43,146 bases of DNA from Deltaproteobacteria bacterium (GTDB lineage: Bacteria > Desulfobacterota > Syntrophobacteria > Syntrophobacterales > Syntrophobacteraceae), in contig JAKAJS010000094.1 in assembly GCA_021813685.1 (NCBI GenBank), positions 1-43,146 on the forward strand, read 5' to 3'. The notes below the pieces were generated by a model that saw only the letters and a list, made by a program, of their open reading frames with translations, was not told the DNA's origin and did not search any database. The first letter of the stretch is position 1; each line of letters begins with the position of its first letter. The translations under genes and the position numbers were made by a program. Shown here in pieces: positions 1 to 43,146 of this stretch.

Positions 1-21
1 CTACCGCCCTAAGTTGCCGCT

Positions 22-96
22 TTCGGCGCCGGCCGGGGGGCCGGCGCCGAACGCGCCGAGCGCTCGGCCCTCACGCGCGTGCGCGTGAGGGCCGAG
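22..96. repeat. Two strong GC-rich hairpins upstream of the acyl-CoA dehydrogenase gene
   Basis: Two perfect inverted repeats stand in series. Arms 22-34 and 39-51 (13 bp, starting TTCGGCGCC) enclose a GGGG loop. Arms 63-78 and 81-96 (16 bp, starting CTCGGCCCTCACG) have a two-base centre. Neither is followed by a T-run. With the hairpin at 109-129 they fill the whole leader before the first gene. They may be the 3' end of an upstream gene's transcript or a repeat-element cluster; no function can be assigned. Confidence 0.6.
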
Positions 97-137
97 TCCC
101 GGGGGGGGGCGGGGGAGACACTCCCCCGCGCTTTTCG
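96..137 (-). repeat. Palindromic repeat, AAAAGCGCGGG family, copy 1 (terminator-like on + strand)
   Basis: Read on the minus strand this starts AAAAGCGCGGGGG, as at 24534-24560 and 42967-43018, and runs into a C-rich tract. On the plus strand it is a 9-bp stem (109-117 with 121-129, loop ACA) followed by GCGCTTTT and a second TTTT. That is a good shape for a Rho-independent terminator of a gene to the left of the window. It ends about 30 bases before the first start codon. Confidence 0.5.
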
Positions 138-169
138 CTCTTTTCCCCTCAGTGTTCGTGGAGGAATTG

Positions 170-1303
170 ATGATCAGGTCGAATCCCGAAGAATTGATCA
201 GAGACACGATGGCCCGGTTTGTGGACAGGGAACTCATCCCGAGGGCCAAGGAGATTGACGAGAGGGGGGAGTTTCCCCGCGAGCTTTTCCGGCAACTGGC
301 TGCTATGGGAGTGTTCGGGATCCGCTATCCGAAGGAGAAGGGCGGGGCCGGGGGTAACTGCACGCTGTTTTGCATTATTGTGGAAGAACTCGCGCGCGGC
401 TTGATGAGTCTTGCGGCTATTACGGCCATGCAATCGCTCATGGGGACCAATTTCCTCTTTCATTTCGGCTCCGCCGAGCTGCGGGAGAAGTATTTCCACC
501 CGGCCATGAGAGGGGAAAAGGTCGGCTGTTTCTGCCTGACCGAACCCGAGGCGGGCTCGGACCTTGGAAATGTGTCCACGCTCGCCGTTCGAACCGCGGA
601 CGGGTATGTGCTAAACGGCATGAAGACCTGGGTTACGAGCGGACCGGTTGCCGATTTCTATACGATCCTGTGCCAGACCGATCCTGCGAAAAAATTCCGC
701 GGGCTTAATTTTTTTCTGGTCCCGCGGGACACCCCGGGGCTTTCCTGCGGAAAACCCTTCGAAGTCCTGGGGACGAGAAGCACAGCGCTCTGCGAGGTCG
801 CCCTCAAGGACTGCCTCATCCCGCACGAGCACATGCTTGGCGGCGAGGGGCAGGGTTTGAATAACCTCATGTCCATTCTCGCGGAAATCCGCACCATGAC
901 GGCCGCCCTGGCCGTGGGTCTTCAGCGGGCGGCCCTGGGCGACAGCATCCGCTACGCAAACGAGCGCGCTCAGTTCGGAAAAACCATCGGCAACTATCAG
1001 CTCATTCAGGCAAAAATCGCCAACATGGCGACGGACCTTGAGGCTTCCCGTCTTTTGACCTACAAGGCGGCGCGGATGATCGACCAAAAGATCCCCTGCA
1101 TGACGGAAGCCTCCATGGCCAAGTACTTCGCAACAGAAGCCGCCTGCCGGGCCGCCGATCATGCCACCCGCATCTTCGGCGCCTACGGCTATTCCATGGA
1201 GTACACGCCGCAGAGGTATTACCGCGATAACCGCTTTTTGCTCTACGGCGGCGGGTCGCACGAAATTCTTCAGACCAACATTGCGAAATGGGTTGGACTC
1301 TAA
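170..1303 (+). CDS. Acyl-CoA dehydrogenase family protein, lacking the usual catalytic Glu
   Basis: Flavoprotein of the acyl-CoA dehydrogenase family (377 aa, normal length), expected to oxidise an acyl-CoA at the alpha-beta bond and pass electrons to ETF. Visible signatures are CLTEPEAGSD, then the KTWVTSG beta-domain segment, and RAQFGKTI in the C-terminal helical domain. The ATG at 170 is preferred over an in-frame GTG at 152 because GGAGG lies five bases upstream. The C-terminal motif that is normally YEGTSEI reads YGGGSHEI, so the catalytic glutamate of the short/medium-chain type is a glycine. Isovaleryl- and long-chain enzymes carry their base in helix G just before an Arg, but here that segment is LAEIRTM, with Glu two residues before the Arg instead of one. 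It heads a run of acyl-CoA genes and is followed by the mutase small subunit after 23 bases. Family is sure; substrate is unknown. Confidence 0.9.
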   Translation: MIRSNPEELIRDTMARFVDRELIPRAKEIDERGEFPRELFRQLAAMGVFGIRYPKEKGGAGGNCTLFCIIVEELARGLMSLAAITAMQSLMGTNFLFHFGSAELREKYFHPAMRGEKVGCFCLTEPEAGSDLGNVSTLAVRTADGYVLNGMKTWVTSGPVADFYTILCQTDPAKKFRGLNFFLVPRDTPGLSCGKPFEVLGTRSTALCEVALKDCLIPHEHMLGGEGQGLNNLMSILAEIRTMTAALAVGLQRAALGDSIRYANERAQFGKTIGNYQLIQAKIANMATDLEASRLLTYKAARMIDQKIPCMTEASMAKYFATEAACRAADHATRIFGAYGYSMEYTPQRYYRDNRFLLYGGGSHEILQTNIAKWVGL

Positions 1304-1326
1304 ATAAACGGTAGGAGGCAATCGCC

Positions 1327-1734
1327 GTGACGGAGAGAAAAATACGCGTTCTTTTGGCCAAGCCGGGGCTGGACGGCCATGACCGCGGCGCCAAGGTCGT
1401 GGCGCACGCTTTGCGGGATGCGGGCATGGAGGTGATCTACACCGGCCTGCATCAAAGAATAGCGAACATCGTGAGCCAGGCCGTCCAGGAAAGCGTCGAC
1501 GTGATCGGTCTTTCGATCATGTCGGGCGCCCACCTCCCCATCTGCCGCAAACTGATGGAAATGGTCCGGGCGGAGTCCCTCGACGAGGTGCTGGTGGTGG
1601 TGGGGGGCGTTATCCCGCGCCAGGACGTCGCCGCCCTGCAGGAGATGGGCATCGGGGGAATCTTCCCCGGAGGGACGCCCTTTGATGCCATAGTCGAGTC
1701 CATCAAAAGCGGGGTCGCCGGGAAAAGGCGCTAG
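1327..1734 (+). CDS. Cobalamin-binding subunit of acyl-CoA mutase (methylmalonyl-CoA mutase C-terminal domain type)
   Basis: This 135-aa protein is a free-standing B12-binding domain, the small subunit of a split coenzyme-B12 carbon-skeleton mutase. It opens with KIRVLLAKPGLDGHDRG, carrying the DxHxxG motif whose histidine replaces dimethylbenzimidazole as lower cobalt ligand. GLSIMSGAH and the late Gly-Gly segments that hold the nucleotide tail follow. It starts at GTG 1327, with AGGAGG eight bases upstream. The catalytic subunit follows after 24 bases, as expected for a stoichiometric heteromer. Standard methylmalonyl-CoA mutases in many bacteria fuse this domain to the catalytic chain; the split form is also common in archaea, isobutyryl-type and anaerobic systems. 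Confidence 0.93.
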   Translation: MTERKIRVLLAKPGLDGHDRGAKVVAHALRDAGMEVIYTGLHQRIANIVSQAVQESVDVIGLSIMSGAHLPICRKLMEMVRAESLDEVLVVVGGVIPRQDVAALQEMGIGGIFPGGTPFDAIVESIKSGVAGKRR

Positions 1735-1758
1735 ATACCGTACGGAGAAGAGGTCGTT

Positions 1759-3387
1759 ATGGGAGTAGCCGATTATACGAAGAACGCAAAAGACGCCATA
1801 GAGAAGGTGGTGCTGCAATCCGGCATCGAGATAAAGCCGGTGTACACGCCCGCAGATCTCGAGCGGGTGGGGTTTTCCTACGAACAGGATCTGGGGGACC
1901 CCGGCCAATTTCCCTTCACGCGCTCCATCCACCCTCTCGGGTACCGGAGCCGCAACTGGACGACGCGCCAGTACACGGGGTTCGGTACGCCCGAGCAGAC
2001 AAACGAGCGCTTCAAGCTCATGATTACCCACGGCCAGACCGGGCTTAACGTGGCCTTCGATTTGCCGACCCAGATGGGCTACGACTCCGACGATCCCATG
2101 GCCGAAGGCGAGGTCGGGCGCGTGGGAATGGCCGTCGATTCTTTGCGCGATTTTGAAATCGCATTCAAAGACATCCCCCTGGACCGGATCGGCTCCGGGC
2201 TCACCATCAATGCGGTGGCAAGCATCATGCTCGCCATGTACCAGGCGGTGGCCGAAAAGTTCGGCTATCAAAAAACGCAGATCTCGGCCACGCCGCAAAA
2301 CGATATCTTGAAGGAGATGATCGGGCGAGGCGCCTGGATCTATCCGGTCGAACCCGCGGTCCGTCTCATCGGAGATACGATCGAATATTCCATGAAGGAA
2401 TTGCCCCGCTGCAACCCGGTGTCGGTGTGCGGCTATCACATCCGGGAGTCTGGCTGCACGCCCGCCCAGGAAATCTCCTACGCCTTCCTGATCGCCTTCG
2501 CTTACATCGATAACGTCGTGGCGCGGGGCTACAAGGCGGAGGAATTTGTGGGGCGCTTTTCGTTCAATCTCAATATTTACGGCAATCTCTGGGAGACGGT
2601 GGCGAAGTTTCGCGCCGCGCGAAAGCTGTGGGCCAAACTCCTTCGGGAGCGCTACGGCGTAAACGATGAGAAGGCGCTCTTTCTTCGGGGAATCTTCGGC
2701 GGGGGCGGCTCCGGGATGACCAAGCAGCAGCCGGAAAACAACATCATGCGCGGGGCGTACTACGCCATGGCGGCCGCGCTTTCGGGGGCGCAGACCACGG
2801 CCCTTTGCTCCTTTGACGAAGCCTACACCATCCCCACCGAGCGGGCGGCCCTTTTGTCGCTGCGCACCTTTCAGATTCTCATGGAGGAAATCGGCCTGCG
2901 CGACACGGTCGATCCGCTGGCCGGCTCCTATTTCATGGAGACTTTGACCAAGGAGATGGAGGCAAAAATCCTCGAAGAGATGGCCGAGGTGGAAAAAATG
3001 GGCGGCATGGTGCGTGGGGTCTCTTCGGGCGAGGTGCAGGCGGAGGTTTCCAAACAGGCCTATGAATGGGAAAAGAAGCTTCAGAAGGGGCTGGTGACCA
3101 AAGTCGGAGTGAATAAATACACCGAGGGCGTCGACATGGAGGTCGAACTCCACCAGTATAACGAACAGTGGGCCAAAGAACAGGTGGAGAGGCTGTCCGA
3201 GGTGCGCAGGACCAGGGATAACAAAGCAGTCAAAGAGGCCCTTAAGGCAGTGGAAAAAGCGGCCCGGGAAAAAACCAATGTCATGCCCGCCCTGGTCGAG
3301 GCGTGCAGGAGCTACGCGACCGTGGGCGAGATGGCCAATGTCTTCCGCGAGGTTTTCGGAGAGCATGTCGAGCCGGGCATCTTTTAG
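1759..3387 (+). CDS. Methylmalonyl-CoA mutase family protein, catalytic (large) subunit
   Basis: TIM-barrel subunit (542 aa) that isomerises a CoA thioester by adenosylcobalamin radical chemistry with the preceding subunit. The barrel lacks its own B12 domain, so the length fits a split enzyme. The two substrate-selecting positions can be read. The Tyr that corresponds to Tyr89 of the propionibacterial enzyme is Tyr72 (RQYTGF), and the Arg corresponding to Arg207 is Arg190 (KEMIGRG). Isobutyryl-CoA mutase has Phe and Gln there, and 2-hydroxyisobutyryl-CoA mutase has Ile at the first. On these residues a carboxylated substrate such as methylmalonyl- or succinyl-CoA is favoured, although overall the sequence (HPLGYRSRNW, QISATPQND) looks more like the split IcmA/HcmA branch. 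A GGAGAAGAGG ribosome site precedes ATG 1759. HyuA follows after 45 bases. Confidence 0.92.
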   Translation: MGVADYTKNAKDAIEKVVLQSGIEIKPVYTPADLERVGFSYEQDLGDPGQFPFTRSIHPLGYRSRNWTTRQYTGFGTPEQTNERFKLMITHGQTGLNVAFDLPTQMGYDSDDPMAEGEVGRVGMAVDSLRDFEIAFKDIPLDRIGSGLTINAVASIMLAMYQAVAEKFGYQKTQISATPQNDILKEMIGRGAWIYPVEPAVRLIGDTIEYSMKELPRCNPVSVCGYHIRESGCTPAQEISYAFLIAFAYIDNVVARGYKAEEFVGRFSFNLNIYGNLWETVAKFRAARKLWAKLLRERYGVNDEKALFLRGIFGGGGSGMTKQQPENNIMRGAYYAMAAALSGAQTTALCSFDEAYTIPTERAALLSLRTFQILMEEIGLRDTVDPLAGSYFMETLTKEMEAKILEEMAEVEKMGGMVRGVSSGEVQAEVSKQAYEWEKKLQKGLVTKVGVNKYTEGVDMEVELHQYNEQWAKEQVERLSEVRRTRDNKAVKEALKAVEKAAREKTNVMPALVEACRSYATVGEMANVFREVFGEHVEPGIF

Positions 3388-3432
3388 AATGTTCATCCGA
3401 CGATTTTTAAAACGTTCAACCTGGAGGTCTGC

Positions 3433-5559
3433 ATGTCGGGGAAGTGTTACCGATTGGGGTGCGATATCGGGGGGACATTCACGGATTTTGTCCTCATCGA
3501 CGACCACACGGGCGAGATTTACGTAAACAAATGCCTTACCACGCCGGGAGATCCTTCCGACGCCGTGGAGCAGGGCATCGTCGAACTGGAAAAGAAGATC
3601 CCCGGGTGTATCGAAAAACTCGACGAGGTGATCCACGGCACGACCCTGGTCATCAATTCCATTATCGAACGTAAGGGGGCAAGGACCGGGCTCATCACCA
3701 CCAAAGGCTTCCGGGACGTCCTCGAGCTTGGCCGGGAGATCCGGTACGCGCCCTACGATATTTTTGCCGAATTTCCCAAACCGCTCATCCCGAGGAGACT
3801 TCGCCTCGAAGTCGATGAGCGCGTTCGAAGCGACGGGTCGGTGCTGAAGGCTCTGGACGCGCAGGAGGCCCGAAGAGTGGTGAAGGCGCTTCTCGCACTG
3901 GAGGTCGAATCCATTGCCGTGTGCCTTCTCAATTCGTTTGAAAACCCGGATCACGAACGGTTGCTTAAAAGGATCATCGAAGAAGAGGCGCCCGGCCTTT
4001 CCGTCTCCATTTCCTACGAGGTCCTGCCCCAGATCCGGGAGTACGAGCGGACGAGCACTACCGCTACCAACGCCTATGTAAAGCCTCTCACGGGCAAATA
4101 TCTCTCGAAGCTTGCCGGGCGCCTCGAATCGATCGGAGTGAGGGCGAAGCTCTTTATCATGCTCTCCAGCGGGGGCGTCACCTCGGTGGATACGGCCGCC
4201 GAATTCCCCGTGCGGATCATCGAATCGGGGCCTACGGCGGCGGTGATCTCCGGACAGTATTTCAGCAAAATGTTCCAGATCCCCGAGATGTTCTGCTTCG
4301 ATATGGGGGGGACGACGGCCAAATCCTGCCTCATTCAGGGAGGGGTGGCGGGCGTTGTGCCCACCTTTGAAGTCGGCCGCGTGCAGCGGTTCATGAAGGG
4401 AAGCGGGCTGGCCATCCAGGTGCCGGTGGTGGACCTCATGGAAATCGGCGCGGGAGGGGGCAGCATCGCCAAGGTGAGCAAAATGGGGACCCTGCAGGTA
4501 GGGCCCGAAAGCTCCGGCGCCGTTCCCGGGCCGATCTGCTACGGGCGGGGCGGGACGAACCCCGCGGTGACCGATGCCGATCTCCTGCTGGGTTACCTCG
4601 ACGAGAACTACTTTCTGGGCGGCGAGATGCGTCTGGATAAGGAAGGGGCAAAGCGCGGTATCGAGGAGAAGATAGCCGCCCCCCTGGGCATCTCGTTCCT
4701 TCAGGCCGTCTGGGGCATCCACGACATGATAAACGAGACCATGGCCGCGGCCGCCAAGACCCACATAGCCGAGAAGGGGGGGAACCCGCAGCTTGTGACC
4801 GTTACCGCCTTCGGCGGGGCCGGGCCGGTGCACGCCTACGGGCTGGCCAAAAAGCTCGGGGCCGCTCGCCTGATCGTTCCGCCCAATGCCGGGGTCGGTT
4901 CGGCCCTCGGCTTTTTCACCGCCCCCCGCTCCTTCGACCTGGTGCGCAGCCACAAGGTCAATCTCCTGGAGGCCGATTTTTCCGAGGTGGAAAAAATCTT
5001 TAAGGAGATGGAGGCCGAAGGGGCGCTGCGGGTCGAAAAAATGGGGGCAACCGATAAGATCCGCTTCGAAAGGTCTGTGGATATGCGGTTTGTGGGACAG
5101 GGCTCGGAGACTGAAATCGCACTCCGGCAAAACGACATGACCCGGGTCGAACGCGAAGAGGTGAGAAGGCTTTTCGATGAGACCTACTCGAAGCTCTACG
5201 GCAGAACCTATGCCGACAGCGGTGTGGAGTTCATAAACTTCAAGGTGCGGGCGACGCTGCCCGAGCGGGTTTTGAAGTTCCCCGAGCTGAGTCGGCAAAA
5301 GAGTTCTCTTTCCGACGCGGTCAAGGGGCAGCGACCGGCCTATTCGGGAGTTGCGAAAGAGTTTATTCCGCACACCGTCTATGACCGCTACAAACTGTTT
5401 GAAGGGGCCGAGTTCAAAGGTCCTGCGATCATCGAGGAGCGGGAGTCCACCGTTATCGTGGGGGAGGACGCCGCCGTTTCCGTCGATAGACTCGGATTTT
5501 TGTGGATAGACATTGCGGCCCCGAAGGGTGCGACGAGGGGAGAGGAACGAAATGGGTGA
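3433..5559 (+). CDS. Hydantoinase/oxoprolinase A family protein (HyuA-like ATPase subunit)
   Basis: A 708-aa protein of the HyuA family, which includes N-methylhydantoinase, 5-oxoprolinase and the ATPase subunits of acetone and acetophenone carboxylases. It has an actin-like ATPase fold: DIGGTFTD at residues 11-18 (phosphate 1), GTTLVINSIIERKG near 75, FDMGGTTAK in the central HydA domain and FGGAGPVHA in the C-terminal part. A GGAGG site seven bases upstream supports ATG 3433. Its stop overlaps the start of HyuB by eight bases, so the two are probably translated together as a complex. No acetone carboxylase gamma subunit is present, so hydantoin-type ring opening and ATP-dependent carboxylation of a ketone are both open. 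The mutase and beta-oxidation neighbours favour a role in CoA-ester metabolism over pyrimidine salvage. Confidence 0.9.
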   Translation: MSGKCYRLGCDIGGTFTDFVLIDDHTGEIYVNKCLTTPGDPSDAVEQGIVELEKKIPGCIEKLDEVIHGTTLVINSIIERKGARTGLITTKGFRDVLELGREIRYAPYDIFAEFPKPLIPRRLRLEVDERVRSDGSVLKALDAQEARRVVKALLALEVESIAVCLLNSFENPDHERLLKRIIEEEAPGLSVSISYEVLPQIREYERTSTTATNAYVKPLTGKYLSKLAGRLESIGVRAKLFIMLSSGGVTSVDTAAEFPVRIIESGPTAAVISGQYFSKMFQIPEMFCFDMGGTTAKSCLIQGGVAGVVPTFEVGRVQRFMKGSGLAIQVPVVDLMEIGAGGGSIAKVSKMGTLQVGPESSGAVPGPICYGRGGTNPAVTDADLLLGYLDENYFLGGEMRLDKEGAKRGIEEKIAAPLGISFLQAVWGIHDMINETMAAAAKTHIAEKGGNPQLVTVTAFGGAGPVHAYGLAKKLGAARLIVPPNAGVGSALGFFTAPRSFDLVRSHKVNLLEADFSEVEKIFKEMEAEGALRVEKMGATDKIRFERSVDMRFVGQGSETEIALRQNDMTRVEREEVRRLFDETYSKLYGRTYADSGVEFINFKVRATLPERVLKFPELSRQKSSLSDAVKGQRPAYSGVAKEFIPHTVYDRYKLFEGAEFKGPAIIEERESTVIVGEDAAVSVDRLGFLWIDIAAPKGATRGEERNG

Positions 5560-7315
5560 CAGATTCGACCCGGTAACCATTGAGATACTCTGGCGAAGGC
5601 TTATCTCCATCGTCGACGAGGCGGATGGCTCCGTTGCCCGAACCGCCTTCTCGAGCCTTTTGCGCGATGCCCACGATTATACCTGCATGTTTACCGATCA
5701 GTACGGAAGGGAACTGGCCCAGGGCACCTTCGCTACTCCCGGCCAGTCGGGGGCGATGGCCCTGGGAATAAAGAAGCTCGCGGCGGCATTTCCAAAGGAG
5801 AGCTACAGGCCGGGGGATGTCTTCATCACGAACGACCCCTGGGCCCTGGCGGGGCATTTGAACGATATATGCGTGATGAGCCCCGTCTTCCACCGCGACC
5901 GGCTGGTCGCCTTCACCGCCTGCGTGTTTCATCACTCGGACATCGGCGGCCGGGTTTCCTCCGATAACCACGACGTCTTTGAAGACGGCTTGTTCATCCC
6001 ATTTGTCAAGCTCTACGACCGGGGGGTTCTCAATGAAGCCGTCCTGGAGATGATCCGGTGGAATGTGCGCACGCCCTACGAGGTGATCGGAGATATCCGC
6101 TCCCAGATAGCCGCAAACCACATCTGTTCGGAGAAAATCCGGCGGCTCATGGAGGAAAACGATCTCGATACGCTCGATGAGCTGGCCGAGGAAATTCTCG
6201 GCCGCACCGAGCGGAGCATGCGGGAGGCAATAGCCGCGGTGCCCGACGGCCTCTACCGCGCCGAAGGGATTGTCGAGCAGGTGGAGGGAAAAGACGATGT
6301 CGTGATCAAGGCGGCCGTTCGGGTGCAGGGGAATTCGATCGAGGTCGACCTCGACGGCTCTTCCCCCCAGGTCGAGTGGGGAGGAAACGTCGTCTACAAC
6401 TTCTCCTACGCCTATGTCTTCATGGCCATGAAGAGCATGTTCGACCCCGATATTCCCAATAACGACGGGTGCGCGGCACCCGTTACGCTCAAAGCGCCCG
6501 AAGGGAGCGTCGTCAACTGCCGATTCCCGGCGGCGGTAGCCGCCCGGATGCAAATCGGCCATTTTCTAACCGAAATCATCTACCGCGCCATGGCCGAGGT
6601 GCTGCCTCACAGGACCCTTGCGGGCAGCGGGGGAACTCCGGCATCGATGAACGTCTTTTACGGCAGGCGAAACGACGGCCGTCCGTTCCACTCGGTCATA
6701 ATCGGGGGCGGGGGCATGGGGGCAAGCTCTCGAAGCGACGGCGAGTACGTCTACATCTTCCCCGCCAACGGGGCCAATACGCCAGTCGAAATCTTTGAAA
6801 GCGACACGCCGCTTCTCATCGAAAAGCGGGAGCTTTCCACGGATTCCGGCGGACCGGGAAAGTTCAAGGGAGGATTGGGCCGAAGGCTCGTCTTTCGAGT
6901 CCCGGAGGACTCCCGGGCGCCTTCTGCGGTCAAACTGGGCATCCAGGCGGGAAGGTACCGCTATCCGCCCGAGGGGCTTTTCGGAGGGCTGGCGGGAGCA
7001 AAGGCGAAATTCCTGGTAAACGGAAAACCCGGAAACCCCTACGGCCTCACCCGCCTGCACCCGGGAGATGAGGTTATCCTGGATGCTGCCGGGGGAGGGG
7101 GCTACGGCCCGCCTCTGGAGCGCGATGCAGAATCGGTTGCAGCCGATGTGCTCGACGGCTATGTGAGCCCGGAGCGCGCCCGGGAAGCCTATGGCGTGGT
7201 GCTGGATGCCTCGGCCGGAGGGGTCGATGTGGAGGCGACCCGCGCCTTACGGGACGGCCTGCGACCAGGAAATCCCCCCAACCCCCCTTTGCCAAAGGGG
7301 GGCGATCGGGCCTAG
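5552..7315 (+). CDS. Hydantoinase B family protein (HyuB-like) with repeat-derived C-terminal tail
   Basis: A 587-aa HyuB-family subunit, partner of the preceding HyuA. It begins MGDRFDPVTIEILWRRL, typical of the family, and carries the metal-site region around NDPWALAGHLNDI and HHSDIGG, later GGGGMGASSRSDG, and LHPGDEVILDAAGGGGYGPP near the end. ATG 5552 follows GGGGAGAGG and overlaps the hyuA stop, so I reject the longer in-frame reading from 5513. The family sequence seems to finish around RALRDGLRP. The last residues, through PPNPPLPKGGDRA and the stop codon, lie wholly inside a 50-bp repeat (7269-7318) that is duplicated at the end of the next gene, so the natural stop was probably replaced by repeat insertion. 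The protein is otherwise intact. Confidence 0.9.
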   Translation: MGDRFDPVTIEILWRRLISIVDEADGSVARTAFSSLLRDAHDYTCMFTDQYGRELAQGTFATPGQSGAMALGIKKLAAAFPKESYRPGDVFITNDPWALAGHLNDICVMSPVFHRDRLVAFTACVFHHSDIGGRVSSDNHDVFEDGLFIPFVKLYDRGVLNEAVLEMIRWNVRTPYEVIGDIRSQIAANHICSEKIRRLMEENDLDTLDELAEEILGRTERSMREAIAAVPDGLYRAEGIVEQVEGKDDVVIKAAVRVQGNSIEVDLDGSSPQVEWGGNVVYNFSYAYVFMAMKSMFDPDIPNNDGCAAPVTLKAPEGSVVNCRFPAAVAARMQIGHFLTEIIYRAMAEVLPHRTLAGSGGTPASMNVFYGRRNDGRPFHSVIIGGGGMGASSRSDGEYVYIFPANGANTPVEIFESDTPLLIEKRELSTDSGGPGKFKGGLGRRLVFRVPEDSRAPSAVKLGIQAGRYRYPPEGLFGGLAGAKAKFLVNGKPGNPYGLTRLHPGDEVILDAAGGGGYGPPLERDAESVAADVLDGYVSPERAREAYGVVLDASAGGVDVEATRALRDGLRPGNPPNPPLPKGGDRA

Positions 7316-7318
7316 CCG
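7269..7318 (+). repeat. Palindromic repeat R1 (CCCCCCTTTGCCAAAGGGGGG type), 50-bp identical copy of R3
   Basis: Starts GAAATCCCCCC, contains the palindrome CCCCCCTTTGCCAAAGGGGGG, and ends CGATCGGGCCTAGCCG. All 50 bases are identical to 7819-7868. The TAG inside it is the stop codon of HyuB. It faces the inverted copy R2 at 7384-7419. In many deltaproteobacterial genomes related sequences translate as NPPNPPLxKGG peptides at gene ends. Confidence 0.9.
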
Positions 7319-7383
7319 GGGGGGCATGGATTGTTTTTCCCGGTGGGTATGGCTCATTCCCTTCGGTTGGGCGCAGCTCATCT

Positions 7384-7419
7384 CCCCCCCCTTTGAAAAA
7401 GGGGGGCGGGGGGGATTTC
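7384..7419 (-). repeat. Palindromic repeat R2, inverted partner of R1
   Basis: Read on the minus strand it starts GAAATCCCCCCCGCCCCCC and continues into TTTTTCAAAGGGGGGG, the same layout as R1 with small changes. R1 and R2 point at each other across about 65 bases. R2 ends about 54 bases before the DUF559 start codon. Confidence 0.8.
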
Positions 7420-7472
7420 AATCAGGCTCCGCCATTCGCAAAGAACTGCCCGATACACAGGGGGATATTACA

Positions 7473-7865
7473 ATGCTCGCCTACAAAAGCACCCTCAAAC
7501 CGCTCGCAAGAGAATTGCGCAAGAAAATGACCGATGCGGAACAGGCCATCTGGTCCAGGGTGCGGCGAAAGCAGATCAATGGCCGGATTTTTTATCGCCA
7601 GAAAGCCATAGGAAGCTATATAGTCGATTTCTACTGTCCGAGCGCAAAGCTGGTCGTTGAGCTTGATGGCGGACAGCATTATACATCTGAGGGCAAGGCA
7701 AAAGATCGGGTCCGAGATAAGGCACTTGCAGATTTGGGGCTGTCGGTGCTCAGGTTTTCGGATACGGATGTTCTTAAAAACATGGACGGAGTCTTGTCAG
7801 TGTTGTACGAAAAGACACGAAATCCCCCCAACCCCCCTTTGCCAAAGGGGGGCGATCGGGCCTAG
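7473..7865 (+). CDS. DUF559 family protein, Vsr-like endonuclease fold, inside a repeat-bounded cassette
   Basis: A 130-aa protein of the DUF559 family, predicted to have the very-short-patch-repair/PD-(D/E)xK nuclease fold. Key residues are Asp52 in IVDFYC, Glu63 and Asp65 in VVELDGG, and His69, preceded by the family's N-terminal helix (ELRKKMTDAEQAIWSRVR) and RQKAIGSYI. ATG 7473 follows AGGGGG by eight bases; the frame stays open upstream but that part has no family likeness. The fold ends near residue 115. The tail NPPNPPLPKGGDRA and stop are encoded by repeat R3. Two repeat pairs flank it (R1/R2 left, R3/R4 right), and it interrupts a catabolic gene cluster with which it shares no evident function. 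Its cellular role is unknown; a link to spread of the flanking repeats is my inference. Confidence 0.88.
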   Translation: MLAYKSTLKPLARELRKKMTDAEQAIWSRVRRKQINGRIFYRQKAIGSYIVDFYCPSAKLVVELDGGQHYTSEGKAKDRVRDKALADLGLSVLRFSDTDVLKNMDGVLSVLYEKTRNPPNPPLPKGGDRA

Positions 7866-7868
7866 CCG
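7819..7868 (+). repeat. Palindromic repeat R3, exact 50-bp duplicate of R1
   Basis: Identical to 7269-7318 base for base, offset 550. It supplies the last 14 codons and the TAG stop of the DUF559 gene in the same frame as R1 does for HyuB. Confidence 0.9.
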
Positions 7869-7920
7869 TTGGGGTGAATCGCTTCGCGCTCCTGGGGATC
7901 GATCGAGCCGAGGGGGTATG

Positions 7921-7968
7921 CTCAAGTCCCCCTTTGCAACAGGGGGATTTAGGGGGATTTTGAAATTT
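7921..7968 (-). repeat. Palindromic repeat R4, inverted partner of R3
   Basis: On the minus strand it reads AAATTTCAAAATCCCCCTAAATCCCCC, then TGTTGCAAAGGGGGACTTGAG. This is the more usual form of the repeat family (AAATCCCCCTAAATCCCCC). It faces R3 across about 50 bases and ends 46 bases before the start of the next gene. Confidence 0.8.
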
Positions 7969-8014
7969 AATCAGATGGATGATACTACCAGTCAAGGACA
8001 AATTAAGGATAAAC

Positions 8015-10045
8015 ATGATGCCGCAATCGACAAAACAACTTCGTGGAACCTTTGTAAATCCCCTGCTCATCGACCCGGGGCGGCCCCTTCCGTCGGAAAT
8101 GGGCGTGATCGGCGCCGGGACCATCGGACCCGATATTGCGTACTATCTCAAAAGCGCTCTTCCGGGCGCGAAGCTCTACCTGGTGGATGTGGTCGAAGAG
8201 CCGCTCAAAAACGCTGAAAAACGACTGTCGGGGTATGTGAACAAGGCCGTCGAGAAAAGGAAGCTAAAACCCGAGCAGGCCGAAGCGGTTCTGAAAAACA
8301 TCGTCTATACTACCGAATATGAAAAACTCTCCGGCTGCGATCTCATCATAGAGGCTGCGACCGAAAACCTGGATTTAAAGCGCAAGATTTTTAAGCGGCT
8401 CGAAGAAATCGTTCGCCCCGAGACAATCCTCACCTCCAACACAAGCTCCATCCCTGCGGAAAGGATCTTCCGGGATCTATCGCTGCCGGCAAGAGCCACG
8501 GTCACCCACTTTTTTGCGCCCGCCTGGCGCAGCCTCCCCGTTGAGGTCATCTCCTGGAAAGGTGTCGGGAGCGACGTTCTCGATTATCTCCTCTGGTTTT
8601 TCGTTTCTACCGGCAAGGTCCCGATCGTAACCAGCGATGCCATCTGTTTCATGTTCGACCGGGTTTTCGATAACTGGTGCAATGAGGCTGCTTTTCTACT
8701 CGACAAGGCCCCGGCGGCGGCAATAGACAAAACGGCCGAGGAATTCGTCTTTGCGGGCCCATTCTTCGTTTTGAACCTCGCGAACGGCAATCCGATCATT
8801 ATCGAAACGAACACGCTCCAGATGGAGGAAGGGGAACATTACCGACCGGCAGCCATTCTGAGCTCGGTAGACCGCTGGCGGACCGGACGTTCCGCCGCTC
8901 CGGCGGCCGTATCCCCGGAACTCAAGGGGGCGATTCGAGACAGGCTTCTCGGGATTTTGTTCTCCCAGAGCTTCGATATCGTCGATCGGGGAATCGGGAC
9001 CCGGGAGGACCTCAACTTCGGCTGCCAGGTTGCCCTGGGCTTTCGAAAAGGCCCCCTCGATCTGATGCGTGAGATGGGCGAGGCCGAAACGATGCGCATC
9101 GTGGAAAGGTTTGAAAAGGAAAGACCCGGCTTCCCCAAACCGACGAATTCCTTTTCGTTCTACCAGGATTTCAAACGCCACCTGCTGGTGGACGAAAAAG
9201 ACGGCGTAAAGATCATAACGCTCAGAAGGCCCCAGGCGCTAAACGCCCTGAGCGATGAAATCAATAACGAGATCCTCTCGGTGCTCGAAGAAAATGTCAA
9301 TGACCCGACCGTGAAAGGCTTCGTCCTCGTGGGATACGGCGACCGGGCATTTTCGGCCGGAGCCGATATAGGAAAATTCCCCTCGATGCTCGGAAACCCC
9401 TCGGCGTCTGTCGAATATGCCAAAGAATGTGCGCGGGTGCAGGTATTTCTCGATTCCATGGAAAAGCCGGTCGTGGCCGCCGTAAACGGGCTGGCTCTTG
9501 GCGGCGGGCTGGAGGTGGCCATACGATGCCATGACATTGTTGCGACAGCCAATGCGACCTTCCAGTTTCCGGAGATCACGCTCGGTATTCTTCCCGGCAT
9601 CGGCGGATGCGCCGTACCTTACCGGAAATGGCCCAAGGGCGCGGAGATCTTCCACGAGATGATCTGCCTCGGGAAGCCCCTTTCGGCCAAAAAGGCACTC
9701 GAGATCGGCATGATCTCGAAAATCTCCGGCGACTATACCTCGCTTGTAAACGACGCGGTGGAACAGGTCCTGCGGCTGCAGGGCAAGATAGAGCGCATCC
9801 CCGAGGGGAAAACGGAAATCCCCGCAATCAAATTGCCCGAAACCCCCATGTCGCGCGATCTCGTGTTGAGCAAAGAGGCGGTGGCTGTAACGGCCAGAAC
9901 CATCCAGGCCGCAGCAGATGCCCGAAGCCTGACGGAGGCTCTTGAGGCAGGCTACCGCGGTTTCGGGGAAATCGCCTGCACCGCCGCGGCGAAAGAGGGG
10001 ATCTCGGCCTTCCTGGAGAAGCGAAAACCGGAATACAAAAGCTGA
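8015..10045 (+). CDS. Fused 3-hydroxyacyl-CoA dehydrogenase / enoyl-CoA hydratase (dehydrogenase domain first)
   Basis: Bifunctional protein (676 aa) expected to hydrate an enoyl-CoA and oxidise the 3-hydroxyacyl-CoA with NAD. Order is reversed relative to FadB/FadJ. The NAD-binding domain comes first (GAGTIG at 33-38, TSNTSSIPAERI), then the 3-hydroxyacyl dehydrogenase C-terminal domain, then a crotonase domain from about residue 390. The crotonase has the oxyanion and catalytic parts intact: GRAFSAGADI-like DRAFSAGADI, GGGLEVA and PEITLGILPG with both glutamates. The dehydrogenase keeps the active-site His (His165) but reads HFFAPAWRSLPVEVI instead of HFFNP...VEVI, and the usual PGFIxNR is ICFMFDR. 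Start chosen at ATG 8015 (AAGGAT upstream); an in-frame ATG at 7979 abuts repeat R4. The fusion probably acts with the acyl-CoA dehydrogenase upstream. Confidence 0.9.
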   Translation: MMPQSTKQLRGTFVNPLLIDPGRPLPSEMGVIGAGTIGPDIAYYLKSALPGAKLYLVDVVEEPLKNAEKRLSGYVNKAVEKRKLKPEQAEAVLKNIVYTTEYEKLSGCDLIIEAATENLDLKRKIFKRLEEIVRPETILTSNTSSIPAERIFRDLSLPARATVTHFFAPAWRSLPVEVISWKGVGSDVLDYLLWFFVSTGKVPIVTSDAICFMFDRVFDNWCNEAAFLLDKAPAAAIDKTAEEFVFAGPFFVLNLANGNPIIIETNTLQMEEGEHYRPAAILSSVDRWRTGRSAAPAAVSPELKGAIRDRLLGILFSQSFDIVDRGIGTREDLNFGCQVALGFRKGPLDLMREMGEAETMRIVERFEKERPGFPKPTNSFSFYQDFKRHLLVDEKDGVKIITLRRPQALNALSDEINNEILSVLEENVNDPTVKGFVLVGYGDRAFSAGADIGKFPSMLGNPSASVEYAKECARVQVFLDSMEKPVVAAVNGLALGGGLEVAIRCHDIVATANATFQFPEITLGILPGIGGCAVPYRKWPKGAEIFHEMICLGKPLSAKKALEIGMISKISGDYTSLVNDAVEQVLRLQGKIERIPEGKTEIPAIKLPETPMSRDLVLSKEAVAVTARTIQAAADARSLTEALEAGYRGFGEIACTAAAKEGISAFLEKRKPEYKS

Positions 10046-10048
10046 GAA

Positions 10049-10119
10049 CAAAAGAGCGGGCTAAAGGATAACAGCGTGGGGGCCATTGGCCCCCACACCC
10101 CCTCGCCGCTGCGCGGCTC
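10049..10119 (+). repeat. Palindromic repeat, AAAAGCGCGGG family, copy 2
   Basis: Immediately after the preceding stop codon come CAAAAGAGCGGG, then the hairpin GTGGGGGCC-ATT-GGCCCCCAC (10076-10096), a C-tract, and CGCCGCTGCGCGGCTC. The copy at 42967-43018 (minus strand) has the same parts in the same order, ending CGCCGCTACGCGGCTC. No T-run follows, so it is a hairpin element more than a canonical terminator. Confidence 0.6.
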
Positions 10120-10271
10120 TTTGGGCGCGCAACGGCGACTCGTCGCTTCCCGCTCTGTTTAAGGTCTTCCACAAAACTTCCGATCATGATTACAATGTAA
10201 CAGGATTTCGAAGCTACGGGTTTTGCGCCCGGGAGGGAGAGATGTTTTTCCTGTGGACGAACTGGTGAAAA

Positions 10272-11201
10272 ATGAAACAGGGCCTTAAGAAAGAGTTTTT
10301 GCTCCAGATAATCGGGGTCAGTCTCCTTTGCCTTTTTTCGAGCCCCGTATCGCATGCGGCTCCAATAAATTACAGGCTTTATTCGGAACTTCTCAAGCTT
10401 CCCACAGACGGAAAGATCGTTCCAATCGCCGGCGTGCCGTGTGTTAAAATATTTCTCAAAAAAGGACAGTCGATCACTTCCTTGGTCGAATCCGTGGATT
10501 ATCTCGATCGGAAGCTCATCTTCTACCGCCAGCAAATCGCGCTCATAAACGGGCTCGATTTCACGGCGGAAGTCGGCGCCGCCGGGAACCTGGGAACGGA
10601 CGTGAAGTATGTCTACGTGCCGCTCAATTTTTCCATACGACCGGAAATCCTTCCGGCATGGCTCGAATCTGCTCAAAACCTGCCGAAATACATTCTTATC
10701 GATCTCGACAGGCAGTGCCTGGGCCTTTATGAATACGGAAATCTGGTCGACCAGTTCCCGATTTCTTCCGGAACCCGCGGAACTCCTGCGAGAAAATTCG
10801 TCATTTTGTCCAAGGAATTAAACCACTACTCCACGGAATACAACATGGCCTGGATGCCTTTTGCCTTGAGGCTCTTTGGCAACTACTACCTGCACGCAGG
10901 CATTCTTCCGGGCTATGCGGCCTCCCATGGGTGCGTGCGCCTGATTTATGAAAACGCTGTCATCGTTTACAATTGGGCCAATGTCGGAACGCCGGGCGAG
11001 ATCGTCAAGGGAACCGGGAAGCTGATAAAAGAGGAGCCCGAACCGGATGAAGAACAGCCGGCCGAACGGGTGGAAGCGCCCGAGCCTGATGTGGACACTC
11101 CCGCCCCGCAGGTCGAATCGTCCGGGAAACTGCCGCCCACGCACAGCCTGAAAGACCCCTATCGGGATTTTTTTGCTCCCGACCCCGGAAACGGCGATTA
11201 G
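10272..11201 (+). CDS. L,D-transpeptidase (YkuD family), secreted
   Basis: A 309-aa exported peptidoglycan-modifying enzyme, forming 3-3 cross-links or attaching proteins to the wall. Residues 1-29 form a signal peptide (charged start, hydrophobic core, cleavage near SHA-AP). A LysM-like segment sits around residues 62-118 (LKKGQSITSLVESVDY to YVYVPLNF). The YkuD domain from about 138 holds His208, and SHGCVR with His219 and catalytic Cys221. The C-terminal tail from about 250 is Pro/Glu-rich and probably disordered. It stands alone between converging units; the next gene is on the opposite strand. Confidence 0.9.
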   Translation: MKQGLKKEFLLQIIGVSLLCLFSSPVSHAAPINYRLYSELLKLPTDGKIVPIAGVPCVKIFLKKGQSITSLVESVDYLDRKLIFYRQQIALINGLDFTAEVGAAGNLGTDVKYVYVPLNFSIRPEILPAWLESAQNLPKYILIDLDRQCLGLYEYGNLVDQFPISSGTRGTPARKFVILSKELNHYSTEYNMAWMPFALRLFGNYYLHAGILPGYAASHGCVRLIYENAVIVYNWANVGTPGEIVKGTGKLIKEEPEPDEEQPAERVEAPEPDVDTPAPQVESSGKLPPTHSLKDPYRDFFAPDPGNGD

Positions 11202-11223
11202 AACAGCATAAGAGCCAGTCCCT

Positions 11224-12189
11224 CTACTCGGACAGAACCGGCGGATTTTGCAAGGTAAAGGAAACCTCCCGGCCCACCTGGCTCTTCGCTGGTAGGTTGG
11301 CCGTTGCTTCCAGAGTCTGCCCTTGGGCAAGGCGCAGACCGATCAACCAGCGCCCTTCATGCGGATAGCAGCTTTCCACCAAAGCCCGGCCGACCGGTCC
11401 CAGGGCCGGGTGGGAGCCCAGGTGGACACGGTCCGGATGTAATGCCACCACCCCTCCCCCCAAACCGAAGAGAGCTGCCGGCAAAAAGGCCCTGTAGCCG
11501 GCGAGGAGGGCCACTTTGACGGAAACCGGCGACACCACCAACTCCGCCGGACCGGCTTCCTGGAGGATCTCCCCTTCATCCAGCACCCCGAGCGTATCGG
11601 CGAGGCGCTGTGCTTCCGCTAATTGGTGAGTGACCAGAAGCATGGTCAGACGATATTCTTTTTGCAGCGAAAGGAGCAATCCCTGCATCTCCAGACGAGC
11701 AGGATGGTCCAGGGCTGAAAACGGCTCGTCGAGCAGGAGCGCACGGGGACGGGCTGCCAGGGCTCTGCCCAGGGCCACACGCTGTTTTTGACCTCCGGAA
11801 AGGGTGTTGACTCCTGCAAAGAGATAGTCTTGGAGTTCGAGCGCCTTTACAAGGTTGCGGCTGTAGTCGTCCAGCCTTTTGTTCGGGAGGGCGTAGGCGA
11901 TATTGCTCTGGACATCCAGGTGGGGAAAAAGAAGGGGACTTTGGGTCAGGTAGCCAAGTTGTCGCCGCCAGGCGGGAAGGTGCAACCGCGCGGTATGGTC
12001 GGCCAGCACGGTACCGTTTAAGGCGATGTGTCCCTTATGCAGCGTTTGGAATCCGGCCGTAACGGATAGAATCGTGCTCTTGCCCGCGCCGGAGGGTCCG
12101 AAGACACAATACGTCCGGCCTTCCGGAACTTCTATGTGGGCGCGCACGGTAAAAGGCCGGCGAGGCTGCTCAATCCGAATGGACAACAC
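11224..12189 (-). CDS. ABC transporter ATPase, molybdate/tungstate type (ModC-like)
   Basis: A 321-aa ATPase that energises oxyanion uptake. Walker A is GPSGAGKST (31-39), the Q-loop is in GYLTQSPLLFPHLDV, the signature LSGGQKQRV starts at 130, and Walker B LLLDEP is at 151-156 followed by the D-loop SALD. The remainder (from about 235) is an OB-like regulatory domain of ModC/CysA type. The start overlaps the permease stop by 20 bases, indicating translational coupling in an order substrate-binding protein, permease, ATPase. Molybdate or tungstate is favoured over sulfate because of the binding protein and the adjacent ModE-like regulator. Metal choice cannot be settled by eye. Confidence 0.85.
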   Translation of the reverse strand: MLSIRIEQPRRPFTVRAHIEVPEGRTYCVFGPSGAGKSTILSVTAGFQTLHKGHIALNGTVLADHTARLHLPAWRRQLGYLTQSPLLFPHLDVQSNIAYALPNKRLDDYSRNLVKALELQDYLFAGVNTLSGGQKQRVALGRALAARPRALLLDEPFSALDHPARLEMQGLLLSLQKEYRLTMLLVTHQLAEAQRLADTLGVLDEGEILQEAGPAELVVSPVSVKVALLAGYRAFLPAALFGLGGGVVALHPDRVHLGSHPALGPVGRALVESCYPHEGRWLIGLRLAQGQTLEATANLPAKSQVGREVSFTLQNPPVLSE

Positions 12190-12991
12190 GATGTTTCCTC
12201 CACAGAACGGTCAAAAGAGGCAGCGGCAGAGAAACCAGAACCAGGATCAGCGCGAGCGGGAGGGCCGAACTCAGTCCTTCCTCCTGCAGCGCCACCCATA
12301 TGGCGACGGGCAGCCCCCTGGGATAGTAGGCGACCACGATGACCGCCCCGAAAGCCCCGATGGCCCTGGCCCATGCCATCGAAAAGGCCACGAGGAGTCC
12401 GGGCAATGCCAGGGGTAGAGTGATTCGACAAAAGGTGCGCCCCGGCGGCAGGCCCAGGCTGTATGATGTGTGGATGAGCGCACGATCCACCTGATCGAAG
12501 GCGCTCAGCGCTCCCAGAATATAGTAGGGGGCGGCCTCGTAGACCTCGGCCAGGACCACGGCGAAGAAAGAATTGCTGCCCGACACGTGTAACACGGAAA
12601 GCCATCTGCCCAAAAAACTGTAAGGCCCGTAAAGGTAAACGAGCAAAAGGCCTATCACCAGGGGCGGCATCAAAAGGGGAATCATCAGAAGATACTCGAC
12701 ACTACGAAAAAGCCCTTTCGGGTCCCGGGAAAGCCGCCAGGCCAGGGGAGTGCCCGCAACCACCAGAACCCCCATGGCCACGACGGTGGTTGAAAGGGAC
12801 AGAACCAGGGGCGCGGAGCCCCAGTTGCGCCAGTCCTCGGCCAGCTGATGCAGGCCGGTATGGGCGAGAAGAACTACAGCGGGCAGAAGGAGAAAACCGA
12901 TTGCCAGGATGGCCAGGAGAGTGACCACCCCGTTTCCATAGAAAGGCTCCCGGTTAATTGAGTTCGGCCTTGATCTCTTTCGGAATGGCAT
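12170..12991 (-). CDS. ABC transporter permease, molybdate/tungstate type (ModB-like)
   Basis: Inner-membrane permease (273 aa) with about six hydrophobic helices, starting at residues 22-43 (VTLLAILAIGFLLLPAVVLL). The cytoplasmic EAA loop that docks to the ATPase is seen as ALIHTSYSLGLPPGRTFCRITLPLALPG, with the conserved Gly. It starts at ATG 12991, 38 bases inside the binding-protein gene, with AGGGGA upstream; a shorter start inside the overlap-free region is possible. It lies in one operon with its neighbours on both sides. Confidence 0.85.
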   Translation of the reverse strand: MPFRKRSRPNSINREPFYGNGVVTLLAILAIGFLLLPAVVLLAHTGLHQLAEDWRNWGSAPLVLSLSTTVVAMGVLVVAGTPLAWRLSRDPKGLFRSVEYLLMIPLLMPPLVIGLLLVYLYGPYSFLGRWLSVLHVSGSNSFFAVVLAEVYEAAPYYILGALSAFDQVDRALIHTSYSLGLPPGRTFCRITLPLALPGLLVAFSMAWARAIGAFGAVIVVAYYPRGLPVAIWVALQEEGLSSALPLALILVLVSLPLPLLTVLWRKHRVVHSD

Positions 12992-13967
12992 TTCTATCCC
13001 CTGCTACCACCGGTTTGCCTAACCACTCATAGCCGTTTTGCAGATAAATCGCTTTCCCGGCAGGCGACAGAAGGTATTTCACGAAGGCGACCCCGGCCTT
13101 CTGATTCGGCGCATCTCCTATGGTGGTCACATATAAGACCAGGTTAGCGCCTTTGATGGTGGTAGTCTCACCGTTTTTCATGGGAATGGTAACGCTCTGG
13201 GCGGCATAAGAGCTGGTCATGGCCGGATTGCCCAAGTTTATCTCATCGGGCAGTTTAATATACTTCAAGTGTCGCTGGACGGCCTGGGGCAGGAAGGCGG
13301 AACATGCGTCGAGCTGTCCGGCCTCCAGGCGCGAGTCAAGAGCCGTTTCGGCGAAAATCTGTTTGGGATTGTTAACCGAGCCGATAATCTTGTCCACCGT
13401 CCCTGCAGGCAGGTTGTACTTTTTGGCTGCCAACTTCAGCATAATTATAAAGGCCTGGCCCTGGGGATCGGTTCGAGGGTCCGTGCGGCCCAAGTGAAAA
13501 CCCTTTCGAGTCATTAGAAAAAACAAGTCGGAAAGAGGCCTGTGTCCAGCCGCAATGGCCTCGAGTTGGGGGGCAAAGGGGCTTTGGGGCGAATAAGCCA
13601 CCACCAACGGATTAGTCGCAAAACCCACCGACCAGGTGGTGAACTTGGGTTCAAGCCCCGCAATGGGCGCCTGACCGACGCTTTCGAAAACATTGGGTTG
13701 AATTTCCCCGGCCTTGATCAGGTTCGCCACTCCAAAGGCGCCGCCCGCATGGCTCTGGTAGCCAAATCCCGTGGCCTTTTGAAAAGCGGGACCGAGGTAG
13801 CGGTCGTTGACAATAGTCAGGGCGCCGGCGTAAGCCACATTGGCAATCTGTTCGGAGCCGGCTAAGGCCCTGCCACTGCCCGATACGCCGACTATCAGAC
13901 CGACAATGGCGGCTATCGCCACTACGAGTGGCAGGCTGTTTCTCCTGGACCGAAGTGTTGACATCAT
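12954..13967 (-). CDS. Periplasmic molybdate/tungstate-type substrate-binding protein (ModA/WtpA-like)
   Basis: A 337-aa exported binding protein. It begins with a long signal peptide (Arg-rich, then VVAIAAIVGLIVGV, cleavage near ALA-G). The mature part starts NVAYAGALTIVNDRYLGPAF, matching the first strand of this family, and contains LGRTDPRTDPQGQAF, close to the WtpA-type GRSDPxxDPCG motif, then a helical lobe ending in VKYLLSPAGKAIYLQNGYEWL. GGAG lies five bases before ATG 13967. It is first in the transporter operon. The WtpA resemblance hints at tungstate as well as molybdate. Confidence 0.82.
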   Translation of the reverse strand: MMSTLRSRRNSLPLVVAIAAIVGLIVGVSGSGRALAGSEQIANVAYAGALTIVNDRYLGPAFQKATGFGYQSHAGGAFGVANLIKAGEIQPNVFESVGQAPIAGLEPKFTTWSVGFATNPLVVAYSPQSPFAPQLEAIAAGHRPLSDLFFLMTRKGFHLGRTDPRTDPQGQAFIIMLKLAAKKYNLPAGTVDKIIGSVNNPKQIFAETALDSRLEAGQLDACSAFLPQAVQRHLKYIKLPDEINLGNPAMTSSYAAQSVTIPMKNGETTTIKGANLVLYVTTIGDAPNQKAGVAFVKYLLSPAGKAIYLQNGYEWLGKPVVAGDRNAIPKEIKAELN

Positions 13968-14146
13968 TTCATCTCCAATCTGTTAAAACTGAATTGCACA
14001 GGCCGATCATTCCCCCGGGATTCAGGACCTATCCCCGATGCCTGCGCCAAGCCGTACTTTAGCCTCGAAATCCGCCCGTTGTCCGGCAACTACAAGGAAA
14101 CCTGCACGGAAGGGCACTTCAGCTCGAAATAAAGACCCCCGTATGC
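13968..14146. other. Leader of the oxyanion transporter operon with an imperfect short duplication
   Basis: A non-coding stretch of 179 bases between the regulator gene and the binding-protein gene, both on the minus strand. The segments at about 14052-14072 (GTACTTTAGCCTCGAAAT) and 14110-14130 (GCACTTCAGCTCGAAAT) resemble each other, with one base of length difference. They could be paired regulator sites. No clear promoter hexamers or terminator were found. Confidence 0.3.
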
Positions 14147-15178
14147 TCACACCGTTTCCTCATTTCCGGTAGTCTGGGTCTCCAGCCCGCTTAATCTTCC
14201 CAAACACTCTCGGTAGCTCGGACTGCGAACTACTTCACGCAGAGCCGCGATGCGCGGATCGCCCTCAAGCTCAACGGGATAGCACAGATCGAATGCCTCC
14301 TTGCTTACGAGGCGGAATTCGAGCCCCGCCTGTTCGGCTGTAAGGCGATGGCAAACGCCCGCATCGGCCCAGCCTCGACTCACCGCAACCGCAACCTCCC
14401 AGTGATTATGGGCAACTTGCTCCGGTACTTTATGGCTTCCAATCACTTTGTCCTGACAGCGTCTAGCCCCGGAGCCCTCCTTACGTCCGACCCAGCGAAT
14501 GAGAGAAGCAGCGATCTCACCATAGGTCTTCACTCCTTCCCCCGGTCTCACCGCCACTCCTTCGTGCCAGACCGCTACCCTTAAGAGCCGGTATCCTCTG
14601 CCCAAGAGGTTCAGAACCACTTCGGCATTCCCTTCGCGCTCATCAATTTCGCGCAGGTGTATTCCCGCCACATGGACCAGCCCTTTCTTAAGCAAAGTGA
14701 GCGCTTCCTGGCTGTGGCGATGGAAAGAAAGAAGCCGCACGCCTGCCTTTTGGCTCATTATCGCAGCCAGCAATCCAGCGGCAGGGTCGCAGGAGGCGAA
14801 GATCAGGCTGCGCGCCGAATCATGCGAGAGAAGGGGCGCTTCAGCCGCTCCGTCGCTCCATCCGTCGGGGGGCAGCATGACAAACGCCACGGGTTCCGCC
14901 GGAAAGATCAACGTTTTTTGCCCGAAAGCGGCTGTCCAATAACCGCAGGGGGTACGTCGAGGCCTCCAGGCCCAGGCGCTCTCATCTGCTTGGTCGGCGG
15001 CGAACAGTTCCTCGACCGTGCACTCCAGAGCGCGAGCCAATGCCAAAGCGGCACTGACAGACGGTGTGAGCGCTCCACTCTCGATAGCTGCGATGCTGGA
15101 CCGAGAAACGCCGGAACGGCGAGCAAGGTCCGCTTGTGTCCAGTTCCGCTTGACGCGAAAAGGGCGCACAAAAGACAT
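14147..15178 (-). CDS. HTH (XRE/Cro) transcriptional regulator with C-terminal solute-binding-fold domain
   Basis: A 343-aa regulator. Residues 8-60 form an XRE-type helix-turn-helix (WTQADLARRSGVSRSSIAAIESG, then TPSVSAALALARALECTVEELF). The rest resembles the PBP-like ligand-binding domain found attached to DNA-binding domains in molybdate-responsive regulators: a periplasmic-binding-protein fold used inside the cell. It includes HEGVAVRPGEG and WADAGVCHRLTAEQAGLEF. The gene sits just upstream of the oxyanion transporter operon on the same strand and most likely controls it, sensing molybdate/tungstate or a cofactor precursor. AGGAGG precedes ATG 15178 by seven bases. See the promoter at 15202-15253. 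Confidence 0.85.
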   Translation of the reverse strand: MSFVRPFRVKRNWTQADLARRSGVSRSSIAAIESGALTPSVSAALALARALECTVEELFAADQADESAWAWRPRRTPCGYWTAAFGQKTLIFPAEPVAFVMLPPDGWSDGAAEAPLLSHDSARSLIFASCDPAAGLLAAIMSQKAGVRLLSFHRHSQEALTLLKKGLVHVAGIHLREIDEREGNAEVVLNLLGRGYRLLRVAVWHEGVAVRPGEGVKTYGEIAASLIRWVGRKEGSGARRCQDKVIGSHKVPEQVAHNHWEVAVAVSRGWADAGVCHRLTAEQAGLEFRLVSKEAFDLCYPVELEGDPRIAALREVVRSPSYRECLGRLSGLETQTTGNEETV

Positions 15179-15201
15179 ACTTGCACCTCCTGCCTCCTGT
15201 T

Positions 15202-15253
15202 TGTCAGTAAGATATCATTCATGTCAGGATACGGGCAAGGCGATTTTCTGACA
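15202..15253 (-). promoter_or_regulatory. Promoter and candidate operator of the HTH/PBP regulator gene
   Basis: On the minus strand TTGCCC (15233-15238) and TATCTT (15209-15214) are 18 bases apart, a fair sigma-70 promoter about 30 bases before the start codon. Three copies of the hexamer TGTCAG surround it: 15202-15207 and 15222-15227 in one direction and 15248-15253 inverted. This arrangement suits autoregulation, but the operator role is inferred. Confidence 0.45.
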
Positions 15254-15491
15254 GCCGAGAAAAGCCGCAGGGTTTCCCTCCCATGGGCGAGGGGGTGAAA
15301 TCCCCCCGATCTGCTCACCATTGAAAATTCAACACTTTGAAAAAGGGAGAAGCACAAGTGGCAGATGCCGGGAATACCCGCGCCCCCTTCTCTTCGGGGG
15401 TGAGCACGAGGCTGGAATCGCGATGCGAGGCGGGCCCCGAAGGGCCTGCCCTTTCCTGAAAATAGCGACACGGTCGCAGGGCTTGATGCCG
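15254..15491. other. Non-coding stretch between lpdA and the regulator, with a UUCG-type hairpin
   Basis: No gene is seen. The main feature is a 9-bp stem with one mismatch at 15429-15437 and 15442-15450; on the minus strand its loop is TTCG, and it lies about 40 bases past the lpdA stop. It lacks a T-run on that strand. Near 15296-15350, GAAATCCCCCC and CTTTGAAAAAGGG may be a decayed copy of the repeat family seen at 7.3-8.0 kb. Confidence 0.4.
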
Positions 15492-16883
15492 CTAGCCGCC
15501 AAGCATGCTTGCACTCTCGCGTATGGCTTCGGAGAGTGTCGGGTGGGCGTGGACGATTCGGCTGAGCTCCCGGGCGGTCAGGCGGGAGGTGAGGGCGACG
15601 ACGCATTCGGCGATGAGTTCGGAGGCGTGCGGGCCGATGATGTGTACGCCCAGAAGGCGCCCGGATCTTGCGTGTGCGAGAAGCTTTACAAATCCTGCCG
15701 TCTCGCCCAGGCACTGCGCGCGTCCGGTCCCGGCAAAAGGATAGACGGCCGATTTGTATTCGACGCCCAGCTGTTTTAACTCCTGCTCGCTTTTCCCGAC
15801 CGAGGCCGCTTCGGGCGATGTGTAGACCACGGCGGGAATGCAATCGTAGTCGACCTCGCCTGCAAGTCCGGCAATCCCTTCGACCGCGGCGATGCCTTCG
15901 GCAGAAGCCTTGTGGGCGAGCATGGGACCGGGGATGAGGTCTCCTATGGCATAGACCCCCGGAAGGGTGGTCCTGTAGTTTTCGTCCACGAGGATAGAGC
16001 CGCCGGGGCCCTGTGCGATTCCCACCTCCTCCAGACCCAGGCCGCGCACCAGGGGCTTTCTGCCCACGGCTACCAGCACTCGATCGAATTCTGCCTCCTC
16101 CTCCCGGCCCTCGCCCGCATCGAGGAAAAGCCCCACTTTTCCCGCTCTTTTTTCCGCGCGAACGACCTTCGTTTTCACGCGAAACTCGATCCCCTGTTTT
16201 TTCAGCAGCCGTTCCAGGAGTCTTCCCACCTGCTCGTCGAGTGTAAAGGCTATTCGGGGCAGGAGTTCAACAACCGTTACGCGCGTGCCCAGGCGCGCCC
16301 ATACGGAGCCGAGTTCGAGCCCGATGTAGCCTCCGCCCACAATCGCCAGTCGCTCGGGGACCGCGTCGAAGGCGAGCGCCCCGGTCGAACTCACGATAAG
16401 TTTTTCGTCGTAGGGCAGGAAGGGCAACTCGACCGGCTCGCTTCCCGTGGCCAGAAGCACCGCTTTTTTGGCGCGGTAGAGCGAACGCTCGCCGTCCGGT
16501 CCGGCCACTTCCACTTCTTGCGCGGACCGAAGACTCGCCGAGCCCTGAACCAGGAGCACGCGGTTTCTTTCCAGGAGCTTTCGGACATTTTCCGAAAGGC
16601 CTGCGACGATTCTTTCCTTTCGCTCCATCAAGGCCGCGAGGTCGATCGAAACATTCTCGGTGCGAATTGCGTGCTCGCCCAGCCGGTCTTTGGCCACGAC
16701 GAAGTGTTCGGTAGACTCCAGGAGCGCCTTGCTCGGAATGCAGCCGATAGTGAGGCAGACTCCTCCGGGGCGCGCCTCTTTTTCTATGCACGCCGTCTTC
16801 ATTCCCAGCTCCGCTGCCCGGAGGGCGGCCACGTATCCGCCGGGGCCGGCCCCGATCACGATCACATCGAATTCTTCAGCCAT
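15492..16883 (-). CDS. lpdA: Dihydrolipoyl dehydrogenase (E3)
   Basis: A 463-aa flavoprotein disulfide reductase that reoxidises lipoamide of the E2 subunit with NAD. The N-terminal FAD site is GAGPGG (11-16), the redox pair Cys43 and Cys48 is in GGVCLTIGCIPSK, the NAD-binding site is GGGYIGLELG near 180, and the C-terminal HAHPTLSEA carries the active-site His-Glu. It is the third gene of a sucA-sucB-lpdA operon, 60 bases after sucB, so it is probably dedicated to the 2-oxoglutarate complex. Confidence 0.95.
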   Translation of the reverse strand: MAEEFDVIVIGAGPGGYVAALRAAELGMKTACIEKEARPGGVCLTIGCIPSKALLESTEHFVVAKDRLGEHAIRTENVSIDLAALMERKERIVAGLSENVRKLLERNRVLLVQGSASLRSAQEVEVAGPDGERSLYRAKKAVLLATGSEPVELPFLPYDEKLIVSSTGALAFDAVPERLAIVGGGYIGLELGSVWARLGTRVTVVELLPRIAFTLDEQVGRLLERLLKKQGIEFRVKTKVVRAEKRAGKVGLFLDAGEGREEEAEFDRVLVAVGRKPLVRGLGLEEVGIAQGPGGSILVDENYRTTLPGVYAIGDLIPGPMLAHKASAEGIAAVEGIAGLAGEVDYDCIPAVVYTSPEAASVGKSEQELKQLGVEYKSAVYPFAGTGRAQCLGETAGFVKLLAHARSGRLLGVHIIGPHASELIAECVVALTSRLTARELSRIVHAHPTLSEAIRESASMLGG

Positions 16884-16904
16884 GTTTTCCTTTTTCCTTT
16901 TCCC

Positions 16905-16932
16905 GTTGGGGTTCGCTTTAGCTCACCCCAAC
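16905..16932. other. Inverted repeat between sucB and lpdA
   Basis: Arms GTTGGGGT (16905-16912) and ACCCCAAC (16925-16932) with a 12-base loop fill half of the 60-base gap. No T-run follows on the transcribed minus strand, so it may tune relative expression or RNA stability instead of ending transcription. Confidence 0.4.
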
Positions 16933-16943
16933 CTACTTTTTCC

Positions 16944-18248
16944 CTATATTTCCATGAGGATCCGTTCCGGGCTTTCGATGCACTCCTTGATTCTCTTGAG
17001 GAAAGTGACTGCCTCTCTGCCGTCTATGATCCGGTGGTCGTAGCTGAGCGCTACGTACATCATCGGCCGGATGACCACCTGTCCGGCGACCGCGATGGGT
17101 CGCTCCTCAATTTTGTGCAACCCCAGGATGGCGCTCTGGGGCGGGTTCAAAATCGGGGTGCTGAGAAGCGAGCCGAATACCCCCCCGTTTGTGATCGTAA
17201 ACGTTCCCCCTTCCAGATCGGAGATATCGAGCCGGTTTTCCCGCACCTTTTGGGCGAAATCGGATATGGTCTGTTCGATGGCCGCAAAACCCAGTTTGTC
17301 GGCATTTCGGATCACCGGCACGACCAGGCCCCGTTCAGCTCCGATAGCCATTCCGATGTGATAGTAGTTGTGGTAGACGATGTCGTGTCCGTCGATAAAT
17401 GCGTTCACTACGGGCATTTCCTGTAGCGCCGCAATGGCCGCCTTTACGAAAAAGGACATGAGTCCGAGCCGTATCCCGTGTTTTTTGTGGAAATCTTCCC
17501 CGAAATTTTTCCGGATCTTCTGCACCCGGCTCATGTCGATTTCGTTAAATGTGGTGAGCATGGCGGTATTCTGTCGGGCTTCGAGCAGTCGTGCGGCGAT
17601 GCGTTGCCGAATGGGTGTCATGGGCTTTCGGACGGTCTGCTCCGGAGCCTCTCCCGCCGCTTTGCGAGGCGTCGGGGCCGGTTTGCCGGGGCGGGCTGCG
17701 GGCATGCTCTCTTCAGGACCTCGCCCCTCGAGATGGAGAAGGAGGTCTCCCTGCGTTATTCTTCCCCCCGGACCCGTTGGAGTTACGGAGGAAAGATCGA
17801 TCCCTTTTTCCTCGGCGAAGGCCCGGATCGAAGGGGAAATCAGCGGTTTTGCCGCGGCGGGCGCTTGCCCGCCCGCAGGCGGAGCAGGAGGGGTTTTCGC
17901 CTCCGCGGGTTTTGCAGCGACCTCGGCGGGCGGCGAAGGCTCAGGCGTGGAGGGGGCCGGGGTGGGGGGCTCTTTTTTTTCCGGCTCTGCTTTTTGGGGC
18001 GCCGGTGCTTTTGCGGCGCCCTCTTCGAGCCGGCCGACAACGCTTCCCACCTTTACCGTCTCCCCTTCCGCAACGAGGATTTTCAATACGCCGTCCGCGG
18101 GGGCCGAGATCTCGAGGGTGACCTTGTCCGTTTCGATAACGAACAGGATATCGTCTTTTCGGACCTGTTCCCCCTCGCGCTTGAGCCACTGCGCGAGAAG
18201 GGCTTCCTGGACCGATTCGCCAACTTCAGGGATTTTGAGTTCCGTCAT
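16944..18248 (-). CDS. sucB: Dihydrolipoyllysine-residue succinyltransferase, E2 of the 2-oxoglutarate dehydrogenase complex
   Basis: A 434-aa core subunit that transfers succinyl from lipoamide to CoA. Domains in order are one lipoyl domain (Lys42 in ETDKVTLE), an Ala/Pro-rich flexible linker (about 80-140), the E3-binding domain ([19 protein letters not shown]...GGRI), a second linker, and the catalytic domain ending in SYDHRIIDG with His405 and Asp409. ATG 18248 follows GGAGAC; an in-frame extension up to 18347 encodes no family sequence and is rejected. It lies between sucA (105 bases upstream) and lpdA. Confidence 0.95.
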
Positions 18249-18353
18249 GATGTCTCCTGTTTCGAAAAGAAGCGGGAAGCGAGAAGCGGGGAGCAGGAAG
18301 AACGAAGCCCCGTCGCTTTTCCCGGTTTCCGGGTGTCCACCGGCCATGGGCTC

Positions 18354-21080
18354 TCACGGTGCTGCGAACGCCATTTCCATCAGCTTGACCTGCTCTTGCC
18401 GGTAGGTGGCAAGGTATCCGGCGGCGGGGCTGGCCGCAGGGGCTCTTCCAATATAAGCAGGGTCTTTCCCCGTAAGCTTCTTTAGTCTCGATTGAATGAA
18501 ATTCCACCCCCCCATGTTTTCGGGCTCTTCCTGGACCCAATAGAATTCGGAGGCGGCGGGGTATTGGGCGAGCGCCCTTTGCAGGGATGCTTCCGGAAAG
18601 GGGTAGAACTGCTCGACCCGCAGAATCGCCGTGTTGCTCACCCCGGCCGCCTGCCGCTTTTCGACCAGTTCGTAATAGATTTTTCCGCTGCAGAAATAAA
18701 TCTTTTGCGCTCCCTCGAAACCGGGGTCTTCCAGTATTTCCCGGAAGTGGCCCGAGGAGAGTTCCGGGAGTGTGGAAACCGCCGCGGGAAGCCTCAGCAG
18801 GCTCTTGGGAGTAAGAACTACCAGAGGCTTTCGAAAATTTCTGCGCATCTGCCTGCGCAGAAGATGAAAGTACTGCGCCGGCGTGCTCGGGTAGCAGACC
18901 TGAACGTTATCGTCCGCGCAAAGCTGCAGATATCTTTCGAACCGGGCGCTCGAATGCTCCGGCCCCTGTCCTTCAAGTCCGTGGGGCAACAGGAGCGTAA
19001 GACCGCTCGAGCGGCGCCACTTGGACTCGGCGCTCGCAATGAACAGATCGAAAACCCACTGGGCGTTGTTGGCGAAATCGCCGAACTGGGCCTCCCAGAT
19101 CGTGAGGGTATCGGGGGAAGCGAGCGAATAGCCGTATTCGAACCCCAGAACGGCTCCTTCCGAGAGCATGCTGTCGTAGACCATGAAGGAGGCCTGGTCG
19201 GCGGCAAGATTGTTTAGCGGTGTGTAGCGCTTTTCGGTATTGACGTCGAAAAGAACGCTGTGCCTCTGGCTGAAGGTGCCCCTGCCGCTGTCCTGGCCGC
19301 TCAGACGAATGGGAGTGGACTCGGTGAGAAGCGTGGCGAAGGCCAGCGCCTCGGCGTTGGCCCAGTCGATCTCTTTTCCGCTTTCAACGCTTGTGAGCCT
19401 CTTTTCCAGGATCCGCTGGAGGCGGGGGTGAACCGCAAAGCCTTCCGGAAAGGTGTTGAGTTTTTTCGCGAGCTCCAGGAGCTTTTGTTCTCCGACTCCG
19501 GTTTCTACCGGTTCATGAGAATATTTGGTGCCGATTGCCTGCCATTCGTCGTAAAATTTCTCTTCGGGCATCCGGCACAGCTTGTCGTGCACCCTCTTGT
19601 GAGCAAGCTCCATGCACTCATTTATCCCCGCCTCGAGCCCGTCGAGATCCTCCTGTGAGACGAGGCCGGAGTCCTTAAGAGTCGTGAAATAAATTTTGTA
19701 GAGCGGATGGCGGTCCTTGATCCTGGCATACATGGAAGGCTGGGTGTAGTAGGGTTCGTCTCCCTCATTGTGGCCGTAGCGTCTGAAACACACAAGATCG
19801 AGCACCACGTCTTTAGCGAACTCCGAGCGGTAGTCCAGGGCCAGCCTTACGGCGTGCACCGCGGCTTCGGGGTCTTCTCCGTGCACGTGGAAGACCGGGG
19901 CCATCAGCATCTTGGCTATATCGGTCGCATAGCGGGTGGAGCGCGCGTGCTCGGGGAGGGTGGTAAACCCTATCTGGTTGTTTATCACGATGTGCAGCGT
20001 CCCTCCGGTCGAATAGCCCTCGAGCTGGGAGAGGTTCAACGTTTCGGCCACAACTCCCTGGCCCGCAAAGGCCGCGTCCCCGTGGATCAAAACGGGCAGC
20101 ACCCGGTTTCGCCCCTCTTCTCCCTGCCGCTCCTGTCTTGCGCGCGTGAGCCCTTCGAGCACGGGATCGACCGCCTCCAGGTGGCTGGGATTATTCGGAA
20201 TGAGCACTCGGATCTGCCGGCCTTCCCCCACGTCCAGGGCCTCGACCATATAGCCCCGGTGGTATTTTACGTCCCCCGAGCCGAAAAGCGACTGCGGGTC
20301 GTAATGCTCTTCGAATTCGCAGAAAAGATGCTCGAAAAGTTTCCCCAAAACGTTCACCTGTATGTTGAGACGCCCCCGGTGCGCCATTCCCAGAAGAATT
20401 TCGCCGCACCCGGCCTCCCCCGCATGGCGCAGCAGGAAGTGGAGCATCGCAGTGACGATCTCGGCCCCTTCCAGCGAGAAGCGTTTCTGGCCGACGTAGC
20501 GCGTGTGCAGGAAATGCTCGAAAAGCGTCGCCTGGCAGAGCTTGTTGAGAATTTCGAGCCGTTCGGCCTGGCTCAGATCGGGCCGGTTTCTCCTGGGCTC
20601 CATTCGCTCCTGGAGCCAGTAGCGTTCCCCCGGGTCCTGGAGATGCATGTATTCGACCCCGATCGACCTGCAGTAGGTTTGCTTGAGCGCCGAAACGATC
20701 TCCCGCAGCGGGGTGTCCTTCGCAAAGAGCGTCGAAGGGGTGTAGAAGGATCTTTCGAGGTCCTTTTCCGATAGACCGAAAGCCGAAAGGGACAGAAGCG
20801 CGTGTTCCTCTTCGCACCTGCCCAGCGGGTCGAGGCAGGTCAGGAGGTGTCCCAGATCGCGGTAGCGATAGATGAGTTCCTGCACACCGCACTGCCTGAG
20901 GATTTCGCTCCTGTCGAAAATCTCCCCGCCCCCCTTTGCGGAGCGGGCTGCAAGGTCGAAACCCTCGAAAAAGATCCGCCACTCGCGCTGTACGCTCTCC
21001 GGGTTCGATTTCCATTTGAGATATTCGGATTCGATATAGTCAGCCTGCAAATTCAAAGAATAGTTCATAATTTTATCCAT
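18354..21080 (-). CDS. sucA: 2-oxoglutarate dehydrogenase E1 component
   Basis: A 908-aa thiamine-diphosphate enzyme decarboxylating 2-oxoglutarate and succinylating the E2 lipoyl group. The N-terminus NLQADYIESEYLKWKSNPESV is typical of OdhA, and residues near HRGRLNIQVNVLGK, HGDAAFAGQGVVAETLNLS and VINNQIGFTT form the cofactor and magnesium site. The C-terminal transketolase-like part includes GHNEGDEP earlier and ends PAAGYLATYRQEQ. Length is normal for the family. Start is ATG 21080 or ATG 21068, neither with a strong ribosome site (GGAT seven bases before 21068). It is first in the sucA-sucB-lpdA operon; a complete complex suggests an oxidative TCA segment not relying solely on 2-oxoglutarate:ferredoxin oxidoreductase. 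Confidence 0.95.
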   Translation of the reverse strand: MDKIMNYSLNLQADYIESEYLKWKSNPESVQREWRIFFEGFDLAARSAKGGGEIFDRSEILRQCGVQELIYRYRDLGHLLTCLDPLGRCEEEHALLSLSAFGLSEKDLERSFYTPSTLFAKDTPLREIVSALKQTYCRSIGVEYMHLQDPGERYWLQERMEPRRNRPDLSQAERLEILNKLCQATLFEHFLHTRYVGQKRFSLEGAEIVTAMLHFLLRHAGEAGCGEILLGMAHRGRLNIQVNVLGKLFEHLFCEFEEHYDPQSLFGSGDVKYHRGYMVEALDVGEGRQIRVLIPNNPSHLEAVDPVLEGLTRARQERQGEEGRNRVLPVLIHGDAAFAGQGVVAETLNLSQLEGYSTGGTLHIVINNQIGFTTLPEHARSTRYATDIAKMLMAPVFHVHGEDPEAAVHAVRLALDYRSEFAKDVVLDLVCFRRYGHNEGDEPYYTQPSMYARIKDRHPLYKIYFTTLKDSGLVSQEDLDGLEAGINECMELAHKRVHDKLCRMPEEKFYDEWQAIGTKYSHEPVETGVGEQKLLELAKKLNTFPEGFAVHPRLQRILEKRLTSVESGKEIDWANAEALAFATLLTESTPIRLSGQDSGRGTFSQRHSVLFDVNTEKRYTPLNNLAADQASFMVYDSMLSEGAVLGFEYGYSLASPDTLTIWEAQFGDFANNAQWVFDLFIASAESKWRRSSGLTLLLPHGLEGQGPEHSSARFERYLQLCADDNVQVCYPSTPAQYFHLLRRQMRRNFRKPLVVLTPKSLLRLPAAVSTLPELSSGHFREILEDPGFEGAQKIYFCSGKIYYELVEKRQAAGVSNTAILRVEQFYPFPEASLQRALAQYPAASEFYWVQEEPENMGGWNFIQSRLKKLTGKDPAYIGRAPAASPAAGYLATYRQEQVKLMEMAFAAP

Positions 21081-21281
21081 TGTGGCGATTTATGCGTGTG
21101 GATCGGCGCCTGTTCATCCGTATGGTGATCGGCCTACAGATAGCTATTTGGATTCTAATGTCAAGAACCGGCGGTGTTTTGCGCAGGGCGTCGAAAAGAA
21201 GAGGAGGACAATCCGGAGCAGAAAGAGAAGCGGGGGAAATAAAAGGCCGATCGGTTCCGGGCAATGGGGCCGACCGAAACA

Positions 21282-21674
21282 TTACGCTCTCACATTCGCC
21301 TGCCCTTCGGGTCCGATGCCAAAACAGTCGATGAAATCTTCCAACAGGATCCTGTGCTTTATCGACAAATTTTCAAACTCGACCCCGCAGCGCCTGGTGC
21401 TTATCTGCTCCCAGGAACCTTCAGGGACTTCCTGATCATAGACAACCTTGCAGTGCACCTTGTCCAGGTGAATGAAGCGTCCATTGCTGCCAAATATCTT
21501 TATAGCGTTACGTTCCCCCTCGCCTGCATCAAGGGAAAGATATCTAAGGCAAAGCCCGCCCAGGCTGATATTTTGGATCCGCCCCATATTTTTCAACCCG
21601 TTGGGGTCGGTGAAAACCGCAAATGCCCCCTCCATAACGGGAAACCTTTTAAATTTTCTCTTTTCTTCACCCAT
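21282..21674 (-). CDS. PilZ domain protein
   Basis: A 130-aa single-domain PilZ protein, a likely cyclic-di-GMP receptor in the cytoplasm. The N-terminal arginine cluster (KRKFKRF) and NISLGGL (the D/NxSxxG motif) match the two ligand-binding signatures, followed by a beta-barrel with CGVEFENLS. It lies back to back with the cyclic-nucleotide-fold/PilZ gene across 266 bases. Downstream (minus strand) a weak hairpin of CGGTCGG and CCGATCG followed by GCCTTTTATTT near 21240-21270 could be its terminator. Confidence 0.85.
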   Translation of the reverse strand: MGEEKRKFKRFPVMEGAFAVFTDPNGLKNMGRIQNISLGGLCLRYLSLDAGEGERNAIKIFGSNGRFIHLDKVHCKVVYDQEVPEGSWEQISTRRCGVEFENLSIKHRILLEDFIDCFGIGPEGQANVRA

Positions 21675-21940
21675 TTTTCATCCAAATGAAAAAAATAGCG
21701 ATAGAAATTCTACAAAGCGGCCCAAAATTCAGGGCGGCGGGGTTTCATTTTCTGACGAATACAAAAAGCTTCTCCTTTACAGCATTTTAGCAGTCCCGCT
21801 GGCAAAACGCAAATCTCCTGTAAGGGGCTTCTTTACGTCTTGCCCCCGGCATTTCCGTAAAAGCAGTGGACTGGTGCAAGATTGCGAACTAAAATAGAAA
21901 CCTACCGGTCCGAAGACCATTTCCATAGAAAGTCAAAAAC

Positions 21941-22957
21941 ATGGTCGAAAAAGAAAAACTGTTACAGGACCACATTGGGCGGGGGAACCTAGAGGCTGCG
22001 ATAGAGCTTCTCTTCACACTCGCAGTCGACAGCGCAAAAGCCGGTGATTTCGAATCCGCCGAGTCGATGAGATCGCGCATCGTCGCCTTGGACCCGATGG
22101 CTTTCCGGGAGATAGTCCGTTTGGGAGAGATCATCGAAGAGGAAAAAGCGCGAAAAATCGAGCCAACCCATCGACGAACCTGGAGCCGTCTCTACGAGGG
22201 CTTAAGCGTGGAGGAGGCGAATGCGCTCTATTTCGAGTCCCGAAAAGCAATCTATGAGATCGGGGAAACGGTGTTCGAGCAGGGGGAGTGGAAGCCCCGG
22301 CTCTACCTGCTCGACAGTGGACGCGCCAATATCACCTATTGCCGCGATGGCGGGGAGTTCCTTTTGAAGACCATCGAAGCGGGGCAGTTCGTCGGGGAGG
22401 ATGTCTTCTTCTCGTGTGCGGTCTGCACCACCTCCATGATCGCCCGGTCGAGGCTTGAGGTGCGCTATCTCGATGCAGAGGTTCTCAACGGCTGGAAGTG
22501 CGTCCATCCGGTGCTCGAATCCAAATTGCTCGGATTTGTCTCCTGCGTGGAGAGCATCTCCGAGCTCTTGAAAGCCAGGGAAATGGACCGGCGGAGCATG
22601 GACCGGGTCAATGTCGGGGGGAAAGCGACGGTCGTACTGATAAACCTCTCCGGTGAACCGGAGGTCAATACTTTTGTGGTGGACCTTTGCGACATATCCC
22701 GGGGCGGGATGTGCTTTCTGGGAAGGTTTTCCGAAAGTACGGCCGGCCGGCTGCTCGGAAACAGGCTTTGCATCAGCTGCTCGGACCCCCAAAACGGGCC
22801 GCTGCAAAACTTTGAGCAATTCGGAACCATCGTGGGGGTCCAGTTCCATTCCTTTGAGGATTGCACCGTCAACGTCAAATTCGACCAGTTTCTATCCGAA
22901 AGCCTGGTGGAACTCTTGGGAAAATCCTTGCCCCAGAGGCCGGGGTGCGATTTCTAA
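21941..22957 (+). CDS. Cyclic-nucleotide-binding-fold plus PilZ domain protein
   Basis: A 338-aa cytoplasmic protein with three parts. Residues 1-70 are helical (LEAAIELLFTLAVDSAKAGDFESAESMRSRI has a TPR-like look). Residues about 80-195 form a cNMP-binding beta-roll (YEIGETVFEQGEWKPRLYLLDSGRANI, then EAGQFVGEDVFF). Residues about 215-320 form a PilZ domain with RRSMDR and DISRGGM. There is no DNA-binding helix-turn-helix. The phosphate-binding cassette reads GEDVFFSCAVCTTSM, without the Arg of true cAMP binders, so the first domain may not bind cyclic AMP. The protein probably joins cyclic-di-GMP to another signal. Ribosome site is weak (GAAAG). Confidence 0.8.
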   Translation: MVEKEKLLQDHIGRGNLEAAIELLFTLAVDSAKAGDFESAESMRSRIVALDPMAFREIVRLGEIIEEEKARKIEPTHRRTWSRLYEGLSVEEANALYFESRKAIYEIGETVFEQGEWKPRLYLLDSGRANITYCRDGGEFLLKTIEAGQFVGEDVFFSCAVCTTSMIARSRLEVRYLDAEVLNGWKCVHPVLESKLLGFVSCVESISELLKAREMDRRSMDRVNVGGKATVVLINLSGEPEVNTFVVDLCDISRGGMCFLGRFSESTAGRLLGNRLCISCSDPQNGPLQNFEQFGTIVGVQFHSFEDCTVNVKFDQFLSESLVELLGKSLPQRPGCDF

Positions 22958-22979
22958 TCGTCCCCATCTCCGATGAGAC

Positions 22980-23218
22980 TTAAAGTGTGACGCTCTCTAC
23001 GGAGAACAACGCACGTGCAATTTCTGTTGGAAATTCAACCACAACGAAGTGGCTCTTGTGGTAGAGATAATCTCCCCGCTCTCATCGATGATTCTTAAGA
23101 GATCGTCGCCGGCAGCCGCTTCATCAGGTACGATCTCATATATCTTTCTCAAGATCAGAGAGGCCTCACTATCGGTATTATCGACGCAGATTGCGAAATG
23201 TCTTTTATACTCAGTCAT
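22980..23218 (-). pseudogene. Conserved hypothetical protein, C-terminus frameshifted
   Basis: The open frame as read encodes 73 aa (22997-23218), starting MTEYKRHFAICVDNTDSEASL, and continues to IIDESGE. After that the sequence loses likeness to its family. In the +1 frame from about 23072 it continues DYLYHKSHFVVVEF and on to ARALFSVESVTL with a stop at 22980. DESGEDYLY is the expected family sequence. A single missing base in the GGGGA run at 23073-23077 explains this. It may be a real mutation or a sequencing error. The function of the family is unknown. It follows the 78-aa gene after four bases, and such pairs are common in bacteria. Confidence 0.75.
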
Positions 23219-23222
23219 CGAC

Positions 23223-23459
23223 TCATTCCACGTAACGTTTAATTTTGATATCCTTGCGTCCCACCCCCGTGGGCTTCGTACCAGTGTAACTCAACCAGCC
23301 GGACATTTCTCCATTGGGGAGTCGGGCATGCGCTCTGCCCTTGAGCTTTCTCCACCGTCCCGGTCCATAGGTCTTTTCAAGGTACGCCAAATTGCGAATG
23401 CCGGTCCCCACCGAGATGATCTCGATGCTTTCAATTTGGCTGATCACTTCAAATTTCAC
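23223..23459 (-). CDS. Conserved small hypothetical protein, partner of the frameshifted gene
   Basis: A 78-aa basic protein with the recognisable core TYGPGRWRKLKG, then ARLPNG and the end TGVGRKDIKIKR, a pattern shared by many short bacterial proteins encoded next to DESGEDYLY-type proteins. It begins at GTG 23459 with GGGGAT seven bases upstream. The pair looks like a toxin-antitoxin or a small accessory cassette by size and spacing, but no functional motif supports that and I make no functional call. Confidence 0.7.
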   Translation of the reverse strand: MKFEVISQIESIEIISVGTGIRNLAYLEKTYGPGRWRKLKGRAHARLPNGEMSGWLSYTGTKPTGVGRKDIKIKRYVE

Positions 23460-23594
23460 AATTCATCCCCGTCTAAAAGGCGCCCCCCCGGTGCAGGCCG
23501 CAGAAAATTGGAGACGTAGGCATTTCGTCCCATTTTGCCGCAGACATTTGCCGCCTGACGTCTCCGACAGGCCCGTGCAACCGAGGCCGCTTAG

Positions 23595-23622
23595 GGTGGG
23601 CACAGGCGACATCGTGCCCACC
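23595..23622. repeat. Inverted repeat GGTGGGCAC...GTGCCCACC
   Basis: Perfect 9-bp arms at 23595-23603 and 23614-23622 with a 10-base loop, about 40 bases past the SRPBCC gene stop. Similar TAGGGTGGGCAC hairpins recur in many bacterial genomes as interspersed palindromes. It could also act as a transcript end for the minus-strand gene, but no T-run follows. Confidence 0.5.
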
Positions 23623-23662
23623 ACCTTCATGGCCCGGGGTGCCGGATGGCATCCAATTGGTT

Positions 23663-24130
23663 CTATCCTTTTGCCTCGGCTTGCTCGCACCTCGTTTCTG
23701 TAACAATCTGCCCGGTTTCGAGCAAAGATTTCAAATTGGAAAGAATTTTCGGCCACCCGCCCGACACTGCCTCGATGAATTTCGACGGCTTCCTGTCGAT
23801 CCTGTGTGTGACCGTCAATTTCGTGGAATTGTCCGCGGGTTCGATTTCGAACATGCACTGAGAGTAACCTTCCTCTTTCAACTCCTCTCTCCACTCATGC
23901 CGCCACTTGATGACCAGACGTCTGGGTGGATCGCTCTCAAGAATTTCGCCGGCATCGGTGATTTGCCCTGTTTCGGAAACCATTTTCCACGCAGAACCCG
24001 ATTTCCACTCGCTTTCGCAATGCACGCCAAGCCAGTATTGTTTCATGAATTCCGGATTGGTAAGCGCGTACCACAGTTTGTCGGGAGTGGTCTTGATATA
24101 GGTTACGTAGACGAATTCGGATTCAGTCAT
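23663..24130 (-). CDS. SRPBCC (AHSA1-type) domain protein
   Basis: A 155-aa helix-grip protein of the Aha1/SRPBCC family, which binds hydrophobic ligands. It starts FVYVTYIKTTPDKLWYALTNPEFMKQYW, the family's strongest signature, with LVIKWRHEW and LTVTHRID later and a C-terminal helix GGWPKILSNLKSLLETG. Its start overlaps the ArsR-type gene by eight bases. Such regulator/SRPBCC pairs are a known common arrangement; the ligand is unknown. Confidence 0.88.
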   Translation of the reverse strand: MTESEFVYVTYIKTTPDKLWYALTNPEFMKQYWLGVHCESEWKSGSAWKMVSETGQITDAGEILESDPPRRLVIKWRHEWREELKEEGYSQCMFEIEPADNSTKLTVTHRIDRKPSKFIEAVSGGWPKILSNLKSLLETGQIVTETRCEQAEAKG

Positions 24131-24458
24131 TGTCGTTCTCCTCTAAAGCCTGTTTGAGATCGTGAAGCGCCTCGATCCTCCTGCGTTCAAACTTGTCGAT
24201 CCAACGCGCGTATATCTCGTAGATCGGCTCGGGATTGAGGTAGTGCAGCTTCTTTCGTCCCAGCTTTTTTGTGACTATGAGGTTCGCCTCTTCCAGCAAG
24301 ACCAGATGCTTGGTCACCGCCTGGCGGCTCATTTCCAACCCCTCGCACAACTCGCCAAGCGGCTGGCCGTTTTTTTTGCGCAGTTGGTCGAGCAGTTTTC
24401 TGCGGCTCGCATCTGCAAGGGCCTTAAATACTTTCTGTTCATCATTAAGAGTAACCAT
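24123..24458 (-). CDS. ArsR-family winged-helix regulator, probably from a leaderless transcript
   Basis: A 111-aa regulator: MVTLNDEQKVFKALADASRRKLLDQLRKKNGQPLGELCEGLEMSRQAVTKHL is a winged-helix region of ArsR type without a cysteine metal site, ending with a helical YEIYARWIDKFERRR segment. A longer frame to 24494 exists, but the promoter at 24465-24494 lies inside it. The predicted transcript start falls on the ATG at 24458 itself, so there is no room for a ribosome site. The regulator likely represses itself and the coupled SRPBCC gene by binding the palindrome in the promoter. Confidence 0.88.
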   Translation of the reverse strand: MVTLNDEQKVFKALADASRRKLLDQLRKKNGQPLGELCEGLEMSRQAVTKHLVLLEEANLIVTKKLGRKKLHYLNPEPIYEIYARWIDKFERRRIEALHDLKQALEENDND

Positions 24459-24464
24459 GGAGGA

Positions 24465-24494
24465 ATTATATGCAACCACATGGTTGCATATCAA
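24465..24494 (-). promoter_or_regulatory. Near-consensus promoter with a 24-bp palindromic operator for the ArsR/SRPBCC pair
   Basis: On the minus strand TTGATA (24489-24494) and a perfect TATAAT (24465-24470) are 18 bases apart. Between them lies ATATGCAACCA-N2-TGGTTGCATAT (24468-24491), perfect 11-bp arms overlapping both hexamers. The TATAAT is six bases from the ATG. Confidence 0.8.
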
Positions 24495-24533
24495 GGGAAA
24501 AAATAGAGCTGCGTCACGGAAAGCGAAGGACCT

Positions 24534-24560
24534 TCAGGGGGCGGGAATCCCGCGCTTTTG
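24534..24560 (-). repeat. Palindromic repeat, AAAAGCGCGGG family, copy 3
   Basis: On the minus strand it follows the SulP stop codon: TGAAGACCAAAAGCGCGGG, then ATTCCCGCCCCC. The stem GCGGGA-ATCCCGC is short. It is the shortest copy and lacks the CGCCGCT arm seen at 10.1 and 43.0 kb. The 36 bases on the left of it up to the ArsR promoter hold nothing else recognisable. Confidence 0.5.
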
Positions 24561-24564
24561 GTCT

Positions 24565-26289
24565 TCAGCTCTTCGCGTTTGGAGCGGCTCCGGTTCTCCG
24601 ATAGGCCCGTGCGACCGAGGCGGCCGAGGGGTAGAAGGCGTCTTCGCCCACCAATTGTGTTATTCCGGACCGTTTGAGCTGGGCGTAGACTTCGTCAGCG
24701 ACCTCGGAGAATACCAGCCGTATTCCCCGCTCTTTGAGGAGACCATAGAGGGTGCGCAGGGTTTCGGCGGCCGAATAGTCGATATCGTCTACCGAGGCGG
24801 CAGAAATGCAAAACCAGGCGATGGGGGGCGAGGTTTGGCTGACAAGCCGGGTGACCTCGTCGGTCAACACCTCGGTATTGGCGTAATACATGCCGTGCGT
24901 AAAGCGGTACATGAGAAGCCCCGGGAGGAAATGAGCCCGGGTCGCAACAGGCTTTGCCACCCATTCTTCCGGGGTGGTCTGTACGATGAGCATGTTTTTG
25001 GGCCGGTAGCCGTGTCGGGTATGGCTTACGAGCGAGAGAAACATCGCCAGGAGGATACCTTCCTCGACTCCCACGAAGACGACCACCACCGCCGTGATGA
25101 GAGCTACCCAAAATTCCGCGGGCCTTTCGCGGTAAATTCTGTGCATACCTTTGCCGTCGATCAGGGCCAACCCGATCAGGAACACCACGGCGCATAGAGC
25201 GGCCTCGGGCATGAACTGCATGGGTTTGGTAAGGAAAAGAAGCGTAAGAAGGGCGACACCGCTCGCGGTGAGGTGCGCGAGCTGGCTGCGCCCCCCCGCA
25301 CCGTCTACCATCTCCGTTTTGGTGGGGCTGCCGTTTACCACGAAAGTGCCGGAAAGTCCGGCAAGAAGGTTCGCCATGCTCAGGCCGAACAGGTCGAGGT
25401 TTTCGCTGAAGCTTTCGTTGTAGCGGGCGGCATAGGAGCGCGAGGTGGCGGCACTCTGCGTGAGGATTACGACAAATATGGAAAAGGCGGTGGGCAAGAG
25501 TCTCAGGAGGAGGCTCGTGCTCAGCTGGACATGCGGGAAACCAAACGGAGGGATGCCGCTTGGGATAGGCCCCAGGGTGGCCACCCCAAAGGATTTGAGA
25601 TGAAAGGCCCAACTCGCTGCTGTTGCGCCCATAACGGCGAGGAGGGGACCGGGAATCTTTTTGGAAAACCTGCGGGAGCCGAGAATGACGAGGAGAACCC
25701 CCACCGCCGTCCCCAGGGTGTACGGGTTGATCCGCCCGAGATGGCCGAGGTCGTAGACGAGGCCCCCCAGGGTTCCTTTTCCTTTTCCGGGCAGCCCCAG
25801 CATACCTGCGAACTCGCCGCAGGCGACCTGGACGCCGATCCCGGTAAGAAAGCCGATGAGCACGGTGCGGGAGAGAAAATCGGCGAGAAATCCCAGGCGA
25901 ATGAGGCGGGCGAGCAGGAGAATGGCTGCGGCCATGAGGGCCAACAACCCGCAAAGTGCCACATATTGCGCCGAGCCCGACGCGGCAAGACCTGCGAGGC
26001 CGCTCGCCAGTATGGCGGCTGTGGCCGAGTCGGCGCCCACCACGAGGCGCCGGGAGGAGCCGAAGAGGGCAAAGGCGACCATGGGCAGGAGCATCGTGTA
26101 GAGACCGGTGATTACCGGAGTCCCTGCGATCTTCGTGTACCCCAGGACCTCGGGAATGGCCAGGGCAGCCAGGGTAATGCCGGCTAAGGCATCTCGCAAC
26201 ACCCGGGAGCGGTCCAGGGGAAGAATCCCCTGAAAAAGGAATCGGCGGGGTCCATTAGCGCCCCTTTTGCCCCCGTGACGGTCGATCAT
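24565..26289 (-). CDS. SulP family anion permease with C-terminal STAS domain
   Basis: A 574-aa inner-membrane transporter of the SLC26/SulP family (sulfate, bicarbonate or another anion). The first membrane segments carry the family hallmark ALAIPEVLGYTKIAGTPVITGLYT, and the remaining helices run to about 400. The STAS domain (about 445-560) has WFCISAASVDDIDYSAAETL, the conserved D-x-S site. Its start overlaps the isomerase gene by four bases (ATGA), so both are made from one mRNA. The last residues AKS and the stop lie at the edge of the repeat at 24534-24560. The anion transported cannot be told from sequence alone. Confidence 0.9.
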   Translation of the reverse strand: MIDRHGGKRGANGPRRFLFQGILPLDRSRVLRDALAGITLAALAIPEVLGYTKIAGTPVITGLYTMLLPMVAFALFGSSRRLVVGADSATAAILASGLAGLAASGSAQYVALCGLLALMAAAILLLARLIRLGFLADFLSRTVLIGFLTGIGVQVACGEFAGMLGLPGKGKGTLGGLVYDLGHLGRINPYTLGTAVGVLLVILGSRRFSKKIPGPLLAVMGATAASWAFHLKSFGVATLGPIPSGIPPFGFPHVQLSTSLLLRLLPTAFSIFVVILTQSAATSRSYAARYNESFSENLDLFGLSMANLLAGLSGTFVVNGSPTKTEMVDGAGGRSQLAHLTASGVALLTLLFLTKPMQFMPEAALCAVVFLIGLALIDGKGMHRIYRERPAEFWVALITAVVVVFVGVEEGILLAMFLSLVSHTRHGYRPKNMLIVQTTPEEWVAKPVATRAHFLPGLLMYRFTHGMYYANTEVLTDEVTRLVSQTSPPIAWFCISAASVDDIDYSAAETLRTLYGLLKERGIRLVFSEVADEVYAQLKRSGITQLVGEDAFYPSAASVARAYRRTGAAPNAKS

Positions 26290-26768
26290 TGAAGAAATTC
26301 GGGCGTCTTCGCGCAGGCCGGCTGCATTTCTTCATTTTTCGCGGGGCGAACCTCTTTTATCACAATGTCGAACTCGGCCCAGGTTCCGACTCTCGGGTCG
26401 TTAAAGTCGGCAACGATCGTCTCGTCTCCGACCTCTTTTACCAGGAACTGCACGAGCGAGCCGCGCTTCATCTCGCGGTACATCCTGCCGGCTTTCAGGC
26501 GCTCCTGCTTGTAGTCGACCCTCGGCAGCTCGCGGACAAGCTCCGGGTCGTGTGCGCCGAAGATCTCCTCCGGGGGGATGTAGACCAGAACGCGGTCGCC
26601 CACCCTGCGGTTCATGAGCGCTGTTTCCACCGAAGGGTACTGAACGTCCACACCCATAACGAAGCTGCACTCCTTCGATTCGGTAACGGGCCCCGAGCCG
26701 TCGCCGGGCATGACCTTCATTTCGTATTCGATCCTCACCATCGAACACTCTTTTACCAGTTCTTCCAT
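26286..26768 (-). CDS. FKBP-type (SlyD-like) peptidyl-prolyl isomerase
   Basis: A 160-aa protein with the SlyD-like arrangement: MVRIEYEMKVMPGDG at the start, FVMGVDVQYPSVETALMNRRVGDRVLVYIPPEEIFGAHDPELV (FKBP strand with the inserted-flap position) and VGDETIVADFNDPRVG, the end of the FKBP barrel that normally reads DFNHPLAG. Start ATG 26768 has GAGGAAAG about ten bases upstream. There is no His-rich metal tail. It is translationally coupled to the SulP permease. A folding or assembly role for the membrane protein is possible but inferred only from position. Confidence 0.82.
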   Translation of the reverse strand: MEELVKECSMVRIEYEMKVMPGDGSGPVTESKECSFVMGVDVQYPSVETALMNRRVGDRVLVYIPPEEIFGAHDPELVRELPRVDYKQERLKAGRMYREMKRGSLVQFLVKEVGDETIVADFNDPRVGTWAEFDIVIKEVRPAKNEEMQPACAKTPEFLQ

Positions 26769-26917
26769 CGCTTTTTCTTTCCTCTTTGTTTTTCGAAGCC
26801 ATCCATTGTAACAGCCGATCGCAAAAAAGGGGATATTTTCTGTTTACTGTGCGGTCCATTCTGATTAAAAGCTAGTGTGAAAAGCGATAAAAAAGAAAAC
26901 GGAAAGATTCGGACCCA
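26769..26917. other. Divergent promoter region between the isomerase and pgeF
   Basis: These 149 bases are A/T-richer than the surroundings and separate two outward-facing genes, so both promoters must lie here. No regulator site was recognised. Confidence 0.4.
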
Positions 26918-27688
26918 ATGGAGTGTAAAAAACCGCCACGCATTACTTTTACGAACCTATCGGGAGTCCCGGGGCTTTTCCACGGGGTCTTCACGCGGCG
27001 GGGCGGGGTGAGCGCACCTCCCTACGAGAGCCTGAACGTCGGCTGGAACGGGGATGCCCCAGAGGCCGTGCGGGAAAACCTCGAACGGGTTAAGGCCGCC
27101 GCCGGGGTCGAGCGGCTGGTCGCGAGCAAACAGGTGCACGGGGACGTGCTGGGGTTTATCGATGAAGAATCGATGAGAAGCCTTGAGGAGCGCTCGCCAA
27201 CGCTTCTCGCCCCGCCGGCCGATGCGCTTGCAACGAACCTTTCGGGGCTTGGCCTTCTCATAAAGATTGCCGACTGCCAGTCGATACTTCTGGCCGATCC
27301 CGAAAGCCGCATCATCGCAAACATTCACAGCGGGTGGAGAGGCTCGGTGCTAAATATTGCGGGAAAGACGGTAAAGCGCCTGGAAAGGTTCGGGCTCGAC
27401 CCTTCGAGAACGCTTGCCGCCGTTTCCCCTTCGCTTGGACCCTGCTGCGCCGAATTTATAAACTTCGAGCGGGAGATCCCCGAAGAGTTCTGGCCGTTTC
27501 GGGTCGGGCCGCACCACTTCGACTTCTGGGCCATCACGCGCTCCCAGCTGCTTGGAGCAGGTCTTTTGGAAGAACACATCGAGTGTGCGGCCCGGTGCAC
27601 CGTGTGCGAAAAATCGGAGTATTTTTCCTACCGCGGCGAGCACGAGACCGGGCGCATGGCCTCGGTAATCGGCTGGAAGCGACCCTAG
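26918..27688 (+). CDS. pgeF: Peptidoglycan editing factor / polyphenol oxidase family protein
   Basis: A 256-aa protein of the YfiH family, which removes wrongly incorporated L-serine-type stem peptides from peptidoglycan precursors (and has been described as a laccase-like or purine-nucleoside enzyme). The metal-binding triad can be read: His74 in KQVHG, Cys120 in IADCQ, and His137 in IHSGWRG. GPCC near 175 and the C-terminal CTVCEKSEYFSYRGE are also family marks. It precedes pyrK by 38 bases and is probably in the same operon as pyrK-pyrD. Confidence 0.92.
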   Translation: MECKKPPRITFTNLSGVPGLFHGVFTRRGGVSAPPYESLNVGWNGDAPEAVRENLERVKAAAGVERLVASKQVHGDVLGFIDEESMRSLEERSPTLLAPPADALATNLSGLGLLIKIADCQSILLADPESRIIANIHSGWRGSVLNIAGKTVKRLERFGLDPSRTLAAVSPSLGPCCAEFINFEREIPEEFWPFRVGPHHFDFWAITRSQLLGAGLLEEHIECAARCTVCEKSEYFSYRGEHETGRMASVIGWKRP

Positions 27689-27726
27689 AGGCTTTTTTCG
27701 GGAGGGGTAGGCAAGATTTGGAAAAA

Positions 27727-28569
27727 ATGATCGAAGAAGCCCGAATCGTTTTTCAGGAAAGGGTGCTGGGGCAGATCTTCCGGATGCGTCTTTCTGCTCC
27801 GGGAATCGTTTCCAAAGCGCGCCCCGGGCAGTTTGTGATGCTTCGTGTCCGCGAGGGGATGGACCCGCTTTTGCGCCGTCCCTTTTCGTTTAGCCGGATA
27901 GACCTTGAGAAAGGGGAGTTCGAGATCCTCTACCGGGTCGTTGGTCGCGGCACACTGCTTCTTTCCAGGCTTTCGCCGGGGGAGAGGGTAAACCTTGTCG
28001 GACCTCTGGGAAACGGGTTCACACTCCCGACCGACGGGGCCATTCCCCTTGCCTTCATCGCCGGCGGGATCGGTGTAGCGCCTCTTTTGGAGGTAATCGC
28101 CCGGGTGAACTCGGGGCGCGAGGTGCGCCTTTTCTACGGCGCTCGGACCGCCCTTGAGCTGTTGCCCGAAGACTTCCTGGATATCCCGGGCGTTCGGGTG
28201 CACTTTGCAACCGATGACGGAAGCTTCGGCCACAGCGGCCGGATCACCGCGTTGTTTCAAGAAGTCATTGCCGGGGGCGGTTTTCGGCCCCTCCAGATCT
28301 ATTCATGCGGACCGCTCGCGATGCAGTATGGCGTCGCAAAATGGGCGCTGGAAAATCGCACGCCCGCCCAGCTGTCTTTAGAATCTCTCATGGCCTGCGG
28401 GATCGGCGCCTGTCTGGGGTGCGCGCTTCCGAGCGCTTCTCCCGAAGAGCCGGGGGCCGAGAGATTCGTGCACGTCTGCGAAGACGGTCCGATCTTTTCT
28501 GCGGGATCGATTCAATGGAACAAAATTCTGGCACAGCAGTCCCCTCCCCCGACCTTGGCGTTCAACTAG
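27727..28569 (+). CDS. pyrK: Dihydroorotate dehydrogenase electron-transfer subunit
   Basis: A 280-aa iron-sulfur flavoprotein that passes electrons from PyrD to NAD. The FAD-binding RRPFSFSRID, then the NAD-binding GGIGVAPLLEV are in order, and the [2Fe-2S] cysteines are 224, 229, 232 (MACGIGACLGC) and 251 (HVC). A TTG at 27718, nearer the GGAGG, is an alternative start adding three residues. Its 3' end overlaps pyrD by 55 bases. Its presence makes PyrD the NAD-linked class 1B enzyme, usable without quinone or oxygen. Confidence 0.95.
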   Translation: MIEEARIVFQERVLGQIFRMRLSAPGIVSKARPGQFVMLRVREGMDPLLRRPFSFSRIDLEKGEFEILYRVVGRGTLLLSRLSPGERVNLVGPLGNGFTLPTDGAIPLAFIAGGIGVAPLLEVIARVNSGREVRLFYGARTALELLPEDFLDIPGVRVHFATDDGSFGHSGRITALFQEVIAGGGFRPLQIYSCGPLAMQYGVAKWALENRTPAQLSLESLMACGIGACLGCALPSASPEEPGAERFVHVCEDGPIFSAGSIQWNKILAQQSPPPTLAFN

Positions 28570-29516
28570 GGCCGCTTCGCCTCAAAAACCCGGTCATGAG
28601 CGCTTCGGGCACCTTCGGCTACGGGAAGGAGTACGCGAGTTTTCTCGATTTGCGCCGCCCGGGGGCGGTCGTGGTCAAGGGCATCTCGTATGCCCCGCGC
28701 GCCGGGAACCCCCCTCCCCGCATCGTCGAGACCCCGGGGGGCATGATGAACGCCATCGGGCTCGAAAACGTCGGAGTAGAGGCCTTTTTATCCGGGAAAC
28801 TCCCCTTTTTGCGGGATCTGGGCGTACCGGTCATCGTAAATATTTTCGGAAACACGGTCGAAGAATACGGACGGCTTGCCGAACGGCTTGACGGAGTGCC
28901 CGGAATTGCCGCTGTCGAAATAAACGTGAGCTGCCCCAACGTAAAGAAGGGGGGGATGGTCTTCGGAACCGATCCGGCGATGACCGCAACGGTTGTGCGG
29001 GCGGTGCGGGCGGCTACCTCGCTTCCCGTAATCACCAAGCTTACCCCCAACGTGACGTCCATCTCCGAGATCGCCAAAGCGGCCGAGGGGGCCGGAAGCG
29101 ACATCCTTTCCTGCATCAATACGCTTGCCGCCATGGCCGTCGATGTTTTCTCAAAGCGGCCGCGGCTCGCCAATCTTTTCGGGGGGCTCTCCGGGCCCGC
29201 GATAAAGCCCGTTGCTCTTCGGTGCGTCTACGAGGTGAGCCGGGCGGTCAAATGCCCCGTGATTGGCATCGGGGGAATCACAAACGCTACCGACGCCCTC
29301 GAATTTTTGCTCGTCGGCGCAAGCGCTGTCCAGGTCGGTACCGCCAACTTCACCAATCCCGCCGTCCTCGTCGAAATCGTCGAAGGAATCGAGAGATTTT
29401 TTCGAGTCGAGGGAATCGGCGCTCTTCAAGACTTCATCGGAAGCCTCGATACGAGCTGCCTCTTCCCCTTTGCCGAAGATTCCTGCTCTCTCGCCGCCTC
29501 GGAGATGGCCGAGTAG
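28515..29516 (+). CDS. pyrD: Dihydroorotate dehydrogenase, class 1B catalytic subunit
   Basis: A 333-aa FMN enzyme of pyrimidine synthesis. LRLKNPVMSASGTFGYGKEY is the N-terminal FMN loop, and the catalytic Cys lies in INVSCPNVKKGG, as in class 1 enzymes (class 2 has Ser). SCINT and GIGGI (FMN phosphate) follow. Start chosen at ATG 28515 (GGGAT upstream); the long in-frame reading upstream is antisense-like sequence inside pyrK. It overlaps pyrK, which indicates coupled synthesis of the complex. Confidence 0.94.
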   Translation: MEQNSGTAVPSPDLGVQLGPLRLKNPVMSASGTFGYGKEYASFLDLRRPGAVVVKGISYAPRAGNPPPRIVETPGGMMNAIGLENVGVEAFLSGKLPFLRDLGVPVIVNIFGNTVEEYGRLAERLDGVPGIAAVEINVSCPNVKKGGMVFGTDPAMTATVVRAVRAATSLPVITKLTPNVTSISEIAKAAEGAGSDILSCINTLAAMAVDVFSKRPRLANLFGGLSGPAIKPVALRCVYEVSRAVKCPVIGIGGITNATDALEFLLVGASAVQVGTANFTNPAVLVEIVEGIERFFRVEGIGALQDFIGSLDTSCLFPFAEDSCSLAASEMAE

Positions 29517-29517
29517 G

Positions 29518-29556
29518 ACAGTTGCCGGTTTTCAGCAACTAGCAACCGGCAACTGT
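29518..29556. terminator. 13-bp perfect hairpin between converging pyrD and opgH, overlapping the opgH 3' end
   Basis: Arms ACAGTTGCCGGTT (29518-29530) and its complement (29544-29556) with a 13-base loop. It begins one base after the pyrD stop, and the right arm encodes the last residues of OpgH (TVAGC and stop). It suits a two-way transcript end, although neither side has a T-run. Confidence 0.6.
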
Positions 29557-31650
29557 GCTTATGAGTCCCCACCGGGTGGCCGCGGCTTCGTTGGAAAGCG
29601 TCCACACGGCGCGGTGAAGCGCAGAAAGGGAGGTCGGATCGCACAGCAATTCCTTTTTCTCCCCATCGGAAAGCCCCTGCGGGCCCAACGCAAGCGCTTT
29701 TTCCCGAAGCTCCCGCCGCCTGGTGCGGATTTTCTGCGAGTAGGTTCGCTCTTTTCGCAGGAGCGACAGATGCAATGCGTGCACGCGGGGGTCGGCCACA
29801 GCCAGGACAAATCCCTGCCCCTTTGCCCACGGAAGGTTCGCAGAAGGCGCCAGGTATTGCTGCATGTAGCTCTCTATCCAACGCAATTCGCGGGGCGGGG
29901 CGGTTTCCCCGGGAGTGAGGAAAATGCCCAGTCTCCGGGCTCTTTTGCCTGCGTCGGGACTGCTCGACCATACCGAGAGCGGAACGGACAAAACGAGAGA
30001 AAGGAGGATGGGTGTGAGCCACCAGAAAAAGGAGGGGTTGGTTGCCAGAACGACCAGGCTCCAGACGAGGCCCATGGCCATCCCCGTGCCGTGGAACCGC
30101 AGCGCTTCCAACCAGGAGGTGCCCTCCGAGGACCTCCGCTGCGGGTTCCAGCCGACCTCCCGGCCGCACAGGATGACGAAGACGAACTTACTGTGGAAAA
30201 TCATCCGTATGGGGGCCAGGAGCGCCGAGAGCAGCGCCTCGGTAACCGCACTCGCCCAGAGTCGGGGAACTCCGCCAAACTCTTTGGCTCTCCCCGGTTT
30301 GACGGAAACCATGAAAACGGCCAGGAGCTTGGGGATAAACAATAGAATTGCCGTGGAGAGCGCGAGCGTAACGGCCCAGCCAGGGTTCCACACCGGCCAG
30401 CGGGGAAAGAGCACGTGACTCGCGGGAAAGTACACCGGAGGAACGAGCGCCTCGTAAATCGCCTCGGCGGTGCTCATGACCAGGAAGAAAAACCACAAAA
30501 GACCCGAGACATAGACCATCGCCCCTCCCAGGAAAAGCGCCCGGTGGGCGGGGTAGAGCCCCTTTGTGAAAAGGAGCCTCAGGTGTTGCATGTTGCCCTG
30601 GCACCACCGCCGGTCGCGCTTCAATTCCTCCAAGAGATTTGGAGGCAGTTCCTCGTAGGAGCCTTCCAGGTTATAGGCCAGCCACACTCCCCAGCCCGCC
30701 CGACGCATGAGGGCTGCTTCGACGAAATCGTGGCTGAGGATTTCCCCCCCCAGGGGCGGTTTTCCCGATAGCGTCGGCAGAGCGCAATGTTTCATGAAGG
30801 GTTCGACGCGAATGATGGCATTGTGGCCCCAGTATTGCGCATCGCCCAACTGCCAGAAATGGAGGCCTGCCGAAAACATCGGCCCGTAGAGCCGGCTTGC
30901 AAACTGCTGGAGGCGCGCAAAAAAGGTCTTCGCGTTAAGAGCCCCCGGAACGGTTTGAAGAATACCGACGGTCGGCTCGTCTTCCATTGCCGCGACAAGT
31001 CGCAGCAGTGCTTTGCCCGTCATGACGCTATCTGCATCGAAGACGATCATGTAACGGTAGTTGTATCCCCACCGCCTGCAAAAATCGGCGATATTGCCGC
31101 TCTTGCGCTTGATGTTGACCCGGCGGTTTCGATAAAAGATGCGGTCGTTCGCCCCTGTTGCCAGACACAGATCCCGCCACGCCGCCTCCTCTTCGACCCA
31201 CTTGTCGGGAATGTTCGTATCGCTCAGAATGAAAAAATCGAACAAATCGAGCCGGCCGGTCTGCTTCACGGACCGATAGACCGCGTAGGCACCGGCGAAG
31301 ATGCGATCGACCGGTTCGTTGTAGACGGGAATCAATATGGCGGTGCGCGCATTTTTGGAAACCGCGGGCCGGTGGCTGCGATTTTCGGGGACCGCGGCAA
31401 ACCTGTCGAAACGGCGGGAAAGAATATGGAAACCGGCGACGCTTGTCCAAAAACCTATGGATATCCAGGCATAGAGGGCGGCAAAAAAGAGAAGGAGAAG
31501 GAGTTCGAAGGGGGAAATCCCCCTGTGCGGCAGCACCCGGGCCATGAAACCGCTCGCAAGGCCGGCGGGAAGCAAAACGAGAGCCAGAAGGAGCAGTCGG
31601 CGCCGCACTGCTACCTTTTGCCAGGGTTTATGAGGATAACCCGGCGCCAT
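29539..31650 (-). CDS. opgH: Glucans biosynthesis glucosyltransferase (MdoH family), N-terminally short
   Basis: An inner-membrane glycosyltransferase family 2 enzyme making the beta-glucan backbone of osmoregulated periplasmic glucans. It has two N-terminal membrane helices, a cytosolic catalytic domain with DADSVMTG (DxD), HDFVEAALMRRAGWGVW and RDRRWCQGN, and a cluster of C-terminal helices. ATG 31650 has AGGAGG seven bases upstream; a longer frame to 31698 has none. The resulting 703 aa start directly at the first membrane helix, whereas the E. coli enzyme has about 140 further cytosolic residues before it. The start overlaps the upstream small gene by 23 bases, and the last codons lie in a hairpin. 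Confidence 0.92.
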   Translation of the reverse strand: MAPGYPHKPWQKVAVRRRLLLLALVLLPAGLASGFMARVLPHRGISPFELLLLLFFAALYAWISIGFWTSVAGFHILSRRFDRFAAVPENRSHRPAVSKNARTAILIPVYNEPVDRIFAGAYAVYRSVKQTGRLDLFDFFILSDTNIPDKWVEEEAAWRDLCLATGANDRIFYRNRRVNIKRKSGNIADFCRRWGYNYRYMIVFDADSVMTGKALLRLVAAMEDEPTVGILQTVPGALNAKTFFARLQQFASRLYGPMFSAGLHFWQLGDAQYWGHNAIIRVEPFMKHCALPTLSGKPPLGGEILSHDFVEAALMRRAGWGVWLAYNLEGSYEELPPNLLEELKRDRRWCQGNMQHLRLLFTKGLYPAHRALFLGGAMVYVSGLLWFFFLVMSTAEAIYEALVPPVYFPASHVLFPRWPVWNPGWAVTLALSTAILLFIPKLLAVFMVSVKPGRAKEFGGVPRLWASAVTEALLSALLAPIRMIFHSKFVFVILCGREVGWNPQRRSSEGTSWLEALRFHGTGMAMGLVWSLVVLATNPSFFWWLTPILLSLVLSVPLSVWSSSPDAGKRARRLGIFLTPGETAPPRELRWIESYMQQYLAPSANLPWAKGQGFVLAVADPRVHALHLSLLRKERTYSQKIRTRRRELREKALALGPQGLSDGEKKELLCDPTSLSALHRAVWTLSNEAAATRWGLISTVAGC

Positions 31651-32083
31651 GAGTGGTCCTCCTGGCCGGAGCGCGATCCCCTCGGCGCGCGATCCCATGG
31701 CGAATGGTTTTGGTAGGCGAGAGTTCCTCGGGAACCATGGGCAACCGACGCACCGCGGGCTGCGAGGCCCCCGGCGGTCCGCCTCGGCCGTTTAGGAAAA
31801 AGTTGCGGGCGGGCTCTTCGAGAAGAAGGCGAAAGAGCGCCTCCATCGCCTCGGCGATGCGGCTGCCTCTGCTCTGGGAGCCACCATTATTTTCCACCTC
31901 CCGAATGGCTCGAAGCGTCAGGGCGAGCGCCTCGGTTTCCGGAAAGGCGAGGCGTCGCAGGTAGAGCAAAAGCCGATCTGCCGCCATCTGCCCCTCTCGG
32001 TTAAGACCGGACACCCGCACGGGTTGTTCCTCGGTCTGTTCCACCACACTCACTCCAATGGGTTTGAGCGCTTTCATCGGCAT
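31628..32083 (-). CDS. Small protein of unknown function between opgG and opgH
   Basis: A 151-aa soluble protein with no signal peptide. Residues 30-90 look helical (MAADRLLLYLRRLAFPETEALALTLRAIREVE and IAEAMEALFRLLLEE); the rest is Gly/Pro/Arg-rich. ATG 32083 has GGAG five bases before it and overlaps the opgG stop; it also overlaps opgH. Position, and the fact that this OpgH lacks its N-terminal cytosolic region, suggest a detached version of that region (PMVPEE is faintly like the MFPDPW stretch of the E. coli protein). That link is weak and inferred from context. Confidence 0.65.
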   Translation of the reverse strand: MPMKALKPIGVSVVEQTEEQPVRVSGLNREGQMAADRLLLYLRRLAFPETEALALTLRAIREVENNGGSQSRGSRIAEAMEALFRLLLEEPARNFFLNGRGGPPGASQPAVRRLPMVPEELSPTKTIRHGIARRGDRAPARRTTHGAGLSS

Positions 32084-33612
32084 CCGATCTCCGTAAACGG
32101 GTCCACGTAGCTCCAGGTCTCGGTCAGAACCTCGTCTTTTTCCCGCAGGAAAGCCCGCAGCTCCAAAGGCCGGTCGCTTTCCGTCCTCTCGACCCGAAAA
32201 ACCAGGCGCCAGCCCCCCGTAAAGGGGTTTTTCCGTATGTTTTTCTCCACAATCTTTCCCCCGTCTGCAGACAGGTCCGCCTCCAGTTTTGAGCCGACCG
32301 GAAGCGCGCTCAGCTTTCCTCCCTCGAAATCGATCCGGTAGGTCTTTACATCCCTTTTTGTCCCAAGGGAGGTCCGGGTGGCGATGACCCTGCCCAAGGA
32401 GGGTTCGGCCATTCCCGCGGAACCCCACTTGATCTGGTAGGAAAAAGCGATTGGCGTCCCGGGTTTAAACGCTGCCGCAGGAACCCAGTAGGCTACGATG
32501 TTGTCGTTATTTTCACTCTTCGTTGGAATTTCCACCAGTTCCAGCCGGCCTTTCCCCCAGCCTTTTTTCGGAATGACCCAACCGCCCGGCCGCATCTGAT
32601 AATTATTCTCCAGATCCTGGTAGTGGGCAAAATCGGCGTCCCTTTGAAAAAGACCGAACCCTTCGGGGTTGTCGAGCTCAAAGGAAGTAACCAAGAGCCT
32701 TCCCGGATCGAGCAGAGGCCGCCAGATCCATTCGCCTGTCGCGTTTGCGATCTGGAGACCGTCGGAATCGTGCACCTCGGGGCGGTAATTATCGACCGGG
32801 CGAATGTTGCTGTTCTCTCCATAGAAGAACATGCTGGTTAACGGTGCGATCCCGAGTTTTTTTACCTCTTTTCTCAGGAAAAGCGTTGCAGTTACATGCA
32901 TCGAGGTCGTCACTCCCGGTTCGATCACAAACAGGTAGGCACCCGTAAGAGACTTGCTGTCGAGCAGGGCAAAAAGGGTGATCGAGGTGGATTGTTGCGG
33001 CGGGCGCACCAGCCAGAACTCCCTGAAATGGGGAAACTCCTCCCCTGAGGGTAGAGCCGTATCGATGGCCACGCCCCGAGCCGATAGGCCAAAGCGTTCG
33101 TTTTTTCCGATAACACGGAAATAGCTCGCCCCCAGAAAAACAGCAAACCGATTAAAAGCGTTGGGAGCATCCATCGGGTGGCACAGCCGCAACCCCGCAA
33201 ACCCGAGTCCCTTGAGCGTATCGTAGTCGAACTTGTTCATCCCGTAATTGAACAGTTTCGGGGAAAATCGTACCGGGCTCACCTTGCCCGATTCGACGAC
33301 ATTTATTTTCTCTATCCGGTTGAATACCCATCCCGGGAAAAAGAACTCGACCCGGAAGGGGAGTTTGTCTCCTGCCCACAGGGCCGCCCCCGGTTTGAAA
33401 CGAATATCGTGCCACTGGTGCGGATCCATTTTCGTCAGGAACTCGGGCAGACTCTTAGGCTCTTCATAGGGTTTTTGAGCCAGAAGCCTTGCGTTTTCCA
33501 CCACATCCCGGTATTCGAACGGCTCCTTCGCATGTGTCGAAGAGGAGACAACCAGCAAAACCAGCAAGAACCCCGCCGGCAATCCGGCCGATTTACCTGT
33601 CCTGAGGCTCAC
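32074..33612 (-). CDS. opgG: Glucan biosynthesis protein G, periplasmic
   Basis: A 512-aa protein of the OpgG/OpgD family needed for branching or release of periplasmic glucans. A signal peptide covers residues 1-28 (LPAGFLLVLLVVSSSTHA), and the mature start EPFEYRDVVENARLLAQKPY is highly characteristic. FFYGEN, VHDSDGLQIANATGEWIWRPL and FQRDADFAHYQDLENNYQMRP are conserved family stretches. It is first in the opgG-small gene-opgH operon. Confidence 0.95.
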   Translation of the reverse strand: MSLRTGKSAGLPAGFLLVLLVVSSSTHAKEPFEYRDVVENARLLAQKPYEEPKSLPEFLTKMDPHQWHDIRFKPGAALWAGDKLPFRVEFFFPGWVFNRIEKINVVESGKVSPVRFSPKLFNYGMNKFDYDTLKGLGFAGLRLCHPMDAPNAFNRFAVFLGASYFRVIGKNERFGLSARGVAIDTALPSGEEFPHFREFWLVRPPQQSTSITLFALLDSKSLTGAYLFVIEPGVTTSMHVTATLFLRKEVKKLGIAPLTSMFFYGENSNIRPVDNYRPEVHDSDGLQIANATGEWIWRPLLDPGRLLVTSFELDNPEGFGLFQRDADFAHYQDLENNYQMRPGGWVIPKKGWGKGRLELVEIPTKSENNDNIVAYWVPAAAFKPGTPIAFSYQIKWGSAGMAEPSLGRVIATRTSLGTKRDVKTYRIDFEGGKLSALPVGSKLEADLSADGGKIVEKNIRKNPFTGGWRLVFRVERTESDRPLELRAFLREKDEVLTETWSYVDPFTEIGCR

Positions 33613-34007
33613 CCCATTTCCCCTTCTGGCAAGAATCGTTCACTTTGACGCTCCGCATCCGCGCAGCGGACTTCCATCGAATACAAGCGAAATTGCGGAA
33701 GTTACTCTCTATCTCAAAATTTAGGCTCGCTCGCAGTCGCGCGCAACAGGCCGGCGGCGCGTCGCCGCTTACGGCTCTGCCCGCCAGCTTCGCGGGCGGG
33801 CAGAGCCATAAGGGACCGCAAGTCTTACATGTCCCCGAGCACTGAGTTGCGCACAGGACAGATTGCCTTTATCTTCTAACATGACCCATCCAAATCCGGG
33901 GAACCTGGAATCGAGAGCCGCCGAGCGATTGAGGGCGCGAAATACCGGCGGTTTGAGGCGCAACGAAAGTTCTGCCTGATTTTACTGATGGGAGGAGATT
34001 ACAGACA
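33613..34007. other. 395-base non-coding region with a perfect 13-bp hairpin
   Basis: It lies between opgG (minus) and mlaC (plus), so it must hold both promoters; none was clear. At 33773-33785 and 33795-33807 (GGCTCTGCCCGCC and its complement) there is a perfect stem with a nine-base loop. The bases just left (TCGCCGCTTACGGCTC) resemble one arm of the repeat at 10104-10119. No ORF here looks real. Confidence 0.6.
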
Positions 34008-34646
34008 ATGCGTGCATCAACTACACAAATTGGACGGGTGAGCAAACGTTCCCTTTACAAGTTGCTCCTCGTGCTCGTCTCCTTGTGTCTTTTGGCCACA
34101 CCGGCACTGGCGGTCGAAAGTCCGCAGGCGGTCGTCCAAAACGGCGCAGATCAGGTCCTCTACATACTGAGGCAGCGTCCTCAACCTTCTCCTGCGCGTG
34201 TCAAGCAGATCGAAGCCGTCATCAGCACGTACTTCGACTTTGAGACAATGGCCCGCATGGCCGTAGGACGACGCTGGAAAAGTGTCTCACCGGTTCAGCA
34301 GAAGGAATTTACCCGGGAATACAAAAAACTGCTCTTTGCCACCTACCTGGGGGATATCGAAAGATACTCCAACGAACAAATCAGATTCTTTACCAGATCA
34401 CTTTCCCCGGGGTATGCACTCGTGGAAGGCTCCGTCTACAATGGGGGAAACCCGATCTATCTCGATTATTCCCTCCACCTGAAAGACGGAAACTGGAAAG
34501 TCTACGATGTCGCCGTCAGTGGAATCAGCCTGGCGGTCAACTACCGCGACCAGTTCAACGCATTCCTCGCAACCAGGTCGTTTAACGACCTGTTGGCGGC
34601 GCTCAGACAGAAGACCGATCGTATCTGCAGATTTGGCCGCTGCTAG
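34008..34646 (+). CDS. mlaC: MlaC/Ttg2D family phospholipid-binding periplasmic protein
   Basis: A 212-aa lipid shuttle of the Mla pathway (retrograde transport between outer and inner membranes). The signal peptide ends ATPALA (near residue 36). The mature sequence has YFDFETMARMAVGRRW and the later VDYSLHLKDGNWKVYDVAVSGISLAVNYRDQF (read here as LDYSLHLKDG...), both standard for the family. GGGAGGAG lies about ten bases upstream. The other mla genes are not in the window. Confidence 0.93.
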   Translation: MRASTTQIGRVSKRSLYKLLLVLVSLCLLATPALAVESPQAVVQNGADQVLYILRQRPQPSPARVKQIEAVISTYFDFETMARMAVGRRWKSVSPVQQKEFTREYKKLLFATYLGDIERYSNEQIRFFTRSLSPGYALVEGSVYNGGNPIYLDYSLHLKDGNWKVYDVAVSGISLAVNYRDQFNAFLATRSFNDLLAALRQKTDRICRFGRC

Positions 34647-34670
34647 TTCTTTTTACAGGATTTACCGGGT

Positions 34671-34707
34671 TTACAGGATTTGGGATTTCTTATTCCAAAT
34701 CCTGTAA
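34671..34707. repeat. Hairpin of ACAGGATTTGG type after mlaC
   Basis: Arms TTACAGGATTTGG (34671-34683) and its complement (34695-34707) with an 11-base loop, 24 bases past the mlaC stop. It belongs to the ACAGGATT repeat family that continues to the right. Confidence 0.6.
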
Positions 34708-34940
34708 TCCTGTAATCCCGTCCGAGTCTTTCGTCTCTGCCGCCGGGAGAACAAAAACTTTGACAGGATTACAGGATTTACAGGATCGGGATTTCTCGCA
34801 ATAAAGTCTCTCTTCATCCTGTTAATCCTGTAATCCCGTCCGAGTCTTTCGTCTCTGCCGCCGGGAGAACAAAAACTTTGACAGGATTACAGGATTTACA
34901 GGATCGGGATTTCTCGCAAAGAAGTTGCCCTCATCCTGTC
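34705..34940. repeat. 97-bp perfect direct repeats of the ACAGGATT family
   Basis: Bases 34705-34801 and 34823-34919 are identical (97 of 97, period 118). Each unit holds TAATCCTGTAATCCC, a spacer, and its approximate inverse GACAGGATTACAGGATT, so each can fold. A truncated third unit (TCATCCTGTCCGAGTC) ends near 34947 beside the alcohol dehydrogenase stop codon. This fills the gap between mlaC and the dehydrogenase. Confidence 0.85.
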
Positions 34941-34947
34941 CGAGTCG

Positions 34948-36129
34948 CTAGAAGGCTTTGCGCAGGACTTTCAGTGCATCGTCTCGGGTGACGTCGAGGG
35001 GGTTGTACATGAGGCAGCCGTCGTTTACGGCCACACTGACCACGGAGGCCAGTTTGTCCTCGGTTACGCCGGCATCGCGAAGTCTTATGGGAAGTCCGCA
35101 GATCTCGTTCAGGCGGCTCCCGAGGTCGCGAACGAGTCGGATAGTCACCCGGGCCTGGTCCAGGGGGTCGGGGCAGGTCATTGCTGCGCCGAGGGGTTGG
35201 GAGAGTTCCGCAATTTGTGGTGCAACACGCGGCAGGTTGTATTCGAGGCCCCAGGGCAGAAGTATCCCGTTGGCCACGCCGTGGGGGACGTGACACACCG
35301 CCCCGCAGGCATGGGCGAGCGCATGAACGATCCCCACCATGGAGTTGGAAAAGGCGATGCCGGCAAAAAGAGCCGCATTGGCCATGCCGTAGCGCGCCTC
35401 CCTGTCCACGGCGCCCTCTTTGGTGGCGCGCACCAGATATTTGGCGATAAGTTCTATGGCCGCCTTGGCGTAGGCATCTTCCAGAGGATTTTTCTGCAGA
35501 TTGATGAAGGCCTCCATGGCGTGGGTGAGGGCGTCCAGACCCGTTGCCGCCGTGATTTTGGGCGGAACGGTAGCGCTCATCCGGGGGTCGAGCACCGCAA
35601 CCGTCGGGTAGAGCTTGTCGGCGCTAAAGAGCATCTTGACCTTCTTTTCCTCATTATAGATCACGGCCGCTCTCGTCACCTCGGAGCCCGTGCCCCCGGT
35701 CGTCGGGACCGCGATGGTCGGTAAAAGGTCCGCTTCGAGGTTCTCGGCCCCCTGCATCTTGAGAAGGTCGTCGGTTCCTTGCGAGAGGACGATGTTTGCG
35801 CCCTTCGCCGTATCGAGCGCGCTCCCTCCTCCAACGGCCAGGAAGATGTCGCACCCGTATTGCCTGAAAAGATCGGCGAGCTTGTTTGCGGCGAGATTGC
35901 TCGAATCGGGGGGCGCCTCGTCGAACACGTGGGCGATGGTGCTCGCCTTTCCCCGGAAGGCCTCCTCGATGTGCTTGATGAGCCCTGCCGCCACGACCCC
36001 CTTATCGGTCACAACCATTGCGGTCCTGCACCCGAGCCGCTCCACAAGGGAGGGGATCTTCTCCAGGGCGCCGTAGCCAGAAACGATTCTTCCCGGGACA
36101 AAATGCTGGTAGTAGTTGGGCATGTCCAT
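34948..36129 (-). CDS. Iron-containing alcohol dehydrogenase, intact metal site
   Basis: A 393-aa group III NAD-dependent alcohol dehydrogenase. The NAD-binding GGGSALDTAKG is at 100-110 and TTGGTGSEVT at 143-152. All four metal ligands are present: Asp199 and His203 in GLDALTHAMEAF, His269 in HALAHACG, and His283 in VPHG. It is the fourth gene of the operon 39561 to 34948 (aldehyde dehydrogenase, degenerate paralogue, SCP2-like, this gene), 15 bases after the previous stop. It likely interconverts an alcohol and the aldehyde used by the aldehyde dehydrogenase. Confidence 0.95.
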   Translation of the reverse strand: MDMPNYYQHFVPGRIVSGYGALEKIPSLVERLGCRTAMVVTDKGVVAAGLIKHIEEAFRGKASTIAHVFDEAPPDSSNLAANKLADLFRQYGCDIFLAVGGGSALDTAKGANIVLSQGTDDLLKMQGAENLEADLLPTIAVPTTGGTGSEVTRAAVIYNEEKKVKMLFSADKLYPTVAVLDPRMSATVPPKITAATGLDALTHAMEAFINLQKNPLEDAYAKAAIELIAKYLVRATKEGAVDREARYGMANAALFAGIAFSNSMVGIVHALAHACGAVCHVPHGVANGILLPWGLEYNLPRVAPQIAELSQPLGAAMTCPDPLDQARVTIRLVRDLGSRLNEICGLPIRLRDAGVTEDKLASVVSVAVNDGCLMYNPLDVTRDDALKVLRKAF

Positions 36130-36144
36130 GGCTTCTCTTTTCCT

Positions 36145-36717
36145 TTAGCGGAATGTTCTCACGAGGGCGGGAAAAAGGGCCGCGTATATCCTGAGCATGA
36201 CCAGGTACTGCAGGGGGCCGAACCGGGGGGCTCTCCGGAAGTTTTTCTTCAAAATGAAGCCCGGAAGCAGGTAGGTCATGATGATGTCGAGCACCCGGAT
36301 GACCTCCATCGCCCTGGCATTATCGCCTCGGATCAGCGCCCGATTTTCCGCGGTCGCCTGGACAACCCCCATGCAGGTGGTAAAAACCATCATGGCCGAA
36401 TCGAGATCTTTAAAAAGGATGGAGAGGTGCGGCTCCTTGAGCCCCGTTCCGATCATCCGGATGAGGCTTCCCCTTTTTTCCAGGGTGACATAGGGTCCCG
36501 AAGGTTCGACGCCCAGAGCGAATCGTCTTCCTTCCTCCCAGTCCGCGAGCTCCTTTTTGCATTCCACGGAGTTGCGGGTGACTGCCTCGAAGGCTGCCCC
36601 GAACACCCGGAGGGCCACGGCCAGGTAGGCGCGCTTTGCCTTCGACTCGATCGAGCGCCAGAGGGCTCCCCCCCTCACCAAAAGCATGCCTTTTTCCAAA
36701 AGACTCAGTTCGAGCAT
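36145..36717 (-). CDS. SCP2-like protein of unknown role in the alcohol/aldehyde operon
   Basis: A 190-aa cytosolic protein. The middle (GPYVTLEKRGSLIRMIGTG to LSILFKDLDSAMMVFTTCMGVVQATAENRALIRGDNARAMEVIRVLDIIMTYLLP) has the layout of SCP-2 sterol-carrier-like domains, which bind fatty-acyl or sterol ligands. Both ends are helical with basic residues. ATG 36717 follows GGGGGGAG and overlaps the previous gene by 13 bases; the longer frame to 36768 is part of that gene's reverse-frame shadow. A lipid-like ligand would fit long-chain alcohol and aldehyde neighbours. Confidence 0.65.
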   Translation of the reverse strand: MLELSLLEKGMLLVRGGALWRSIESKAKRAYLAVALRVFGAAFEAVTRNSVECKKELADWEEGRRFALGVEPSGPYVTLEKRGSLIRMIGTGLKEPHLSILFKDLDSAMMVFTTCMGVVQATAENRALIRGDNARAMEVIRVLDIIMTYLLPGFILKKNFRRAPRFGPLQYLVMLRIYAALFPALVRTFR

Positions 36718-37880
36718 GGCTCCCCCCAGAACGCTTTTTCCAGAAGCGCGAAGATGTCCTCGCAGCAAAAGAGCGAATCGGAAAAAAAAGGCCCTCTTTT
36801 TGCGGCCTGCGCCACCTCCTCCAGCTGCACCCTCGCCACTCCCGCTTCACGCAGGTTTTTCGGCAGGCCCGTACGGTCCCGGAGTGCGCACACAGCATCC
36901 CGGACGGCGGTAAGCCGGTTTTCCGCAGGGAAAACCCGGTTTGCGGTCGCTAACGCCCCGGCCAGGTCGGCCAGTTGCGGAGCGCAACTCCGGGAGTAAA
37001 AGGATAGGCCCGGGCCAAGCAGGATGGCTCCGGCAAGGCCTTCTTCCATGCCTGTTACCGCTCGAAGAGCATGGACGGCGGCCGCAACGATTCCGCAAGA
37101 GCGCTGGGAGAAAGCTATGCCGGCGTAGAGCGAAGCATTCGCCATGGCCTGGTCGGCTTCTCGTCTCGACTTTTTTCCGGTAAGGGCAGGTGTCAGATAT
37201 TTTTCAAGGAGCCCGATGGCCGCTTTCGCATGGATCGAGACGACGGGATTTGCCTCGGGCACCACGGCCGCCTCCACGCTTCGAAAAAGAGCCTCCATGG
37301 CGTAGACCGCACGTGCGGAGGGAGTCACCGCAAGAGTGGCCCTGGGATCGAGCACCACCGCGCGCGGGATGAGATCTTCGGAAAAATAGAAAAGCGGCCG
37401 GTTATTCTCCTCATCGAAGAGTTCGACCAGACCGCTCACCTGGCAGCCCGGGGCATAGGTGAAGGGCACGGCGAAAATCTTTGGCGCGGCAAGCGAAAGG
37501 TGGGTTTCCGCCGGAAGCCCACCACCGTTTCGGGCGATCAGGAAAGCGGCCGCCTTGGCCGCGTCCATGGCCGTCCCGCCTCCTGCTGCCAGAAAGCAGT
37601 CACAGCCGCCTCGCCGGAAAAGCTCGGAGATGGTTTGAGCACTTTCCACGCTAGCCCTGCGCTCCCCGTGGGGAAACACCCCTCCGAGCTTTCGGCCGCA
37701 GTCCGCAAAGGCCTGCTCCAACAGATGGACAAAGCCTGCCTCGTAGATCTTTTCGTCCACGACGACCAGAGGAGTCTTCACCCCGAACCTGCCCATCTCG
37801 AAGGGCAGGCAGCTTAGTGCACGCTGGCCGGCTATGATTTTTGCGGGATGATAATGCTCGTAAAAATCGGGTAATTGCAT
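36705..37880 (-). CDS. Iron-alcohol-dehydrogenase-fold protein lacking all four metal ligands (probable pseudoenzyme)
   Basis: A 391-aa protein, full length and with the same opening as its neighbour (FYEHYHPAKIIAGQRAL). The NAD-binding GGGTAMDAAK is kept (100-109). Aligned with the intact enzyme at 34948-36129, the four metal ligands are replaced: Asp to Glu196, His to Arg200, His to Ala266, His to Glu280. The TTGGTGSE loop has become TYAPGCQVSG. The frame is uninterrupted and the rest is well conserved, so this is a maintained divergent gene more than a decaying one. It may be a structural or regulatory partner of the active dehydrogenase. It overlaps the SCP2-like gene. Confidence 0.88.
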   Translation of the reverse strand: MQLPDFYEHYHPAKIIAGQRALSCLPFEMGRFGVKTPLVVVDEKIYEAGFVHLLEQAFADCGRKLGGVFPHGERRASVESAQTISELFRRGGCDCFLAAGGGTAMDAAKAAAFLIARNGGGLPAETHLSLAAPKIFAVPFTYAPGCQVSGLVELFDEENNRPLFYFSEDLIPRAVVLDPRATLAVTPSARAVYAMEALFRSVEAAVVPEANPVVSIHAKAAIGLLEKYLTPALTGKKSRREADQAMANASLYAGIAFSQRSCGIVAAAVHALRAVTGMEEGLAGAILLGPGLSFYSRSCAPQLADLAGALATANRVFPAENRLTAVRDAVCALRDRTGLPKNLREAGVARVQLEEVAQAAKRGPFFSDSLFCCEDIFALLEKAFWGEPCSN

Positions 37881-37935
37881 GGCGCCCTCGTAAAAGATCG
37901 ATCGGAATCGACGGGCAGCGGGCGTAAAGCCCCCC

Positions 37936-39561
37936 CTAGAGCCCCGTCCAAAACATGCGCGGAAGGACCCGCAAAAGCATCAGCCCCCCCTTTAGACGAG
38001 CCCAGAGGGTTTTCCCGTACAATAGGAGCGTTATCCCCCTGGAACCGTCATAAATCTTTTTGCTGTGGGGATGCCAGTACATCTGTTTTCGCGCGTATGG
38101 TAAAATGTCATTTACGATGCACTGCGGCTCGGTCATTTCCGCAAAACCAAGCTCCCCGTGGGTGCGGCCTATTCCGCTCTCTTTAAACCCGCCCCAGGGC
38201 GCCTCCGGGAGGCCGTGGCTCATCAGATGATCGTTTATGGTCACCGTCCCGGCCCGTATCCTGCGGGCTATCTCGATCGCCTTCTTTCTGTCCCGGGACC
38301 AGACCGAAGCGGTCAACCCCAGTCGGCAGTCATTGGCCAACCCGATCGCCTCCTCCACGTCTTTAAACGGCATGACGCCAAGCACCGGACCGAAGGTCTC
38401 CTCTTTCATCACCAGCATGTCGTGGCTTACCCCGGTCAAGACCGTGGCCGGCAGAAACTGCCCGGGAAGCCCCTGCGGCGTCGGGGAGACGGCGTAGATC
38501 GCGGCCCCCTTGCTCAACGCCTCTTCGATCTGGCGCTCTACGGCCTCCATTTGCCGCCTGGTCGTCATGGCGCCGATATCGGTATTGAAATCCCGGTCGG
38601 GCCCCACGCGCAACGACTCGACCATTTTTTTCAAAAGCGCCATGAAATCGAGGTATACCTTCCGGTCCACATAGATTCTTTCGACCCCGCCGCAGGTTTG
38701 CCCCGCGTTTTGAATCCCCGCCCATACCGCGCCGACGGCCGCCCGCTTTAGATCCGCATCCTCGCACACGATCATGGGGTCGTTTCCGCCCAGCTCCAGC
38801 GAGACAGGCGTGAGGGTCTCCGAGGCCTTCTTCATGAGGTATTTTCCGGTCGAAACCGAACCAGTGAAAAAGAGCTTGTCGACCCCTCCTTCGAGAAAGG
38901 CATCTCCGGCAAGACTTCCCGGGAGATTGACATAGGTGAAGATATCTTCGGGAAGCCCCGCTGCTTCGATGCTCTCCTTCAAAATATGGCCGACCGCCTG
39001 CGTTTCCGAGGCGACTTTCAAAATGACCGCGTTTCCGGCCAAAAGAGCCATGATCACTTCCGAAAAGGGGATCGTAAACGGGTAGTTCCACGGGGAGATG
39101 ATTCCGATCACACCGAAGGGAGACCGGTGCACCTTGCTCCTCTTGCCTAAAGACCAGGAGATGATGCTTCCCGAGGCAAGCCTGCGGGGCTTCAAAAACC
39201 GCCGCGCCTTCCTGCAATAATAGGTAAGAGCCGCACACGAGGTGAAAACCTCGGTTATCATCGCGTCGACACGCGTCTTGCCGTTGTCTTTGGAGATGAT
39301 CTGCGCGATTTTTTCCTGGTGCTCCAGGATATAGTCGCGAATCCTCTTGATGTGCCGCACCCTTTCGGCCAGAACCATCCGGTTCCAAAGAGGCTGGGCG
39401 ATGGCCGCGCGCCGGATCGCCTCCCGCACCTCTTCGACAGTATCTACCCGATACGAACCGATCTTTTCCCCCGTGGAGGGATCGATGCTGATCGTAACCT
39501 CCCCGGACGACAGGGAGGGCTCGGGAGCCGTTTTCAGTTCGCCTGTTTCTTCCGCCGTCAT
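37936..39561 (-). CDS. Aldehyde dehydrogenase with C-terminal hydrophobic tail
   Basis: A 541-aa NAD(P)-dependent aldehyde dehydrogenase. GIISPWNYPF (cofactor loop), LELGGNDPM (general-base Glu) and QNAGQTCGGVERIYV (catalytic Cys) are seen. It is about 50 residues longer than soluble class enzymes; the tail GITLLLYGKTLWARLKGGLMLLRVLPRMFW is basic-hydrophobic and could bind membrane, as in fatty aldehyde dehydrogenases. ATG 39561 has GGAG six bases upstream; in-frame ATG 39573 has no ribosome site. First gene of the operon ending at 34948; 55 bases precede the degenerate dehydrogenase. Fatty or branched aldehydes are likely substrates. Confidence 0.93.
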   Translation of the reverse strand: MTAEETGELKTAPEPSLSSGEVTISIDPSTGEKIGSYRVDTVEEVREAIRRAAIAQPLWNRMVLAERVRHIKRIRDYILEHQEKIAQIISKDNGKTRVDAMITEVFTSCAALTYYCRKARRFLKPRRLASGSIISWSLGKRSKVHRSPFGVIGIISPWNYPFTIPFSEVIMALLAGNAVILKVASETQAVGHILKESIEAAGLPEDIFTYVNLPGSLAGDAFLEGGVDKLFFTGSVSTGKYLMKKASETLTPVSLELGGNDPMIVCEDADLKRAAVGAVWAGIQNAGQTCGGVERIYVDRKVYLDFMALLKKMVESLRVGPDRDFNTDIGAMTTRRQMEAVERQIEEALSKGAAIYAVSPTPQGLPGQFLPATVLTGVSHDMLVMKEETFGPVLGVMPFKDVEEAIGLANDCRLGLTASVWSRDRKKAIEIARRIRAGTVTINDHLMSHGLPEAPWGGFKESGIGRTHGELGFAEMTEPQCIVNDILPYARKQMYWHPHSKKIYDGSRGITLLLYGKTLWARLKGGLMLLRVLPRMFWTGL

Positions 39562-39607
39562 CCAAATCTCCATTTTTTTTAAGGAAACGATGCACCACGC
39601 TGCCTCT

Positions 39608-39636
39608 TTTGTATTAGGTCCGGGAGTGGCAGTCAA
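39608..39636 (-). promoter_or_regulatory. Candidate promoter of the aldehyde/alcohol dehydrogenase operon
   Basis: On the minus strand TTGACT (39631-39636) and TACAAA (39608-39613) are 17 bases apart, about 47 bases before the chosen ATG. The -35 matches five of six, the -10 is weaker. The surrounding 80 bases are A/T-rich. Confidence 0.4.
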
Positions 39637-39771
39637 GATATTGTAGTATATTATCAAAAGACTCGCCAATCCCGTAAAGAGATCGTATAGTGCAAGGGGG
39701 AGAGGCCCCGTTCCGCCTGGCCCCTTACCAGACCCCGTTTCCCACCAGGCGCTGTGGAAAGGAGACTCGCG

Positions 39772-40260
39772 ATGGAATGGCGTGAAGTGATCGAACACCC
39801 GAGTCTAAAAGACCTGCCCTTCAAGATCGAAACCAATGAATGGGGAAAGATTATGATGGCGCCGGCCTCGGATGCGCATGGCATCTACCAGACAGAGATA
39901 GCAACATTACTGAAAGGCATGCGCAAGGAAGGCAAAGTCTCAACGGAATGCCCTATCAAGACATCCAAAGGCACGAAAGTCGCCGATGTCGCCTGGAGAA
40001 GCGCAAGGTTTCTCAAAAAACACGGAGTGAAAAAAGTAGAACTCCCCGAGTCCCCCGAGCTTATCGTGGAAATAGAATCTCCCTCGAACACCGGTCCAGA
40101 GCTGGAAGAAAAAAGAGTTCTCTATTTTGAAAAAGGCGCAAAAGAGTTCTGGCTTTGCGACGAAGACGGGAATATCCGCTTTTTCAATTCTCGGGGCGAA
40201 TTGAAAAAAAGCGAACTCTTCGGAGAATTTCCCGCACATATCGATATCGAGGCCACATAA
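39772..40260 (+). CDS. Uma2 family (DUF820) endonuclease-like protein
   Basis: A 162-aa protein of the Uma2/DUF820 family with the PD-(D/E)xK nuclease fold: Asp72 in KVADVAW and Glu100/Glu102 in ELIVEIESPS, followed by EEKRVLYFEKGAKEFWLCDEDG, the most conserved stretch. ATG 39772 has AAAGGAG seven bases upstream. It stands alone on its strand, divergent from the dehydrogenase operon and convergent with the CoA-transferase. The family is highly multiplied in cyanobacteria and some other lineages; its biological role is unknown. Confidence 0.9.
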   Translation: MEWREVIEHPSLKDLPFKIETNEWGKIMMAPASDAHGIYQTEIATLLKGMRKEGKVSTECPIKTSKGTKVADVAWRSARFLKKHGVKKVELPESPELIVEIESPSNTGPELEEKRVLYFEKGAKEFWLCDEDGNIRFFNSRGELKKSELFGEFPAHIDIEAT

Positions 40261-40292
40261 ACCGAAGCACTCCCTCCCGGCGACATGATTTC

Positions 40293-42317
40293 TCAGGCAG
40301 ATCCCCGATCTTTCAGCAAAAACCGCATCGCTTCCTCCGGGCTCTCATAGATGTGCGGGGCAACACCCCGTTCCTCCAGCGCCTTGCCCAGTTTCAGACG
40401 CAGGAAGGCGCTCGTGGTAAATCGGCTCACCCGGGCAAAATAGCGATCCGCAAGATATTGCTGCATCTCCGACCAGGCGACGATGAGGTCCGGGTCGATC
40501 GTAAACTGATCGTAGTTGCCGACCGCATAGACTTTTTTGCCAAGAGGCGCGAGAAGATTTTCGATGGCGGTCTTCACCGCGTCGATGTCCTCTGCGCTCT
40601 TTACGGCATAGCCCGCAAGATTGGCAAACAGGATGTTGTTTTCCCCATCGTAGATGATTCGGTGCTCGAGAGTGATGCCGAGCAGTTCCTCTTTTAGCCC
40701 CACGAGTCCGGGACCGAAGATGCGTTCGTCCATGAGCCGCGGGGGGCGGCGCATTACGGGCCGGAACGGGAGCAGATCCAGAATGTCTTTTTGAAGATCT
40801 ACCCCGGGAGCGATTTCGGTTAGCTCCAGCCCCTCTTCGCCCAGTTGAAAGACGCACCGTTCGGTGATGTAGAGGATCTTTCGGCCCGATTTGGCGCCGT
40901 AGGGTCCGCTGAAGGTGATCTGCTCCACTTCGTCCAAAAACTTGCTTGTTCTGCCCTCCTTTTCTATGGCCAGCCGGGAGTTTTCGATACGACATGTGAG
41001 CCCGCCCGCCGTAAAGGTGCCCATGAAGACGACCTTCCCCGCGTTTTGGCTGATGTTGATAAAGCCCCCCGCGCCGGCAAGTTTTTTGCCGAAACGGCTC
41101 ACGTTGACGTTTCCAAGCCTGTCCACCTGGGCCATTCCCAGGAAAGCCACGTCAATCCCGCCCCCGTTGTAGAAATCGAACTGGTAGGGTTGATCGATAA
41201 TGGCGAAGGCATTTACTCCCGCGCCGAAGTTGAGCCCGCCCGCAGGGACTCCTCCGATCACGCCGGGTTCGGCGGTAAGGGTCAAAAAATCGAGAACATT
41301 TTCTTCCCGGGCGACGCTCGCCACCCCTTCGGGCATGCCGATCCCGAGGTTTACCACGCAGTTGGGCTTGAGTTCGAACGCCGCACGCCGGGCGATTATC
41401 TTTCGAATATCCAAGGCCATGGGGGGTAGAGAGGCAAGAGGGATTTTCGTCTCCCCGCTAAACGCCGGGTTATATGGTTCGATCAGGGTCTGCCAGTGGT
41501 TTTCCGGGCGCGCGACAACGACGCAGTCCACGAGAATCCCGGGGATCTTCACCTGACGGCAATTGAGGCTTCCGGCTTCGGCCACCCGTTCCACCTGGGC
41601 GATCACGAGCCCCCCGGAATTCCTTGCCGCCGTCGCAAGCGAGAGCGACTCGAGGCTCAGGGCTTCCTTCTCCATGGTGAGGTTTCCCAGCGTATCGGCG
41701 GTCGTTCCCCGCACCACCGCCACATTGACAGGCAAGGTCCTGTAGAAGAGATATTCCTCCCCCTCGATTTCGAGCAGCCGCACCAGGTCCGCGGTCGTTT
41801 TCGCATTGAGTCTGCCCCCGCCTCGCCGCGGGTCGACAAAGGTGCCCAATCCGACCCTGGAAAACATTCCCGGCTTCTTTGAGGCGATGTTTCGGTAGAG
41901 GTGGCTGATGACGCCCAGGGGCAGGTTGTAGGCGCATACCCGGTTTTCGACGGCCAGCCTTTGAAGCCTGGGCGCAAGCGCCCAGTGCCCGCCGATGATG
42001 CGGCCGAGCAACCCCTCGTGCGCCAGATGGTTTAGTCCCTTGTTGGTCTCATCCCCCGGACCCGTTGCGACCGCAAAGAGGAGCGTGAGGTTTTGGGGTT
42101 TTCCTGTGGCGAGGAAGCGTTCCTCCAGGGCCAGGGCGATCTCCTCGCAGACCCCCACGCCGGCAAATCCGCCGAAAGCCACCGTGTCTCCATCAAGAAT
42201 GAGCGAGACGGCTTCTTCAGCCGTGACGATTTTGTTTTTCCTGGTGCCCCCGCTCGGAAACCGGGTGGGGACACCGTAAGTTTGGGGGCGGTTGTGTGGT
42301 TTGGGCTCCGGTTCCAT
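40293..42317 (-). CDS. Propionate CoA-transferase-like protein (alpha and beta fused) with extra C-terminal domain
   Basis: A 674-aa class I CoA-transferase, moving CoA between short-chain acids and acyl-CoA. The alpha half has TVAFGGFAGVGVCEEI (about 45-60), the beta half NLGIGMPEGV (323-332) and the catalytic Glu350 in LTAEPGVIGG, where a glutamyl-CoA thioester forms. The core ends near residue 530 (EIAPGVDLQKDI), matching propionate CoA-transferase of about 520 aa. The last 140 residues (ITLEHRIIYDGENNILFANLAGYAV to ESPEEAMRFLLKD) are additional and look like an alpha/beta STAS or SpoIIAA-type domain. AGGAGA precedes ATG 42317 by seven bases. Confidence 0.88.
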   Translation of the reverse strand: MEPEPKPHNRPQTYGVPTRFPSGGTRKNKIVTAEEAVSLILDGDTVAFGGFAGVGVCEEIALALEERFLATGKPQNLTLLFAVATGPGDETNKGLNHLAHEGLLGRIIGGHWALAPRLQRLAVENRVCAYNLPLGVISHLYRNIASKKPGMFSRVGLGTFVDPRRGGGRLNAKTTADLVRLLEIEGEEYLFYRTLPVNVAVVRGTTADTLGNLTMEKEALSLESLSLATAARNSGGLVIAQVERVAEAGSLNCRQVKIPGILVDCVVVARPENHWQTLIEPYNPAFSGETKIPLASLPPMALDIRKIIARRAAFELKPNCVVNLGIGMPEGVASVAREENVLDFLTLTAEPGVIGGVPAGGLNFGAGVNAFAIIDQPYQFDFYNGGGIDVAFLGMAQVDRLGNVNVSRFGKKLAGAGGFINISQNAGKVVFMGTFTAGGLTCRIENSRLAIEKEGRTSKFLDEVEQITFSGPYGAKSGRKILYITERCVFQLGEEGLELTEIAPGVDLQKDILDLLPFRPVMRRPPRLMDERIFGPGLVGLKEELLGITLEHRIIYDGENNILFANLAGYAVKSAEDIDAVKTAIENLLAPLGKKVYAVGNYDQFTIDPDLIVAWSEMQQYLADRYFARVSRFTTSAFLRLKLGKALEERGVAPHIYESPEEAMRFLLKDRGSA

Positions 42318-42383
42318 GAAGAAATCTCCTGCTTGCGAAAAAAGATAGCCCGGCCCCGCCTCTCTATCGCAACGATTCGCTCC

Positions 42384-42788
42384 TCAGCCCGAGTGAGCTC
42401 GCTTGTGCATCATCTTTTCTACCATCTTTTGACGCACCTGTTCTTTGGAAGCCAGGTACCCCTGATATTGCCCGGGAGAAAGCACTCTTGTCAATTCCCT
42501 ATCTTTTGCCTGCCGCAGCGACGCCGCCTCGCGAAGCGCTCCCGGCTTTCCATACGTCCCCTTCAGTATCGGATCCATCCGCTTTGCGTACTTGAGGTTG
42601 ATCCTCATCACCTGCGAGGTTTGCCGGGGCGTGAGGCTCAACCTCTTTTTCATGAAAAAGGTCTCCAGCTTCGCCCGTTGCAGCGGGGTCGTGTTTCGAA
42701 GCTGCTGCATCTGGGCAAAAGCGGCCGTAGAAAAAAACAGCAGTGTCACCGTAATCGATGCCGCAAAAATTTGTTTTACCCCATTCAT
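42384..42788 (-). CDS. Small periplasmic Spy/CpxP-like protein
   Basis: A 134-aa exported, helical, basic protein. The signal peptide ends AAFA (residue 25). The mature part has LSLTPRQTSQVMRINLKYAKRMDPILKG and ELTRVLSPGQYQGYLASKEQVR, two LTxxQ-like helical motifs as in Spy and CpxP chaperones. It is upstream of the CoA-transferase on the same strand, 66 bases away, without functional link. No domain assignment is certain. Confidence 0.7.
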   Translation of the reverse strand: MNGVKQIFAASITVTLLFFSTAAFAQMQQLRNTTPLQRAKLETFFMKKRLSLTPRQTSQVMRINLKYAKRMDPILKGTYGKPGALREAASLRQAKDRELTRVLSPGQYQGYLASKEQVRQKMVEKMMHKRAHSG

Positions 42789-42966
42789 TTTTCCGGCTCC
42801 TTTGCCAAGGAAGATGTAACTCGCCTTTCAGCTATTTACAAAGTAATCACCTCGGCGGCTGACGCAGCAGCCGGATGGCCAGGCACATGGGCACTGCCAT
42901 TGGCCTTTTCCGCAGTAACTTTCGGCTTCCGTTTGTAGAAGGACGGGGCGTGGATGGATGTCAGAT

Positions 42967-43018
42967 GAGCCGCGTAGCGGCGTGGGGGGGGGCAGGGGGC
43001 GAAAGCCCCCGCGCTTTT
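42967..43018 (-). repeat. Palindromic repeat, AAAAGCGCGGG family, copy 4
   Basis: On the minus strand: AAAAGCGCGGGGGC, loop TTTC, GCCCCC, a C-tract, then CGCCGCTACGCGGCTC. The parts and their order match the copy at 10049-10119. Read on the plus strand the hairpin is GGGGGC-GAAA-GCCCCC followed by GCGCTTTT, a terminator shape. Confidence 0.65.
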
Positions 43019-43022
43019 GACT

Positions 43023-43146
43023 TCAGGATTTGCCGGTCTTTGGAGGCGGGAGTTTTTCGATTTTCTGCCGGAGTTCCAGGAGCGAAAACGGCTTGTAGAT
43101 AACGCAGGCAACCCCTTGATCCATGGCCCTCAGGGTGGTCAGATCG
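43023..43146 (-). CDS. Response regulator receiver domain, C-terminal end (partial)
   Basis: The last 41 codons of a minus-strand gene cut by the window edge. The reading ends GVACVIYKPFSLLELRQKIEKL with PPPKTGKS before the stop. KPF with the following LLELRQKIE is the conserved lysine and last helix of CheY-like receivers (helix 5). No output domain follows, so the receiver is the C-terminal part or the whole protein. The final Lys-Ser and stop touch the repeat at 42967-43018. Confidence 0.75.
   Translation of the reverse strand, partial: DLTTLRAMDQGVACVIYKPFSLLELRQKIEKLPPPKTGKS

Follow-up and report, generated by a model that had tools for sequence, protein, structure and literature searches.

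DUF559 nuclease genes bracketed by inverted palindromes: candidate compact mobile elements and a possible source of BoxC-type repeats

A deltaproteobacterial genome carries, in the interval from hyuB to a 3-hydroxyacyl-CoA dehydrogenase gene, a gene for a small, little-studied nuclease (DUF559), with two palindromic units on either side. This arrangement raises the question of whether the gene and its palindromes belong together and, if so, whether the nuclease could disperse them. The question reaches beyond a single locus: BoxC/triplex repeats, known from E. coli since the 1990s, are found in hundreds of genomes, where they coincide with unstable places, and neither their mechanism nor their evolutionary origin was settled by a 2015 study. 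The window analysed here is a stretch of 43,146 nucleotides, contig C283 of a 5.06-Mb MAG that is 97% complete with 6% contamination.

Four copies of a C5TTT-N-AAAG5 palindrome surround the DUF559 gene (Table 1). As a preliminary description of this DNA had claimed, R1 and R3 are identical at 50 of 50 positions at an offset of 550, and in a repeat search their match extends over 59 nt (95% identity); R1 recurs in inverted orientation as R2 (37 nt, 86%) and, with a weaker match, as R4 (28 nt, 79%). The core hairpin has six matches in the window, counting both strands and allowing up to three mismatches, and none in 100 shuffles. An Rfam search of the region matched no family. The framing of the gene by R1/R2 on the left and R3/R4 on the right was likewise borne out, and the encoded protein matches DUF559 (PF04480, E=7e-34) in a profile search. 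Where the same description saw two facing pairs, the four units stand but the general layout is another one: the nearest unit on each side turns its hairpin outward and its head towards the gene. The canonical bracket in the window is therefore R2 plus R3, and R1 and R4 are additional outer units.

Table 1. Positions of the palindromic units and the DUF559 gene in the window.
Feature	Position	Strand	Description
R1	7269..7318	+	Head GAAATCCCCCCAA, hairpin CCCCCCTTTGCCAAAGGGGGG (7282-7302), tail CGATCGGGCCTAGCCG; extra outer unit, head away from gene
R2	7383..7419	-	Hairpin CCCCCCTTTGAAAAAGGGGGG (7386-7406), head CGGGGGGGATTTC towards gene; canonical upstream unit
DUF559 gene (PF04480)	7473..7865	+	130 aa, predicted Vsr/EDxHD-like PD-(D/E)XK fold
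R3	7819..7868	+	Head GAAATCCCCCCAA towards gene, hairpin (7832-7852), tail; canonical downstream unit
R4	~7927..7963	-	Hairpin TCCCCCTTTGCAACAGGGGGA (7927-7947), head TTTAGGGGGATTTT; extra outer unit, second end type (AAATCCCCCTAAAT...)

The units also reach into coding sequence. The C-terminus of HyuB (NPPNPPLPKGGDRA) is encoded by R1 (7269-7315), in place of the tail seen in the orthologues of genomes G001 and G007, and the DUF559 frame terminates within R3, so that the protein tail NPPNPPLPKGG is repeat-encoded. An alternative DUF559 start at 7191 was dropped, as homologues put the start at the ATG at 7473. Among DUF559 proteins in general (for instance at L018, L020, L026 and L035), C-terminal tails such as SPSPQPSPPSGERG or HPPLTPPIKGG resemble a translated downstream repeat, and such tails offer a handy signature of DUF559 proteins in protein databases.

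The window gene is the sole DUF559 gene in its genome. Alignment columns without variation across 26 homologues (E23, D52, E63, D65, H69 and D78 among others) are all intact in its product, and the acidic and histidine columns among them have a putative catalytic role, assumed from the family. The predicted structure (pLDDT 93.7) matches the DUF559 structure 3hrl (TMt 0.85), 3r3p (0.75) and 1vsr (0.51), the Vsr match being weaker than those to 3hrl and to I-Bth0305I (3r3p), whose relation to DUF559 is also detected by sequence (E=1.4e-4) and by Foldseek (2e-4). Judged by modelled fold and putative catalytic residues, the protein belongs to the Vsr/EDxHD nuclease superfamily. A defence library search returned domain-level matches to other proteins only, the best being DpdF (E=3e-10 over 56 residues). 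Caulobacter VsrA, also a DUF559 protein, has ties to cytosine methylation, mismatch repair and DNA damage, and is needed for the DNA damage response after deletion of a solitary cytosine methyltransferase (PMC12907096), evidence that proteins of this family are capable of acting on DNA in vivo.

Bracketing by palindromes is a recurrent property of DUF559 genes. Among 80 named multi-phylum loci picked by protein similarity alone (set a), hairpins with a stem of at least 8 lie in both 250-bp flanks at 43 of 76 loci, compared with 2 of 304 random windows on the same contigs. For DUF559 genes from a search of relatives (98 genomes) and a phylum sample (395 genomes), which form set b, the corresponding counts are 74/112 loci and 7/336 control windows, and 63 of these 336 controls have some stem of at least 8 in one flank. 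In set c, the sets were merged, identical loci that were noticed were removed, real ORFs on the same contigs served as controls, and only pyrimidine-arm hairpins with a stem of at least 8 were counted. Such hairpins occupy both flanks of 105 of 181 DUF559 loci and of 0 of 377 other genes (p=3e-64), and at least one flank of 168/181 loci versus 36/377 controls. The repeats are thus enriched near DUF559 genes, a check that the preliminary description had proposed; a gene flanked by two inverted palindromes is found in the window and across loci, and the association itself is near certain.

The geometry of the bracket is equally regular. On each side the nearest unit points its hairpin outward; the head that faces the gene is a G-run upstream and a C-run downstream (GGGGATTT/AAATCCCC), and the unit lies at a median distance from the conserved core of 34 bp upstream and 29 bp downstream. 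Among the upstream hairpins 118/138, and among the downstream ones 125/154, are accompanied by a third run towards the gene. The resulting order of pyrimidine arm, purine arm and third run is the Y-R-R' layout of intrastrand-triplex motifs, so consecutive Y and R blocks with a third purine (or pyrimidine) block are present at the sequence level, and the ends could in principle fold as intrastrand triplexes. C-rich palindromes also lie near DUF559 genes of Sinorhizobium, Azospirillum and Neisseria. In Sinorhizobium, both flanks of the gene carry the same inverted CCCTCTCCCC pair of ~150 bp, part of which recurs in 93 plasmid records; the pair may be comparable to rhizobial RIME elements (RIME1). 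In E. coli K-12, the 3' end of the DUF559 gene ycjD runs into a BoxC-like hairpin followed by a full BoxC, and BoxC is found on the 3' side only.

The palindromes are not confined to the bracket. Pattern searches, from which all genome-wide repeat counts come, found 71 strict forward matches of CCCCCTTTNNNNAAGGGGG in the 5.06 Mb of the window's genome and 0 of the reversed control pattern. The dispersed units are often paired, mostly ~50 bp apart with heads inward, and the inward orientation holds for 15 of the 19 gene-less pairs that were resolved. Two end types occur among them, AAATCCCCCTAAAT-hairpin-CTTGGGTTCGAATC and AAATCCCCCCTGC-hairpin-GAATCCGGTCC. A gene-less pair is a DUF559 bracket with a short spacer instead of the gene. 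In this genome, the units that flank DUF559 and those of the miniature elements fall into related yet distinct subfamilies. Miniature elements of G000 (e.g. L006, L011-L013, L153, L159 and L178) carry CTTGGGTTCGAATCACCCGA, which resembles a tRNA T-arm, outside one end type. The whole genome of G005, from the same genus, holds 102 copies of the mirror palindrome GGGGGAANNNNTTTCCCCC, 0 of CCCCCTTTNNNNAAGGGGG and no DUF559 gene; its palindromes are another repeat family.

Palindrome type varies with the protein. All 95 of 95 cases with F-Y-R-Q or F-F-R-Q proteins have TT-ended arms, and 68 of 71 with F-R-R-Q proteins have CC-ended arms. On a tree of 194 proteins, some rows of which are identical, arm type changes 8 times, versus 58 with shuffled labels. 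Nested within the R/CC part is an F-F-R-Q clade with TT arms, and the Y/TT part contains a single F-K protein whose arms are of the CC type; nested co-switches of residue and arm type include the FF clade and L116. A comparison of residue and arm type by independent pairs provides 2-3 pairs only, all concordant or neutral, a number that cannot reach significance. The number of CCCTCNCCC-type palindromes per genome has a median of 7 with DUF559 versus 0 without, and at least 5 are present in 60/98 genomes with the gene versus 36/297 without (p=1e-20, relatedness being ignored). C5TTT palindromes reach at least 10 copies in 7 of 8 genomes with an FYRQ-type DUF559 versus 10 of 90. The palindrome-rich genomes without DUF559, among which G072 has 54 copies, require gene loss or another driver. 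The gene itself is patchily distributed, being present in 98 of the 395 genomes in the phylum sample.

Comparison of related loci points to mobility. No homology was detected beyond the unit in 36 of 48 non-redundant locus pairs with DUF559 DNA at least 78% identical, pairs that are not all independent, one F-F-R-Q group supplying about a third of the 36; in pairs aligned in detail, homology mostly stops near the outer hairpin edges. Genome G007 contains several decayed DUF559 copies, each with palindromes, and G284 and G323 have several DUF559 copies each. At the orthologous site in Shinella the flanks adjoin each other, and a 733-bp block of Sinorhizobium, comprising repeat pair, DUF559 gene and repeat pair, is missing, a difference that may reflect either insertion or deletion. 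In the window's genome, a miniature element occupies a 372-bp intergene (L002:1391-1764) that measures 104-266 bp and lacks the palindrome in five congeners. The elements thus share with IS- and MITE-type elements both inverted repeats at their ends and empty sites; the orthologous sites are 72-82% identical, which places the junctions, and any target-site duplication, only approximately. The intergene of G006 orthologous to L002:1391-1764 (L275) carries a different long inverted repeat (TTCACCACGAAGCGCACGAAGAACACGAAGAG...CTTCGTGTTCTTCGGTGCGCTTCG).

Other sites were less informative. No informative orthologue was found for the miniature locus L012, and on Azospirillum plasmids the gene is present at every orthologous site found, with no empty site. 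At hyuB, where the preliminary description had proposed to look for empty sites, the HyuB orthologues of G001 and G007 (80% identical) have normal ends and other genes downstream, which makes an insertion there suggestive only. The E. coli sapF-fabI interval was rejected as a clean empty site because strains without ycjD hold a 6-kb efflux operon (eef) there, which marks a replacement. At this interval (L179, L180 and L181), ycjD and BoxC occupy the place of the eefRABCD efflux operon. At least two eef losses have been inferred at sapF-fabI (PMC12817139), and these could be palindrome-associated rearrangements.

Taking together the bracketing, its orientation, the genome-wide repeats, the covariation of protein and palindrome, the unit-limited homology and the empty sites, we propose that a DUF559 gene and its nearest inverted palindromes probably constitute a compact mobile element whose nuclease recognises the ends and drives their spread. 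Each end of this element would consist of a C-rich hairpin and, between it and the gene, a third purine/pyrimidine run. The Vsr-like PD-(D/E)XK nuclease would recognise these palindromic ends, with a specificity tied to the residue in the F-x-R-Q motif, and would cut or nick them once they are extruded as single-stranded or hairpin/triplex DNA, after which host repair or replication would copy the unit to new intergenic places. Gene-less miniatures, with paired ends ~50 bp apart and ~70 hairpins in the window's genome, would be copied likewise. We infer the steps of end recognition, cutting and copying from sequence comparison, and consider it nearly as probable as the element itself that DUF559 is the catalyst of palindrome spreading.

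Alternatively, DUF559 may be a host-serving nuclease that processes hairpins, triplexes or mismatches at repeats during repair, replication or recombination, in which case the flanking palindromes would be its own regulatory or target sites and the repeats would spread otherwise. Its Vsr-like fold is compatible with such a role, as are the ties of Caulobacter VsrA to mismatch repair and DNA damage (PMC12907096) and the variability at BoxC/triplex sites (PMC4666352), which a cutting enzyme would cause; the tie of VsrA to cytosine methylation further suggests that in one lineage or more the role is a different one. We nevertheless regard a purely host-serving function as unlikely, given that homology stays within the hairpin-to-hairpin unit while the positions are unrelated, that decayed copies occur several to a genome, that empty sites exist, that gene-less copies share the inward layout and that presence is patchy (98/395 genomes).

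It is more doubtful still that the repeats are merely hot spots of insertion or recombination between which homing-endonuclease-like DUF559 genes land, with no recognition of palindromes. Such a process would not lead arm type to track DUF559 subtype across phyla, including the nested co-switches of the FF clade and L116, nor would it impose a fixed inward orientation at short distances (medians 34 and 29 bp) or leave 0 of 377 other genes bracketed; in its favour are the relation of DUF559 to the EDxHD homing endonuclease I-Bth0305I and the presence of the repeats in genomes without DUF559. Hairpins near gene ends are generally common, as the one-flank stems in 63/336 control windows illustrate, and the units might then be ordinary intergenic hairpins such as terminators, or chance in G/C-rich sequence. 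This has next to no probability and is refuted as a general explanation: both-sided pyrimidine-arm hairpins are almost absent in contig- and context-matched controls, upstream units are nearly as frequent as downstream ones and have a defined orientation, and shuffled and reversed-pattern controls are near zero.

The mobile-element reading, if true, would provide a large DUF family with a function, and the machinery shaping bacterial genomes would gain a new enzyme class. Such candidate elements occur across many bacterial phyla and in one archaeal MAG. We lean, somewhat more cautiously, towards regarding DUF559 as defining a widespread class of minimal mobile elements, each a single Vsr-like nuclease between triplex-type palindromic ends, and as the long-missing source of BoxC/PIT-type and related dispersed repeats, a second solution, unrelated to RAYTs, to what these do for REPs. 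The link between DUF559 and these repeats is likely new: a literature search, with subscription papers and most preprints outside its coverage, returned no report of it. Together with ycjD of E. coli K-12, the link of gene to palindrome makes the question of BoxC origin directly testable.

RAYTs are HUH tyrosine transposases (PF01797), and their REPs are GTAG-headed. Like RAYT/REP systems (REPtrons, REPINs/BIMEs), the DUF559 system has a gene between two inverted palindromes, many dispersed palindromes, including gene-less inverted doublets (71 copies and 19 pairs, mostly ~50 bp apart), and a palindrome type that tracks the protein. Unlike a RAYT, DUF559 is a PD-(D/E)XK protein with a Vsr-like fold (PF04480) and not a Y1 (HUH) enzyme, and unlike REPs, its palindromes have pyrimidine arms and a third run; the GTAG tetranucleotide is absent, the heads being AAATCCCC/CCCTCACC-type runs. 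Since enzyme family and head were both tested and both differ, the DUF559 system is not a member of RAYT/REP. A RAYT was also rejected as driver in the window's genome, where none of three Y1_Tnp (PF01797) genes is near or bracketed by these palindromes. The RAYT/REP parallel of the preliminary description is therefore apt as a likeness, and its dispersing DUF559 is a plausible extension: the element may work like RAYT/REP with an unrelated enzyme.

DUF559 shares a fold family with Vsr, 1vsr being among the structure matches, but the window gene has no adjoining DNA methyltransferase, its immediate neighbours being hyuB and the dehydrogenase gene, and is linked to palindromic repeats instead. 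The EDxHD homing endonuclease I-Bth0305I (3r3p), related to DUF559 in sequence and fold, is a nuclease that spreads its own gene, and its PDB entry is a mobile intron protein; unlike it, DUF559 elements are free-standing, palindrome-bounded and accompanied by gene-less derivatives. A parallel in layout lies with BoxC/PIT/TMECO of E. coli (PMC4666352), which are likewise intergenic, dispersed and arranged as Y-R-R' (CCCTCNCCC..GGGNGAGGG..GGGNGAGGG), and whose TMECO type A and type B pairs resemble the inverted pairs of the window's genome. The window C5TTT family and BoxC are different sequence classes with the same layout, and a BoxC-type repeat lies directly 3' of the E. coli DUF559 gene (ycjD). 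These E. coli repeats were described without an associated enzyme, the authors never finding mobility functions nearby, and their sites show high local genome variability (PMC4666352). Among enzymes that might spread a repeat class including E. coli BoxC, DUF559 is so far the best candidate.
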